Shown here: one piece after another, positions 1-64,000 of the stretch
Layout: each line of letters begins with the position of its first letter
Numbering within the stretch: the stretch's first letter is position 1
Assembly: GCA_032358255.1 (NCBI GenBank)
Contig: JAULBX010001447.1
Span: 62,001-126,000 of the forward strand
Direction: 5' to 3'
Origin: Heterotrichella gracilis
Lineage: Eukaryota > Sar > Xanthophyceae > Tribonematales > Xanthonemataceae
DNA length: 64,000 bases
Translations under genes and position numbers: made by a program
The notes under the pieces: model-generated
What the model was told of the DNA's origin: nothing
Seen by the model: the letters and a program-made list of their open reading frames with translations, nothing else
Databases searched by the model: none

Positions 1-2755
1 CCCTGCAGGTCTGGACAGCACCAACGCCGCGCGCGTGGTTGACATTGTGTCCGACCTTGCGTCCCACGGCGTGACCATCGTGATGTCTATCCACCAGCCC
101 AGGCCGGACGTGTTCCGCATGCTGCACAGGGTGTGCCTGCTGTCAGCAGAGGGGCAGGTAAGGATCTTGGTAGGGTTGCGGTAAGTTTGAGCACTGTGTG
201 GTTGTGTTCGTCATCCTAGGGTTCGTCTGTTTGCAAATGTTGCATCTGCGCAGCAGCAGGTGCATGCTGTGCTCAGGCTTTCTGGAAGGGAAGTGTGATC
301 ATGTGTGGCGTCCTACGTATCACTCATACTCTAGCTCATGCAGCTCCCCCATCCACACACACACACACACACAACCTCCTTGAGCTCACCTCCCACTCCC
401 CTGGACAGGTGGTGTACTCCGGACCCACCACCGCCGCCGAGGGCCACTTCAAAACCCTAGGCTACACCCCACCAGACCCTAAGATCAACATCGTGGACTA
501 CATATTGGACGTGGTCATCCGATCGCCACCTGAGCAGGCCCAGAAGATGGTATCTGCCTTTGAAGCTAGCGAGGTGGCTGCGGCTGATGCCAGCTGGCTG
601 GCCAACATGGCGCTGGGGGATGCCATGCACGCGATTGAGAGGTATGCACTGGGGCAGCTGGGGGGCACAGGGAAGGGATGGCACTTTGCATTTGATCAGC
701 TGTTACTGCCTGGTCGGCATCACTGGGGGGGGGCATCGCATGTGATTGAGATCCAGGAGGGCAGGAGACAGCGCCCTCAATTGCATGCACCACCATCGTG
801 TACAGTACCCTCGTGAACTACATGGCATGCACCACCATCGCCCTCCGGCGCCCCGTGAGAGGATAACTTGCCTGGACGTTCCCCACCGTACCCCCACTTG
901 ACCCCCGCCTCCCCGTCTTACCCCCACACACCCCCACAGGGCCCGTGAGATGGCTGCCTACTCCAAGTACGAGGCCTCCTTCCGCACCCAGCTGCGCCTG
1001 CTGTCCTCCCGACTGCTGCGCAACCTGGTGAGGCACCCGCTGCTCATCGCCATTCACTGGGTGGCTACGCTGGCCATCGCTGTGGGGCTAGGGCTGGTGT
1101 ACTGGAAGGCGGGCCACGACACGGGCGGCATACAGAACCGCTTTGGGTCGCTGTTCTTCATGGTTCTGTACCTGGCGGTGATGAGCCTGTCCAGCCTGCC
1201 TGTGTGGCACGACGACAGGATGCTGTTCATGAGGTGAGGAGGGTTTTGTTCAGGATTTGCTTTGGAAACTACCCTCCGTGCTGTGTTGTTGATGGCCTGA
1301 CGGTGTGGCAGAATGCCGATGTGGTGTTTCAAGATATGATTAGGCTGATCTGCATGGTACTTCCTGGCCAGTACCCTTCTAATACCTGGATCAAATCCTA
1401 CACTACCCTCAGCTTCTAATCCAACCTCACACTCCCTGCGCATGAAGCGACCCCGGGGACTTTGAACTATTGTAAAGCCAGATTCAGAACCTCTAAAAAT
1501 ACTATCAACCATCCACCTGCACAGGGAGCGGGCCAGCGGCGCGTACGGCACCGGCGCCTACTTCACCGCAGTGGTGCTGTTTGACCTCCTACCCCTGCGC
1601 GTGCTCCCCCCCTGCTTCTTCGCCCTCACAACCTACTGGATGATCGGCCTGCGCCCGGGGTTCAGCCACCTGTTCAAGTTCCTGGGGACCCTGGTGCAGA
1701 CCAATGTGGTGGCTGCTGCGGCGAACATGGCCATCGGGGCCGCGATGCCCTCGACAGCGGTGGCAAACATGGTGCGGGGCGCCTGAGGGCAAATGGTGAC
1801 ATGTGCTTCTGTACGCTTTCTGGTATACCTATGCGAATGAACAAATGCATGCATTGTTGTCAACTGTGGGAGGGCATGGCTGCGGTTGATTGCGTGTGAT
1901 AGCACCTAGTGAACCCATGCATGCATGCATTCGCCACCTCACCACCCTCTGCTTCCCAGTTCAACCTCTCCCCTTCTTACTGTTTACAGGTGGGCGGCCT
2001 TTTCACCTTGCTGTCCATCCTGTTTGGTGGCTTCCTGCTCAGCCGCAAGCGCATGCCGCCACTGGTGGCCTGGATCGCAGACCTGTCCTATGTCGGGTGA
2101 GAAATGCAACCACCCCCCTTGCAATAATACACAAGGCCCCATATCCCCAGTTGCAGCATAGCTTCGATGCGTAAACTGCACCCCACCATGTGTGCTGCTA
2201 ATTGTTGCACCATTCAGCTACTGCTACAACTCTGCTGCGCAACTTGAGCGGTATCATTCAAAGGCATTATCAACATGAAACCCTCCAGAACCCTTGTAAG
2301 GGTAGCACCTGGATTGTGGTTCACCCCACGGTGCAGTTGATCGTGCCTGGCAGGCACGATTCCAGGGCCTAGGAACCCCGCTATCTAGTCAGTAGTTAGT
2401 CACATGCATTCCAGCAATACAGCCAGATCAGCAGTCAGTCTTGCACACGTACCGCCAAGCCACGGAAACCCTGCTCCCCACCCTACAACCCCTCCCAAAC
2501 CCCCCCCGCAGGTACGGCTACGAAGCGCTGGTTGCCAACGAGTTCCACGGCGCCACTGGCTTCCGCTTCACCGCATACTCACAGAAGGGCCACGAGCACG
2601 AGGAGGTTCCGCATGTGGATGTGGACGGGGACACGGTGCTGCGCACCTTCTTCTTCAACACCGGCGCCTTTGTGGGGGACAACCTGGCGCTGGTGGTGCT
2701 GGGTGCGGTGTACCTGGCCAGCACTGCGTGGTTCCTGAAGCAGCGGCGCGTGTGA
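1..2755 (+). CDS. ABCG-family half-transporter, C-terminal part (5' end outside window)
   Basis: This is the 3' part of a gene for an ABC-G (white/brown complex type) transporter, which exports lipids or other hydrophobic compounds across a membrane using ATP. Visible exons are about 9-157, 409-641, 940-1233, 1525-1771, 1990-2096 and 2512-2755, all with GT/AG introns and consistent phase. The first exon holds the end of the nucleotide-binding domain: the D-loop (GLDST) and the switch histidine (SIHQP). Exon 2 is the linker. Exons 3-6 encode the membrane domain with hydrophobic segments such as AIHWVATLAIAVGLGLVYW, FFMVLYLAVMSLSSLPVW and a last helix near LALVVLGAVYLASTAWF, ending in a basic tail. 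The NBD-then-TMD order and the single membrane domain fit the G subfamily. The Walker A and signature motifs lie upstream of the window. The substrate cannot be told from sequence. The family call is strong; completeness of the N-terminus is unknown. Confidence 0.9.
354..373. repeat. (CA)n microsatellite in ABCG intron
   Basis: About ten CA dinucleotides lie in the intron between the first two visible exons of the ABCG gene, just before the branch/acceptor region. It is a plain microsatellite. Confidence 0.85.
2340..2360. repeat. Short palindrome (10-bp arms, 1-nt centre) in ABCG intron
   Basis: ATCGTGCCTG, one G, then CAGGCACGAT form perfect inverted arms in the last intron of the ABCG gene. 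No known site is recognised. Confidence 0.7.
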
Positions 2756-4551
2756 ATGGACGAGGTGGATGCATGTGGTTGTGGCGGGGGGGTTTCCTTG
2801 GGTTTCTTGTGGATGGGCTGGGTGAGATTGGGGAATAGGGAGCACCATGCAAGGATATGATCTCATGTGGAATAAATTGTATTTTTTTGTTGCAACAAAG
2901 GAAACGGGATTTGGTGTGGGTTTGGAGTTACTGGGTGTGGGTTTTAAGTACCCGTGGTGCCGATGAGGTGTCCAGGAGCCTGTTGTGGCCTCTCACATTA
3001 GTGTGTGCTCGCGTGCCCACCTGGGGTCACCAGGGCCTGCCAGTGGGGTGCAGAACATTGCTGCTGCTTTTGTTACCATCTTTGGCGGTCAGGTTGCTGC
3101 TTCTGTAGCTGCATACAAAGATTTCTGGCCCGTGATTTGCCCGTCAGGATAGTGAGCGCCCAAGCTGTGTACAAATAGGACTCCGACGCAGGATAGGGTT
3201 GTCCTGCGGCGTGTAAACCCCACCCATCAATAGATGCCAACTGCCTGCTCTAGAATCTCGTTTGCAAATGTTGTGCTCTTGTTGTTATCCAGGCTTGGCT
3301 GGGAAACGCTCAAGTCCCTTTCCAGTGGAAGGACGATGAACCCCTTTAATAGGGTATGCAGGGCCGTAAACCCTATGGGGTTTTCACGTCCCGTGGGTCA
3401 CATAGTACAACTCCCTTGGGTAGAACAATGAACGAGGTGTTTATGCGCGGATATTCTCAAGAGGGCTGTCTTCTAACCACAAAACACCTAGCCACAAAAC
3501 ACCTCCAGAACATAACCTGCTGCATAGCTGCATCAGGGTTTGCGCCGCCTATTGCCAAAGTGCTCGACACCAGTCTCTCGCCATCAAAGCAGTAGAGCCA
3601 TCCTCCCGAGGTAGGAACCTTGTCCACTCTACAGCGGTTCCAGGTAAGCATGCACTCACGGTAGTACTGTTTTTCGGTCCTTGGATCGTTCACAATGGCT
3701 CCGGTTGCCTCTAGTTGCCCAGCAAGCTTCTCGGGGATGTTGGCCAATGTACCAGGAAAACCTAATGGCACTGGGTTGAGGTACATCGGGCGCTGATTTG
3801 CTGGACTTCGGTAGCGTGGGCTTCTTTGTTTACAGTGGCCTAAACGCAGTGCATCAGCACCGACAAGACTAACGGCAGGGTTGCGGTCACCGATGCCAAC
3901 TTTTCACTGAGCGGGGTTTTCCGATACCCTGGCCGGTACTGTGTCTGCGACCTCCCAGGTCGTGCGTGTGTCCAGTCCTACCCAAAGCCGTGGATCTGGC
4001 ACGTCTGATCGTCTCTATTGCGTAGCAAAAACGTGGAAGACGCGCGGGCTAGATTTGGCTGTTGCGCTAGCAGGGGTTGGTGTCGTCCGAGGGTCCGAGG
4101 GTAATAAAAGTAGTTTCTCGTTCAGTTATTTTCTGGGCTTTGATGCGTCACGGAACAGAACCTTTGCCTGTTTTATGACGCATCAAGCCTAAGACTTATT
4201 GCACCGTAGCTGGTGTGAACCTGTGGGCATGCCGTTGGGCATGCGTGCCTCGTGACCTAGCCACGGGTGGTGCCAGCAAAAATCTGTCCGAAACGCCTGG
4301 TCGTGTTTGTCATCTTTGCTCTGTACGAGCCTAGATCCAGCAATCCCTGCTGTAGTGCACCTCACTCTCTTGGGAATGCATCCCTTCAGCTGGAGGTGAA
4401 CTTGTCCACCAGCCTGTCCATTCAGCACTACCACCTACACTACCACCTACAGCGCAGCTGACTTGGAAGCTGGAGGCTCACCTGGTTCCAGCCTGTATAC
4501 ATTCTTCCTCTGTGCGTGCAGGCTTGCCCACCCTAAACTCTAAACGCCATC
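2756..4551. other. Intergenic region between ABCG and glutamate decarboxylase genes
   Basis: This holds the 3' UTR of the ABCG gene and the presumed promoter and 5' UTR of the decarboxylase gene. A minus-strand open frame of 109 codons (3457-3786, true ATG) has ordinary protein-like composition, but I recognise no family or flanking exons. I treat it as unproven. No RNA gene or mobile element is seen. Confidence 0.6.
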
Positions 4552-7500
4552 ATGACCTCCCCGCTGCGCCCATCCCACACCTCAAAGAATGTTGCGTCGG
4601 ACGACGAGGAAACCCTGGAGGAGGCTGCCTACGGGGAGCAGAACCATGACATGGTGGACTCGGCCTTTGCGTCCCGCTACCTATCTGCGCCCATCCCCAA
4701 GAACAGGTGCGGACCCTCCCGCAACCCAAAACTCTACACCTTTAGAACCCTAAACCCTGCCGAGAATGTTGGTGGTTGGTCCTTTGCCCAGCAATCATAA
4801 TACCATGCAGCTGTGGCACCGTTGATGCTAGTGCAGCGGAAGCACGGCCGCCATGCCCTGTTGCCGCAAAACCCAGCTGGGTGCTTGTCCCGTACCTGTG
4901 CCTGTCCCTAGGTGTAACCAGCTCTCTAACAACACATGCATATCTGCCCCTTGCGCCTGTGACCATCATATCCCCCCTTGCAGAATCCCAGTGAAGGGCG
5001 CCCCCGCCAATGTGGCCTACCAGCTCATTAAAGATGTGCGCATGCTGGACGCCAACCCAAGGTGGGTGCGCGTACTGACGGAAAACCACACACAAGTGAA
5101 CTGACCACGATACAGACACCAAATCTCGGTCTCAAGAGTTCAACCCATGAGGGGAACGGGGCATGGGCTGCATCTGCTTCCAGCAGCTTTCGGTGGCAAC
5201 ACAGCCTGGAGGACAAGCCTTGCATCCACCGGTTCAGGCCGCAACCAGTGCCTCTCCCATCCCCTCACAAGCGTCACATACTCCACCTTGTCCTCCCGGT
5301 TCTTGACAACTAGTAACCTCCCTTGTGTGGCAATGGACACTTACTGCTGCTTCCCTTGCTGGGGCCGTCCTTGCGGTCCCTGCTGCCAGCCCATTGACCG
5401 CCCCTTTCCCTCCCCTCCTAGGCTGAACCTGGCATCCTTTGTCACCACCTGGATGGAGCCCGAGGCCGAGGCGCTGATTGCAGAGAGCGCCAACGTGAAC
5501 TATGTGGACCTGGATGAGTACCCCTCCTCCACCGAGATCCAAAACAGGTGGGCCGGAAACCCTAGGCAGGGATGCAAACCCTGCTAGGATTTTATCCTGG
5601 AAATGAGTGTTTTAGGGCCCGCATCGCCTTTCCATCAGATTTTGCATTCAGTTGATGTCCTTGCAGCGCCTGCTATGGCACTGAGTACCATATTGGATAC
5701 TCCACATTTCCCCTGGTCTCACCTCAAAACCCCGCCCACCCTCCGCAGGTGCGTGAACATGCTCTCTGAGCTGTGGCACGCCCCCAGCGTGCTGAGCGGC
5801 GGCAAGGGGATTGGCGCTGCATCCATCGGCAGCAGCGAGGCCATCATGCTGGGTGGGCTGGCGCTCAAGCGGCGCTGGCAGGAGCGGCGCTGGGCGCAGA
5901 ACAAGGACGCATCCAAGCCCAACATCGTGATGGGCTACAATGTGCAGGTTAGTACGGTATTTACGGAAAAATTTACAAATCATTATGAAAGCATACATTA
6001 AGGTATGAATGACAGTATAGTTTATCTTTTTTATTCAGTCAATCATTTACATGCTGTCCACCAATTCAGCCAGATAAGCAGCCAGTCGTGCACATGCGAA
6101 GCCAAGCAGGCCTGTCCTGGCACCGTGTGTACCATCTTTTATCATCTGATATTGCGCGACTTGAGGTCACAATGTGCTGGCGAGGGGGTCACTGACAGGC
6201 AATATACCATGCGGGGTACAATGTACAGGCAAGAGGGCCATGGGAGTGCTCCAATCGCTGCTTTTTAGGGTGGGATGTTGCCGCTGGGACCGATAAAAAT
6301 GTATTTAGCAGATGCAATCAAGCATGTAGATGATGCGTGCCAGTCAAGCAGTAAAGCTCAATAGGAAAATCAAATTAATAGTATTATATCTTCATGGTGT
6401 GCCCCCCTCCATCCCCAGGTGTGCTGGGAGAAGTTCACCCGCTACTTTGAGGTGGAGGAGCGCTTTGTGCCACTGGAGGAGGGCTGCTACGTGCTGACTG
6501 CGGACAAGGCAAAGGAGCTCATCGACGAAAACACAATCGGTAGGCCGGGCTGCGGGGCAAGGGGCTGAATAACGCTGGGTAGGGTATGTGGCCGGTTCAT
6601 GTGTGCAACCATGGGTACACTACTGAGTCGACATTCTCCGCACGGGCTGTGAGCAATAAGCCACCTGTGCAGATTGGTGACTGGTGGGGGCTTCCGAATG
6701 GGAAGAGCATTGTGGGTGGAAGTGCCATATTGGGACCAGCTGTCGGGGTAACCAGTTGTTGTCATCGTTGTGTAGACAGTCCATACACCAAGGTGTTGGA
6801 GGACTACACAACGATGATGGAAACTGGCTACCCTGCGGCTGCTCCCATCAAGGCACTTCCTCACACGGATGCTCCTCCCATTTGGGCTCACAGTCCACTC
6901 AGTAGCAGAAATTAGAAAGGTGTTCAGTTCAGGAATTGACAGCAAAATTCTGTAAGGCAGCCGAGTTGAAGAAGGTGATGACCTTCATCCTTTTCAGGAG
7001 ACATGTTTGTGACTTTTTCCGGAGTTTCACATGTTTCAACCCCAATTTACCTAGTTGTCCCGCAGAGGGGGACAGGTGCTGCAGTGTTCATTGGGGCAGC
7101 TGCCACTACAGTCAGTGGGGACACTTCCATCCATCATGTCATACTGTTACATCATACAGGTAGTTTCTCTTCCCACCCATGCACACGCAGGTCAAGCAGG
7201 CAAATTTTTGCTTATAAACATTGCAAGCCCTTTTCTTTCAGGTGTTGCAGTCATCATGGGGAGCACCTACAACGGGGAGTTTGAAGATGTGAAGGCAATG
7301 GATGCAATGCTGAGTAAGTAACACGGGGCGGCGCATTAATATGTTGTATTCCATGTGTTCAATAGCAGGCCTGGTTAGCATGCGCCGTCGCACAGCTTGC
7401 ACCACACAGCTCTGCCTTGGCCGGCCTTGCCCATGTGCAGAGCGTGCTTATCCAACCGTGTATACCTTCAAGGGCCTTGGCAACCAGGACATGTATGCAG

Positions 7501-10425
7501 CGCTGAGTTCCTGACTTGCGGTGGGTGCATAGTGCTGTGACTGCGGGTGTGCTTGTCGGCAATTTAGGCACTAAGCTGCCGCCATGCCTTGGTGTCTCCC
7601 CATCAGCGGCTGGGCCCTGCTATCCCTGTCGCTTGCCTGCCTGTCGCTTGCCTGCATGAGAATCAAGTACAGTAACGGTGACAGAACCCCCAGCTGGGAC
7701 TCCAGCATTGTGTCTTCCACCGGCATGTCTGTCGGCACCGCAACTTGCCCCAAACAGCACCCCTTTCTGGGCAGTGTCGCAACCACGCCCTCGCGCTCAC
7801 TGAAATGCGTTGGTGCTGGAGGGCGCGGCAGTGATGCTGTGCTGAAAAGGGTGCTGGCTGGGGGCCGATGTGCTGCTGGGGGACGGGTTGGTACCACAGC
7901 ACCATCACCAAAACCACCACCATCACCTTGGTAATGCGATGCTGGTGTTCCAGCTGGGCCTTGTTTGTACAATTTTCTCCGCCTCTATGTTGTTCTACCT
8001 GAAGAATTGCAGGACGTTTAAAATGTGCACTCATTGACCATGTAAAACCAAAGTGATTTCATTCCCCATCAACCCCCTGCCCGTCCCTGCCAGCAGCCCA
8101 AGCTAAATGACTGCTCCGGCTGGGGAACCCATCCACGCGGTTGCCAGTTACTGATTGCAATTTCCATCCTTAGTTAAATTTGTATCGATTGAAATGTGGT
8201 AAAAGCGCAAACCCCTATTCTTTTCTGTGACACATGATGATTCCTTACCCACTTCATTTCTTGCAGCGGAGCTGAACGAGGCCACCGGCTGGGATGTGCC
8301 CATCCACGTGGATGGCGCCAGCGGCGGCATGATTGCTCCCTTCCTGTACCCTGATTTGGAGTGGGACTTCAGGCTGAAGAATGTGGTGTCAATCAACACA
8401 AGCGGCCACAAGTAAGCAGGGGGTGGGGTGCAGGGTAGCGTGATAGGTGCTGCTTGTTGATAGGCGTTGCTTTATCTTCTGGTGTTGGCACGTTTGTGTG
8501 GTTGGGGGTGGGTTGTGGTGGGCCCTGTGGGGGTGTGGTTTGGGGTTTTGCAGGCGCCGGTGATAGATCGAGCACGCGTTGGAGACATATGAGCAGGATT
8601 TAATGGTGCATGCTCTATAATCATAGCAACTTGCACTGCCACGAACCTTGCCGTTCACCTCCGCCACCACCACCCCCCAGGTATGGCCTGGTGTACCCCG
8701 GCATTGGCTGGGTGATATGGCGCAGCCAGGAGTACCTGCCCGACCACCTCATCTTCCACGTCAACTACCTGGGCACCGACCAGCCCACATTCACGCTCAA
8801 CTTCTCAAAGTCGGCGTCCATGATCATCGCACAGGTAGGGGAGCTTGTTTTACTGTGCATGGGTATAGTTCATGATTTTACAGGGCCTCTCCTTCACCTT
8901 GCATCCCTCTCTTGAGGGGATGGAAATATAGTGGATAGTGGACATGTGCCTCTCTCTTTGCTACCTCGTCACTCATGAAGGGCAGGCCTATAGTTTACTG
9001 TAATGTGACACAGTGAAATGTGATTATTTTGTTTGTATGGTGCATATCATTCTGTTAACATGTGTGTCTTTGGATTTTTCATTTTTACTTTTTGGATACT
9101 TACTTGTTTTGTGTCCCCGTGCAGTACTACCAGTTCCTGCGCCTGGGCCGCGATGGATACACCAAGATATTCAAAAACCTGCGCGCAATCGCGGACCACA
9201 TTGCGCACAAGATTGTGGGGACAGGTGGGGCGCAAGCGGAGAAGAAAGGGGTTAGAGGAAGGGCCAGAAATGCTGGTGGCACTGTCTTTTGGCATTGTAG
9301 ATGCTTGGTTTACATACATTGCATCTGCAGGAATGGTACAAGCTAGGCAGGGTTCCGCTTATCTTGGTGGATTGCATGGAAGTACTGTACACGTCTATTT
9401 GTACCCAAACATGCCGGCGGCTTGGAGCAGCTGACCACTTCCACGAGGTTGGTGAAAACCTTACACCCCAAACCCGTACTCAAGCCAAACCCTGACCCTT
9501 CCTCCCCCCCCGGCCACTTTGAGCTGCTGAGCGACTCCATCAGCGCCCCCCTTGGCAAAACCCTAACTATAACCCTACTCCCTTTTCCCCTGTAGGCCAC
9601 TTTGAGCTTCTGAGCGACTCCATCAGCGTGCCCCTGGTTGCCTTCCGCCTCATCAAGTCCAAGGACGAGGATGGCACTGAGCACACGCGCAGCTACGACG
9701 AGTTTGACGTGAGCGACAAGATGCGCGAAAAGGGGTGGGTGGTGCCCGCGTACAGCATGGCGCCAAACGCAGGGTAAGTGGCGGGGCGGGAGCTCCCTTG
9801 CAGGGAGGTGGCTGGTGCAATGGATGTGTGTAATGACGGGGTGGGAATTGCCTTGCAGGGAGGTGGATGGTCCCATAAATGTTCTATGCTGCATGAATTA
9901 CCACGTAACAGCAAGGTTGATAGATGTATTGTCTCGCAGCATCCCTCTCCGGCTCCCTCCCTGCTCCTTCAAGCCCTAAAGCCCCAAACCCTGCCTGGTG
10001 TCTGGGTGGTGGGAGTGTGCGAGTGCATGGGCAGGGGCTGGAGCAAGCAGCCCAAGTGTAACCCTCTTGGATGAAATTTCATAACATAATAATCGGATAA
10101 ATGATGAGTGCCTGCTGCAGCAATTTCTTGCCACAGGGGATGGGCAGTGAAATTTTATTTATTTTGATCTGGTCTAATTTGTTTTTTCCACTCACCTCTA
10201 CCTCCCGTTTGTCCCAGGGACGTGAAGCTGCTGCGCGTGGTGATCCGCGAGGACCTGTCCTGGGCCATGGCGGACCTGCTGGTGGGCGACCTGGTCAACG
10301 CGCTCACCTGGCTGGACACCCACGTCACCCTCACCACGGGCCAGGTGGACATGTTCAAGAAGAAGTTCATGCTGTCCAGGCTGGACTCAAACATCCTGCG
10401 CGCGAAGCACAACGGGGTGTGCTAG
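4552..10425 (+). CDS. GAD: Glutamate decarboxylase (PLP-dependent)
   Basis: The gene encodes glutamate decarboxylase, which converts L-glutamate to GABA and CO2, a cytosolic enzyme in plants and algae. Eleven exons: 4552-4706, 4984-5061, 5422-5547, 5749-5947, 6419-6539, 7242-7313, 8267-8411, 8681-8834, 9125-9224, 9596-9773, 10218-10425. They give 511 residues, the usual family length. Recognisable blocks are [56 protein letters not shown] (PLP-ring Asp at about 266) and NTSGHKYG, whose Lys at about 299 is the predicted Schiff-base lysine, created across the exon 7/8 junction. The ATG at 4552 opens an acidic N-terminus that leads directly into the conserved RYLSAPIP segment. Plant GADs end in a tryptophan-containing calmodulin-binding tail. 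Here the tail is basic and ends in NGVC but has no Trp. The family call is very strong; calmodulin control is doubtful. Confidence 0.95.
6681..6898. repeat. Long imperfect inverted repeat (foldback/hairpin) in GAD intron 5
   Basis: The arm 6681-6775 is the imperfect reverse complement of 6804-6898, with a loop of about 28 nt. The base of the loop pairs perfectly for 14 nt (CATCGTTGTGTAG on the left arm), and the rest matches at roughly 75-80% by eye with small indels. It lies wholly within GAD intron 5 (6540-7241). It could be a foldback MITE or the precursor of a small RNA. No protein-coding content is seen. Confidence 0.75.
9513..9554 (+). repeat. Partial copy of GAD exon 10 in the preceding intron
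   Basis: About 38 of 42 bases match the first 42 bases of exon 10 (starting 9596), 83 bp upstream. The copy is preceded by a C-run rather than a usable AG acceptor, so it probably is not spliced in. Confidence 0.8.
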
Positions 10426-12028
10426 GCGGGGCGGGCTGGGCCCTGGGTGGGTGGGGTTGCTTTCCTCTTGGATGGTGGGTACAGCTGTCCTCCTGTTTTG
10501 TGGGGTGTGCTAGGGGTTGAGTGGACGTGGGGATGGGGTTGGAGTGGGATTGCTTCCCGCTTGGATTGGTATGACTGCGTGCTTCTCTATTGGAATGGTG
10601 GGTGCTGCGTCCCCCCTGTTTTGTGCTGCGGTGGATGTGTGCGGTGGATGCAGGATTTGGTGGGCCAGGCAGGATGTGGATCTGCTTGTGTGCCATCGTG
10701 GTGCGCGCAACTCGTTAAAAGGCGCAACTCTTTGTGGGCTTACAAATAGATATACAAGACGTGCTTACTTGGATTTTACTTGAATTGCAATATTCTGCAA
10801 CCCTTATACTAGGCGTTCCTTGAGCACTCAGTGTCAGGTTCTGCCAGCAAGACCTTCTTTGCTTTGTGTTTTGAAGCATGGAACTAAGTTATTGAGCAGG
10901 TGGCTTGTGATGAGATGAGGGTCGTCAGGGCGTCGTGCACAGCCGAGTGTTCTCTTAAAGTAACTGTAAACAGCAGTATGGTGGAAGTGCTGACTTAGCA
11001 TCCGCCCATTGTGCACTGCATTGCCTAGGGTTCTACAGCATTGGCGTTCAAGGCCAACTTGGTCCCCCTCTGAGGGTGAGTCACCTTGTGTAGTCACATA
11101 CCACCACCCACCACAACCCCTTTCATGTAAACCCTGAGGGGTGAGAAGTCTCCTCTCTCTTGTGTATGGGATGGTGTGCCAGGAGCTGCAGGAGTAGGGT
11201 GCAGGTACAACATTGTCTGCATGCCATTGCATGTTCGGGCTAATGCATTCGGGTAGCACACACCTAGGTGGCATGCTCTATACACCGCCTTGTCGCGGGC
11301 TCAGTTTGCCGCGCTCCTCCAAGTTGTTGCATCTGTGGCATGGCGCGTATTCTAACGTATTACAACGTATTTTTTACGTATTGTACAGTAAGTTGCAACG
11401 TATTCTTGCAAAACTGTTGTACCAGGGTTGCATGCATGCATTAGGCCAGACACATATGCCTGGCGGAGACACCAAAACAGTGCTTCTTCTACTGTTTGAA
11501 AGGTCCAACGCTGTCTTAACCGTATTCCCGGACCACGATTCCGCACTAGTGCCGCAAGTCAGAAACGCATCCCGAGGCAGGCTGGGCCCCCAACCACGTG
11601 ACGAGCCTAACCTGTGCGGAACCCCACAGCCCACCAGCAATTCACGCACCCACTCAACGTTTTTAGCAGCCGTGACGATAGTCAAGGTGCTTTATCTGCT
11701 ATTTTCTCATCTAAAACCATACTGGGCACCGCTGCATCGCACGATCTCACTCCGGTTCCGGAGGCCATGTCAGTTCCCGCATACTTTGTGAAACGGTAAA
11801 GCCCAGCTGGTCTCAAGTCCCCCGTCAGAAAAGCGGTTCAATAACGAGCCAACCACCCAGCAACGCACTCAAGTGAATATCTTGCTGCACCAGCCTCCCT
11901 GGGCCAACACGCAGCTGGCATCCCTTTCGATTGCCAGCTGCCGGGTCGACATTTGAGGGCATTCAGCTGACAACCTGTACGAAAACGGAGGACACCGGGA
12001 TGTGGACGTTCTGAGGGTTGAAGCCGTG
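10426..12028. other. Intergenic region downstream of GAD, upstream of CD36-like gene
   Basis: No gene is recognised. The 3' UTR of GAD extends into the first part. A cluster of ACGTATT heptamers lies at 11346-11404. The segment before 12029 should hold the promoter of the receptor gene, but no TATA box is evident. Confidence 0.6.
11346..11404. repeat. Cluster of ACGTATT heptamers
   Basis: Four to five copies of (A)CGTATT occur within about 60 bp in an intergenic stretch. Function unknown. Confidence 0.6.
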
Positions 12029-15000
12029 ATGGGACGCAACCGCGCGTTTGCCAGCATCGTCCTGCTCTGCCTGTGCTGTGCAGCGCTGTGCGTGTTGGTA
12101 TGGAGGACCCTGCCAGCTCAGATCGAGCAGTGGGTACACGATGGGGTGAGCCACGCACCCACCCACCACCCGCCTGCATCTCTGTACTTGCTCATGTGCA
12201 TGTACAAGCGTCAATTCACCTGGCACAGCAAGTGTGGTGCACGTTGCCCAGCAATATGGTAGCAATGAGTGGGTGGGCAGTTGCCAAAGTTGTCACAGGC
12301 TTGGTGGTGCAAATTGCAAAGCTTGGCGCCTGCGCCTAGCCAGCGTAACCCACAGCCTGTAGCTTCTGAGCTAGGGGGTCACGACTGCGTGAGGAGAGTG
12401 TACTTCTGAACTAGGGTACCCCCTAGGGGGTTGCGTGAATGAGGTTGTCAGGGTCTGAGGTGGTGTGGTTTAGGGTTTAGGGTCTGAGGTGGTGTGGTGC
12501 GCGTGCAGGTGCAGCGGGCGGTGTTATGGCAGCCAGACTCACCAGAGGAGGTGCACGGTAAGTCGAGGCTATTTTGCCTGGTGGGGGTGGTGCGGGGTGG
12601 GTGGGACTGGGCTGTGCTTTTGGGTTGACCCGCACTAAAGACCCTAAACACTACACAGTAAACCCTACAAAGAAGAGCCTTAGGTTGGCCCGCACCCAGT
12701 GCCAGAAGGTATACGAGGCTGTGCGCTCCCCACCCCCACACTCACCTTTCTGGATTCCTGCTGTGCCAAGCTCGACTCCCCCACAATGCAACCCCAGCAC
12801 CTCACTCCTGCACCCCCCCTCCCCACCCGCAGAGCGCTACCGCGGCACCGGCAACTCCACCACCCCCATCACCTCCAAGCTCTGGTTCCTCAACATCACC
12901 AACCTGGTGGAAGTGCGTGCGGGGCAGAAGCCAGTACTGGTACGGCTGTGGGCGGTTGGTGCACCACCTACTGCCAAGCAGGGTGCATATCAATCAACAA
13001 GGCACATTTTAGCGCACATCACATCATCCTAACCAAGTACAGGACATAAAGATAGCACAAAGGCAAACCCATTAAGCATCTGCACATACAATGTAACATG
13101 CAGTGCATCACGCCCTCTCCCTCCCGCACTAACAATACCATCCAAAACCCTAAACCTAAGAGATGTGTTCTCACGCGTATTGCTCCCCCCTTCTGCAGGA
13201 GGAGGTTGGCCCATTTGTGTTCCGCAAGCACACCCAGAAGGTGGACGTGTGGTTCAGCAGGGATGCTCAAGAGGTGGAGTTCAAGGTGTGCTCACCCCCT
13301 AGCCTACAGCTCAGGAAGAGGCCATGCGGTGGCGCCTCCCTCACACGCATCCCTCACACGCATGGATTGTGAGGTGTACCCCCACATGCCCATTGGGTGG
13401 CGCTGATGTGACAGGTGCCACGCCACTGGCTCTAATAGTTTTTAGCCTGGAGTTCACCAGACTTGTATTTGACCACGTTGGGGGAATTCACGCGTCTCTG
13501 GTTGAGGTTACAGTACAGCGTTGAGCGCAGTGCAGTGCATGCCGGTCGTTTGTTGACACCTTGCCCCCCCGTTTCTCAGGACTACACCTACTACACCTTT
13601 GACCCTGAGGCCAGCGGGGACGCATCGCTTTCCTCCCCTATCATCACCGCTAACGTACCCCTGCTTGGGGCCATGGAGGCGGCGGCTGGCTCTCCCTGGC
13701 TGCAGGTGGGGGCCCGGGTGGAGGGCTGCTCTAGCACATGCAGCTGTCAGTCTAAATGGATGCAGCAATATACGTAAATTGCTGCATCCTTTTGGAATGA
13801 CTCGTAATGATTATTCCTTGTATCCGTAATTTACCTCAAGTGACTGAGAAAATAAATCTCTGTACCCACTGTCATATGCCGTATCCCAATTGGGTGGAGC
13901 AGGTGGCCTTAAAGCCACGGCCATGCATGCAGCCACCTCTGCCCAAGCCCTTGCATGCCTCATGTTAATGATGCGGCAGCACGACTTTATTGGCTCACAC
14001 AACATCGCTAACATTATCTATGTACCCCACACGAAAGCCCTGGGATTACTTTGTGCATCCCCCGTGCAAGCCGCATGCGCCAGCGACATTGAACCTTACT
14101 GGTAACCCTTGGTGTGTCGCGCCTATAAGCTGACCTTGACTAACCAACATCCTTTGTGCCTGCAGCTCCTGGCGAGTCTAGTTGTTCAGTTCCGTGACCC
14201 GCACGTGCACGGGCTGTTCATGGAGCGCACGGTGGGGGAGCTGGTGGAAGGGTACGAGGTGAGGGCAGGGGCATGAATGAGGGTTTAGGGCTTACCCTAT
14301 AAGGTGGAGAACAGGGGCATAGACTAGGGTGTAGGGTCTTGGGCTATAAGGTGAAGACAGAGGAAGGGAGTAGGGTGGAGGGCTATGGGTTTAGGGTACA
14401 AGGTAAGGACAGAGGCATCCAATGTCGGGGCAAGAGTGTACATTAGGGTTTTATACAGGCGGCACTGGTGTGGGCCAACCAGCGTGAGACCAGGAAGATA
14501 TCTGTGGAGGGTTTCATTCCTGCCACATGTCAGCTTCTCTTCAAATTGTTTAGGCGGCAGCTTCAAACGCTTAGTCACACCCACGCGCATGTGTACCTAT
14601 CTCGTGGATGCTACCTGCAAAACCTACCAACCGTGCATGCAGTGCAAACCCTACCTGCCAAACCCTACCCCCCCCTGTTATGCAGGACCCCCTCATGTCC
14701 AAGCTGGCCCACTACCTGCCTGGCATACCCACCTCCTTCAGGCTCATGCCAAACCACACGTCTTTGGAAGAGGTGACCCCCCCGCGATCCCCTGGCCCGC
14801 ATGACTTCCCCTCCGTTGTCTTGCACGCATTGGCTGCCCACCTCTCACCTCTCACCCCCTTGCACACATTGAATACCCTCCTCGCACCCCCTTGCACTCA
14901 TGACTTGCCCACCATTCTCCATGATCCCCTTGCACGCACGACCCACCTGCCACCATTGCAACCCCTTATACTTGCCTTACACACCCAGCGACCACCCCAC

Positions 15001-18000
15001 CACCACCTTGCCGTTTGACACTTCCCCCCACCACCTCCGCAGGCCAGCGCAGGCCCCCCCTCCATCGTCCTCACCGGCGCCTCCAACCTGAGCCATGTGG
15101 GGCAGTACAGGCTATGGCACAATGTGAGCAGGGTGGAGTCATGGGCACCACCCCATGTGGAGCTGGTGCATGGAACGGATGGCAGCCAGTTCAGGTGGGT
15201 GGGCGCAAGGGGGGTTTACAGGGTTTGGTGTAGGGTTTCTGTGCTCGAAGGGTGCATGGCATGGATGGCAGCCAGGTCAGGTGGGTGGGTGCAGAAGGGG
15301 ATTCAGGGTTTGGTGTACGGTTCCTATGCACAGTGGCACCAGCAGTGGTGCATGGGGGGGAGTGAGTCTGGTGGGTTTCCTGATTGATTGCTGTGTGCGC
15401 TGGGCGGGGCCAGGTGGTTGGCTAGTGGCAGGTGGCCGGCACAAAGTGCCCTTGCATGATGAATCAAATTATGGGTACCCTAAACCCTAAATTAGGGTTT
15501 AGGGTTCAAAGGGTGAGGTTGCTGTGTTTGTGGCTTGCTGCTTGGCACCGGCAGGCTGTGGTGGTGGTGGGGCTTCACCAACACTGCAATGCACGCACGC
15601 CTGCTCATATGCGCGTGCGCAGACAGCAGCAAGCTGCGCAGCCACGCCCCCGCGCCGCCGTTACCTCCCCTGTTCAGGCCCAACAACACATTCCCCCCCT
15701 GGCCCAGGCCCAACGTGAGCTGCCACGCCCCTCTTGAGATGTGGGTCCCTCCCCTCTTCCGCGCGCTGCGCCTCTCCCCCCTGTCCCACTCAGACCTCTT
15801 TGGGGTAAAGCTGCTGCGCTTTGCACCAGACCCCCTGCAATGGGAGCCAGACCCAAGGTACCGCACTAAGCATGGGAGGGCTGGCAAATGTTACTAGCCC
15901 ATGGCAGGGGGGCAGGGGCCCTTTGTATTTGTTCCTGGATGACACCGCCAGTGCTCAGAAGGAACTGAAACAACGTCGACTGTTTTCAATGCATAGTGAA
16001 TGGCATATTCGCTCAATGCAACTGGCAGAATGTTTGTGTAGGGCCTGTTGCAGCACGCGGGTTGCCATATAATATTCCACCCCTATATTATTGATATATA
16101 ATTATTTATATTCCCTCGCACCGGCCGCCCATATGTTGGTTGCCGTTGAAAATTCCATTCATCGTCAAAAGTATTGAAGAAAATATATGCCCTGTAGGTA
16201 CTTCCAGAGCATCCGGGGCCTAATGAATGTGACCAGTCCCATGGCGGGGGGACCAGGGGAGCCACCAAACCATCCGGGACCGCCGCTGTTCTTCTCGGCC
16301 CCGCACTTTTGCGGCGGGGATCCCCTGCTGCTGGAGGTGCGCGCAAGCAAAAGCTAACAGGGGACAGGGGTGTGCAGATTTGTAACTGCGTGTGGTTTGG
16401 TCGTGATGGCGATACATCCTGGCATGGTGTACACAGATCCAACAGAGTTGCAATGGCACAACCGCACACCTGCATCACATGATCCTCAACTGGACAACCA
16501 CCACCAGCAGCCCCTGTGTAGGATGCAAGGGCCCACCACTTCAATACAACCCGGTCTGGGTACTCACTCTGTTCTCAACCTTACTCGCTATTGGTTCACT
16601 GACCTCCCACCAAACCCTTCCCTAGGGTGTCCTGGGCCTGTACTGCAACACCAGCGCCCACGGCTCCTACCTGGATGTGGAGCCCATCAGCGGGACAACC
16701 ATGCGCGGAGCTGTGCGGCTGCAGTTGTCGACGTATTACGGCCCCCATGCCGCCGCCCTGGACCCCCTTGCCCGACCCACCTTCCTCCCTTTGTTCTGGG
16801 TGGAGGAGAGCGGGCAGGTGACCCAGGAGGATGCGGAGCAGTTCAAGGCGGGGGTGTACGGGTGAGTGGGGGACTAGGACTCTGGTGGGAGTTGAATACT
16901 GTTTAGAATTTCGAGGGAAATTGGGAAATGGGGCCCTGTGAGATGCATGCAGTACATGTCTGGGAAGGTGCCTTTTCGAAAGGGGCCGGTGATTCGCGCA
17001 GATGAAAATCGTCCTGGGGACTGTGGAAATGGGCAATGCCCTCTTCGTCCTTTTACCTCAAGACCATTGCCCAACCGTTTGGCTGTACATCGAGGCGGAT
17101 GGTGCAGATGCTGAGTGGCGCATGTGGTACATGCCCCTGGGGATGTAACAGCTCCCTTGCTGAAATGCTATCAATCCCATTAAATGCTATTCTACCTACC
17201 TTTCCCCCCTCACCCACCCTCGTCCCCTCCCACAGGCCGCTCGCCACCGCCGCCCGCCTGCGCCACTGGTGCCCTGTGGCTGCCATTGGGTGCGCTGCAG
17301 CTGCCGGCTTCATGGCCACTGCATGGCTCGTCATGTCGCTGGTCTCAATGTGGGGGTGCGTGTGTTGGGGTTTTGGGGCAGATGGGTGTGACAGGGTAGC
17401 GATAGATAGGGAGGGTTGGGGGGGGAGTTGAGGGGACGGATCCCTGATCGGTGATTGTATGTGTGGGTTCGGACCTGTGCATGGACACCCCGCTACTCTG
17501 GGGACACAACTCACAGGAACATGATCAGGGTGTTCACAAAGGCGGCAGCGCCGTAGCCATCCCCGGGGTTCCTCCCATCTCATGGGATCAAATGGCCATG
17601 TGTAACAATAGCTCGACCAAGTGGGAATAGGCTTGATGATGACATGTCACGGAGGCATGTACCTGACATATAAGGTAAGCTGTTCCAATGACCCTGAGCG
17701 CAGGCGCACAACTCACCCTTGCGCACTTCCCCCCCCACCCCGCAGGCGTCGGGCGGCTGCTGATGTGGAGGCGCCTGCCCCGCCTCGTCTGCGCGTTGCC
17801 AGCCAGCGCGACCTCATGGCATCGGTGGACAGTGCGGAGGTCACGCCGCTGCACCGGCCGCTCCTATCAGGTGGGTGACTACCTGGTGTATTTGCAGTGT
17901 TATTGCATGTATGCCTGCAGGCCTATGGCATGGCCCCAGCTAGGGTTTATTGCAAGGTTATTGCGTACGCCTACAGGCCAATGGCGTTGCTTAGTTACGG

Positions 18001-18532
18001 TCTATTGCGCTGTTAATGCATTGTTGCCTGCAGGCATATGGCACACGCCTAGGCTAGGGTTTATTACATTGCTATTGCATTGTTGTCTGCCTGGCACATG
18101 GCTTGCGCTTGAAGGGGCACTGCTTCAAGGGTTGCACTGCTGTGGCGCTTAAGGTAACCCTCCCCTACGTGATGTGACATGGGTGTACCATTGGCAATGC
18201 TTGGGGGTCGGGGCCACAGGCGCAACCACCCCGCTTTGAAGCTAGTCTTCACGTGCCTACTGTTAAATGCCCAATGCCTTGGCAGGCATACCCGCTCATA
18301 TGTCTTGCACTGTGCAGGGTTTGTGGGTGAGAGCAGTGCAGACGACTTCCCTCCCCTGCCAGGGGAGGGACCATCTAGGTCTGGGTCTAGGAGGAAAAGC
18401 AGGGTGTCCAGTCAGCGCCGGCGCAGCAGCGGGCCAATCCGCATTGGTGGAGAAGGGGATGGCAGCGCCTCCAGCGGGGTATCACTCACTTCACACCCTG
18501 TGTCACCTGAGTTCCCTATCAGTCTTGAGTGA
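12029..18532 (+). CDS. CD36/SCARB/LIMP-2-family scavenger receptor-like membrane protein
   Basis: This is a CD36-superfamily protein: two membrane anchors bracket a large glycosylated luminal or extracellular domain that in animals binds lipoproteins, lipids or lysosomal enzymes. Fourteen exons: 12029-12145, 12509-12557, 12833-12939, 13199-13285, 13580-13705, 14166-14258, 14686-14772, 15043-15194, 15678-15857, 16198-16336, 16626-16861, 17236-17355, 17746-17870, 18318-18532, giving 610 residues. Residues about 6-25 form the first membrane span, and 468-496 (WCPVAAIGCAAAAGF...) the second. Family hallmarks in order are KLWFLNITNLVEV, PFVFRKHTQKVDV, YTYYTFDPEAS, the FPPW block, and late cysteines in SCHAP, HFCGG and LYCNTS. 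Many N-X-S/T sites (NITN, NNTF, NVSC, NVTS, NTS) fit a luminal domain. The start is the ATG in front of GRNRAF, directly before the hydrophobic anchor. The predicted tail of about 112 residues, Ser/Arg-rich near its end, is far longer than in animal CD36. Ligand unknown. Confidence 0.9.
14254..14436 (+). repeat. Tandem copies of a 5' splice site segment, CD36-like intron 6
   Basis: After the exon 6 donor (GAG/GTGAGG at 14258/14259), roughly 50-bp units repeat with donor-like AAGGTGGA, AAGGTGAAG and AAGGTAAGG cores and TAGGGTTTAGGG-like spacers. About four units are visible by eye. Confidence 0.6.
15167..15328 (+). repeat. Tandem duplication of exon 8 end plus donor, CD36-like intron 8
   Basis: The segment 15167-15243 covers the last 28 bases of exon 8, the 5' splice site and the intron start. 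It is repeated with about 80-85% identity at 15251-15328, including the TTCAG/GTGGGT donor (as GTCAG/GTGGGT in the copy) and the GGGTTTGGTGTA spacer. Confidence 0.8.
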
Positions 18533-19968
18533 CTCAACGGCCCAGGGCTGGGAATGGTTTTGCTGTTTGTTGTTGTGTTTTTGTTCTTCTGACCTTGGGT
18601 GGATGCAATTATACTCGCCTTTCTTTTATTTTACGCCAGTTACTTTGATTATTGGACTTGATTGAAACTGCCTGTGCAAAGCCTAGTATGTCAGGACAGG
18701 GCGGTTGGTGCAAAGCATACCGTATTGGGCTGCTACATCAGAATATAGCTGTATCGCTGAAACGCACGTAAGTAATCAAGCATCAAGCTTTGCAGTGTTC
18801 TTTTGCGTCGCAAGAAAACCATAGGACTTAGCCAATTGGCTGTGTGTAGAGGTATAAAGGTAGTTGTATGCTTGCACTGACTTTGTGTATGTACTGTGCA
18901 GCGTGGACAGTATGTAGTTGCCCTCAGAAGTTTTCCCATGGTGTGGTGTAGTCAGCGCAAGCTGTAGCCTACGTGTGTGATGAAGAAAGACAGACAGGGA
19001 CGCACAAAGGGTAGTTAAGGAACAGGGTCCAGGTTTGTGAGCCAGATACTTCCACCATACGGTTTTTGTGAAGGCTTGTTGATCGGCCAAGCCTGTGGTT
19101 TTCAACTCTAAGAGACTTGCACTTGTAAGCTGTCCCACTTCCTTGCACGCACATTATGGTGCCAGGTTTGGTTATACTGGTGCCACAGTGTGGACCACAA
19201 CTGGCTCGCAACAACCAGTATATTTGGCAACTGCACCCCAACTGGCATTGTACCCCTGTGCGTTTGTGCGTCATGAGCAGTGGACCCAGCAAATTTGGCC
19301 AATTTGGGTTTGCATCAATTGTACGACTATTTAGACACCGCATTTAGTCTGTCTTTTTTGTGGGGTGCAGCACTTTTCCTTCAGTGCTGTGCAGTGGGCC
19401 ACCAGTTGGCCCCCCACATGATGCACGATGCAGCCAGGATTGTAGGCAGGCATCCTCAAATGCTCCAATTTCTGGGGAGTAGGTTATTCGCTACTGGTGG
19501 CTGTGGGACTGTGTTGCTGACTGCAGTAGCGTCTGGACTTTCTGGTTGCGAAGTTGTGAAAGTTACAAAAGATTTGCAACAGGCGATACAATCTGCCGTG
19601 CTTGTGGCAAAACAAGAACCGTGGAACCTGTTATGGCTCACCTACACTACTATGCTACAGGTTCAGTCCAACAAGCCGGGTATAAAGCCATTGATAATGA
19701 AGTGCTCTTCTCAAACAACTGCACAGTGGACGTGCGTTGTCATTTGCCACATAGTGACACTACCCTAGGTTGGCAGCTGGCTTGTGAGTACTAAGCTGAA
19801 AGCTGCACCCAAACTGCCTCCCCACCGCCCTATTCCCCAGCCAAAAAGTACACGTCTTCACAAACAGGGCTGCAGAAGGTGCAGAAAAATTGAGCAAAGC
19901 TGCCACCACGACTGCTACTCCTGTTGCGATACCATGCTTCAGTTGGCAGTGTTATCTCCAAGGTATAT
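18533..19968. other. Intergenic region between convergent CD36-like and psaD genes
   Basis: The two genes converge here, so this stretch should hold both 3' UTRs. Open frames up to 162 codons occur, but none resembles a known protein or shows linked exons. No repeat or RNA gene is seen. Confidence 0.6.
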
Positions 19969-21080
19969 TTACACGTCGAAGGTGCCCACCTTGCCGGTGA
20001 ACTTCACCTGCAAAAGGGAGGACAACAAGGTTAACTGGAGTTTGATACTGCCATTTCCTGGACAAGAAACCTTCAGGGACCAAATACTGCAAGGAAAGCA
20101 GGTGGGTGGGTGCAGTACAGGCCTGTCACTGCTGACTAATGCTGCATGGCACAATTGCCCATCAAAGCCTTTCAAGAAACCTAGTGTGAACCCATGAGTA
20201 GGCAGGCAACACAATGCTACTCCACGAGTGCACAGGATAAGCTCTTTAGTACTAGTGGTGGGCACAAACAGCCAGGTGCCCTGTGCAGCACATGTTGCAG
20301 TATTCAAAATCCCCCCATCAAAGATACTGCCTTTCGTCCCCATTAGCCCCACATCCTTCGCCCTATTGCCCTGATCCCCCACCCCACAGGCTGCTTACCT
20401 TCACGGGGTTGGGGTTCTCCCCAATGCGGCGCATGTTGGCGTTGGCGCTTTGCCTGCCAGCGTTAACCTTCTCGGGGTAGACACCGTCCTTGGGGTGCAG
20501 GTATTGGACCTCGCCGTTGGGGAACACGCGGTAGAAGCGGCCGTCGGTCTTGAACTTGGTGCGCAGCTGTGTGAGGAGGGCCAGGCACTGCTCCTTGCGG
20601 GCAAGCTTGAGCAGGTTGGGCCCCTGGCGCATGATGGCAGCCCCACCAGTGGGCATCTCAAAGATCTGCTCCTTCTTTGCCTCCCACACAATCACGTAGA
20701 ACTCCTCCACCTACGACAACGGGACCAAACAGGGGTCAGTCCAAGCCCTTGATGCGGCCAACGACGGCCCAAGCGTCACTTGGCTGCTGTTTTCCCCAGT
20801 TACTACAACGAGATGGCTGTACCTGCGCCTTGCGGAGCAGGCCACCGGTGCTCCCGCCGAAGATGGGCGATGGCAGGGTGGGGTCCAGAGGGGGTGCGGA
20901 CCATGCTGCGGGTGCCTCGGCCTCGGTCTCGGTCTCGGCAGACACGATGCGGCTGGCAGACCGGACCTGGAGCCTCTGTGCAGCGTGCAGCTGCTGCCCG
21001 CGGAGGCTGCTGCTCCTGAGAGCAGAGCCCCTGGCAACGGGTCTGCAGGCGACGGTGTTGGCGGACGCGAGGGCCTGCAT
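19969..21080 (-). CDS. psaD: Photosystem I reaction centre subunit II (PsaD), chloroplast precursor
   Basis: PsaD is the stromal PSI subunit that docks ferredoxin and is encoded in the nucleus. Three exons, in transcript order: 21080-20823, 20710-20399, 20007-19969, giving 202 residues. Residues 1 to about 45 (Ala/Ser/Arg/Gln-rich, few acids) form the transit peptide. The mature part has the family signature [18 protein letters not shown] spanning the first junction, then [60 protein letters not shown] and a VKFTGK C-terminus in the tiny last exon. The ATG at 21080 is chosen because it opens a typical transit peptide; an upstream in-frame extension lacks that character. The gene is divergent from the ZCCHC8-like gene with 642 bp between start codons. 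Two introns are notable because the well-known Chlamydomonas reinhardtii PSAD gene is intronless. Confidence 0.96.
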
Positions 21081-21722
21081 CGTGACTGGCTGTTGCGAAC
21101 GAGGGAGATGCTCAATCGGAGGTCGGATGATGCGGCGACAGAGCGTGGGGTGCGTGCTCTTGTGTGTTGGTGCCGTGCGCTTTGGCCAAACGCCCACTCG
21201 AGTATCGGTCCCAGCACCAATTGCGATCCAGCTGAGGATAGGGCTGGATCGCGGGGGTCAAAGCCAGGTGGCACGCTCCTATTTGCCGGCGGGTGCGATA
21301 CAGGGACGCAATATTCGGGATTGTGGTTGCGAATTCCCTGCATCTGCGAACAGAAATTATCCGTCCCAAGCAACGGTTGAGAGTCCCCAGTCAACCGACG
21401 ACCATGGCCCATTAATGGATGCTTTTACGCGGGCATCCAACACACCCTCGCGCTGTCTCAAAGCTTACGAACCCACAAGTTGTAGTTACGTAGGTCAACA
21501 ACTGACTTAAAGACTGGCTGCGATACCCCACCTACAGCTGCCCGCATATATGCATGCGTTGCCACACGGCGAGGTGCCCACCTGCCCGCCAGGAGCACAA
21601 TACCCAAACTCAGCAGCAGCCCGTCTCCTTTCTCTTTTCACACAACTGTTTAATTTCACCTGGCGCTGCCTTGGCCCCGTGGTGGCGTTGGTTGGTACAG
21701 GGGCCATGACAAAACAGCGTTG
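21081..21722. promoter_or_regulatory. Shared divergent promoter region of psaD (-) and ZCCHC8-like gene (+)
   Basis: This 642-bp gap lies between divergent start codons and must contain both 5' UTRs and promoters. I see no clear TATA box. A light-regulated promoter would be expected for psaD but cannot be shown from motifs here. Confidence 0.55.
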
Positions 21723-24700
21723 ATGGCAACATCCACTCCTGACTGCTTGGCGGCAGGACAAACGGCAGAGAAACAGCAGCAGCCCCAAGAAGACATTTTC
21801 CTTCCCCAGATAGAAACCCCACCCACCAGCTTGGCCAGCACGCAGCCAGGTGGCAGCGACACACCTGGTGCTCCCTCTCCAGCGGTGCCCTGTGTGACTG
21901 TCATCTACAACAACCTACCAGTGTAAGGCCTAAAATCCCCATATGTCACCCGTTATGTTCTCAATTGCGAGCTCAATCTGCGACATTGATCATGCCAGGC
22001 CACATTCCATCCCATGCCACGCCCGGGTGTCAGGCAGTCAATGCCTCGCTCTTTCAAACCAGCACTCTGCCGGCATTGGCCCAATGCCGGCGCAGCGAGC
22101 TTCTGGATTTTGTAACATTTCCCCTTCTTTGCTTGCCTGCAGCCAGAGCCAGGCGTGGCTGAAGGCGGCTGTGCAGGAATGGGCTGAGCGGCACCAGCAT
22201 CTGTGGGGCAGCCTCGGGGTGAGGGAACACTGCCCTATAAATTACCTTTACCAAGGGAAATAAGTTATACAAATAGGGCTATTTGTATAACCTACTACCT
22301 TCGCCCTCTATGCCCTCTGCATTGTCATGCAGTGCGACCCGTGGGCTGCAGTGAGTGACAATGCAGAGCACATATCCAATAACACACTTGACCCACGCAA
22401 CGAACCTCCTCCCAGGCGGACACCCCCACTGGCCCCACTCACACTGGTCGGCTTGATCTCGAGCTGCCACATGGCGTGCACCATGCACCCCTGGTGTGGC
22501 ATGACATGCCGCAAAAGCCCCAAGCAAATCCCAGGGACAAGCTGGGCTTCAACCTGCGCTATGAACAGGTGAGGAGGGTGCAGCTGGCCCTTCAGGGTTT
22601 AGGGTTTAGGGCTCTGTTTGCGCTGTGAGCAGGTTATGCGGGTGCAGCCGCATGACATGAGAGGAATGCGGAAGGTATCATGTGAAAGGGATAGGGTACC
22701 CGCCACAACACAGATGGTGGTTAGGTGCATGCGTTGGAGCGGATCGGCAGCCATTTTAGCGACCAGCGTTGCATAGTGTGGGCCACCCGGCTGGCATGGA
22801 TGGGTCAATTCAGCTGTTTTGACAAGGGCCACAGCATGTCGATGCATCTGGGTGCAATATGACTGGCTAGGCTACGTGCCGGTGCCTCATTTGCTGTGAC
22901 AAGCACAATGCCCCCATTCACCTAGGTCCCTCCTAGTCATTTCATCGTCGCATTGCCCTTTTCCAACCACTGTATGCACAACGATCCTGCCCTGCATTGC
23001 CAAATACTTTGTCCCTCGTCCACGGTGACCTGCCCATGCAATATTATCACCACCCCACCCAATGCCCCACCATAGCCTCGGTGCATGCAATTGTCATCTG
23101 CATCTCTCCACACCTCGTCCCTGCATCCCCATACCGAGACCTGCCCATGCGAACCCCCCTCACCCCTCAACCCCCACTCCTCCCCCAGCATGGTGACGTG
23201 CCCCAGTACACCCGCGCCACCACTACGGCCCCGGTTGACGCCACCGCACCCCGCACCGCCAAGCGCTCGCGCCTGTCCACCGCACAGTGCTTCAACTGCG
23301 GCAGCTACGCACACGGGGTGGGCGACTGCCTCAAGCCTGTGGATGCCAGAGCGGTTGCAGAGAGCAGGAGGTACAGGGGGGGGGGGGGGGGATCGGTGGG
23401 GGGGGAGTCGGAGGGTCGGGGCCGGGGTGACCTGGGGCTGGGGGGGGGCCGGCAGGAGAGGTCATTTGGTACGAATATGGGCTTGCACGCTCATGCGTTG
23501 GAGCTCTGCATGCGCTTCCCAGTGCGCTACTTAGTAGATGCTCTGCATGGAATCCCTAGTGCGCTACATGCACAGGCCATAATCCGTGGGTGGCAGCTAC
23601 TTTGGGCAATGTACATGCATGCTAGCCCAACCACATGCAATCTCATCCATTGTACCCTTCCCCTCTGCCCATAGGGACATGAACCAGATGCGCGGCACCC
23701 AGGGTGCCCAGGGCCCGGGAGGCACACCCCTGAGGTACTTCCACACAGCCATGGGCGGCGGTGGAGGGGAGGGGTCGAGCTACGCGGGCGGCGCCTTCAC
23801 GCACCCCGAGAAGGACTTCCATGGGCTGGAGCCTGGGCAGCTGTCTGAGGAGCTGAGGGCAGCAATGGGGCTGGGTGCGTGCAGGGGACGAGGCCATGCC
23901 ATGGATTCGTAGCTGTGGGGCATGTCGCATGCGTATGTCTCGTGGGCCCTTGTTACTTACATGGTACCATGAGTTTGCATGTGCAACAGCCATATAGCTT
24001 GCCCTGCACGCCATGCACCAGTCAGCCCTGTCCTGGCATGGCTTGTATCTTCTCTGCACGGCAGTTTCAGAAGTGTGCCCATGTGCTTCTAAGATCTCCC
24101 AACAACAGATCATTCCTCCATTATTTACAAGTGTATGCTTGCTCTTTTTCGCAGGTCCCTTGGATCCCCCTCCCTGGCTGCACCGCATGCATGATCTGGG
24201 ATACCCGCCGGCATATCTGCAATCCCAGAAAAAACAGAGGGTCCCCACTGACGCCCCCGCGGAACCTGTGACCGTGGTGAACGGCATGCACGGAGACGGG
24301 GATGGGGATGATCCCCAGGAGGAGATCATCATGCTGGGGGATTCAGGGCAGGAAGATAGCGGGGACAGCGGGGATGAAGGTGGGTGTCGTTGAGCGATGT
24401 CGATGTACTTACCTGCTCTGACATGTTTGTGTTGGGTTGGTGTCATTAAATGATTGGTGGCTCGGTGACGAGCTTTGCATGAGCAATTATCTGCATTGCA
24501 CTGCCATGCTGCAGGTAATAGCCGTAGTAAATGTTTTTTTGGTGTACCTCCCTGCAGGCCATCGCGCAGCGGCCACCATTCGCGTGGTTGACTTCCCCGG
24601 GGTCAACGCGCCCATACCCAAGGGCGCACACCGCAGCGCCTGGCGAGCCACCCCCAGCAGGCACCGCACCAGCAGCGCGCCCATCCCCATCATCAACCCC

Positions 24701-25423
24701 CCGCCCCACAACCAGGGCTCCTGGCAGCAACAGAGCGCGCCTCAGGCCAAGCGCAGCAGGTTCAACCCCCCACAACCCCCACCGGAGGGTGTGTACTCGC
24801 ACACCGATCAGGACACCTACCCCTACCACCGGCAGCAGCAACAGTCCCAGCTGTCGCTCTCGCAGCAGAGCTCCGATTGGCGCTCGCAACAGCCCGACCA
24901 TCAGCAGCGGCTTTCTCAATCCCAGGGGTCTCAAATGCAGTCCCAGGGGTCGCTGGGCCCGCCGCAGGACAACTTCTCCCCGCACCCCAGCTTCACTTTC
25001 CAGCAACCGCCGCAATTTGCGTCCCAGGGCCAGCAGGTGGGGACCCAGATCAGCCAAATCGCGGGATTGGATTTGAGCCAGGGATTGGATTTGGACCAGC
25101 TGCAGCAGCTAGCACAATCACTGGCGGCAAACAACTTCCAATTCGGTCCCGGAAACCCGCAGCCCTCGGGGGGACCTGTGCAGCCACCGCCGCCACCCAT
25201 GCAGCCCATGCAGCGGCATGTGGACTTCCCCTCAGATGATACCTACAGCAGCCCCCCTTTGTACTCTTCCCACTCCTGGGCATTTGGCCAGGCACAGGCG
25301 GGCAACCCGCCCCCCCAGCACCAGCAGGAGCGGCGCCATGGCCATGATTCCCAACGCCAGTCCCAGTCGCAGCTCCCGCATGCTAGATCATGGTCTGGCA
25401 GCAGGTCAGGAAGCAGACAATGA
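21723..25423 (+). CDS. ZCCHC8-like protein (CCHC zinc knuckle + PSP domain), putative NEXT-complex scaffold
   Basis: This encodes a protein of the ZCCHC8 type. In animals and plants ZCCHC8 scaffolds the nuclear exosome targeting (NEXT) complex that feeds RNAs to the exosome through the MTR4 helicase. Seven exons: 21723-21922, 22143-22218, 22416-22568, 23189-23370, 23675-23874, 24155-24379, 24558-25423, giving 633 residues. A CX2CX4HX4C knuckle (CFNCGSYAHGVGDC) sits at residues 177-190. A PSP domain follows at about 243-295 (EKDFHGLEPGQLSEELRAAM ... WLHRMHDLGYPPAYL). FPGVNAPIP at 358-366 matches the motif after the PSP domain in ZCCHC8. Residues from about 370 to the end are Gln/Pro/Ser-rich and probably disordered. 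The 21723 ATG is the first real ATG of the frame. The alternative donor at 21921 would change the frame, so 21923 is preferred. The NEXT role is inferred from the domain order. Confidence 0.85.
22264..22291. repeat. Perfect inverted repeat in ZCCHC8-like intron 2
   Basis: Thirteen-base arms GTTATACAAATAG and CTATTTGTATAAC are separated by GG inside the intron 22219-22415. It could fold as a tight hairpin in the pre-mRNA. Confidence 0.8.
22555..22650 (+). repeat. Copy of exon 3 end plus donor in ZCCHC8-like intron 3, with TTTAGGG spacer
   Basis: The exon end and donor 22555-22587 recur in diverged form at 22617-22650 (GCGCTATGAACAG/GT versus GCGCTGTGAGCAG/GT). The two are separated by a TTTAGGGTTTAGGG tract. 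Confidence 0.7.
23376..23391 (+). repeat. G16 homopolymer just inside a 5' splice site
   Basis: A run of sixteen G starts six bases into intron 4 of the ZCCHC8-like gene (donor at 23371). More G-runs follow to about 23455. G-quadruplex potential is high, and the run length may be a sequencing estimate. Confidence 0.85.
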
Positions 25424-26939
25424 CTGGTGGGTGCAGGCTTGGTACATGGAGTCCGTTTCCAAGGTGAAGACTGGAGCGAGATTTGCACTCTTTCATCCCT
25501 ATTGTTTCCCACTCACAGACAGGTTTGTGCTTCAGCTTGACGGAATATTTGAGTTGGTTCAACCAGTTTAGGGTTTAACGGTTTTGGTCTTGACGGCGTT
25601 TCCAATGGCAATTGTCATTTTGCAGGCATGAGGATGCCTAACAATGTGACAGAGAACTGGTTTTGGTTTACAAAATTGTCCCCAAAATTACGCGTCTCGC
25701 TTAGGGCTTTACCTTTTTTTGTTTTTTTTTACAGTGCTTTTGCTGGGTTTTTACTGCATAATAAAGTGTTGACTTTGACAGCTGATCACACAGGGATTCT
25801 ATTGACAGAGGTTGACATGCGGCACATGCATGGCTGTTCTTGGTGCTCCTGGTGAGGAGTGCGTGATTCAGAAGTGGAAACTGTCCGGGGCTGCATGCAA
25901 GCAGGGAAACTCAACTTGCACTTGACAATGTCTAGCTCAGTCTGTTCCACAATACACAGCGGCTAGCTGCGCTGTATCAGTTCCGTCTCCGAGATTTCTT
26001 GGATGCAAGCTATTATGTAACAAACTGTTGTGGGAGTACACTGCAAAGACCCTGATCGTTGGTTCAGCCTACCAGGGATGCCCCACCAGTCCATACCCTT
26101 ATCAAGGGTTTTGGCCCTGGCACTCGCCGAGGCCTTGGCTTGGTTGGTGCACCAAAGTTGCGAACTTTCTAAGTAGGAGCTGGGTCACTTAGCCACAGCG
26201 CACGCTCCCTCATAGCCTAGCTGCCCCTCTCCCTTGGTTGGCGTTTGCGTTCTCACGAAGTGATGCAACCGGTATAGGTGGCGGGTCATCTGTTTGCCTT
26301 GGGCACTGAACGCAGTCACGTGCAGGTTCGCCTTGGAAACCCAGACAGCGTTTGTTGTTTAAAGCCTGACTTTGCAGCTGCCGGTACGTGGTCGAAAGCC
26401 CTCCCTGCTTATCAGATGCATGCATGATAAATCTTGTTGAATGCATGCATATGCATGCATTATAAGTGTGTGTGCTTTCTGCGCCTGTCATACGTCGCGG
26501 GCAGGCACGCCCTGTGACGTGCCGCGACTGAGGACATATGCTGTGACGTGCATTGCACTGCTATCAATTGGGGCCGGCAGAGACCTCATAGCTATACCAC
26601 GGCATGTACGTTACAGGTGTTGAGTTGTGGATAGGCGGGGTCTTTGCACTCACTCTTCCACGTTAATTGCAAGTGGGTATAGTGCATCGAGTCTCAGTAA
26701 GCTCTCTGACGTGTGTGACGTTGACAACCCACTGTTGCATGTGGTAGGGTGTCCACAGCCACTTGAAACCCTCTGGCGCCCCAGGTGCCCCCTCGCACAC
26801 ATATCCGGCCTCCTGAAGCAGCAGCGTTGCCATCTGAGGAACACACCACAGTCTCTGGCCGCCAACTCCCTGGGCAGCTAGGGTGTTTGTCCAGGAGGGC
26901 ACACACTGACCCTAGCGGAACCCTTGAGGGTTTACGATC
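25424..26939. other. Intergenic region upstream of LYR-motif gene
   Basis: No gene is recognised. A perfect 20-bp palindrome, ATGCATGCATATGCATGCAT, sits near 26441-26460. The remaining open frames are short and unlike known proteins. Confidence 0.6.
26441..26460. repeat. Perfect ATGCATGCAT palindrome
   Basis: This 20-bp self-complementary alternating sequence contains two CATGCATG (RY-type) cores. Related ATGCATGCAT tracts recur elsewhere in the window, mostly in intergenic DNA. Confidence 0.8.
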
Positions 26940-28746
26940 ATGGCGGGGTGGGTGGGGGCAGCCTCCGCACGGCATTGCGCAGCCAGCATCAGCGGCAGGG
27001 GGATCACCTCCCCTTCCACCTTCCCTGCATTCCTCACCTGGTTACGGCGAGGGTTTGCAGATGATGCCCAAGGGCACTTCAGCCAGCCAGGGGAAGACGT
27101 GGAAGAAATTATAGAGGGCATGATTGTGAGTCACGCACTCATGGAACCTGCTCGAGTCATCCCACATGCACATCATTGCACATGCATTCATAGGTGTGCA
27201 GTAGAAGCATGATGCATATGTGCACCAGACTGGGCCTTGGAAACAATAAAAACAAGTGTGAAATATGTACAGCTGTGCAAGGGTGGCTGATAATCTGGAC
27301 TATACTGCTGCAATGCATTGTATTGGGTTTAAATAGATACTGGATTCTGTAGGATGCATTCCAATAAAAGCTTTGGTGCCTCCCGTGCAGGAAAAGGCAC
27401 CCAAGAAGAAGGAGGAAGATCGCCCAAAGCTGCTCACCACACGCAGGGAGGCACTGTCACTGTACGTACGGTGTGGAGGGTGCAGCGGGAACCCTAGGGA
27501 AATTATGTGGAAGCCCTGCAAATGGGCACCTGGTCAATAGTCTTGCATGCATGCAACTGTCCTGCATGACAAGCACCCGTATGGGTGTATCTGTGTGGTT
27601 GAAACCCTTAGGGTGAGCAACAAACTCACCCATGTGCCCAGACTATTGCTTCCCAAGCTCTGCTGCACAGAGGGTCCCTTGTAAAACCCTTGAGAAAGGG
27701 TTTTAGTCATGCCCCCGTGTGCCTGCAGGTACCGGGAGATCCTCCGCTACTCAACGCTGTTTGTATGGAAGGACCAGCAGGGCAAACCATGGTGGGTGAC
27801 TGAGAGGGTATGCACTGTGCTGTGCGTTTGCTAGCATTGACTAGGGGAGGCAATATGGCAGGGGACAGGCAGAGTCACGTTTACGCTTACATGATGTGTC
27901 AGCATCCACTCACATGCCACGCTGGCTTTCTACATGTGTCGTCACGCACCCACATGCTGTGCCGGATTAATCAGCGGCTGCGCACATGCTGTGCCACATG
28001 TGCCCCCCCTTGTGCAGTAACCTCAATTGTGGCCGCCTTGCAGGGGGGAAGTCATTCGAGAGAGCGCTCGAAAGGAGTTTGAGTCAGCGAGGTTTGAAAC
28101 AGACCCTGAGCTGGTGAGTAACCCTTCGGATTTGGTTACCAGGCTGTTTCTGTGCTGCGCCCCATAAACACAGCCAGTGTGTAGCCAAGGGTGTGTTTGC
28201 TGTAGAGTTACAAAGCGTTCAAACGGACTGCTGTAAGAAGGCCAAGGCATTGACGGAGGCCATGATGCAGCTCCATTAGATGAGATGGCACAGATCCTTA
28301 TTTGTGTGTTCACCTCCTTATCTTCTAACTCCCTGGCCTGCCCCCTGCAGATCACCCGGCTGCTGGTTGTGGGCAGGGACTGTGTGCAGCAGGCAAAGGA
28401 CAAGGTGAGCAACATGTGCAGCAGTGGCAGGGGGGGTACACAGGGTTTTGTACCACCTTGGCCTTCACAAAGTGTGCACCTCCATGATCCTTGCCACGAC
28501 AGAAGTGCTTCTTTGGCTCCTGCGCATGGGCCATTACTCCCCCTGACACCTACTTAGCCCCCACGCAACATGAGGACTTCTTGGTGACGCATTCCTATTA
28601 TAGGATCTGGCATGATGAGGCAGTGAATAGACACTAAGTGCTGCTTCCCCTGCCCTGTGCAGTTCCTTGTGCAGCGCAGCCACGTGATACAGCAAGAGGA
28701 GCAGGCGGCACGGCAGCAGGGGGAGCCGCATGTGCCATACACATGA
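26940..28746 (+). CDS. LYR-motif (Complex1_LYR) family protein, probably mitochondrial
   Basis: This is a small LYR-family protein. Members are mitochondrial assembly factors or accessory subunits that act with acyl carrier protein in Fe-S and respiratory-complex biogenesis. Six exons: 26940-27125, 27391-27461, 27729-27791, 28044-28113, 28351-28404, 28663-28746, giving 175 residues. The LYR tripeptide at about 86-88 (ALSLYREILR) is completed across the exon 2/3 junction. It is followed by a helical, charged stretch with the downstream Phe/Arg pattern of the family (REILRYSTLF ... RESARKEFESARF). Residues 1 to about 60 are Ala/Arg/Ser-rich and could be a presequence. A Lys-rich linker precedes the domain. 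The frame stays open across all six exons. Which LYR subgroup it belongs to cannot be fixed by eye. No operon-like context applies. Confidence 0.78.
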
Positions 28747-29547
28747 CCATGACACTGGCGTACGGCAACCGGCGAACGCCAGGCTAGACTAGCTGGGCCC
28801 AGCATCTAGTTTAAGAAAGGAAGAAAGGGAGGATTGGATGACGCGAGCCGGGGTTGGGGGCACAAGCATAGGGCCTGGCCTAAATTTAGGCTCGTAGCAT
28901 GCTGCCAGCCTAGAGCACAGCAGGGCGCCATGTAGAGGTTTAACTTAGGGTTACATTGAAAAGCATTTTAAGGCGGCCATTTGGCTGCTACTGCGGGAAA
29001 CATGCACTGCAGGTCATAGGTACATGCTGTTAGCACACATTCCACCTGATTACCTACAATTGGCTGTTGCAAAAATAAATTGGTCAACTACAGACTGAGT
29101 GAACTGCAGGCATGCCGTGGCAGCGGGATGTGGGTCATCTAAATTTTGACTTTTGATCCCCGCATTGTCATGCCAGAGCCTGGACAGAAGGTGCTGCAAG
29201 CATGTCCACGTTGCAGCTAAACCCTGCAGCCACATGTCTTCTGAACATTTTCATTGATGCACTCACATATTGCATATTAATATTGGGCGCAGCGCTGCAC
29301 ATACCGCTTGGGTGACCCGCAATACCAACACAAGTTTGCAAATAAATACATGGGCTCACTGAGTCAGTCTCAACAATGGTACGCCAGCTGTCTGCCTGCT
29401 GAATGAACAGAGAAAATTGCTGTAAACGATAAAAAAAGACAATTTATCGGTTGCGTAGAAGTCAGGCTGCTAAAAACTGGGGCAGGGGAAAAAATCTAGA
29501 GCAATCTGGTAGATTCTGTCAAAAGATGTGCCGCGTGGCTATCATGA
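28747..29547. other. Intergenic region between convergent LYR and SAMHD1-like genes
   Basis: This is 3' flanking sequence of both genes. Nothing else is recognised. Confidence 0.6.
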
Positions 29548-32500
29548 TCATTGTGGCTCCGGGCGGTGAATGGAGGCGGGGGCAATACCCATTCCTGTTG
29601 CCCATCGGCGCACTGCGGCGTGCACCGCCGGCTCCTGCTCGGGCTGTCGCGCAAAAACTCTTAGGGTCTTCACCTGCAAGGGGGGCATGGAGGGTAGGAA
29701 GTCAGGACCATAATGTGCAAAGTTGCAGCTACGTATGTACCTTGCCAACGAATCGTATGGAAGTTAACCCCCAAACCAGACCAGCGCGTTATATGGATGT
29801 GGTTATTGATAAACCGACTTGTACACTTTATATGCATGGGCATCTACACTTTAATGCTCCCATGGGTGTGGTTGTTGATGCATGACCATGAAAACAGTGC
29901 TACTATGCTTGTCAAGCCATGGCAGGATAGATTTGGTTGGCGTGGCTCAATATAGCTGTCTGCTGATCTGGCTGCAAAACAAACTATGCATGTCACGTGC
30001 GTACCCTGAAGTTATCCGGCAGGAACGGCGGATGGTCCCACGGGGGCAGCTGCGCACAGGTCACTGCCTCCCCTTCGCCCTTGTAGAAGTGGATGTGGTC
30101 AAAGGGGTTCTTGTCCTGTGGAACACACATCCCATATGGATTGCATTGCCTTTAAATGCATTGCACATGATGGCCCCATGCATTGCACATGATGGCCCCT
30201 CGTATGGACTCTTAAGTTGTTAACAGAACCCAAGAAGATGCAAGCCCCAACACAGCTCAGTACTGTTTTTTGCACGGCGTGGTGCGCGTGGCGGGCGATT
30301 GACTGGTGACTGGTCAAAGTCACCAGTCAAATTAACGAGCATCCTATTGGGCTGGTAATGGTACTGGCCTGGAACTCATATTGACCATCTGTTTCACATG
30401 GATACAAAAACTAAATAGAAAGGCATCCCCAGCCGTCATCGGCTTATTGCCTGTTCACATAGACGCAAATGTATGCATGGGCCTGGCGCTCACCTTGAGC
30501 CCAAAGTCCAGCTTGCTTTCCGTGACGATGCTGTCATCTGCAACCAGCCCCGAGCTCCCTGCATAGCGGCTGCTGGCAAGGTCCGAGGCACTGGGCAGGC
30601 GGAAGTGGCAGCTGCAATACACCCACATCATATCAAATGCCATTTCTGTACCTGTATTTTATATCTACTCAGCAAAGTAATGGCAATATGGATAAGAACT
30701 TCATCGGCTGCGTAAGTGGAGTGCTCTTCCCTCAAAGCATGTGACGACAACTGCTGTCCTGCCTCCCATTTCAGCAAGGCATGATCATGGACAAAGTGCG
30801 ACTATAAATGGCCCTTGCTCAAATCCAGGATACAGGGGTGAGGGGTGAGCAGGCACTCTTTACGAGCAGAGGCAAGCAACCACGTGCGCACCACGCCACG
30901 CAGCCCAATGTTTGCACCTGTCTGTCAGTTATGCTGGGAGCTTGACCTCAGCTGCTGTGCCATAGGGCCTGCCTTGGTACACCCTGAATTTAAAGCCTAC
31001 ACCCTCAACCACAACCTACCTTTCTGTCAGCTGCGCTGGCAGCTTCACCTCAGCCGCTGTGACAAAGAGCCTGCCACGGTACACCTTACACAAAAACAAT
31101 AATCCCTAAACTATAACCTACCTGTCTGTCAGCTGCGCTGGCAGCTTCACCTCGGCCGCTGTGACATAGGGACTGCCGTGGTACACCCGAAACCCTACAC
31201 CCTACACCTGAACCCTAATCCCTAAACTATAACCTACCTGTCTGTCAGCTGCGCTGGCAGCTTCACCTCAGCTGCCGTGACATAGGGCCTGCCATTGTGC
31301 ACCCGCTCAAGCACCCGCCTGGCCTGTTCAAGGCATGGCTCTGTGCTCTCCGAGATGGCAGTCAGGATGGAGTCGTCCAGGCGCAGGAATTCCTGCGGGT
31401 CGCTAATTTGCTGTGTGATGTCAAAGCGGTCCTCTACCCTGGCCATCATCAGCGCGTCCTTCACCATCTCATCCATGGCGCACACCTCCCTGCATGACGT
31501 AATAACATAATAACGTTAGTTTAAACTAATTTATTGAACATTATTACGTTATTATTAATTAGATTATGACGATAAAATGACCGCTGGAGTGTTTCCGTTC
31601 CATAGGCAACTCCCGGGCGGAGCAGTTCCCGAGTTGCGCTTTGCACTGGATCAACCTGAAGGCATGACCAGGTTGCAGGCATGGAGAGGCTACTGGGCAT
31701 GGCAACAAAAGCATGGGTGGATGATGTGTGCCTGTTGGCTGCTGCCTCACCTGCACTGATACACGTATTGGTACATCTCGCATCGCGTCAAGAAGAAGCG
31801 CCACACCTCGGATTTGAGCTCCACGGGGAAGCTGATCTTGCCATCAACAACCTGCCGAACGGAGGGGATTTAGGGTTTAGGGTCGACGCAACTGTGGGTA
31901 TGCTCCAGCATGCCCAGGGCACTGAACAGTGGCATGGGAGCACAAGAAGCAATCAGGGTATAGGTTGGCATGGGACCAAAACAACCGCTTGAATCGCAGC
32001 CCAATCCCTACTTGAGGTGCAGCAACAGACTAGGGGGGTCAAGCCCCACATCAGCCCGGCACGGTGCAAGGCTTCGTGTGGCGCAAAGCAAACATGGCAG
32101 GGTGTGAGGCCACAAGTGATCTGTAAGGTGCAGCGCTGTGCCGCAGAGTGTTGCTGGCATGTAGCATACCTTTGCCCCTTTAAGGAGTGCTGTCAGGTTG
32201 CACGGCAGCCTGTGGTCGCTGGGGTGGGTGTGGAGCCAGTCACGCTCAATGTAATCAAAGCGGTCCACGTCTATCCCGCTGCTGTGGTTGGCTACAATGT
32301 CAAACATCCACCCACACTGCGAATCTGCAGGAGGGGCGCCCTCAATGAGCGCTTTGATGGTGCGCACCTCGGCCTGGCCCAGGTCCAGTGCAGCTTCATC
32401 CACCACGCAGTCCACCAGCTGCATGGACATGGCCTCGTGCGTCCTGAAGCAGAAAAAACAGCATGAAAACTCTCATGAGGGGTTTTGATGAGGGGTTTTG

Positions 32501-33610
32501 ATACTGCAACCGTGTGCAGAGAGTGGTTGTATAGCCCTGCACACACAGGGACGATGGCGGATCGAAGAACATCTAGAGCCATATGGGCACAGCGGCAGCA
32601 GTTGCTGGGGTCTTCCACGTTCACGCGTGGCAGCAACAACTCCCGTAGCTAGCAGCACCTCACAAGCCCTGGGCTGGCCTGACCTAGTGGAGACAGTGGT
32701 TGCAATATGCCCCTGGTTGGAAGGCCCGGAATGTCACTTAATGGCATGTTTTGTGCCTTCTAGCACGCAGATGCGCAACAGCATCACTCACCAGGTTGTG
32801 CCCGGCTCCACCCTCTTCATGGTGGCCTCGAAAAGGTGGCTGAACGGCCCGTGGCCCAGATCGTGCGTCAACCCTACACAGCACCGTTCGGTGTGAGCAT
32901 CATTCAACAAAACAAGTACCATACAGAACCATATGCAGGGGATGCAGCCAGAAATCAAGGTACGGTCCACACCAAATGAGGCTGCTGACCACAGGCAAAC
33001 AGGCTACTCAGGCAGGGCGCACCAGCCAGCTCCACCAGGACCGCGTTGGGTTTCTCCCCTCGCTGCAGGTTGGTGGAGAGGTGTTTCACAAAGCTGCCAG
33101 CAAGGTGGGCTACCCCTTTGCTGTGTTGGTGGCGGTTGTGGTGCGCTGTATGGAAGCTAGGTGTGAGGGAGCAAGTCCCCAGCTGCCGCAGCCTGCCCAG
33201 GCGCTGGAAGGGCCTGGTGTTCACTGCAGCAAAGCAGGAGAGCTTGTCAACCCTTTCCATGGCACACAAGGTTGGACCAAACCAGATCATGCACAGTGCA
33301 CCTTGTTGGCCCACTGCACTGCAGAGTACAGCACCAACAACCTACCAGCTTTCCACGCCATGTCCGACAATTGTAGGCTGTTATGTACAAGGTCAGAGCG
33401 ACCAGTACTGCTGGGATAGGAGGTGTCCAAAAGAGGCACAGGCGTGGACTCCGGTTCTGTATACTGCGTCTGTGCCAGCTGGAGGTCTTCATCATCAGAG
33501 CTGCACTGCCCATCAAGCCAAGCACCGTCACTGGGCTCAAGGCGTCGCCTTTTACTCGGCTCAGGGGTACTCAAGTCCTCCTCGTGGAACGTAAGCTTCG
33601 CTTTCGACAT
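29548..33610 (-). CDS. SAMHD1-like HD-domain dNTP triphosphohydrolase
   Basis: This is an HD-domain protein of the SAMHD1 type, which hydrolyses dNTPs to nucleosides and triphosphate and has roles in DNA repair. Nine exons in transcript order: 33610-33346, 33223-33023, 32873-32792, 32443-32170, 31851-31751, 31489-31238, 30611-30494, 30115-30005, 29673-29548, giving 509 residues. The metal-binding HD set is present: His122 in HNRHQHSKGV, His159-Asp160 in LTHDLGHGPFSH, and Asp in GIDVDRFDY (241/243). RPFQRLGRLRQLG and YQYVYQCREV...MVKDAL also match family blocks. The N-terminal 60 residues are acidic/Ser-rich with a basic KRRR that could be a nuclear signal; no SAM domain is seen. The segment aligned with the family DPVHG motif is DLVHN. 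The C-terminus keeps the DKNPFDHIHFY block. Nucleotide specificity is inferred. Confidence 0.9.
30920..31310 (-). repeat. Tandem array of SAMHD1-like exon 6 3' ends with their 5' splice site
   Basis: The last 70-75 bases of exon 6 plus donor (31231-31310 in plus coordinates) recur in the adjacent intron at about 31115-31190, 31013-31088 and, more diverged, 30920-30986. Each copy keeps the coding sense of VTAAEVKLPAQLTDR; the two nearest also keep the CAG/GTAGGTT-type donor. Spacers carry CCCTACACCCTA and CCCTAAACTAT tracts. I find no acceptor that would put a copy in frame. Confidence 0.85.
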
Positions 33611-35131
33611 CTCGCCCAGAGTGAAGGCCTGTCACTTCCTTGCGGGGGGCCGAGACGATAGCGTTGGGATGGTGTTGCACAGCCCAGCGCATACCGTCTG
33701 TGGGTGGCCACTCGTATGTATGCACCGGGTGGAGCGCAAATAAGACCAACACCGCAATAAGAAGCTGTTTCGTGAAACTAGCAGCTGCTGACAGAAAGAG
33801 AGCTTGTAGCGGCAGCCGACGCTTCACTGGATCGCAACGTGTGTACCCAAGATCTGAGGAATAATACTTAGCAGCTCTTCCAGCTTGGCTATGGAAGTTT
33901 GTTTCCGCGCGTGCGCAACGTACAGAGACCAGCCCTCACAGGGAACTACTGTCGAGCCTCCCACTGCGAGGGGGGTGGCAAGCTCTCGAGGGGGAACTAT
34001 GGAGGTGGTCGCAGACAAGCTGGGAATGTGCTCAGCAGATTCAACTGGGCACTAGGCCATTACCTCGGTATGCGCAGGGCACAAAAGTGCTCAATTGCAA
34101 AAGTGGTAAAGCTCTGGGGTAGTTGGAGGCTGGAGTGTCGAATGCATGCATGCGGAGAATGCATGCATGTGCCAAATGCACCATCATGTCACTGTTGGAG
34201 CAACCCTGACGGTGCCGCTTGTAAGATGAACCTCTGTCCCACAGCAATCAAACCCGAAATCCTTCAACAACCTTGGCAAGCAAGCCTCAACAGTTGGCGT
34301 CGTAGAATAAGTGCCAAATATGGCCACAGAATGTTTTTCATACGAGGACCAGGAAGCCGGTGGCGTGTGTCTGTAGGCAAGAATATATTGCCGGCTGCTG
34401 TAGTAAGCAAGGCCTGGTACTTGGTAGGGAGGGTGGCAAGTCCTTTGAAATACTGTCACAAACGCAGCTGGGCAACTAGAGGCTGCCTACGTTGCCCCAG
34501 TGGGCAACAGCCTTCTCTTGCAGACAGTACTGTAAAATGCATAGCCAACACAAAGGTGCAGCTGTTTTTCACACGGTCAGCAAATCATGTGTGGCCTGTA
34601 TGCACTCTGAGAGCACATCCCTTCCAAGCAAACTCTTGCAGTCAAGTATTGAGGCCCAGGTCACCGCCAAAGCCACCAACTGCACTGCTCTGTGTAGGGG
34701 TGTGGGTTGTAGAATTTCAGGGCTGGGGTTGAGGGTTTAAGCATGTATCCTCACTCTCAACGTTTACGCACATCAACCACCTGTGACGGCATCGGTTGGG
34801 TTTGGCTGAGCACTACCATCACGACCACCAACACCAGCAACAGCACCAGCAGCAACACCACCGGCACCTGCTTATGGGTGCAACCTGAGGGGGTATGCAG
34901 GTATATGTACTGCCAGGCAACTGGGTGCAGAGCACAGTGACAGCGGTCAACCATGGTGCAGTGAGGCCACACCTCAGCTCATGACCATCCATTGCAGAAT
35001 TGCCAGTGGGCACGGAAACTCGTCCATTTGCATTGTCGAGGGCAAAGGACCAATACCAGCTGAATCAACGCAGGTGGAAGGGTGTAAACTCCAGGCTCCT
35101 CAGCTCCTTCAAGTTTGAAGGGAAAAGCTGC
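33611..35131. other. Intergenic region between divergent SAMHD1-like and first Cys/Pro-rich gene
   Basis: The region should contain the promoter of the SAMHD1-like gene. No coding sequence is recognised. An ATGCATGCAT-type tract occurs near 34142-34168. A (CCA/GCA)-rich short stretch near 34810-34870 is low complexity. Confidence 0.6.
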
Positions 35132-35228
35132 TGCCAACTGGCACTCTAGAGTTCGCGCGCTTTTTTGCCAACTGGCACTGGCCAGGTTTGCAAGTTTGCA
35201 AGTTTGCAAAGTATTTTGCCAACTGGCA
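35132..35228. promoter_or_regulatory. Cluster of TGCCA(N2)TGGCA dyads upstream of first Cys/Pro-rich gene
   Basis: TGCCAACTGGCA occurs three times, at 35132-35143, 35166-35177 and 35217-35228, all 130-225 bp upstream of the TATA box. The same dyad occurs upstream of the paralogous gene. It is a candidate transcription-factor site; no factor is known from the sequence. Confidence 0.6.
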
Positions 35229-35355
35229 CTGGCCAGGTGGCAGCTTTTCAAACCGAGCTGCTGCAGCACAGGAAGGCTCTCGCCTGCTGATGGGTGTGCC
35301 AGAGTCGAGTGCTTTCAGAGGTTTGCCCAGTGCTGTGAACGCCTGGTTTGAAGGA

Positions 35356-35362
35356 TATATAA
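35356..35362 (+). promoter_or_regulatory. TATA box of first Cys/Pro-rich gene
   Basis: GGATATATAA lies about 25-30 bp before GCAGTTACTACC, which is shared with the paralogue and is the likely transcription start region. The first, non-coding exon then runs to a GT donor at 35550, and a second exon begins at 35953. Confidence 0.7.
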
Positions 35363-36071
35363 CCCCCAGATGTATCCATTTGCAGTTACTACCTTCACTC
35401 GCCACCTGCTGGTTACATCTCCTGACCTTCGCCCTCCTTCAGCCTTGGCCACTATCTTGCGCCGTTGATCTAGCTTCGCTGTTGCACGGTTCGGTTTATC
35501 AATAAGGCGCAATTTTTTTTAGAAAACCCAACGACACCTGCGAACCCAGGTAGGTGGGTACTGACTCTGCTTAGACCTCACATATAGTTGTCAAGGGTGC
35601 CTAGGTGCACACCACATTCACAGGCCGTCCTTGCAAGTTTCTGACACTATTTTCGTATTAAGTACGATTTGAGACCGGTTACGTCTATAACATTAGTGGG
35701 TTGACTATCAAATGCGCTGTTCTGGCACAACTAGCACAACTTGTCCTATATGACGTTTGCATGCATGCATGCTTGTGCACAGCGCTTATCGCAAGCGCCG
35801 ACTACAGTACAACGAACCGCACAAAGCATTATACGTATGGTCAGCCATAGGTCTCATAATATTTTCCTCTTGTCAGCTCGAGTTTTGTGCAGGGCTAAAC
35901 CCACTGTATTTGCACACAAAAAGCAGTGACTGACACCCACGCTGATGTGCAGGCTTGACGAAGTTCCTCTCACCTGTCCAGCCCATCCTGTTGAACAGGT
36001 TTGACAAGAAGAGGTTTTCAACGTCTAGTATATTCCTTGCACGGCTGCTGGGACGCTGCTCTACCTTCAGG

Positions 36072-37058
36072 ATGGCGCGCCTCAATGGCCTCCTAGCTGT
36101 GTTCCTCCTCGTCCTAGCCACAGGTGGGTTCAACCTCTTTGCTTTGATTATCAGTGTGCCATTGCAAGACAGCAAGCGTATGAATATTGGTGGTAGTAAT
36201 TTAGCCATTTGGCACACACTACTGGCTAATTTTATCTTGCGCCGGAACCCTGTGAACATGCGTGGGTGACGTTTCTCAGGGTTTAGGGTTTCTCTCGAAT
36301 TCTCCACCACTACCACAGTTCACAACACCATTTACCTCAGTTCCATGACAATCAAGGCATACATGACATTGCATGGAACCACCTGCTTACTGCTAGTACT
36401 GACCTCGCTCTCATCCTGTGCAGGTGTCTCCGCCGCTATAATCCAGCCCCGGGCTTGCCCCCTAAGCCCCTGCAACAAGGTCCTGTCAGGCGGAGTGCTC
36501 CTGCCCATTGCCTGCCCAGCCACCGCCAAGCTGTGCTTCACTCAGGATGGCACCGAGCTGTTTCCGATTCCCTGCCCAACACCCAAGCCCCCAAGCCCAC
36601 CTCCCATGTGCAAGCAGTGCCACGGCACCAGCTGCGAGTTCTTTGACATGGTGCCCTGCCCTCCACCATCCCCACCCAAGCCACCTCCAAAGCCCAAGTC
36701 CCCACCACCAGCCCCGCTGTGCAAGGTGTGCCACGGAACCAGCTGCGAGTTTTCCACCATGGAGCCCTGCCCTCCACCATCGCCACCATCGCCACCTCCA
36801 AAACCCAAGTCACCACCTCCAGCGCCGCTGTGCAAGCAGTGCCACGGCACCAGCTGCGAGTTCTTTGATATGGTGCCCTGCCCTCCACCATCCCCACCCA
36901 AGCCACCTCCAAAGCCCAAGTCCCCACCACCAGCGCCACTTTGCAAGGTGTGCCACGGCACCAGCTGCGAGTTTTCCACCATGGAGCCCTGCAAGCCACC
37001 ACCACCACGCAAGTCCCCACCACCACGCAAGTCGCCGCCCCCAGCAACCAGGGGCTGA
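36072..37058 (+). CDS. Secreted Cys/Pro-rich repeat protein, copy A (four CK.CHGTSCEF modules)
   Basis: I do not recognise a named family. Coding exons are 36072-36123 and 36424-37058, giving 228 residues, preceded by a non-coding exon ending at 35549 and 119 bases of leader from 35953. Residues 1 to about 20 (ARLNGLLAVFLLVLAT) are a signal peptide. An N-terminal domain has five cysteines (29, 34, 48, 55, 68). Four modules CK.CHGTSCEF(FDMV/STME)PC start at residues 80, 117, 154 and 191 with a 37-residue period, separated by PPPSPPKPPP-type linkers that resemble the hydroxyproline-rich rods of chlorophyte walls. Each module has four Cys plus a His. Modules alternate FDMV and STME. An extracellular-matrix role is inferred. 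The CXXCH string also matches a haem-c motif, but this is probably coincidental in a secretory protein. A tandem paralogue lies 2.4 kb downstream. Confidence 0.85.
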
Positions 37059-38579
37059 TGGTCCAGGCGGGCCCTGGCAGTGATCATCGATTTTGATTTG
37101 TTGAACCCAGTGTGCTTGTACGCCACAGGCTACCAATTGAACCTTATCAGAACAATTTACACCGTGATTCATGTGAGAGTGATTCTAACATTTAGGTTGG
37201 CTCCATCCTGAATGCCACAATGACGTTACTAGATGCATAACTGCATTATTCAAGCTCAGTACATTTTGATTGCATCACCATGTGCGCAACATGGCAGTTA
37301 CAAGGTTAGGTTATTACATATGGTCTCTGACTGTGTAGTATAGACCCCTTTCAGTACAAAGTATAGGCATACGCAATCATCATTCCTAGCGATCACTTGA
37401 CATTGCCTACATTCAGGCCTTTAGAATATATCACAACCATATAAACCATATGAACATTCATCATGTAGCAACTTTCAAAGTCCAAGGACCTACCCGTCAC
37501 AACACAATGGTGTGGCAACACTGTCTTATCATCTTGTGTAGGCTACTTTTGGCAACATCATGGTTATGCTTCACCTTTTCACATTGAACTCAATAAGCAT
37601 CAATCAGCCTGTCCAGTTGCCGGGTCACCTTTGGGCCAGCCATACAACTTGTAAAGGTTACATCCTGATCATTAGCACACTAGCAATATCTGTGACCCAC
37701 CCTAGTAGAATTGAATCTAGAACCAGAGTTGGACCATTTAGATCGGCGGCTGACGATCATTGCAGTGCGTTTCAGTAACAAGCAGTTAACTTCAGCCATG
37801 TCAACGCCATACGATATGAATTCAGTCATTTGTCACATGGTGTAAGTAATTCAGAAAAACCGATGGCGGCCAGCAATCCGTGAGCAGTCTCATGATCATT
37901 CCATCATGATGCCTGCATGCGCATGCAGATTGGAAGTATATGCTGTGCGCACCGCTCAGCGGGTTGAACAGTTGGACCCCGGTACTTTAGTACTCAACAG
38001 TTGGACCCGGGGCCCGGTATACTGGTGGTTGTTGCAGAGCTTGAGCATCCATACATAAGCGTCACACCCAATGAATTATCTGTGCCACGGTATAAAGTTT
38101 GGCGTGACTGAGTAGACCCCTCCCCACTCCACCCTCCAGGACTGTTGTAGTACGGTTCGACAAAGTCAGTTTTTTGCCATGATCCTAAGGGTGTGTATGT
38201 GGTATGGCCCAATGGGTTTCTGCCAGGATTGTGGGTTTTATACCACTTCAATAGTACCAGCAGCTCACAGCGGCGCAGAGGCTGGTGGTGAGGATCCCTT
38301 CCCTAGCCAACCCCTCCCACTCCTGTTTTCCTCAGCAAGATTAGCCCGCCCAAGTCCGCGTTCCCTCGTGCAGCCATCCTCCCCTGGCGCGTGGTGCTCA
38401 CCGGCACAGTGGCCTTGATGGCGCAAAATAAGGTGCTGCACAGCCTAGACCCAGGAGTTGACCTTTCTGCAATGGTGCCTAATAGCCAAGGGGAGTGGCG
38501 GGAGAGCCCTTGTGTAGGGTTTTGATCAGGGTTTGGCACAAAATATTGCTGCTTTTCGAAAAAAGAAATGCATTTACAA
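37059..38579. other. Intergenic region between the tandem Cys/Pro-rich genes
   Basis: This is 3' flank of copy A, then upstream DNA of copy B. Parts of the A 3' flank (near 37470-37530) resemble the B 3' flank (near 40900-41050), for example the CAATGGTGTGGCAACA / CAATGGTGTCGCAACA blocks, so the duplication extends beyond the coding region. No other gene is seen. Confidence 0.6.
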
Positions 38580-38623
38580 GGCCAACTGGCACTGTCCAGC
38601 GAGCTGCCACATGCCATCTGGCA
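38580..38623. promoter_or_regulatory. TGCCA(N2)TGGCA dyads upstream of second Cys/Pro-rich gene
   Basis: GGCCAACTGGCA (38580-38591) and TGCCATCTGGCA (38612-38623) match the dyads upstream of copy A at a similar distance from the TATA box. Downstream, GAAGGCTCTCGC and GGGTGTGCCAGAGTCGAG are also shared with copy A (35273-35313). Confidence 0.6.
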
Positions 38624-38745
38624 GCAAAACCGGGCTGCTGCTGCAGCGGAAGGCTCTCGCTTGCAGCTGGGTGTGCCAGAGTCGAGGCGTGCCTCCAGAG
38701 GTTCATCGCTACAGTGCACACTAATCGTAAGGAGTTGAAAGAGGA

Positions 38746-38752
38746 TATATAA
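38746..38752 (+). promoter_or_regulatory. TATA box of second Cys/Pro-rich gene
   Basis: GAGGATATATAAGACCC is followed by TTTGCAGTTACTACCTCACTCGCC, the same leader start as copy A. The non-coding first exon runs to a GT donor at 38928. Confidence 0.7.
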
Positions 38753-39416
38753 GACCCAGGTTGTGCCGTTTGCAGTTACTACCTCACTCGCCTCCTTCCT
38801 ACCGTTGCAAGTGTCTTACTGCAATAAGCACTCGCCACCTCGCCTGGCGCACTTGTTGCTGTGCCGATCAGGTTGCAAACTAGTTGCAGGGTTCAACACT
38901 ACGACGATATCTCGTAAACAATAATAGGTGAGTACTTTCTAGAGACGTTCACGCGTGTGAACTAAGTTGCCTTATGCCTTGGTGCACGGAATGGGTCGCA
39001 GTGCAATAGAGCGTCGGAGTACCTAGACTCTCCACCGTTTCTCCCTGCACTTGGGCAAATAGTGGAACAAAATACGCTCGATTAGACTTTTCGTTGTTCG
39101 CAGCACACTTGTCGCAGTCTTGCTGTTCGCTTATGACGGTTGAATGCATATGCCTAGCACTTTCGGAGTAACTGCAGTAAGGAACCGCTCAAAGCCACTT
39201 TTTGACCTATAACTATCTCGATACTACTTTATATCTGGAGACATAATTTAGAAGGTCAAGTTTGTGTAGTGCAGGGCGGTATTCGTTGCAGTGGGCCCAT
39301 GTAATCAACACACCATCCACTGACTCACACTCCCACTTGCAGGCTTCAGTTCCCCCTGCTCTCGATAAGTAAGCTCGAGCCACTCCTTGCTGTTAGGCAT
39401 TGGTTCTTCAGCAGAC

Positions 39417-40495
39417 ATGGCGCGCTTCAATGGCTTCGCGGCTGTGCTCCTCCTCGTCCTAGCCACAGGTGGGTGGACCTCTCTACCCAGTGGGAGAAAC
39501 AATCATGCTTCTGAAAATTCTGACAAGCACTTCACCCTCTTGTCACACCATTTCTGATAGCGTCCTGTGCACAGCCCTGGGAACGTGTGTGTGGTCATGC
39601 AATTGCAAGTGCATTTCTACCTAAAGATGGCACATTTGTTTTCACCGCTCGCCACAGCTCCACTTAGCTCACCACCCCACTACCACCCTGCAAATGCCGT
39701 TGCTGACCCCTCCCTTCCTCTTCTGCAGCGCTCTCCAGTGCCACGGCCCAGACCCAGGCCTGCCCCCCCAGCCCCTGCAACAAGGTCCTGTCAGGCGGTG
39801 TGCTCCTGCCCATCGCCTGCCCAGCCACCGCCAAGCTGTGCTTCACTCAGGATGGCACCGAGCTGTTTGTCATCCCCTGCCCAGCACTTAAGTCCCCAAG
39901 CCCACCACCTCCATCCCCGCCACCACCTCCCATGTGCAAGCAGTGCCATGGAACCAGCTGCGAGTTTTTTGATATGGTGCCCTGCCCTCCACCATCGCCA
40001 CCATCGCCATCACCACCACCACCATCACCACCGCCGCCGCCCATGTGCAAGCAGTGCCACGGAACCAGCTGCGAGTTCTTCGATATGGTGCCATGCCCTC
40101 CACCACCACCACCCAAGCCACCCGTCAAATCCCCATCCCCACCACCACCACCACCACCGCCAATGTGCAAGCATTGCCACGGGACCAGCTGCGAGTTCTT
40201 CGACATGGTGCCCTGCCCTCCACCACCACCACCCAAGCCACCCGTCAAGTACCCATCCCCACCTTTGCCCCCACCCCCACCCATGTGCAAGCAGTGCCAC
40301 GGGACCAGCTGCGAGTTTTTCGATATGGTGCCCTGCCCTCCTCCATTGCCACCCAAGTCACCTTCCCCACCTCCATCGCCACCACCAGCGCCGCTGTGCA
40401 AGGTGTGCCACGGCACCAGCTGCGAGTTTTCTACCATGGAGCCCTGCGCGCCACCACCACCACGCAACTCGCCACCACCAGCAACCAGAGGCTGA
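39417..40495 (+). CDS. Secreted Cys/Pro-rich repeat protein, copy B (five CK.CHGTSCEF modules)
   Basis: This is the tandem paralogue of the gene at 36072. Coding exons are 39417-39468 and 39729-40495, giving 272 residues. The signal peptide (MARFNGFAAVLLLVLATALS) and the five-cysteine N-terminal domain are nearly identical to copy A. Five modules follow, four of the FDMV type and the last STME, with longer linkers of [26 protein letters not shown] and similar. Module 1 spans about residues 87-103. The extra module and longer Pro runs relative to copy A suggest module gain or loss by unequal exchange. The intron interrupts the signal-peptide region at exactly the same codon as in copy A. The start ATG is in the same ATGGCGCGC context. 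Location outside the cell is predicted; the biochemical role is unknown. Confidence 0.85.
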
Positions 40496-41757
40496 TGATC
40501 CACTGGAGGTCCTTGCAGGTCCTTGCAATACCAGGGTCACACTGTCATAGTTTTTGTGACAGAGTATTGCAATTGAGAATCAGAACATTTCATGTACGCC
40601 ATGTGATAGTGTCTACCAGCACGCATTGGAAGTCACTTGTAGGTTTGCTCAAATTTTGGCTCAACCTCAGGCCAGGTTGGCACAATCATTATGTGAATGT
40701 ATCAATGAACACAACTCGTATTTGAATATTCATCAATCAAGCTCAATCCATATTTTGCTTTGCGTCACCTTTTACCCCTGCGCCACCTTTTACCCCATGC
40801 AGTTTTCAAACCAGCATGCAGCCGCTAGCCTAGGCACAGGCATGCGCACCTGTGATTGCTAGCTCTCGTAATGATGTCACAGTCTAGGTGTGGTACATAG
40901 CCCTTCCAAACTTCAAGTTTACCGTACCAGGACCTGTCACTTCCACGTTTCATGTCACGAAACAATCATTTATTGAGATTTAAGACCGTTGAAGTTTATT
41001 ATGTCACGACGTATTGCAATGGTGTCGCAACATTGTGATAGCATGCTGTAGGTGACATATCATGATTTCAAAAGTTTTAGTCTCAGACTTTGAGTCCTCA
41101 GACTAAAGTTTAAGACTTTGTTTTCCATTATTATAATGATAGCATTTTGAACTCAATTGAAATAAATGGATTCAAGCAAGCCTATCAAGTCTGAGGCCAT
41201 AATTGTGCTGGCTAGTAGCTGTAGTACATATTGTTGTTACAATGTAACAGACCCAGCCATAACGCTTGACATTTTGTATACATATATGAATCGATATTGG
41301 CAGTCATGCCAGGAAGAGCAATAGAATATGCTGGAATCATGCCAAGCAAACCTTAGGCACATTAAAACCCTAGGCACGAGGAAACCCTAGGCTAGTATAG
41401 CTGCCCGCAACGGTGCCTGGCTACTGGCAGTTCCATGTCACCCGCACCCACCCTCCATCATCCCAAACCCTAACAAGGGACGCCCGTGACGCATGCAATC
41501 CTTCCCCTACTTGCACCACACTCCAACCTCAGCTACACAACCGCTTTTGAAGTCCTATGGCATAGCTGCCAGAGCGGCATCAACGCGCTGATGAAGCCGT
41601 TCAGTGGCTTGCAAGTGCCCTATTACTGCTATAAATCATTAAATGCTCCCCGCTCCTCATTCAAACCTCAGTCACAAGGCCGCTATGAAGCCCTGTGACA
41701 GCGCTGTCAGAGCGACACCAGGGAAGCGCAGCCACAGCTAGAGTTTCCCTCTCCTCC
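40496..41757. other. Intergenic region between copy B and the PRMT9-like gene (convergent)
   Basis: AT-rich 3' flanks. Two diverged copies of a roughly 75-bp unit (about 41511-41590 and 41648-41725; shared AACCTCAG...GAAG.CCT and CAGAGCG cores) lie in the 3' region of the minus-strand gene, next to its last exon. No gene is recognised. Confidence 0.55.
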
Positions 41758-44700
41758 TCATTCGAACCTCAGCGGTGGCCTAAGCACCGCCTCCAGGCAA
41801 GCCACTGGTGAGAACTCTGGCAGCTGCTGGATCTTCTCGAGGATGACAAGGTTCTGGTAGGTCTGCAAGGGGAGGATGGGGGGGGTGATGGCATGACGTG
41901 TGGCATGCAGTGGTGGGGATTGAACCTGTATGCGCGCCTCCCCAAGGTGAGCAGAGGTCGATGCACATGCGTACAGATAATTAGGAGGATGGTGCGCCTG
42001 CCTTCAATATGCAATGTCACCCACCAATGAACCTGGTTCCCTGCATGTGCACTCAATCAGCAGCACATGCTGTAATGTTTAGGGTTTTCGTTGTAGATTT
42101 AGATGTGCCTCCACCCTCACTCTTGTGACCCAGTCCAGCAGCAGCGATTCGCAGTGAAGGGATCAGGTTTAGGGTTTTAGGGTTTAGCTTTCCCCACCTC
42201 CATCATGGTTGCCTGGTCAAGCAGCAGCGACCCGCAGTGCGCCAGTACCATCTTCATGTCCTTCTCAATGGGGGGGAAGCGCTTGCACTTGACGCGCATC
42301 AGGAAGTCGCTCACCTGCAGGAGAATCCGGGGTCAAGGGGGTGATGACATTGCGATGACAAATAAATGTGCTGGGGCATGTACAGGTAGGGGAGGGGTAT
42401 GGCAAAAATATGACATGACATGGGGACTGGTGTGTGGATAAAAAGGATGGCAAGGGTGGTGACGGCACCGATGTGGGCACAACAAGGAAGCTGGACGCTG
42501 GCAAGGTCATTAGGCTTTGTGAGGGGATTTTTGTAGGGTTGTAGGGTTTTTGCGCCACGCACCAGCAGCTCGCAGTATCGCACGCGCTGGTAGTGGGGGT
42601 TCTCCACCGAGTCGCCCCCTCCCCACTCCACCTTCCATGGGGACTTGCCCACCCAGCTTCCCGTCCCCTCCCGCAGCTGGAACCTGACCTTCCCCCCTTG
42701 GCGCCGCACCAGCACCGTCACCTTTTTGCCCACAGTCACCTTGGTGGTGCGCTCAAGGTACTGCATGGCCTGGCCCCAGTAGTGCTGGTAGCCAGGGGGG
42801 TTGGCGGGGAGGCCGTAAACGTAGGTGGAACCCATGTGGGGGGTGAGGTCATCGCCAGGGGGGGCTGAGGCGGAGCCATGGGGGGCGGCCAAGGGGGGCG
42901 CTGCGTCCAAGGGGACTGCAGCAGGGGCCTGGTCCTCCAGCGTCTGCTCAAATTGGATGGGGTCCAAATAGTAGCCGATGCCGAGGTCCCCCAATTTGAA
43001 CGCGTAGCCGGGCTTTTTGCCCTCCCACCACTCGGTGGCAATAAAGGGCACCTGCAGGAGGGATTGCTCAGGCTGCGCAGGGTCCTCTGGTGGGGGCACA
43101 TTTTCCTCCAATGTGGCGTCATTTTCAGGGTTGACCACCTCCTCAATGTCCCCATCCCCTTCAGATGCTTCGGGGGTGAGCGCCTCTCGCTCGGGGATGG
43201 CAGGTGTGTTTTGGTTGGGATTGATGTTTTCTGACAGTCCCCGAGCGTTGGGGACTGCGCGCACTGACTTGGCAGCCTGCTGCGGGACCACTGCATTTGC
43301 CAAATCTGCGGTTTCCTTAGTGCCATCTGCAAACCGCACTTTCCTCCCCCCTTCTTTCCCCTCCTGCTTTTCACCCCCTGCTGCAGCCCCGTGGGCACCC
43401 CCTGGCTGATTCTGGGATTGTGCTTCCTGGACAGCATCCCCAGCTGGCGCCTGGGGATCCGCTGGCTTGCGGGGAGTCGGGTGCAGGTTCTGCATTTGCA
43501 CAGGGTCCCAGGGGGGTGGCGCAAATGACATTTTGCCCGCATTGCTGCTACTCCCCCCTGGGGCCACATCCAGGTAGGACATGTAGGCATCCAGCATGCG
43601 CCCGTCAATGCCGACCCCCAGGGGCGCTGCGATCGTGTAGGGAAACAATGGGTAAGGGGCAAGATTGCGCATAGAGGTGTCCTCACAAAGGTGTAGTATA
43701 AATCGGTTGCAATTGCCTGACTCTGTGACGTGGTGCGCAATGTGGCCACAGTACATGTACTTTTAATTACATTTCCATGTGTCATGAAGGGACATTGCGA
43801 GCAGCAGCATTACATATGTACTCTTCCCCCCCTTCATTACCTGTGCTTATGGTGCTGTCCTCATCCAGATGCAGGTCAAACCAGAACACGATGGCATTGA
43901 GGTAGCCATCCTCCACGCACTCCAGCTTGAGCAGGCACTCCTTGCCGCGAATGGGTCGGTCCCCGTCAAAGAAAACCTCAAACACCCTCTGGGGTTTGGT
44001 GAGGCGCCGGTGGGGGATGGTGTCGATGAACACAGTCTCGTAGTCCTTGTCCCACCTGGGGCAGTAGGGTATGGGGCTTGGTTTAAGGTTTGCTTAGGGA
44101 TTCAGGATAAGGCTTACCAATAGGGATTCAGGGTTTTGGCTCAGGGTTACCACGGTGGCCCAAAACGCTGAACCCTGCACCTGAAACCCTCAAGATTGTT
44201 GTTAAGTATGAAGAACAGTCCTAGTCATCTGCAGATAGGGCAATGCTAGTCCCAAACCCACCAAATGGTATACACATGCACAGGAATGCCACAACATGCC
44301 GTACAGTTACAAGCTTTCTTCCACCACTCTGTCCCCCAGTTTAAAACATGCAGCTGCATTACCCCCATCACCCGCCCTCCCACCTGTACTTGTTGATCGC
44401 TGAGAAGTCAAATCCCTCCACCGCCCCAGTCAGGCATTCCAACCCCATGCAGTACATGGTTGCGGCCCCGGGGATGATGGCTGCGTTGTAGGTCAGCACC
44501 CTGCGCTTGGCCTGGTCAAGGATGTACTCCATGGCGGTGCCAAGCAGGCCTGGAGGAGAGTGGCAGAGGCGTAAATTACATTAACATATTCATTTATATT
44601 TAAAAGAAAAACATCATTTACAATTGTATTTGTCTGTTTGTATATATGCAACCTGTTTATGAACACGCGTCACAAATGAAGAGCTGGTAAATGGTGTTGC

Positions 44701-47700
44701 TTTGAGTGGCAGTTTGTGTTGTCCATAATGTTCAATTATCAATGAGTTTGTTTACCCAGGAAACGCCTCGTCTTGGAGGGGGTGGTCTGCCATCGCAGCT
44801 TCCAGAGCTTTCAGCAGTAGCTCCCAGAGAAGGACAGGAAACCAAGGTGCAGGGACCCTAAACCCTGGACCCTACTCCCTAAATCAATACCTGCATCAAA
44901 CATGTCGATGACCCCAATGTTTGCCCCCTGGCGCCGCACTTGGTGGCCGCGCTCTAGCAGTGCCACATCCCGACACACCACAGACACCTTGGCACCCACG
45001 TCGTTGGAGCCGGCAACCTGCAGGGAAATGGGGGCCGGGTCCTGTTTGTGTGTATGCTTTGGGAAGCACGGTGCTGGGGATGCACAGCATTGAAAGCTGG
45101 TACTGCAAGGGGCATACTGCATGGGCGCAATGATTGCAGTGACTTCAAGGGATTCAATCCAGAGTGATGTGAAAATGTGCGCTAGCCTACTAGGCGCCAG
45201 CTAAAGAGCGTGCAACCACTTGGCCACACATCTTCCCACCCATTCCCCCAATTGGGGCATTAGCTAGCATGGCCTGTGGCGTCAGCATGGGCGCCGCACT
45301 CCACTCCCCATCCCTCCCACACCCACACCCACCTTCCTAGCCACATCCGCCATTGACTCATGCAGGTCGGCCGCCACCGCGCTGTCCGCCCCCGCCTTGG
45401 CAGCAAGTGCAGCAAACAGGCCCGTGCCCGACCCCATGTCCAGCACGTGCGCGTGGCGGTCAGAGGCCTTCTTCTTCTTGATGGCGCGCTCAATGGCGGC
45501 CTGGAACGCCTGCGATTGGAAGGGTTTTTAGGGTTTAGGGTTTAGAATATAGGGACTTTCTAGGGACTAGAGTAAAAGCCTTTTCGTATTGATTGCAATT
45601 AAATAATAAATGATGGACTGGAATTAAATTAAGCAATACACTTACGTAAAATGCCTGTTACAATTGTCAAGTCCTCTGATATACAAAGGTATAAAATAAA
45701 AGCACCGCCACTACCACACCATCAATAGTGCATGGAGGCGTGCGTGTGCAGTGACCATGATGCAGTGAACCCCACCAACGCAACCAACACCCTCCCCCCC
45801 ACCACCTCCCCCTGGCCCTCCTCTGCTCACCTCATTGCGCCTTGTGTCCGCCAGCATAGAGAAGTGCAGCTGCGGGAAGGAGGCGTCGTTCTTGTACAGG
45901 TACATGTAGTCCGCCTGCTCGATGTCAAACTTGAGGCGCACGGTGTTGTGTGTGGCCAGTATGGGCATGCGCAGGCCCGACTCCACGCGCATCTCACCAG
46001 CAAGGTACTGCACCGCTGGGCCAAGGCTCTTCAGGCCTGCGCCAGGGGAATCAGAGGTTCTGACTTATAAAATTTAGCTCCTTCATTCTGTTTTTAAACC
46101 CTTTGATAAAAAAAACCACAACATGCTGACTCATATAGATAATCCAATAAGTACTGCTCCATGTTGCCAAGGAGGGCGCGATGGTGACAAGCTCAGGGAG
46201 GAAAGTCGTGTTTGCTGATTGGAGAGGTGACTCAATTGCCACGCTAACAAACCATTCACCACCCAAACCCACCCAAGCCACTACCACCCCACCCCACCCC
46301 GCTCACCGTTCTGCACCGCCTGCGGCCCCGTCTCAAAGTGGACGTCATCAATGAGCTGCAGCTTGAACCAGAACACCACTGCGTTGAAGTGGCCCCCAGC
46401 AGTGAACTCGATGTCAATGTTCTTGGAGGCGTTGGCATCGGGGGGGGACAGCAGGTCGAAATGCCACACCTCCTGGGGCTCGCTAAGGGGCCTGCAAGGG
46501 AAACTCAAATTTTGCAGATAATCCAAAATGTACTTCAGGCATGACCAGTCCATCCAAATCAAGGGCTGGAATTTAAGCTAGGAGTTCAAAAACATTCAAA
46601 TGATCCATGTGGCACAGCTCCTGGGGCTCACTGAGGAAGCTGCACACAACAAATTGGGGCACAGCATCCTAGTGCACCAAAGCTTGCGTTTTGTGTTTGT
46701 ATATCCTGAACAGCATGTTTGGGGGTACAAGGCAATTTGCAACGCCATGCCTGCTGAACGCCATATCCTTCCCCATATGTCATTCAGCATATGTGCCTCA
46801 TCATGGCCCTCACCTGTAATACCCCTCCGCCAGTGGCTGCCCTGCTGTGTACGCCGGCATCCAGCGATAGCGGTCAGCGGAAGACATGTCGATGCCGCAC
46901 ACTTTGCCGCTGCGCACCTCGGCAGCCTGTGCAGAGTGAGGAGGGTTTGGGGATTTGGAAGTAATGGTTAGGGGAGAGTGGTAGATAAAGGACTAGTATC
47001 ACAGCATCTGAAAATACTTGCAAAACATGCTTGCAGAAACGGTTAGCACACACGGCATGGCAAAGCATACTTTGTCACGGCATCAAATGCATGCATCAAA
47101 TTGTGCACGTGAATGCAGCCATGATCCCAGTCAGTGCTTCCCCCCTCCTTGCGTCACCATGCATATTTAACCCTTTAGGGTGTAGGATTTAGGCGAGTTT
47201 AGGGTTTAGGGTTTAGCCCTCACCTGGGCATACACTGTTGCTGCCATGGGGATGACCACCGCGTCGTGGGTGAGCAGCGTGTCCAGCGCATGGCGGATGG
47301 TGGGGATCAGGCCAGAGGTCAGCAGGCCTGGAGCAAGAATATAGTAGGTAAATCCAATATATATGTTTTAATTTATAAAAATAAAATAACATAAATTGCA
47401 CAGCTGGCCTTGAACAGGGCACAGTAATGAGAAGGAGTTGCCAAAGAGCTCCAGGAAGGCATTGGCCTCTTGTCAAAATGAAAACCATTTCCTATCATGT
47501 GTGGTTGGGTACGCTGTCATGGTGCCTTTTCCCACCCACCTTCATCAAACATGTTGCAAATGAGCATGTTGCACACCAGCGGCACGTCCTTGATGAGCGC
47601 CAGGTCTGTGGGGCGCTTGTACACCACGCGGTTACTCTCCTCGCTGATGCTGTTGGCAATGAAGCTCTCCTGCAGGGTGGAGCCTTAGGATTTAGGGTTT

Positions 47701-50700
47701 AGGGTTTTGGGTTTGCACATGCTATGCATGGTTGAAGGTGCAGGGTCGCCTGCATGATGGTATATACCTGCATATTAGGTAGGTGCTATATGCTGTAAGT
47801 GTTCAACTTCTATACACGGACACTGTTCATATCGATACTGCAATCATGCTATTAGATGATCTCAAAATCGTACATGGCCCATTGCCGCTTCCCCTCCACC
47901 TCAACCCCCACCTTGCACGACATTGCCATGTACAGCCACCTGTCCACAGCGGTCACATGGTACGCGCCGGCTTGCAGCGCAGCAAGGGAGTGAAGGCCTG
48001 CAAGGGGAGGAAAAGGGGTGGTCATGCTCCGACCAGGAATTTTAATAGCGCTGTAAGACGTCAACGACAGCGTAATTGCTATTTTAGTTCCACAGTTTTA
48101 AACCAAAATAAAGACGGTTAAAACCTGTGCCCACCTGCCCCGCAACTCAGGTCCAGCACGCGGCAGTCCTTGTCCTCCCCGTTCACCCTCTCCACCCCCC
48201 TCCTGATGGCCTCTAGCCACGGCTTGTGGCGCAGCGTGTCCTGGAGGAAGGTGAGGTGGCGCTTGGGCATCTTCACGTCGCTCTGCAAGGGGGAAGTATA
48301 ATGGGAAGTGGTGCAACTGACACTGGGGAGGAAACACGCAGGGAGTGATGTGGCGCTGGGGCGTCTTCACGTTACATCGCAGGGATGGGAGGGGTGGGAG
48401 GTAGTGCCACACAGGGGAGCAGAGATGCAGGGAATTTGCGGCACTGTGTAACAGGGGCATCACATGCAATTGCACCGGTGCTATGGCCCCCACGACCTCC
48501 ACCACCCACACACACCATGACCGGGAAGCAGTTGCGTGTCCATTACACATCGGTTCTCAAACCCATATCTTAAGCCCTAAGCAGCCCCCCACCCACCACG
48601 ACCGTTACGTAGTTGCAAGTACGCTCACGTGATGGCTTCAACTCTAAACCCCAAACTTGTAAAACCTAAACCCTAACACCTAAACCCTAAGCATCCCCCC
48701 ATGCACCATGACGGTGACATAGTCGTATGAACCCTAAGCAGCCCCCCACCCACCACGACCATTACGTAGTTGTAGGTACCCTGCACGTGATGGCCTCAAC
48801 TCTAAACCCCAAACTTGTAAAACCTAAACCCTAACACCTAAACCCTAAGCAGCCCCCCACGCACCATGACAGTGACGTAGTTGTATGTGTCCTTCACGTG
48901 GTGGTCGTTCTCTGCCTGGAATGGGGTCAGCAGCTTGAGCGGGAGCATCTCGTTGGTCCTGATGCGGTGCAGGGGCGTGGAGTATGGCTGGTAGGTGATG
49001 CGCTGGGAAGGCTCGGGGGCGGGCAGGGCGCGCGTCTCCTTGCCCTTGCCTGGGAGGATAACACAAATCATCAATAAAAATCACATCTTGGGAGGGGTGA
49101 GGTCATCAGGGATTGAGGTCATTAAGGGTGAGGTAATCAGAGGTTGGCACATGGTGTGGGATGAGTGTGGGAAGGGTTGAAATTGGGGGATTATTAGAGG
49201 ATGTAGGACAAGGGGAGAATGAATGTGGGAAGGTGTACAAGGGGACCAAGCTTGGGTGCCAGTTCGAGAGCACGGCAAGTGTCATGCCATTTGAATGTCT
49301 TTTAGCGAGGGTAGTCCCTGCATTGCACGATGCCAAGCGCCGCGCGGGTGCAAACCCCATTCCATGCGCCCCCCCCACACCCCTCCAACACCGCGGCCTA
49401 CCCGTCATCAGGTCCTCCACCACCCCCTGGGTTGCCTCCTCATGCCCGACCTTGCAGTCAAAGTCAAAGGGGTCAAACATAAGGCCATGCTCAAACTCCA
49501 TCGCTGCCAGGCGGTGGCGCTTGAGGCCAAGCAGCGCCTGGCCGCGCCGCGCGTAGGACTTGACGAGGTAGGGCACAGCTTTCTGGTTCCTGCAAGGGGG
49601 GAGTTAGGGTTAGGCTTCAGGTTAGGGTTCCTGCAAGCAGCGCCTGGCCGCGCCGCGCGTAGGACTTGACTTAATAGGGGACAGCCTTCTGGTTCCTGGC
49701 AGTGTAGTAGAGGGCATTCAGGATACCGTCTGAGGTCCAAGGGTCAAGGGCACAGCCGCAAAGTTTAGGGATCAGCTTAGGGTTCAGCTTAGGGTTCCTG
49801 GCAGTGTAGTAGAGGGCATTCAGGATACCGTCTGAGGTTAAAGTGTCAAGGGCACAGCCGCAAAGGTTAGGATTCAGCTTAGGGTTCAGCTTAGGGTTCT
49901 ATCAAATTTCAATCCATCAATACATGCAACAACATCCAGACAGCCGCTGCGTGAAGCTGGTTGCAGCCACTTACAGCCTCTTGAGCACCGCCAGCGCCAG
50001 CGTCCTGCACCTGTCTGCATCCCAGATGGCCTCCTCCCAGAACCCCAGGCGGATGTAGGCCAGGGAGCGGTTGGAGTGGCAGATGTGCAGCTCGGGGTGG
50101 GTCAGGTTGTGCTCCCGCACCTGGGAAATAGGTGCCAAAATGAGGGGGATTTTTGCGCATTTGGGGGGGTAGGGAGGGGGATGGTGTTGGTGTGGGGTGT
50201 AATGTTGCATGCAGGTTGCGGTGGCAGTTGTGCAGTTTGGGGTGGGTCAGGGTGTGCTCAAGCACCTGGGAAATAGGTGCAAAATGAGGGATATTTCGAG
50301 GAAATGTTCGAGGACATTTTAACCATGGAGGATGTTGGTATAGGGTATTGTGTTGCATGCAAACTGTAGTGGCAGATGTGCACTGCAGTTTTTTCCGGTT
50401 GAGCTCCCGGGAAGGGGATCCCACTCATCTCGAGAGTGAATTGCGTGGGTGTGTTAATGGGGTTGTAGTGCTCTAGCAGGCTTTGGTGTCTGGGAGCGGC
50501 AATGAGGGGAGGACAGGTTGGCCTCGCACAGATCACTGAGGATCATAGGGATGTAATAGCATGGTGCATATGCATATCCCTTTGCAGCTTTGTTACCACC
50601 CTCCAGCGGCAGCTACAATCTACAATCTGCGGTGCGTGTGGGAGGGGGGGTATAAGGAGACAGATTTCCTCCGCATACCTTGCGGAAGAGCTTGACGTAC

Positions 50701-52037
50701 GCCGCAACCGCAGAGACGTTGTCCCCCTGCTTCAGAAACCTGATTGCCTCGTTATTGAGCATTGTCAGGTTCTTGCGCATGAAGCCAGGGTCCTGGGCAA
50801 GCAACTCCTCTGTCCGGGCAAATATCTGCCGCTTGATCTGCAGGGGGGAAATTGGAGTCACACATACACCACAGTGCAACCACCACTTCCAGTGCCATGC
50901 ATGCAGTTGGGAATTGGAGTTGCAGCCACAAATACAATAACAATGCCAAGCATGCATGATGGGTCCAAGGGTAATGGCAAGCCACGAACCCAGGTGCATG
51001 TCATGGGTGGTAGTGGTTTCCAGTGCCATCGTCCTGATTGAGTGTGCAGGTCACATGGCGCCAAGCGGTGCTACCTTCGCCACATCACTGAAACCCTAAA
51101 CCCTAAACCCTAAACTCTAACCCTAAACAGTTGCTGATTCTGCTCAGTGACACACCTTTTCTTTCTTCTGCTGCTCATCTTCATCCCCTGTAGCAGCATG
51201 CTCCCCGCTGGGCGCATCAGGTGCGTAGTCTCCCAGAGGGTCTTGCTGCGTGGCTTCCGCACCAGGTTCTGTGGCACCGCTAGCGTCACCATCTTTGGCT
51301 GGTGGGGTGGGGGCCCCAGTGGGCTGGCTGCTGGAAGCGGGAGGAACAGATGCATCCGGCGTTTTTGGTGGTGGTGGGGTACTGGGCTTTGCAGCCTCAG
51401 TTTGACTGGGCTGTGTGGTGGGCGCTGCAGCCGTGTTTTGCGAAGGGGGCTGGGGTTTGCTGTTGCTTGGGGGCTGGGAGGGGGTTGTGGGTGGAGGTGG
51501 GGTGGGGTGGCTGCTGCTGCTGGGTTTGGGAGGCAGGTCCTCTGGTACGGCCTCCATCTCCTCCTTTTCTTCCTGGAAGCCCACAAGGGGATGGTGTATA
51601 CACCTCTATGGTTTATGTTGCCCCCCAATAACAACATGCAAAGTCATACCTGGTATCTCACACGTGGTTGGTAATGGTGTGAGCAGTGACAAGGCAGAAC
51701 TTTAATAAGGTGTTTATCCTACCTGGGATAGCTCCCTGAAGTCTTCAGCGCTGCACTCTTGCACGCTGTTTTCAAGCCCGGGTATCTCAAACCGCTTTGC
51801 ACCCGCATCCCTCTTTGACGGTGGCTGCACGTCAAACATGCTGTTGAGGGAGTGGAGGTCCACCTGCAGCAGCGATTTGCGTAAGTTGAATCATAGGAAA
51901 TTTTGTTGCAAGGACAGTTGGTGAGGCACTCTGGTACCAGTTCTGAACTCTTGTGTGTGATGGGTGCTTGCTGTTGATGGGCACTTGGGAGTTGAGAGCA
52001 GCTTTGCACTGACCTTCTTCTTCTCTGGAACCGTCAT
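41758..52037 (-). CDS. TPR plus tandem methyltransferase-module protein, PRMT9-like arginine methyltransferase
   Basis: N-terminal TPR-like helices are followed by two Rossmann/beta-barrel methyltransferase modules, the layout of PRMT9 (PRMT7 lacks the TPRs). Exons in transcript order: 52037-52014, 51863-51723, 51572-51156, 50837-50679, 50120-49975, 49589-49402, 49049-48865, 48282-48135, 47997-47912, 47669-47540, 47327-47224, 46926-46814, 46491-46307, 46036-45831, 45509-45333, 45017-44891, 44549-44384, 44055-43841, 43626-42563, 42314-42198, 41862-41758; 1,400 residues. SAM-binding motif I is VLDLSCGAG at about 462-470 and VLDMGSGTG at 766-774. The double-Glu loop of active PRMTs appears degenerate (CNMFDEGLLTSG; VIDMFDAGLLG). 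Residues 56-194 are a Pro/Ser/Gln-rich insert. A further insert of about 220 residues (roughly 1,000-1,220) splits the second barrel before HYWGQAMQYL. Product length far exceeds human PRMT9. Catalytic activity is uncertain. Confidence 0.85.
42110..42240 (-). repeat. Copy of exon 20 3' end in PRMT9-like intron 20, joined by TTTAGGG tract
   Basis: In plus coordinates, 42197-42240 (exon end and donor) recurs in diverged form at 42110-42158 (shared AGCAGCAGCGA and CGCAGTG). The spacer is GTTTAGGGTTTTAGGGTTTAG. Confidence 0.6.
47176..47217. repeat. Telomere-like TTTAGGG tract in PRMT9-like intron 11
   Basis: Several intact or near TTTAGGG units lie immediately next to the donor of exon 11 (exon end 47224). 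Confidence 0.8.
48515..48900 (-). repeat. Tandem array of exon 7 3' ends with donor, PRMT9-like intron 7
   Basis: The exon 7 end and donor (from 48865 upward) recur downstream in the intron near 48740-48790, 48696-48727, 48591-48640 and, weakly, about 48512-48560. The larger period is about 150 bp with a half-unit between. Each copy has a CCACGA/CATGAC...GTAGTTG core, and spacers are CCTAAACCCTAACACCTAAACCCTAAGCA. Confidence 0.8.
49637..49865 (-). repeat. Copy of exon 6 start plus a two-unit tandem repeat in PRMT9-like intron 5
   Basis: In plus coordinates, 49637-49702 repeats the first 60 bases of exon 6 and its acceptor (49530-49590; GCGCCTGGCCGCGCCGCGCG shared). A 100-bp unit with GGCAGTGTAGTAGAGGGCAT and GGGCACAGCCGCAAAG then occurs twice (about 49696-49780 and 49797-49866), flanked by TTAGGGTTCAGCTTAGGG. 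Confidence 0.8.
51091..51128. repeat. Telomere-like CCCTAAA tract in PRMT9-like intron 3
   Basis: Five near-consecutive CCCTAAA units lie 30 bp from the exon 3 donor. This is the longest such tract seen in the window and is internal, not chromosome-terminal. Confidence 0.85.
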
Positions 52038-53215
52038 CTTGTCTTGAAAATTGTAGCAACCAGGACGACGGCCAAAAGGCCTGCTCTTGTGGCAGCAACG
52101 CCTGAAGTTGGGGTGCCTGACGCCTCCTGAAAGTGCACAACACCACTTGACAAACCTGTGAGGACGGACTTCAAGCAACCACACCAGGATGCAACCAACG
52201 CTGGTGTTATACAAACAACGCTGGTATAAGAAGCGCATGTATGTAAAACATGCTCACAGCGTGAAGCACAGCCGGCAACCAGCAACCCGGCAACACAGGA
52301 GCTGTTTTCTGGGAAGAGTCAATTGGCGATTGAGCAAAATGCCTCTGCCTAACCCCAACCTAGTGGGATGTAAGTGTGAGCAGGATGGTATACAATCTGG
52401 ATTGAAGAACAGAGGTTAAAGTGACTTGAGGTGGGAGTGATGGCCCTACCTGTGTCTGATGGGTTCGGCCACCCTACGGAATGGCACAGATGCCGCTAAC
52501 GAATTGCGCGCTCTAAGGGTCGCCCAACAACATTTACAGTGATTAATTACCTTCTGAACTCCTACTATATACTTTAAGCGCTTCTGAGAATGCCTATGGG
52601 CGGTGTGCGTGCGTATTCCTCCCACATCGATAGGCATGCATGCTGGTCGATGGGCTGTTTGTGCTCTGGCACAGAGTGTTTGTGCCAAGAGGGTGCGCTG
52701 GTGCTTGACCGCCGACAAGAGTCAGTAACATGGGCGCATATCGTCTAAGCTCGTTTGCAAGGTGTCCAAAGTGCTGGAACTTGTAGTGCCTGTTCGAAGC
52801 GCTGGTGGCCGTTCGGCCCATCGGTGCAGGAGAAAACCCTAATGTAGGGCTTAAACCCAACCCCATTTATGTTGGTAAACCTTGGACACAGTCATGCCAG
52901 TACTTAAGGACTGATGTTTGCAAAGGCCTGTAACAAATTGTGTTGAGCGTCACACAATCGCAAAACTAAATCAAAGCAGCTTTCCAGAAGCTGTCCCGCA
53001 CGCACTGCCGTTGGAAACAGTGACTGACGCCTTGTCCTAATAGCGCAAAACCACATCCTCTAACTGCGCACACGCACTCCTAAAAAGATCTTCTCACTAC
53101 ATAAACTAGGAAAACAATTCCACTTTACCAGGCGCCCAATCTGACAAAGCTGCCCCCAACACCTCAACCACCACTTCACAAGAGCACATCCCCATGCATC
53201 CAGCCTGCGCCGCAC
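52038..53215. other. Region between PRMT9-like 5' end and ARPC2-like 3' end
   Basis: Both genes are on the minus strand, so this holds the 3' UTR of the ARPC2-like gene's downstream neighbour boundary and the promoter of the PRMT9-like gene. No coding sequence is recognised. Confidence 0.55.
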
Positions 53216-56200
53216 TCACTCCCCGGTCCTAGGCCTGGCAGACCGCGCTGGGCTCATCATGATGAGGTGCGCTGCGTCGTCATCATGAGACACAACCTCC
53301 ATGGCCGAAGTAGCCGCAGCCGCAGCCACCGCACCCCCGCCCTCCGACCCCTCCGCCATCAACCCTGCTATGGGCCATGACTTGACCACCCCCTTCTTCC
53401 CAGAGGACCCCGAGCCCTCATCGCCCCACAGGTCCCCGCCAAGGATGTCCTTTAGGCCCCGGGTGCTGATGTGGCCCTTGGGCGTGCGCCCCTCCCCATT
53501 TGACCCCCCGCTGCCGGGGCGGGCGCCAGGTGTCGCACCAGCAAAGGGCGTGTGGAGGCCTGGCTTGGAGGAGAGAGGCCCGCTGCCCCAGGTGGGCATG
53601 CGGATGCCAAACGAGGGCTTTGGAGTGACCTCCTGCATGTGGGGAGGGGGGATGCTGATGATTTGAAGTGGCAACTTCATAGCATCAGCCCTGCTAGGAC
53701 CTGGTTCAGATGATACATGGTCAGTATGCACATGCGCACATGGGATCAAGTGCCATGTGCTACACAGTTGTACAAATAAGTGCATTGCCATCAGGCAATT
53801 GATTGCATGACCCCCTCACCCCCAATGCACCACGCGCACCCACACCACATGAGGCCACCCTTCTAGCATGGATCATACTGCCTGTACCCCCAACCCGAGG
53901 CACACGCACCGCTGCCATCGCCAGCGCCTGTGCAGCCGCCGGCGCCTCCTCCTCCACCCGCAGGGAGTTGGGCGACACCATGTGGAAGCTCAGCGCACCA
54001 GCCGCCTCGGGAGATGCGCAGCCCTCGGGGCCCTGGCGGCGCATGGACAGCACCAGGTGGCCCTCGCCCTCGGTCTGCATGCGCACCCGCAGCGGGGGGC
54101 GCGGGGAGGGACCAAGTTGGGTGCCTGGGGTGGGAGCGCCTTCCCCACTGGATGATCGGCTGACCTCCCCTGCCTGTGCGCCCTCCTGGGGTTTTGACGC
54201 AAGCAATACTGCTGGTTGGGAAGCATTGGAGGGCGCGGGCTCAATGTCTGGGGCCGGGCTAGCCTCCCCATTGGATGATTGGGTGACCTCCCATGGCTGT
54301 GAGGGCTCCTGAGTGGCTCCATCAACTGGCGAGCACTGTGCGTCGTTTATGGCGATGTAGCTGGTACCCTCCTGTTCCTCCCCCTCCCTCTTGACCTCTG
54401 TGTTGTCCACACCTTGATGGCGACCAGAAGCGTCAGATGGGCTTGATGAGACAGCAGTCCCATTGGCAGCAGCTGATCTAGATGGTGCCAGGACGATTAT
54501 CTCCCCTGTCACATCGTCATCCGAATCCTCCCCTTGGGCGCCTGCTGCACCACTGGCAAAGGGGGTCTCCAGCGGCCCTGCAGCAACATGCAGCCATGCC
54601 ATTCAGCACCTGTGCATGTGGCTAACACAGATTGAATAAAGTTGACTGAGTGTCGACTGAGCGCATTCACCCAGCCATGGTCAGCAGGCGATGTTGACAA
54701 TTGCATGCAGGCTAGTCAATGACATATATGCACTTGGGCTTTGGCCCCATATGAAGTGCAGATCACCAGGATATACCTGATTCTGGAGAGGCACCCTTGA
54801 CAGCCACATCATCAAACTGCAGCTGCACCGCCGGCCCCCTGTCATTCGCCACAGCGGGGGCGCTATCACCCGCAGCGGAGGGGGTGAGCGCCACTGCCAC
54901 CGCACCTGTGCCCTCTGCCACGCTCAGCTCCAGCCGAAGCGGCGTCCCCTCCATGGCATCAAGATCAGGAGCCGTGTCAACACGTGCAGCGGCGTCCACG
55001 TTGGTACCACCTGTATCCCCTGCAAGTGGTTGCTCGCCAGCTGTATCGCCGAAATCCGGCTGAACAAGTGGCGTTGCCTGATCACAGGGCGTGCCATGTG
55101 GCGCCAACGCACCATCCTTGGGGGTCAGCGGCACCCCCTCCCCACACACCCCAAGCCCAACATGCTCCCAATAGGAGCCTGGTACGGAGGCATCTAGAGT
55201 GTATGCCAAGGGGGGAGACGGACGCGGCCGCGAAGGGGAGGGAGAGAGCACCAGCGCCACCAGGCCAGCCCCAGCATCCACCCGCAGCTCTGCCTGGAGC
55301 GGCCCATCCATGGAGAAAGATGCCTCTTGGTCAGGCTGTTGATGGCCCAGGGGGCGGCGCCTGGTGCCAGAGGGAGTGAGCGAGACTGTCACGTGGTCCG
55401 CGCCATGTGCCACCGCCAGCTCAACCTCCACAGCCTGCTGTGCATCTGCCATGGCTGCGGCTGCAACGGGGGCATCAGGGACAGCGCTGTTGCCAGGGAA
55501 TGCCAGCCGGCGCCTCTGGATTGCTGATGCCGGGCTGAGCAGCACGGCCACATGATGCGCCTGCTCATCCACATCCAATTCAAGTTCGATGGGTGCGTGG
55601 GGCACGTCAGGCTGCCCCTCCACCCGCTTGCGCTTGATGCTCCCGGGAGGGCTGAGCAGAAGAGAGCGCGCCACTGCATCCTGCTCCCCGCCGCCTGTCT
55701 GCTCCATGCTGCCACGTGGCGCACCATGTGGCTCGCCACTCCCCTGCCTGGCGTCGGACCCCGGCTGCGGAGTCAGCATGACCGACACCTGGCCGGTTGC
55801 GCCCACCACCTGGAGCACCACCTCCACCGCCTGGCCCGCCACCACATCCTGCTGCGGGGTCTGGAACTGGGAGGAGGTATCTGATCGAGCGTCGTCGGCA
55901 TCGTGGTAGACGGTTTCGTGCGATGTCCCAACCCTAGAGACCCTACGGGGTGCGCTGCAGGGGCTGATGGCGAGCTTGACAGCGCTGGGTGAGACGCTCC
56001 ACTCACATGCCACCGAGGATGCATCCGCAGATGAGCTTGCCACATCCGGTGGCGCCGGCGCTGTGGAAGAGGTGGTGCGGGGGGCAGGAGGTGGCCTGCC
56101 AGTTGGGCTGACGCCCGCCGCTGCCGCGGGCGCTGCCTCTGGCCCATCAAAGTGCAGCTGCACCGCTGGGTTGTCCTCGTGCGCCACAGGGGGTGCGCCA

Positions 56201-58856
56201 TCACGTGCGGCAGAGGGGGTGAGTGCCACGGCAACCGAGCCCCCGCACTTTGACACGCTCAGCTCCAGCCGAACTGGCGACCTCTCGGCGCCATCAACAT
56301 GGGCATGTGGGTGGGGCGCATGGCCTGGCGTCAGCACCAGGGACACCTCCCCCGAGGCTGCATGCACATCCAGGTCCACCTGGAGCCTACCGCTGCCGCC
56401 AGCAACACCCCTGTCAAGGGGCTGCACAAAGTGGGCCTCGGCGCTGCCTGGATTGGAGTCCGGAACAGGGCGCCTGCGGCTGGGGCTGGGGCTGAGCTCC
56501 ACTGACACTGACGCGGTGGCTTCAGAGACTTGCAGCTGCAGCTCTACCCCCTCGGCTGCAAGACCCTGGGTCGGGGATGACCCCGAGGCGTCTGCAGGTG
56601 ACAAACCCCGCTCCTCTCCTTGGGATGCAGCAGGTGCTGACTCATCCCCAACAGATTCTGCCACCGCCACCGCTGCAGCTGCTGCAGAGGGTGCCGCTTC
56701 CCTCCCGGTGGGCAAAGCTGCTTCCTCCCCTGGGGCAGCGCCAGGTGGCGCTCTGCCGGGGCGCCCACTGGCCATGATAAAGGTGTGCGCCTGGGGTGGC
56801 GGGGTGAGTGGCAGGGGTTGCTGGGAGGGTTTTGACAGGAACCAGCTGGCGATGCCGCCCGGCTTCTTGGCCTGGGCGTCGAAGCGCAGGAGCGACAGCT
56901 GGGTGGACAGCTCCTGCAGCTGCTTGCGCATGCTGCTGTGGATGTAGGCCTGGGGCAGGGGGGGAAGGGGGGATTGAGCAACAGACACCCACACTGGATT
57001 GTGGCACATGGGCGGAGAATGTGCAGATGAAACCTGCACCTGCCATGAGACTGCCATGCAGCGGTGCCACAAGCTGCTGCCACAAGCTGGCAGCATGAGA
57101 AACGTTCATGATTCATAATTGCCACGGATCTTTGAGCACAGGTATGTTTTCAAACCCAAGTGGGGTGGTACAGAATGAAGGTGATCGCATGCATGGCATA
57201 CCTTGACAGCCGCTAGCTGACCCAGAATGTTTTGGCGGAAGCACAGCAATCCCCACACTGCCTTGTTCAGTTTCTCCCCCTTGATGTGCTGCTTCTGGAA
57301 GGTGAGTGTGATGTAGCCCGCTGAACCGCCAGGGATCGTGTCTGCATCACCTTGAGCGTCTCGCAGCCCCTGGACATACAGAGGTGGGGCCTGCACATGG
57401 ACACGTGATGATCAAACCCTAATTGAACCCTTATCAAACCCTTCTACCATGTCACCTTCACCCATCCTGATCCCACCTCAAGACAATGCACCGTGCCATG
57501 CTCAACACCCCATGACCATGCATGCGTTTTCTTGTTTGCAACTGTCCACATTCAGCATAGATAACTTCATCTGTTGCAATGCGCCAGGTGGCATGCAAGC
57601 ACTCACCAAGGCAGGTGAGTAGGAGCATGAAGGGACGTCGCTGCTTCCCCACAGCTTAGTTTTGCTCGCCCCCCTAGGCAATCCCTGCAGCAGGGACACA
57701 CTGGACTTCAGTATCGGCTCATCCATGGCCCCCATGCCTGCCATGAGTAACACCAGTGACCTTTCAGATGGGCTGCCTGTTGTGACACGTGATGAGCCGC
57801 AATGCTGTTTGGTGATGTGCCAATGGAGTCCGGACGTTAAGTGCGATCTGGCAGTTGCCCAAACTCAATGGTTCTGCACACCCCTTAGGGCAGTACTCTG
57901 GCACACAAGCTGTAATGGTTTTAGACTTGCAGCTGACAGGCGTACAGTCCAGGCTTGGGTCAACAGTCCCCGGGCGCAGTACCTGCAGCACAGTCAGCAG
58001 CAGTGCGTCGTCCTGCTGGCTGCCCTTGAGGTCGAAGGCAAAGGTGGCGGTGGCGCCCTCAGCGGTCCTGGTCAGCACCATCTGGTTGGTGGTAGACAGG
58101 TGCACCTGGACAGGCTCTGGCTCGCTGGCTGCAGGGCAGCCTAGAAGCTCCCTGGCCAGAGAATGCAAGCAGTCAAAAGCGGACAGTCACAAGGTGTAGC
58201 CACCATTTCACACCCACTAGGGTTCTTATTTGGAGACGAGGTGCCCTGCTCCTGTAAGGGAATGGATTGGGCATTGTGCTAGTAAACACATGTGGATAAG
58301 AATTAGGCGGGCATTTGAAAATTGAGCTCATTGCATGAAGGTTTCTACCTTCCTTTTGGAGTATGAACTATGAACTATCAGTGCTTACCCAATCAAGGTG
58401 CCCATCTGTCACTGCAGTTTCTCCCCCTGCTTGTCCTGGATTTTTATATTAACAAGCTCCTTGCAAGCAATCCTACCTGAGCTCTTGGCCCTGTATTGGT
58501 AGGCGGAGAGAGGCGAGCTGACGTGCAACATCTCGCTTGTTGGGTATGACACCCAAGGCCACCAGGTCGATATTCAGCACTACTTGGGCACCAGGGCGTT
58601 CTGGCTCCAAGCCCACCACCATGGGAAACTTGTCAAGCAACGCCTGCAACTCTGATGGCACTGTACACTGTCTGCCTTCTTGACTGAAGGCGAGGCGCAG
58701 CTTGCTGCGGCTGGCCTTGTCCGAAAAAAGCCGATACTCCACCCCATCGAACTCCAGGCAAAGCTTTTCAAACGTGGCACCACTTTGCAAGTTGTCTAAC
58801 CGCTTGATGATTGCTTGGTAGACGGAGGAGTTGAGCACGGGTAAGGACAAAGCCAT
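53216..58856 (-). CDS. ARPC2-like Arp2/3 subunit with giant C-terminal repeat extension
   Basis: The first ~310 residues match ARPC2 (p34-Arc), the core Arp2/3-complex subunit that nucleates branched actin. Exons in transcript order: 58856-58477, 58151-57983, 57684-57607, 57390-57202, 56949-54777, 54577-53888, 53700-53216, giving 1,387 residues. ARPC2 landmarks are LEFDGVEYRLF, ATFAFDLKGSQQDDALLLTVLQ, VPSCSYSPALAPPLYVQG, AGYITLTFQKQHIKGEKLNKA and AYIHSSMRKQLQEL. ARPC2 is normally about 300 residues. Here the 2.17-kb exon 5 runs from the final ARPC2 helix straight into an Ala/Pro/Ser-rich extension with no stop. The extension contains about ten copies of a two-strand repeat of form VELxLxV...GxVxVxLTPS (between 54039 and 56554), then Glu/Ser-rich sequence with SDDDVTGEIIVLAPS and a Gly-rich end. 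The extension's function is unknown. A missed splice skipping it cannot be excluded. Confidence 0.82.
54039..56554 (-). repeat. Ten-copy coding repeat (two-strand LTPS units) in the ARPC2-like extension
   Basis: Units read roughly [PA]VELxLxVxxxxGxVxVxL[ST]P[SG]xxRR. Approximate plus-strand spans: 56490-56554, 56330-56392, 56213-56278, 55960-56012 (degenerate), 55772-55833, 55533-55592, 55373-55437, 55240-55302, 54877-54943 and 54039-54096 (degenerate, in the next exon). The units at 56213 and 54877 are nearest to each other (VAVALTPSAA) and are both followed by PAVQLxFD. Confidence 0.75.
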
Positions 58857-60413
58857 GTTCGGTCACCAGGCTCTCTGGCAGAGCGCGTTGTTTCAACGCC
58901 AATATTGATGCATATGCATATGGCCAACCAATCTGTGCTTGGAAGCTTCCCCTCGCGAGGCGACGTTACTTGCTTCAGAAACAACCCTTCTGGATCCGGG
59001 CTTTCAATAAATCCGTGTTGTGCTTAGGAAACCGTTGCTCCCATAACTCCAGAGCTGTATGCGTACTATGGCTTCAATCTTGGCAAGTCATCATCACATC
59101 AGAAGCCCTAAGTTAGGGTTGAGGAGGGTTTTTGGAAGGCATGCCGTGCATCAAAATGTTGCAACTGTTGTGCACTACTGTACAAAGGTTTTGCGTTTGG
59201 GCTTGCATACATATAAATCTCAAGGGTTCATGGTGGGCCCCCAAGTGGAAGACTTCAGTTACAACCATGTTGTGGATGTGATCCACACTGTTTGGCAGTT
59301 GACTTGTTCTGAAAAGTGCCCCTCAAGGGTAATACTTTCAGAACATCCAACATCAAATGTGTAGGTGGAGTCGGAGAACTCCGGAACATTTTCTGATTGC
59401 TTGACCTAATTTGTGCCATTCCACAGCTAAAACTTGTTCCAAATATTTGGTGCTGCAGGTGTATTGCAAGGCGTGCCATGTTTGTTCCCTGCATGTGAAC
59501 TGTTATAGCTCGCCATCATTTTCTTGGTCCACCCCAGCACCGAAATATTATATGTTCTTAAATACTTGCTACATTGCTCTTCCACGGTTCAACCCAGCAC
59601 AATCCCTGCGTAGAATGGAAACAAAATATTAGAATTGTACCCTGCCTGGTCTTGAAAGAGGCATGTTGGTAAGGGGAATCAGCGACGCGAAAAAATTGCC
59701 CAGCTTTCCACTAAAGCCCCAACCAATTGGAGCGGGAATGGGCATTGCGCCGCGCCATGCCAGATTCAGTGTGAGGGGTACTGAGTCAATACGCGACACT
59801 TGATGCATTCCCTACTCCAGAGACCAGACAGTTGTGGATGCGCTTCGTCGCCACCTAGGCGAGGGAGGGGGTGGGGGTTTGCCGCCTCACCTTGTTGTTG
59901 CACGGTGCTGCTTGCCTCGCCTTAGCTCGCCAAACGGGCGCTACCCGACTGGCCCAGTATTGGAATCCCAGAATCCTATGTCGCAAAGATGTTTTTTTGG
60001 GTTTGCAGTGCCGATGGACAGGGCTGTGCGGTAATGGGAGCTGGCACATATGCATGCATATGCACCAGCAATGCAGTAGTGCCCACTTGGCTGCCACAAC
60101 CAACTAACGCAGTTACTTGAACAAGCCCTCGTATTGCTGAATACAGCAAAGGTCGTGCGCTTGTGATCAGGCAGCAACGGGGGGTTCGTGAGAAACACCC
60201 AGAGCTTGCGACACAAGTTGTCAACACTTGTTCCGCGCTTAAGCGTCCGCCTGAGCTCGAGACGCTTAAGCGCGCTTCACGTTACCCAGCATCAGTCCAG
60301 AGGGCACCGAGAGATAACTTTTTGCTCGTTTCTTCAACCAAAGCCCCTAAAAACGGTTGTCCTCGACGGCGAAAAGGCCAAGCAAGGGGAATAAAGTAAT
60401 GAAGTCTAGGTCG
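58857..60413. other. Upstream region of ARPC2-like gene; no gene recognised
   Basis: The promoter of the minus-strand ARPC2-like gene should lie here; TGATGCATATGCATATGG occurs near 58908. Open frames of about 100 codons at 59059 (+) and elsewhere show no family resemblance. Confidence 0.55.
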
Positions 60414-61375
60414 TGTATGCATATGTCACGTTGTGTGTCACCTCCATGCTCATATGCATCGGTGCCCCTGGTAGCCTTTTACTAGTACCAGTGTAGTCGC
60501 GCAGCAGCATTGGTGTATTCTCGATGTTTCAAAATTGTTAGAACTGCTGTACACACACCTTCCTCATCACATCCTTGCAATTGGTGTATGCATGGCACAG
60601 TGTCATCCCCCCTCCTCTACAGTAAATGTCCCGTGAATCTTGCCAATTTACTGTACCACACTGGAGCCTTCAGTGGGAGGTTGGGGTGCTGCAGCGTTGC
60701 CTGTAAGTTCGCCTACCAACCGCCAATTTTACTGCACCACGCTGCAACGCTGCTGCGTGAAGCTGGTATGCATGCATATGTGTAAACGTACATGCTCATG
60801 TGCATCGGTGCCCCTGGTAGCCTTTCACTGGTACCAGTATATTAGCACAGTGCCACTAATGTATGTTTGACGTTTCTATCACGTTAGAACTGCTGTACAC
60901 ACACCCTCCTCGACACAAACTTGCAGTTCATGTATGCATGGCTGTGCATCATCCCCCCTCTTCCACAGTAAGTTTCCTGAAATTCTCGCCAATTTACTGT
61001 ACCACGCCGCCGCAGCTACGCGTGAACCTGGGGTCGTCTGTATGCATGCATATGTGTTGATCTCTATGCTCTTATGCATCGGTGCCGCGGTAGCCCTTTC
61101 ACTGGTACCACTGTTGTTGCGCAGCAGCACTGGTGTATGTCCGACGTTTCAGTCACGCTAGAACCGCTGTACACACACCGTCCTCGACACAACCTTGCAA
61201 CTGGTGTATGCATGGCCGCGCTTCATCCCCCCTCTTCCACAGTAAGTTTCCTGAAATTCTCGCCAATTTACTGTACCACGCTGGAGCTTAAGCTGCTGCA
61301 GCGTTGCCTGTAACTTTGCCTACCACATACAAACTGCCGAACTTACTGTATAATGCTGCAATTACACGTGAACCC
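60414..61375. repeat. Three-copy tandem repeat, unit about 270-350 bp
   Basis: Units begin with TGTATGCATGCATATGTG-like sequence at about 60414, 60766 and 61039. Shared blocks in order: ATGCTCATATGCATCGGTGC, GGTAGCCTTTCACTGGTACC, AGAACTGCTGTACACACACC, GGTGTATGCATGGC, CATCCCCCCTCTTCCACAGT, and GCCAATTTACTGTACCACGC. The middle unit lacks a roughly 65-80-bp segment (TGCAGCGTTGCCTGTAA...) that is in units 1 and 3. No open frame is conserved across the units. Confidence 0.85.
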
Positions 61376-64000
61376 AAATACACATACTTTCACTTTTTAA
61401 ACTTGTGGACATTACCGGCCATGTGAGCACTCAAGCGTGTTAAGTTTCCCCTGAACATTAAAATGTTCTCAAACCTCCTGGCTGCATTTCAATATCTGTG
61501 CCGGCGGCCGAGTGGTAGCCTTGAGTGGTCAGTAGTTGGCACAGATAGCACAGTTACAAGATGCACCTGGAAGTGCGCCTGCTTTCTTGAACAACCAGTG
61601 GCCAGCATAGGGGGAATGCCATCCCACTGGCATGCAACTTTATGGCGCACAAGCTTGCGGCTGGCAGGGATGCAAAAGGAGTTAACGCAGCGCTGCAAAG
61701 GTAGCAACAGCGCAGCCCACAAACTTGACCAGAAAACAACCTGTGGGAGGAAGTTTGTGTCAACCGCAACAGCAGCCGACAGTTTCAAGTTGTCTGGTTG
61801 CAATCGGGGCATTCAAAGGGACTGGAATCCTGTGCACACGTACTCCATCCACTGTGCACTGCCCACTGGCAGTGACGGGCAGACGGACAGGACAACGCCA
61901 GGACAGCGTATCGGTCCCTAGGGGATGTCTGATGGGGTCACTTGGGAGGGTGCGAACATGAGGAGGACATGCTAGTACACCTGCGTGTGTGCTGCCACTG
62001 GCAGTGCATGGACAGCACACACGCAAGGTGTACTATCACCTGCATGGCAATTTACTGCGGTGGCGGACATCCTTGCTCGTGCTGACCACCACCTGTTGCC
62101 ATGCTGTTTGGAAACCGTTTTCAAAACTGTTAAAACAGGACTACTGGTTACCATATCGGAAAATAAAATCGTCATATTGCATTACATTATTGTTCATATA
62201 TTAAATTATTATCAAAGTTCTTTAATCATCAAATTCTAGACACCACTAGTGGTAAACATCGTCTATACCCCCGACCAGCAGCGTAGACAACCAATCTACA
62301 CATGGCGCACCGCTTCACATGCGCCCGCAGCAGGTGCCAAACTCGTGCCTGCTGTGCCCAATGAGTGTGCTGGATATGTTGCTGACATCGCCGCCAATCA
62401 CATGTGCTTGTCTTGCGTTCTCACCACCGCTGCCGCCCTTGCCCACTGCTCTGGCAGCACGCTGTTTGAGCTGGCCTGGCAGTCTGACTCAGCCACCTTG
62501 TCATCCCACGCGTCGCTCAAGCTGGCCCATTCAGGCTCTGCAGGGGCCACTTGTATCCAGGGCCAGGCCAACCAGCGCGCACGCCAGCCAAAGAACCAGT
62601 TGGGGACCTTTTAGGAGTGTTGCATGGATGATCTGCACGTAATGCTAGGGAGGATGAACTTTTCCGCCTGCGATTCGTCACTGTCGACCCTGGGATGACG
62701 ACAATGAACTCGATAAAGAAAATCAGCACACTGCGGATTGCAATGCATCCTCTTCAAGGTTACAGCCTTCACAATCATTGATGAAGATCATTCAAAATTT
62801 TATTATGGTCCAATACAATTGGTGATGCTAGTGAACCCCTTAAAGGCTTATAAGGTGCATTGGCAGTGTCGGTGTGTCCATAAATTTTCCACAGGAATTT
62901 TCCATTTCTAGATAGCAGGATGTCCAGATTAGAAGGCTTCGCTGAGCGTGAAATATAAACTTTTATCGGTATAGGATAGTAAGGAAGGACTGTCAATTTT
63001 GGAATCGGGTGCATGGAAAGAAACGCAAGGCTGGTTGTGACTAATTGGCCCATTTTTTTGCATCAATATTCTGGGTGGGTCATTCAAAGCAGCATGGGCA
63101 CGTCTGTAACCTGTAACAGGATACGCTATATATTCCTTCAATACCCCTACATAAGGTTTTACTGGCGCATGGCCAGAAACCCTAAACGAGAATTCTGGCT
63201 CTAGAAGCCACGAGGCAACGCAATGCGTCATGTAGCTGGAATTTCCAATGAGACGGTCCCTATGCAGCTACACTGAACCATGCCGCATGCAACGCATCGA
63301 GGCACTATGCAAACCTGGAAAGGTCTAGAACGCCGTTGCTAACAAGGCATATACAGCTGAGCAAGAACCAGCACAAGCCCAACACCTCTAAGCTGTCGAA
63401 TGGTCATCAACATTGTCACGTATCTTCATTATCTGGTTACAACACCCCACTTTCCATTTGGCGCAGTGAGTCATGTCCAGTGTCCCCGAGAGAGGTCCTC
63501 TTTGCAGCCATATCAGGACAGTTGCCCAATTGATCCTCACGGCACTCCAATTGCATCCAACCATGCAGGGTATGCCACCAACTTTGCTGGTGGGCAGCAG
63601 CTCTCAATGAATTCCAGATTGGGCCTCCTCGCCGTTGTTGCAGTCCTTGTGGCGCACCGTCGATGACCAGCTGCTTGTCCACTGCCAACGGCAAAGCAAT
63701 CCCCCTCATACTGCTACTGGTACCAACCAGTCCTTCCTTACCTGGGCAGCCAAACCCTACCATAACCCTTCCGTGGCAGCCTGGAAACGCGCCTATATTA
63801 TATGTTACTAAACCGGGTTATGTTGACCCCCTTTTTCATCCCTCTGATCTGGCTGGCCTGTCCGGGTGCCGGCCTAGTGTAGAAGGGTGGAGTATGTGTG
63901 TAGCACGCAAAGTCCTGAGGTGATGGCGCACGGTGAAGTTTGGAGAGGACAGGGCAAGGGTCCGGTTGAGTGGGCTGGGCAGGTGCCGCACCCTGCCGGC
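61376..64000. other. Terminal region without recognised genes
   Basis: Open frames at 61463-61921 (+) and 62249-62614 (+) are protein-like in length but match no family I know and lack linked exons. A hairpin lies at 61976-62032. Nothing else is supported to the window end. Confidence 0.5.
61976..62032. repeat. Near-perfect inverted repeat (hairpin), 19-20-bp arms
   Basis: TACACCTGCGTGTGTGCTG and CAGCACACACGCAAGGTGTA pair with one mismatch or bulge around an 18-nt loop containing CCACTGGCAGTG, itself a small dyad. Confidence 0.8.

Follow-up and report, generated by a model that had tools for sequence, protein, structure and literature searches.

The gene that lies on the minus strand between positions 58856 and 53216 of the stretch of DNA analysed here (64,000 nucleotides, called the window in what follows) is, by its sequence, a genuine ARPC2. 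Contig C17 contains this window, and the genome searched amounts to 68.5 Mb in 903 contigs, in which no second ARPC2 was found. The product of the gene very probably continues, as one and the same protein, into a C-terminal tail of 1055 residues (277-1331), in which a 24-residue unit, predicted to form a beta-hairpin ending in an S/T-P dipeptide, occurs eight times. We propose, with a probability of about one half, that this tail would behave as a phospho-regulated multivalent tether.

The ARPC2 core and its gene model

The core of the protein covers residues 1-276. Its C-terminal half is clearly matched, with the P34-Arc family (Pfam PF04045) recognized at residues 183-262 (E 3.5e-7, 30.6 bits for a cut-off of 27), and comparison with the ARPC2 sequences of the PDB retrieves 3dwl_D (E 2.4e-5) and 1k8k_D (E 6.5e-4), which we take to be the S. 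pombe and the bovine subunit, respectively. The N-terminal segment is weakly matched, at 7.1 bits with 3dwl_D, and falls in the expected place. From residue 301 onward no Pfam family rises above its cut-off, and no confirmed relative of the core was found in viral and prokaryotic contig collections, where such an absence says little.

The spliced model has six exons, making 1331 codons followed by a stop codon, and all five of its introns are of the GT...AG type. The start ATG at 58856, the stop codon at 53218-53216 and the strand bear out the initial annotation, which had counted 1387 residues; the surplus of 56 residues presumably comes from other splice choices, maybe in exons 5 and 6. These two exons appear to be the least certain part of the model, with borders placed at consensus sites alone. 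The exons are as follows:

58477..58856, minus strand: exon 1, N-terminal half of the ARPC2 core, residues 1-127, weakly aligned with the S. pombe and bovine N-termini
57983..58151, minus strand: exon 2, ARPC2 core, in the spliced model
57202..57390, minus strand: exon 3, ARPC2 core, where the P34-Arc match begins
54777..56949, minus strand: exon 4, 2173 nt, opening with residues 247-276 (last ARPC2 helix) and continuing in frame into the extension with all eight repeats
53910..54577, minus strand: exon 5, extension, with no repeat above shuffle level
53216..53632, minus strand: exon 6, extension and stop codon

To our knowledge, the subunits of Arp2/3 are compact and conserved in length; at 1331 residues, the protein far exceeds the length of about 300 residues that is usual for ARPC2, a trait that does not define the family. 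The pentanucleotide TGTAA, which we take to be the polyadenylation mark of green algae, proved useless here: the window contains 98 of them for 92 expected, and none was found on the minus strand from 59259 to 52538.

Partners that should accompany an ARPC2 are present in the genome, which carries exons of Arp3 (best PDB match 3.6e-23), of Arp2 (5.6e-17) and of ARPC4, together with actin exons and a CYFIP/SRA1-like gene, a subunit of the WAVE complex. ARPC3 and ARPC5 gave no match in a search of the genome with family models; as this search also missed ARPC2 itself, the result does not speak for their absence. ARPC4 seems, from its exons, to stop at what we take to be its usual terminus, which suggests that the complex does not, as a rule, bear long C-terminal tails. 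The last ARPC4 exon is present twice in tandem (contig C365, about 203548-206838, minus strand), one copy ending with ...ISADVLKSFT-stop and a similar copy lying downstream, REYVCLFAELLYIRGSELRLNLMARTTAISAN...; this second last exon may be an alternative one or a decaying duplicate.

One reading frame from the core into the tail

Exon 4, which opens on the last helix of ARPC2, AYIHSSMRKQLQELSTQLSLL, remains free of in-frame stops for 724 codons. In 500 first-order Markov sequences derived from this exon, the longest run without a stop, taken over three frames, had a mean of 241 codons and a maximum of 611. It is within these 2173 nt that the tail is entered, in frame with the core, and the long extension past the ARPC2 landmarks that had been noticed by the initial annotation is confirmed. 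The GC content of exon 4, measured in 150-nt windows, varies between 0.61 and 0.74, against 0.41-0.59 in the five introns, with no overlap between the two ranges. In the model, each of the five introns opens with GTA or GTG, and neither triplet occurs in exon 4 before residue 307, where four GTC or GTT are present. A strict donor pattern had also come up blank in this region, which is weak evidence, as it fits just two of the five model donors; the blank holds when the search is redone with GTA/GTG, which fits all five.

Codon usage was explored with a score trained on 1144 codons taken, in this genome, from exons of ARPC4 and of the actin family. The ARPC2 frame came out best of six in eight of the nine tail windows (the final 20 residues of the tail lying outside these windows), the exception being residues 852-966, where a reverse frame is slightly preferred. 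The score is negative in all six frames for each of the five introns and for the 3′ flank. When it is limited to synonymous choice, the coding frame is not singled out in the tail.

It could be argued that two genes are involved, with ARPC2 ending near residue 280-300 and the extension making a separate protein, starting for example from the in-frame ATG at residue 305. Around this ATG, position -3 is A and position +4 is G; the junction window, residues 277-391, has a codon score among the lowest three of the nine windows of the tail, and the GC2 of residues 277-378 is 0.71. A message limited to ARPC2 would nevertheless need an unusual donor or lack a stop codon, since exon 4 has no in-frame stop after ARPC2 and no GTA/GTG before residue 307. 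Its GC content stays above that of the introns in every 150-nt window. We therefore hold two genes to be very unlikely, and the fused protein proposed by the initial annotation appears to be well supported by frame, donors, GC content and codon bias.

Antisense to exon 4, the plus strand of the window (55910-56947) contains an open frame of 345 codons. It probably mirrors the coding strand, which is GC-rich, because the ARPC2 frame outscores the reverse frames in five of the six exon-4 windows. Ten other long open frames, out of the 64 of at least 150 codons in the window, were compared with Pfam and matched no family; a stop-to-stop frame of 483 codons (42314-43762, minus strand) is without a match in Pfam at E 0.01.

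Just past the ARPC2 helix, residues 277-296 (56800-56859, minus strand) read GGIASWFLSKPSQQPLPLTP. Eleven of these 20 residues are identical to those of a human 4E-T peptide (PDB 6f9w_B), which we take to be a ligand of LSM14, at an E value of 0.54 over the whole PDB. The resemblance is probably due to chance, the segment offering at most a hint of a short linear motif, and the available text of PMC8984151 adds nothing to the case.

The repeated unit and its S/T-P sites

The tail, in which A, S, P and G account for 48% of the residues, holds its eight copies of the unit within exon 4, and none in exons 5 and 6:

56476..56547, minus strand: repeat 1, residues 381-404
56314..56385, minus strand: repeat 2, residues 435-458
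56203..56274, minus strand: repeat 3, residues 472-495, a near-duplicate of repeat 8, with similarity over about 44 residues
55756..55827, minus strand: repeat 4, residues 621-644
55519..55590, minus strand: repeat 5, residues 700-723
55360..55431, minus strand: repeat 6, residues 753-776, the copy for which the hairpin was modelled (mean pLDDT 82.7)
55228..55299, minus strand: repeat 7, residues 797-820
54868..54939, minus strand: repeat 8, residues 917-940

Irregularly spaced, with starts 37-149 residues apart, the copies follow the consensus hydrophobic-E-hydrophobic-E-L-x-V-x4-G-x-V-x-V-x-L-[ST]-P-S, built around the core LxV(x6)VxxxL[ST]P: five residues (L5, V7, V14, L18 and P20) never vary, and position 19 holds either S or T in all eight. 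Ungapped comparison of the tail with itself yields pair scores of up to 82, against 47 at most in 30 shuffles. With a leave-one-out PSSM the repeats score 22.4-37.3 bits, while the best of 300 shuffled tails reaches 9.9; an HMM of the repeat, which was not leave-one-out, gives them 43.7-49.5 for a maximum of 6.1 in 200 shuffles, and finds nothing beyond the eight copies above shuffle level. Half-repeats near residues 334, 572, 675 and 1011 score under the best shuffled sequence, and for this reason we claim eight copies only. The idea of 12 or more copies, extending into exons 5 and 6, was likewise dropped, as the HMM finds just eight, in exon 4 only. The "repeat extension" of the initial annotation was right, and can now be made precise as eight units, each a predicted beta-hairpin with [ST]P, restricted to this exon.

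The copies are most alike in the coding frame (mean similarity 43.6, compared with 25.9 for the second-best of the six frames, over 28 pairs), and their divergence is highest at third codon positions, 0.585, compared with 0.347 at second positions. Furthermore, pN is smaller than pS in all 21 in-register pairs, counted with the pairs of repeat 5 left out, and which share sequences and are therefore not independent. Likeness in the coding frame and at second positions, with pN below pS, speaks for selection on the protein sequence of the repeat.

When a hand-made consensus of the repeat was compared with the genome, six matches were obtained, all in exon 4 of ARPC2, and repeats 2 and 4 were missed. 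No copy of the unit was found outside the ARPC2 gene by this search, which catches six of the eight known copies, so that a distant copy elsewhere in the genome could escape it as well. Pfam returned only DUF7590, at E 0.04, below the cut-off of that family and for one of the eight copies, and a profile search of the PDB returned a single match, at E 0.87. As far as its sequence can be compared, the unit formed by hairpin and S/T-P thus seems to resemble nothing convincingly, beyond chance, in Pfam or the PDB.

Provided with the alignment of the eight copies, AlphaFold2 predicts, at a mean pLDDT of 82.7, a two-stranded beta-hairpin whose strands span positions 5-12 and 17-24 of a 32-residue stretch, the S/T-P being placed at the end of the second strand. 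Without alignment, exon 4 is predicted to be mostly unstructured (mean pLDDT 36.8); this low-confidence model has two-stranded hairpins at four of the eight repeats (1, 2, 6 and 7) and no full hairpin at the other four. As modelled, the hairpin would be amphipathic, alternating hydrophobic residues giving it one greasy face, and it follows that a lone unit would be likely to need a partner. Between hairpins, the tail is probably flexible or disordered.

The other prominent feature of the tail is its richness in [ST]P: 38 sites are present, while 2000 shuffles gave 17.9 (sd 3.7, max 31). Outside the repeats there are 27, for 15.0 expected, a number reached in one of the 2000 shuffles, and the ARPC2 core has none. 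Six of the tail sites are followed by basic runs. Most of the 38 lack the full CDK consensus, since the basic residue at +3 of [ST]Px[KR] is present at five of them; the pattern does not appear to name a particular kinase. The "phosphorylation-controlled spacer" once suggested for the tail fits this doubled number of sites, which are putative targets of phosphorylation. Two basic motifs are also worth recording:

55618..55635, minus strand: KRKRVE, residues 685-690, a basic cluster and the single tail match to K[KR].[KR], presumably resembling a monopartite nuclear localisation signal
55498..55515, minus strand: RRRLAF, residues 725-730, one of three tail matches to a loose pattern, beginning seven residues past the serine in the S-P that closes repeat 5's second strand and presumably resembling a cyclin-docking RxL motif

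What the tail may do, and how it compares with known systems

In the branch junction of S. pombe, described at 2.7 Å, residues 300-317 of ARPC2 connect Arp2, at its subdomain 4, to actin subunit M3 of the mother filament, R306 and K307 being in contact (PMC10918085). Residue 274 of the present protein aligns with S. pombe residue 305, R306 and K307 being within a residue of K274 and K275, and it is on this alignment that the extension would begin at the contact with the mother filament. As the last residues of S. pombe ARPC2 bridge the mother filament and Arp2, the tail should exit there, and its location at the branch base, put forward by the initial annotation, draws support from that published structure.

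We can therefore outline how such a protein might work. Its first 276 residues or so would fold as ARPC2 and sit on the mother filament with ARPC4, the two subunits forming a main contact with that filament (PMC7755917), and the tail would leave the complex where the end of S. pombe ARPC2 lies, between mother actin and Arp2. It would be a flexible chain with eight amphipathic hairpin modules, each ending in S/T-P and several of them then followed by basic residues. These modules may bind a partner, or one another, via their hydrophobic faces, so that the tail would cluster or anchor branch junctions; proline-directed kinases, of the CDK or MAPK type, would phosphorylate the S/T-P at the end of the strands, and the binding of the modules would be switched in this way. 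The tether would thus combine a core, a fusion, a set of repeats and an S/T-P enrichment that are read in the sequence, hairpins that are predicted, and an exit point that is borrowed from the literature, with linkers that may be disordered and with binding, phosphorylation and clustering that would have to occur. Of the earlier interpretation, fused protein, repeats and branch base are supported, while tethering and the recruitment of regulators are roles that we infer. A multivalent and possibly phospho-regulated tail would allow one to ask directly whether branch junctions cluster or tether in cis.

The main rival of this regulated tether is a tail that is merely carried along, a disordered extension rich in Ala, Gly, Ser and Pro, which slippage and the duplication of segments would have lengthened in a GC-rich region, and which would be tolerated because it projects outward from the complex. 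Long extensions of this composition are common in GC-rich green algae, so that part of the ARPC2 tail may be near-neutral filler. The bias towards A, S, P and G, the irregular spacing of the repeats, the lack of a confident AlphaFold2 fold for exon 4 and the resemblance of repeats 3 and 8, similar to a recent duplicate over some 44 residues, would all be accounted for. We nevertheless hold a passive tail to be the less likely reading: six core positions are kept in eight repeats out of eight, the third codon positions are those that differ most, pN remains below pS in each of the 21 in-register pairs, and [ST]P is in excess outside the repeats too.

It seems unlikely that the tail would go as far as to make a self-clustering branch hub, in which the eight hairpins would zip with those of neighbouring complexes, or with a dedicated partner, on the side of the mother filament, until cell-cycle kinases dissolve the clusters through phosphorylation of the S/T-P that ends each module's strand. 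Were this true, the regulation of Arp2/3 would be built into the complex, instead of being supplied by nucleation-promoting or branch-stabilising factors. Finally, a nuclear or mitotic variant of Arp2/3, suggested by KRKRVE and RRRLAF, in which basic clusters of the tail would serve as nuclear localisation signals and the S/T-P array would be read by cell-cycle kinases, by analogy with the Plasmodium complex that acts at the mitotic spindle with large extras of its own (PMC13340494), is quite improbable, as motifs of four to six residues easily arise by chance in 1055 residues, and the WAVE-complex subunit of the genome points to ordinary cytoplasmic activation.

Regulated or not, the protein has to be compared with what is known of its family. 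With canonical ARPC2 (PF04045; 3dwl_D, 1k8k_D) it shares a core of about 276 residues, clearly in the C-terminal half, which is above the Pfam cut-off, and weakly in the N-terminal half; the four matched PDB sequences are 285-317 residues long, whereas here the chain goes on for 1055 residues past the last common helix. From this, Arp2/3 seems able to bear an addition almost four times as large as the subunit itself. The C-terminal tail of S. pombe ARPC2 (300-317; PMC10918085) occupies the equivalent position in the protein, but that subunit has 317 residues in all, while the present chain runs more than 1000 residues further. ARPC2 itself is ordinary, and Arp2/3 subunits with large extensions are already on record in Plasmodium (PMC13340494); no report of a long ARPC2 was found in the literature among the matches listed, as represented by titles and abstract openings.

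The Plasmodium complex, an atypical Arp2/3 endowed with large extra loops and extensions, is like the present one in that its subunits have acquired large extras, the arrangement of the complex being kept in prediction. In the accessible text of that study (PMC13340494) it is the extended N-terminal domain of ARPC4 that is singled out, and no repeat-tailed ARPC2 is reported. Here, by contrast, it is ARPC2 that bears the repeat tail, ARPC4 seems to end normally, and a CYFIP-like gene is present in the genome.
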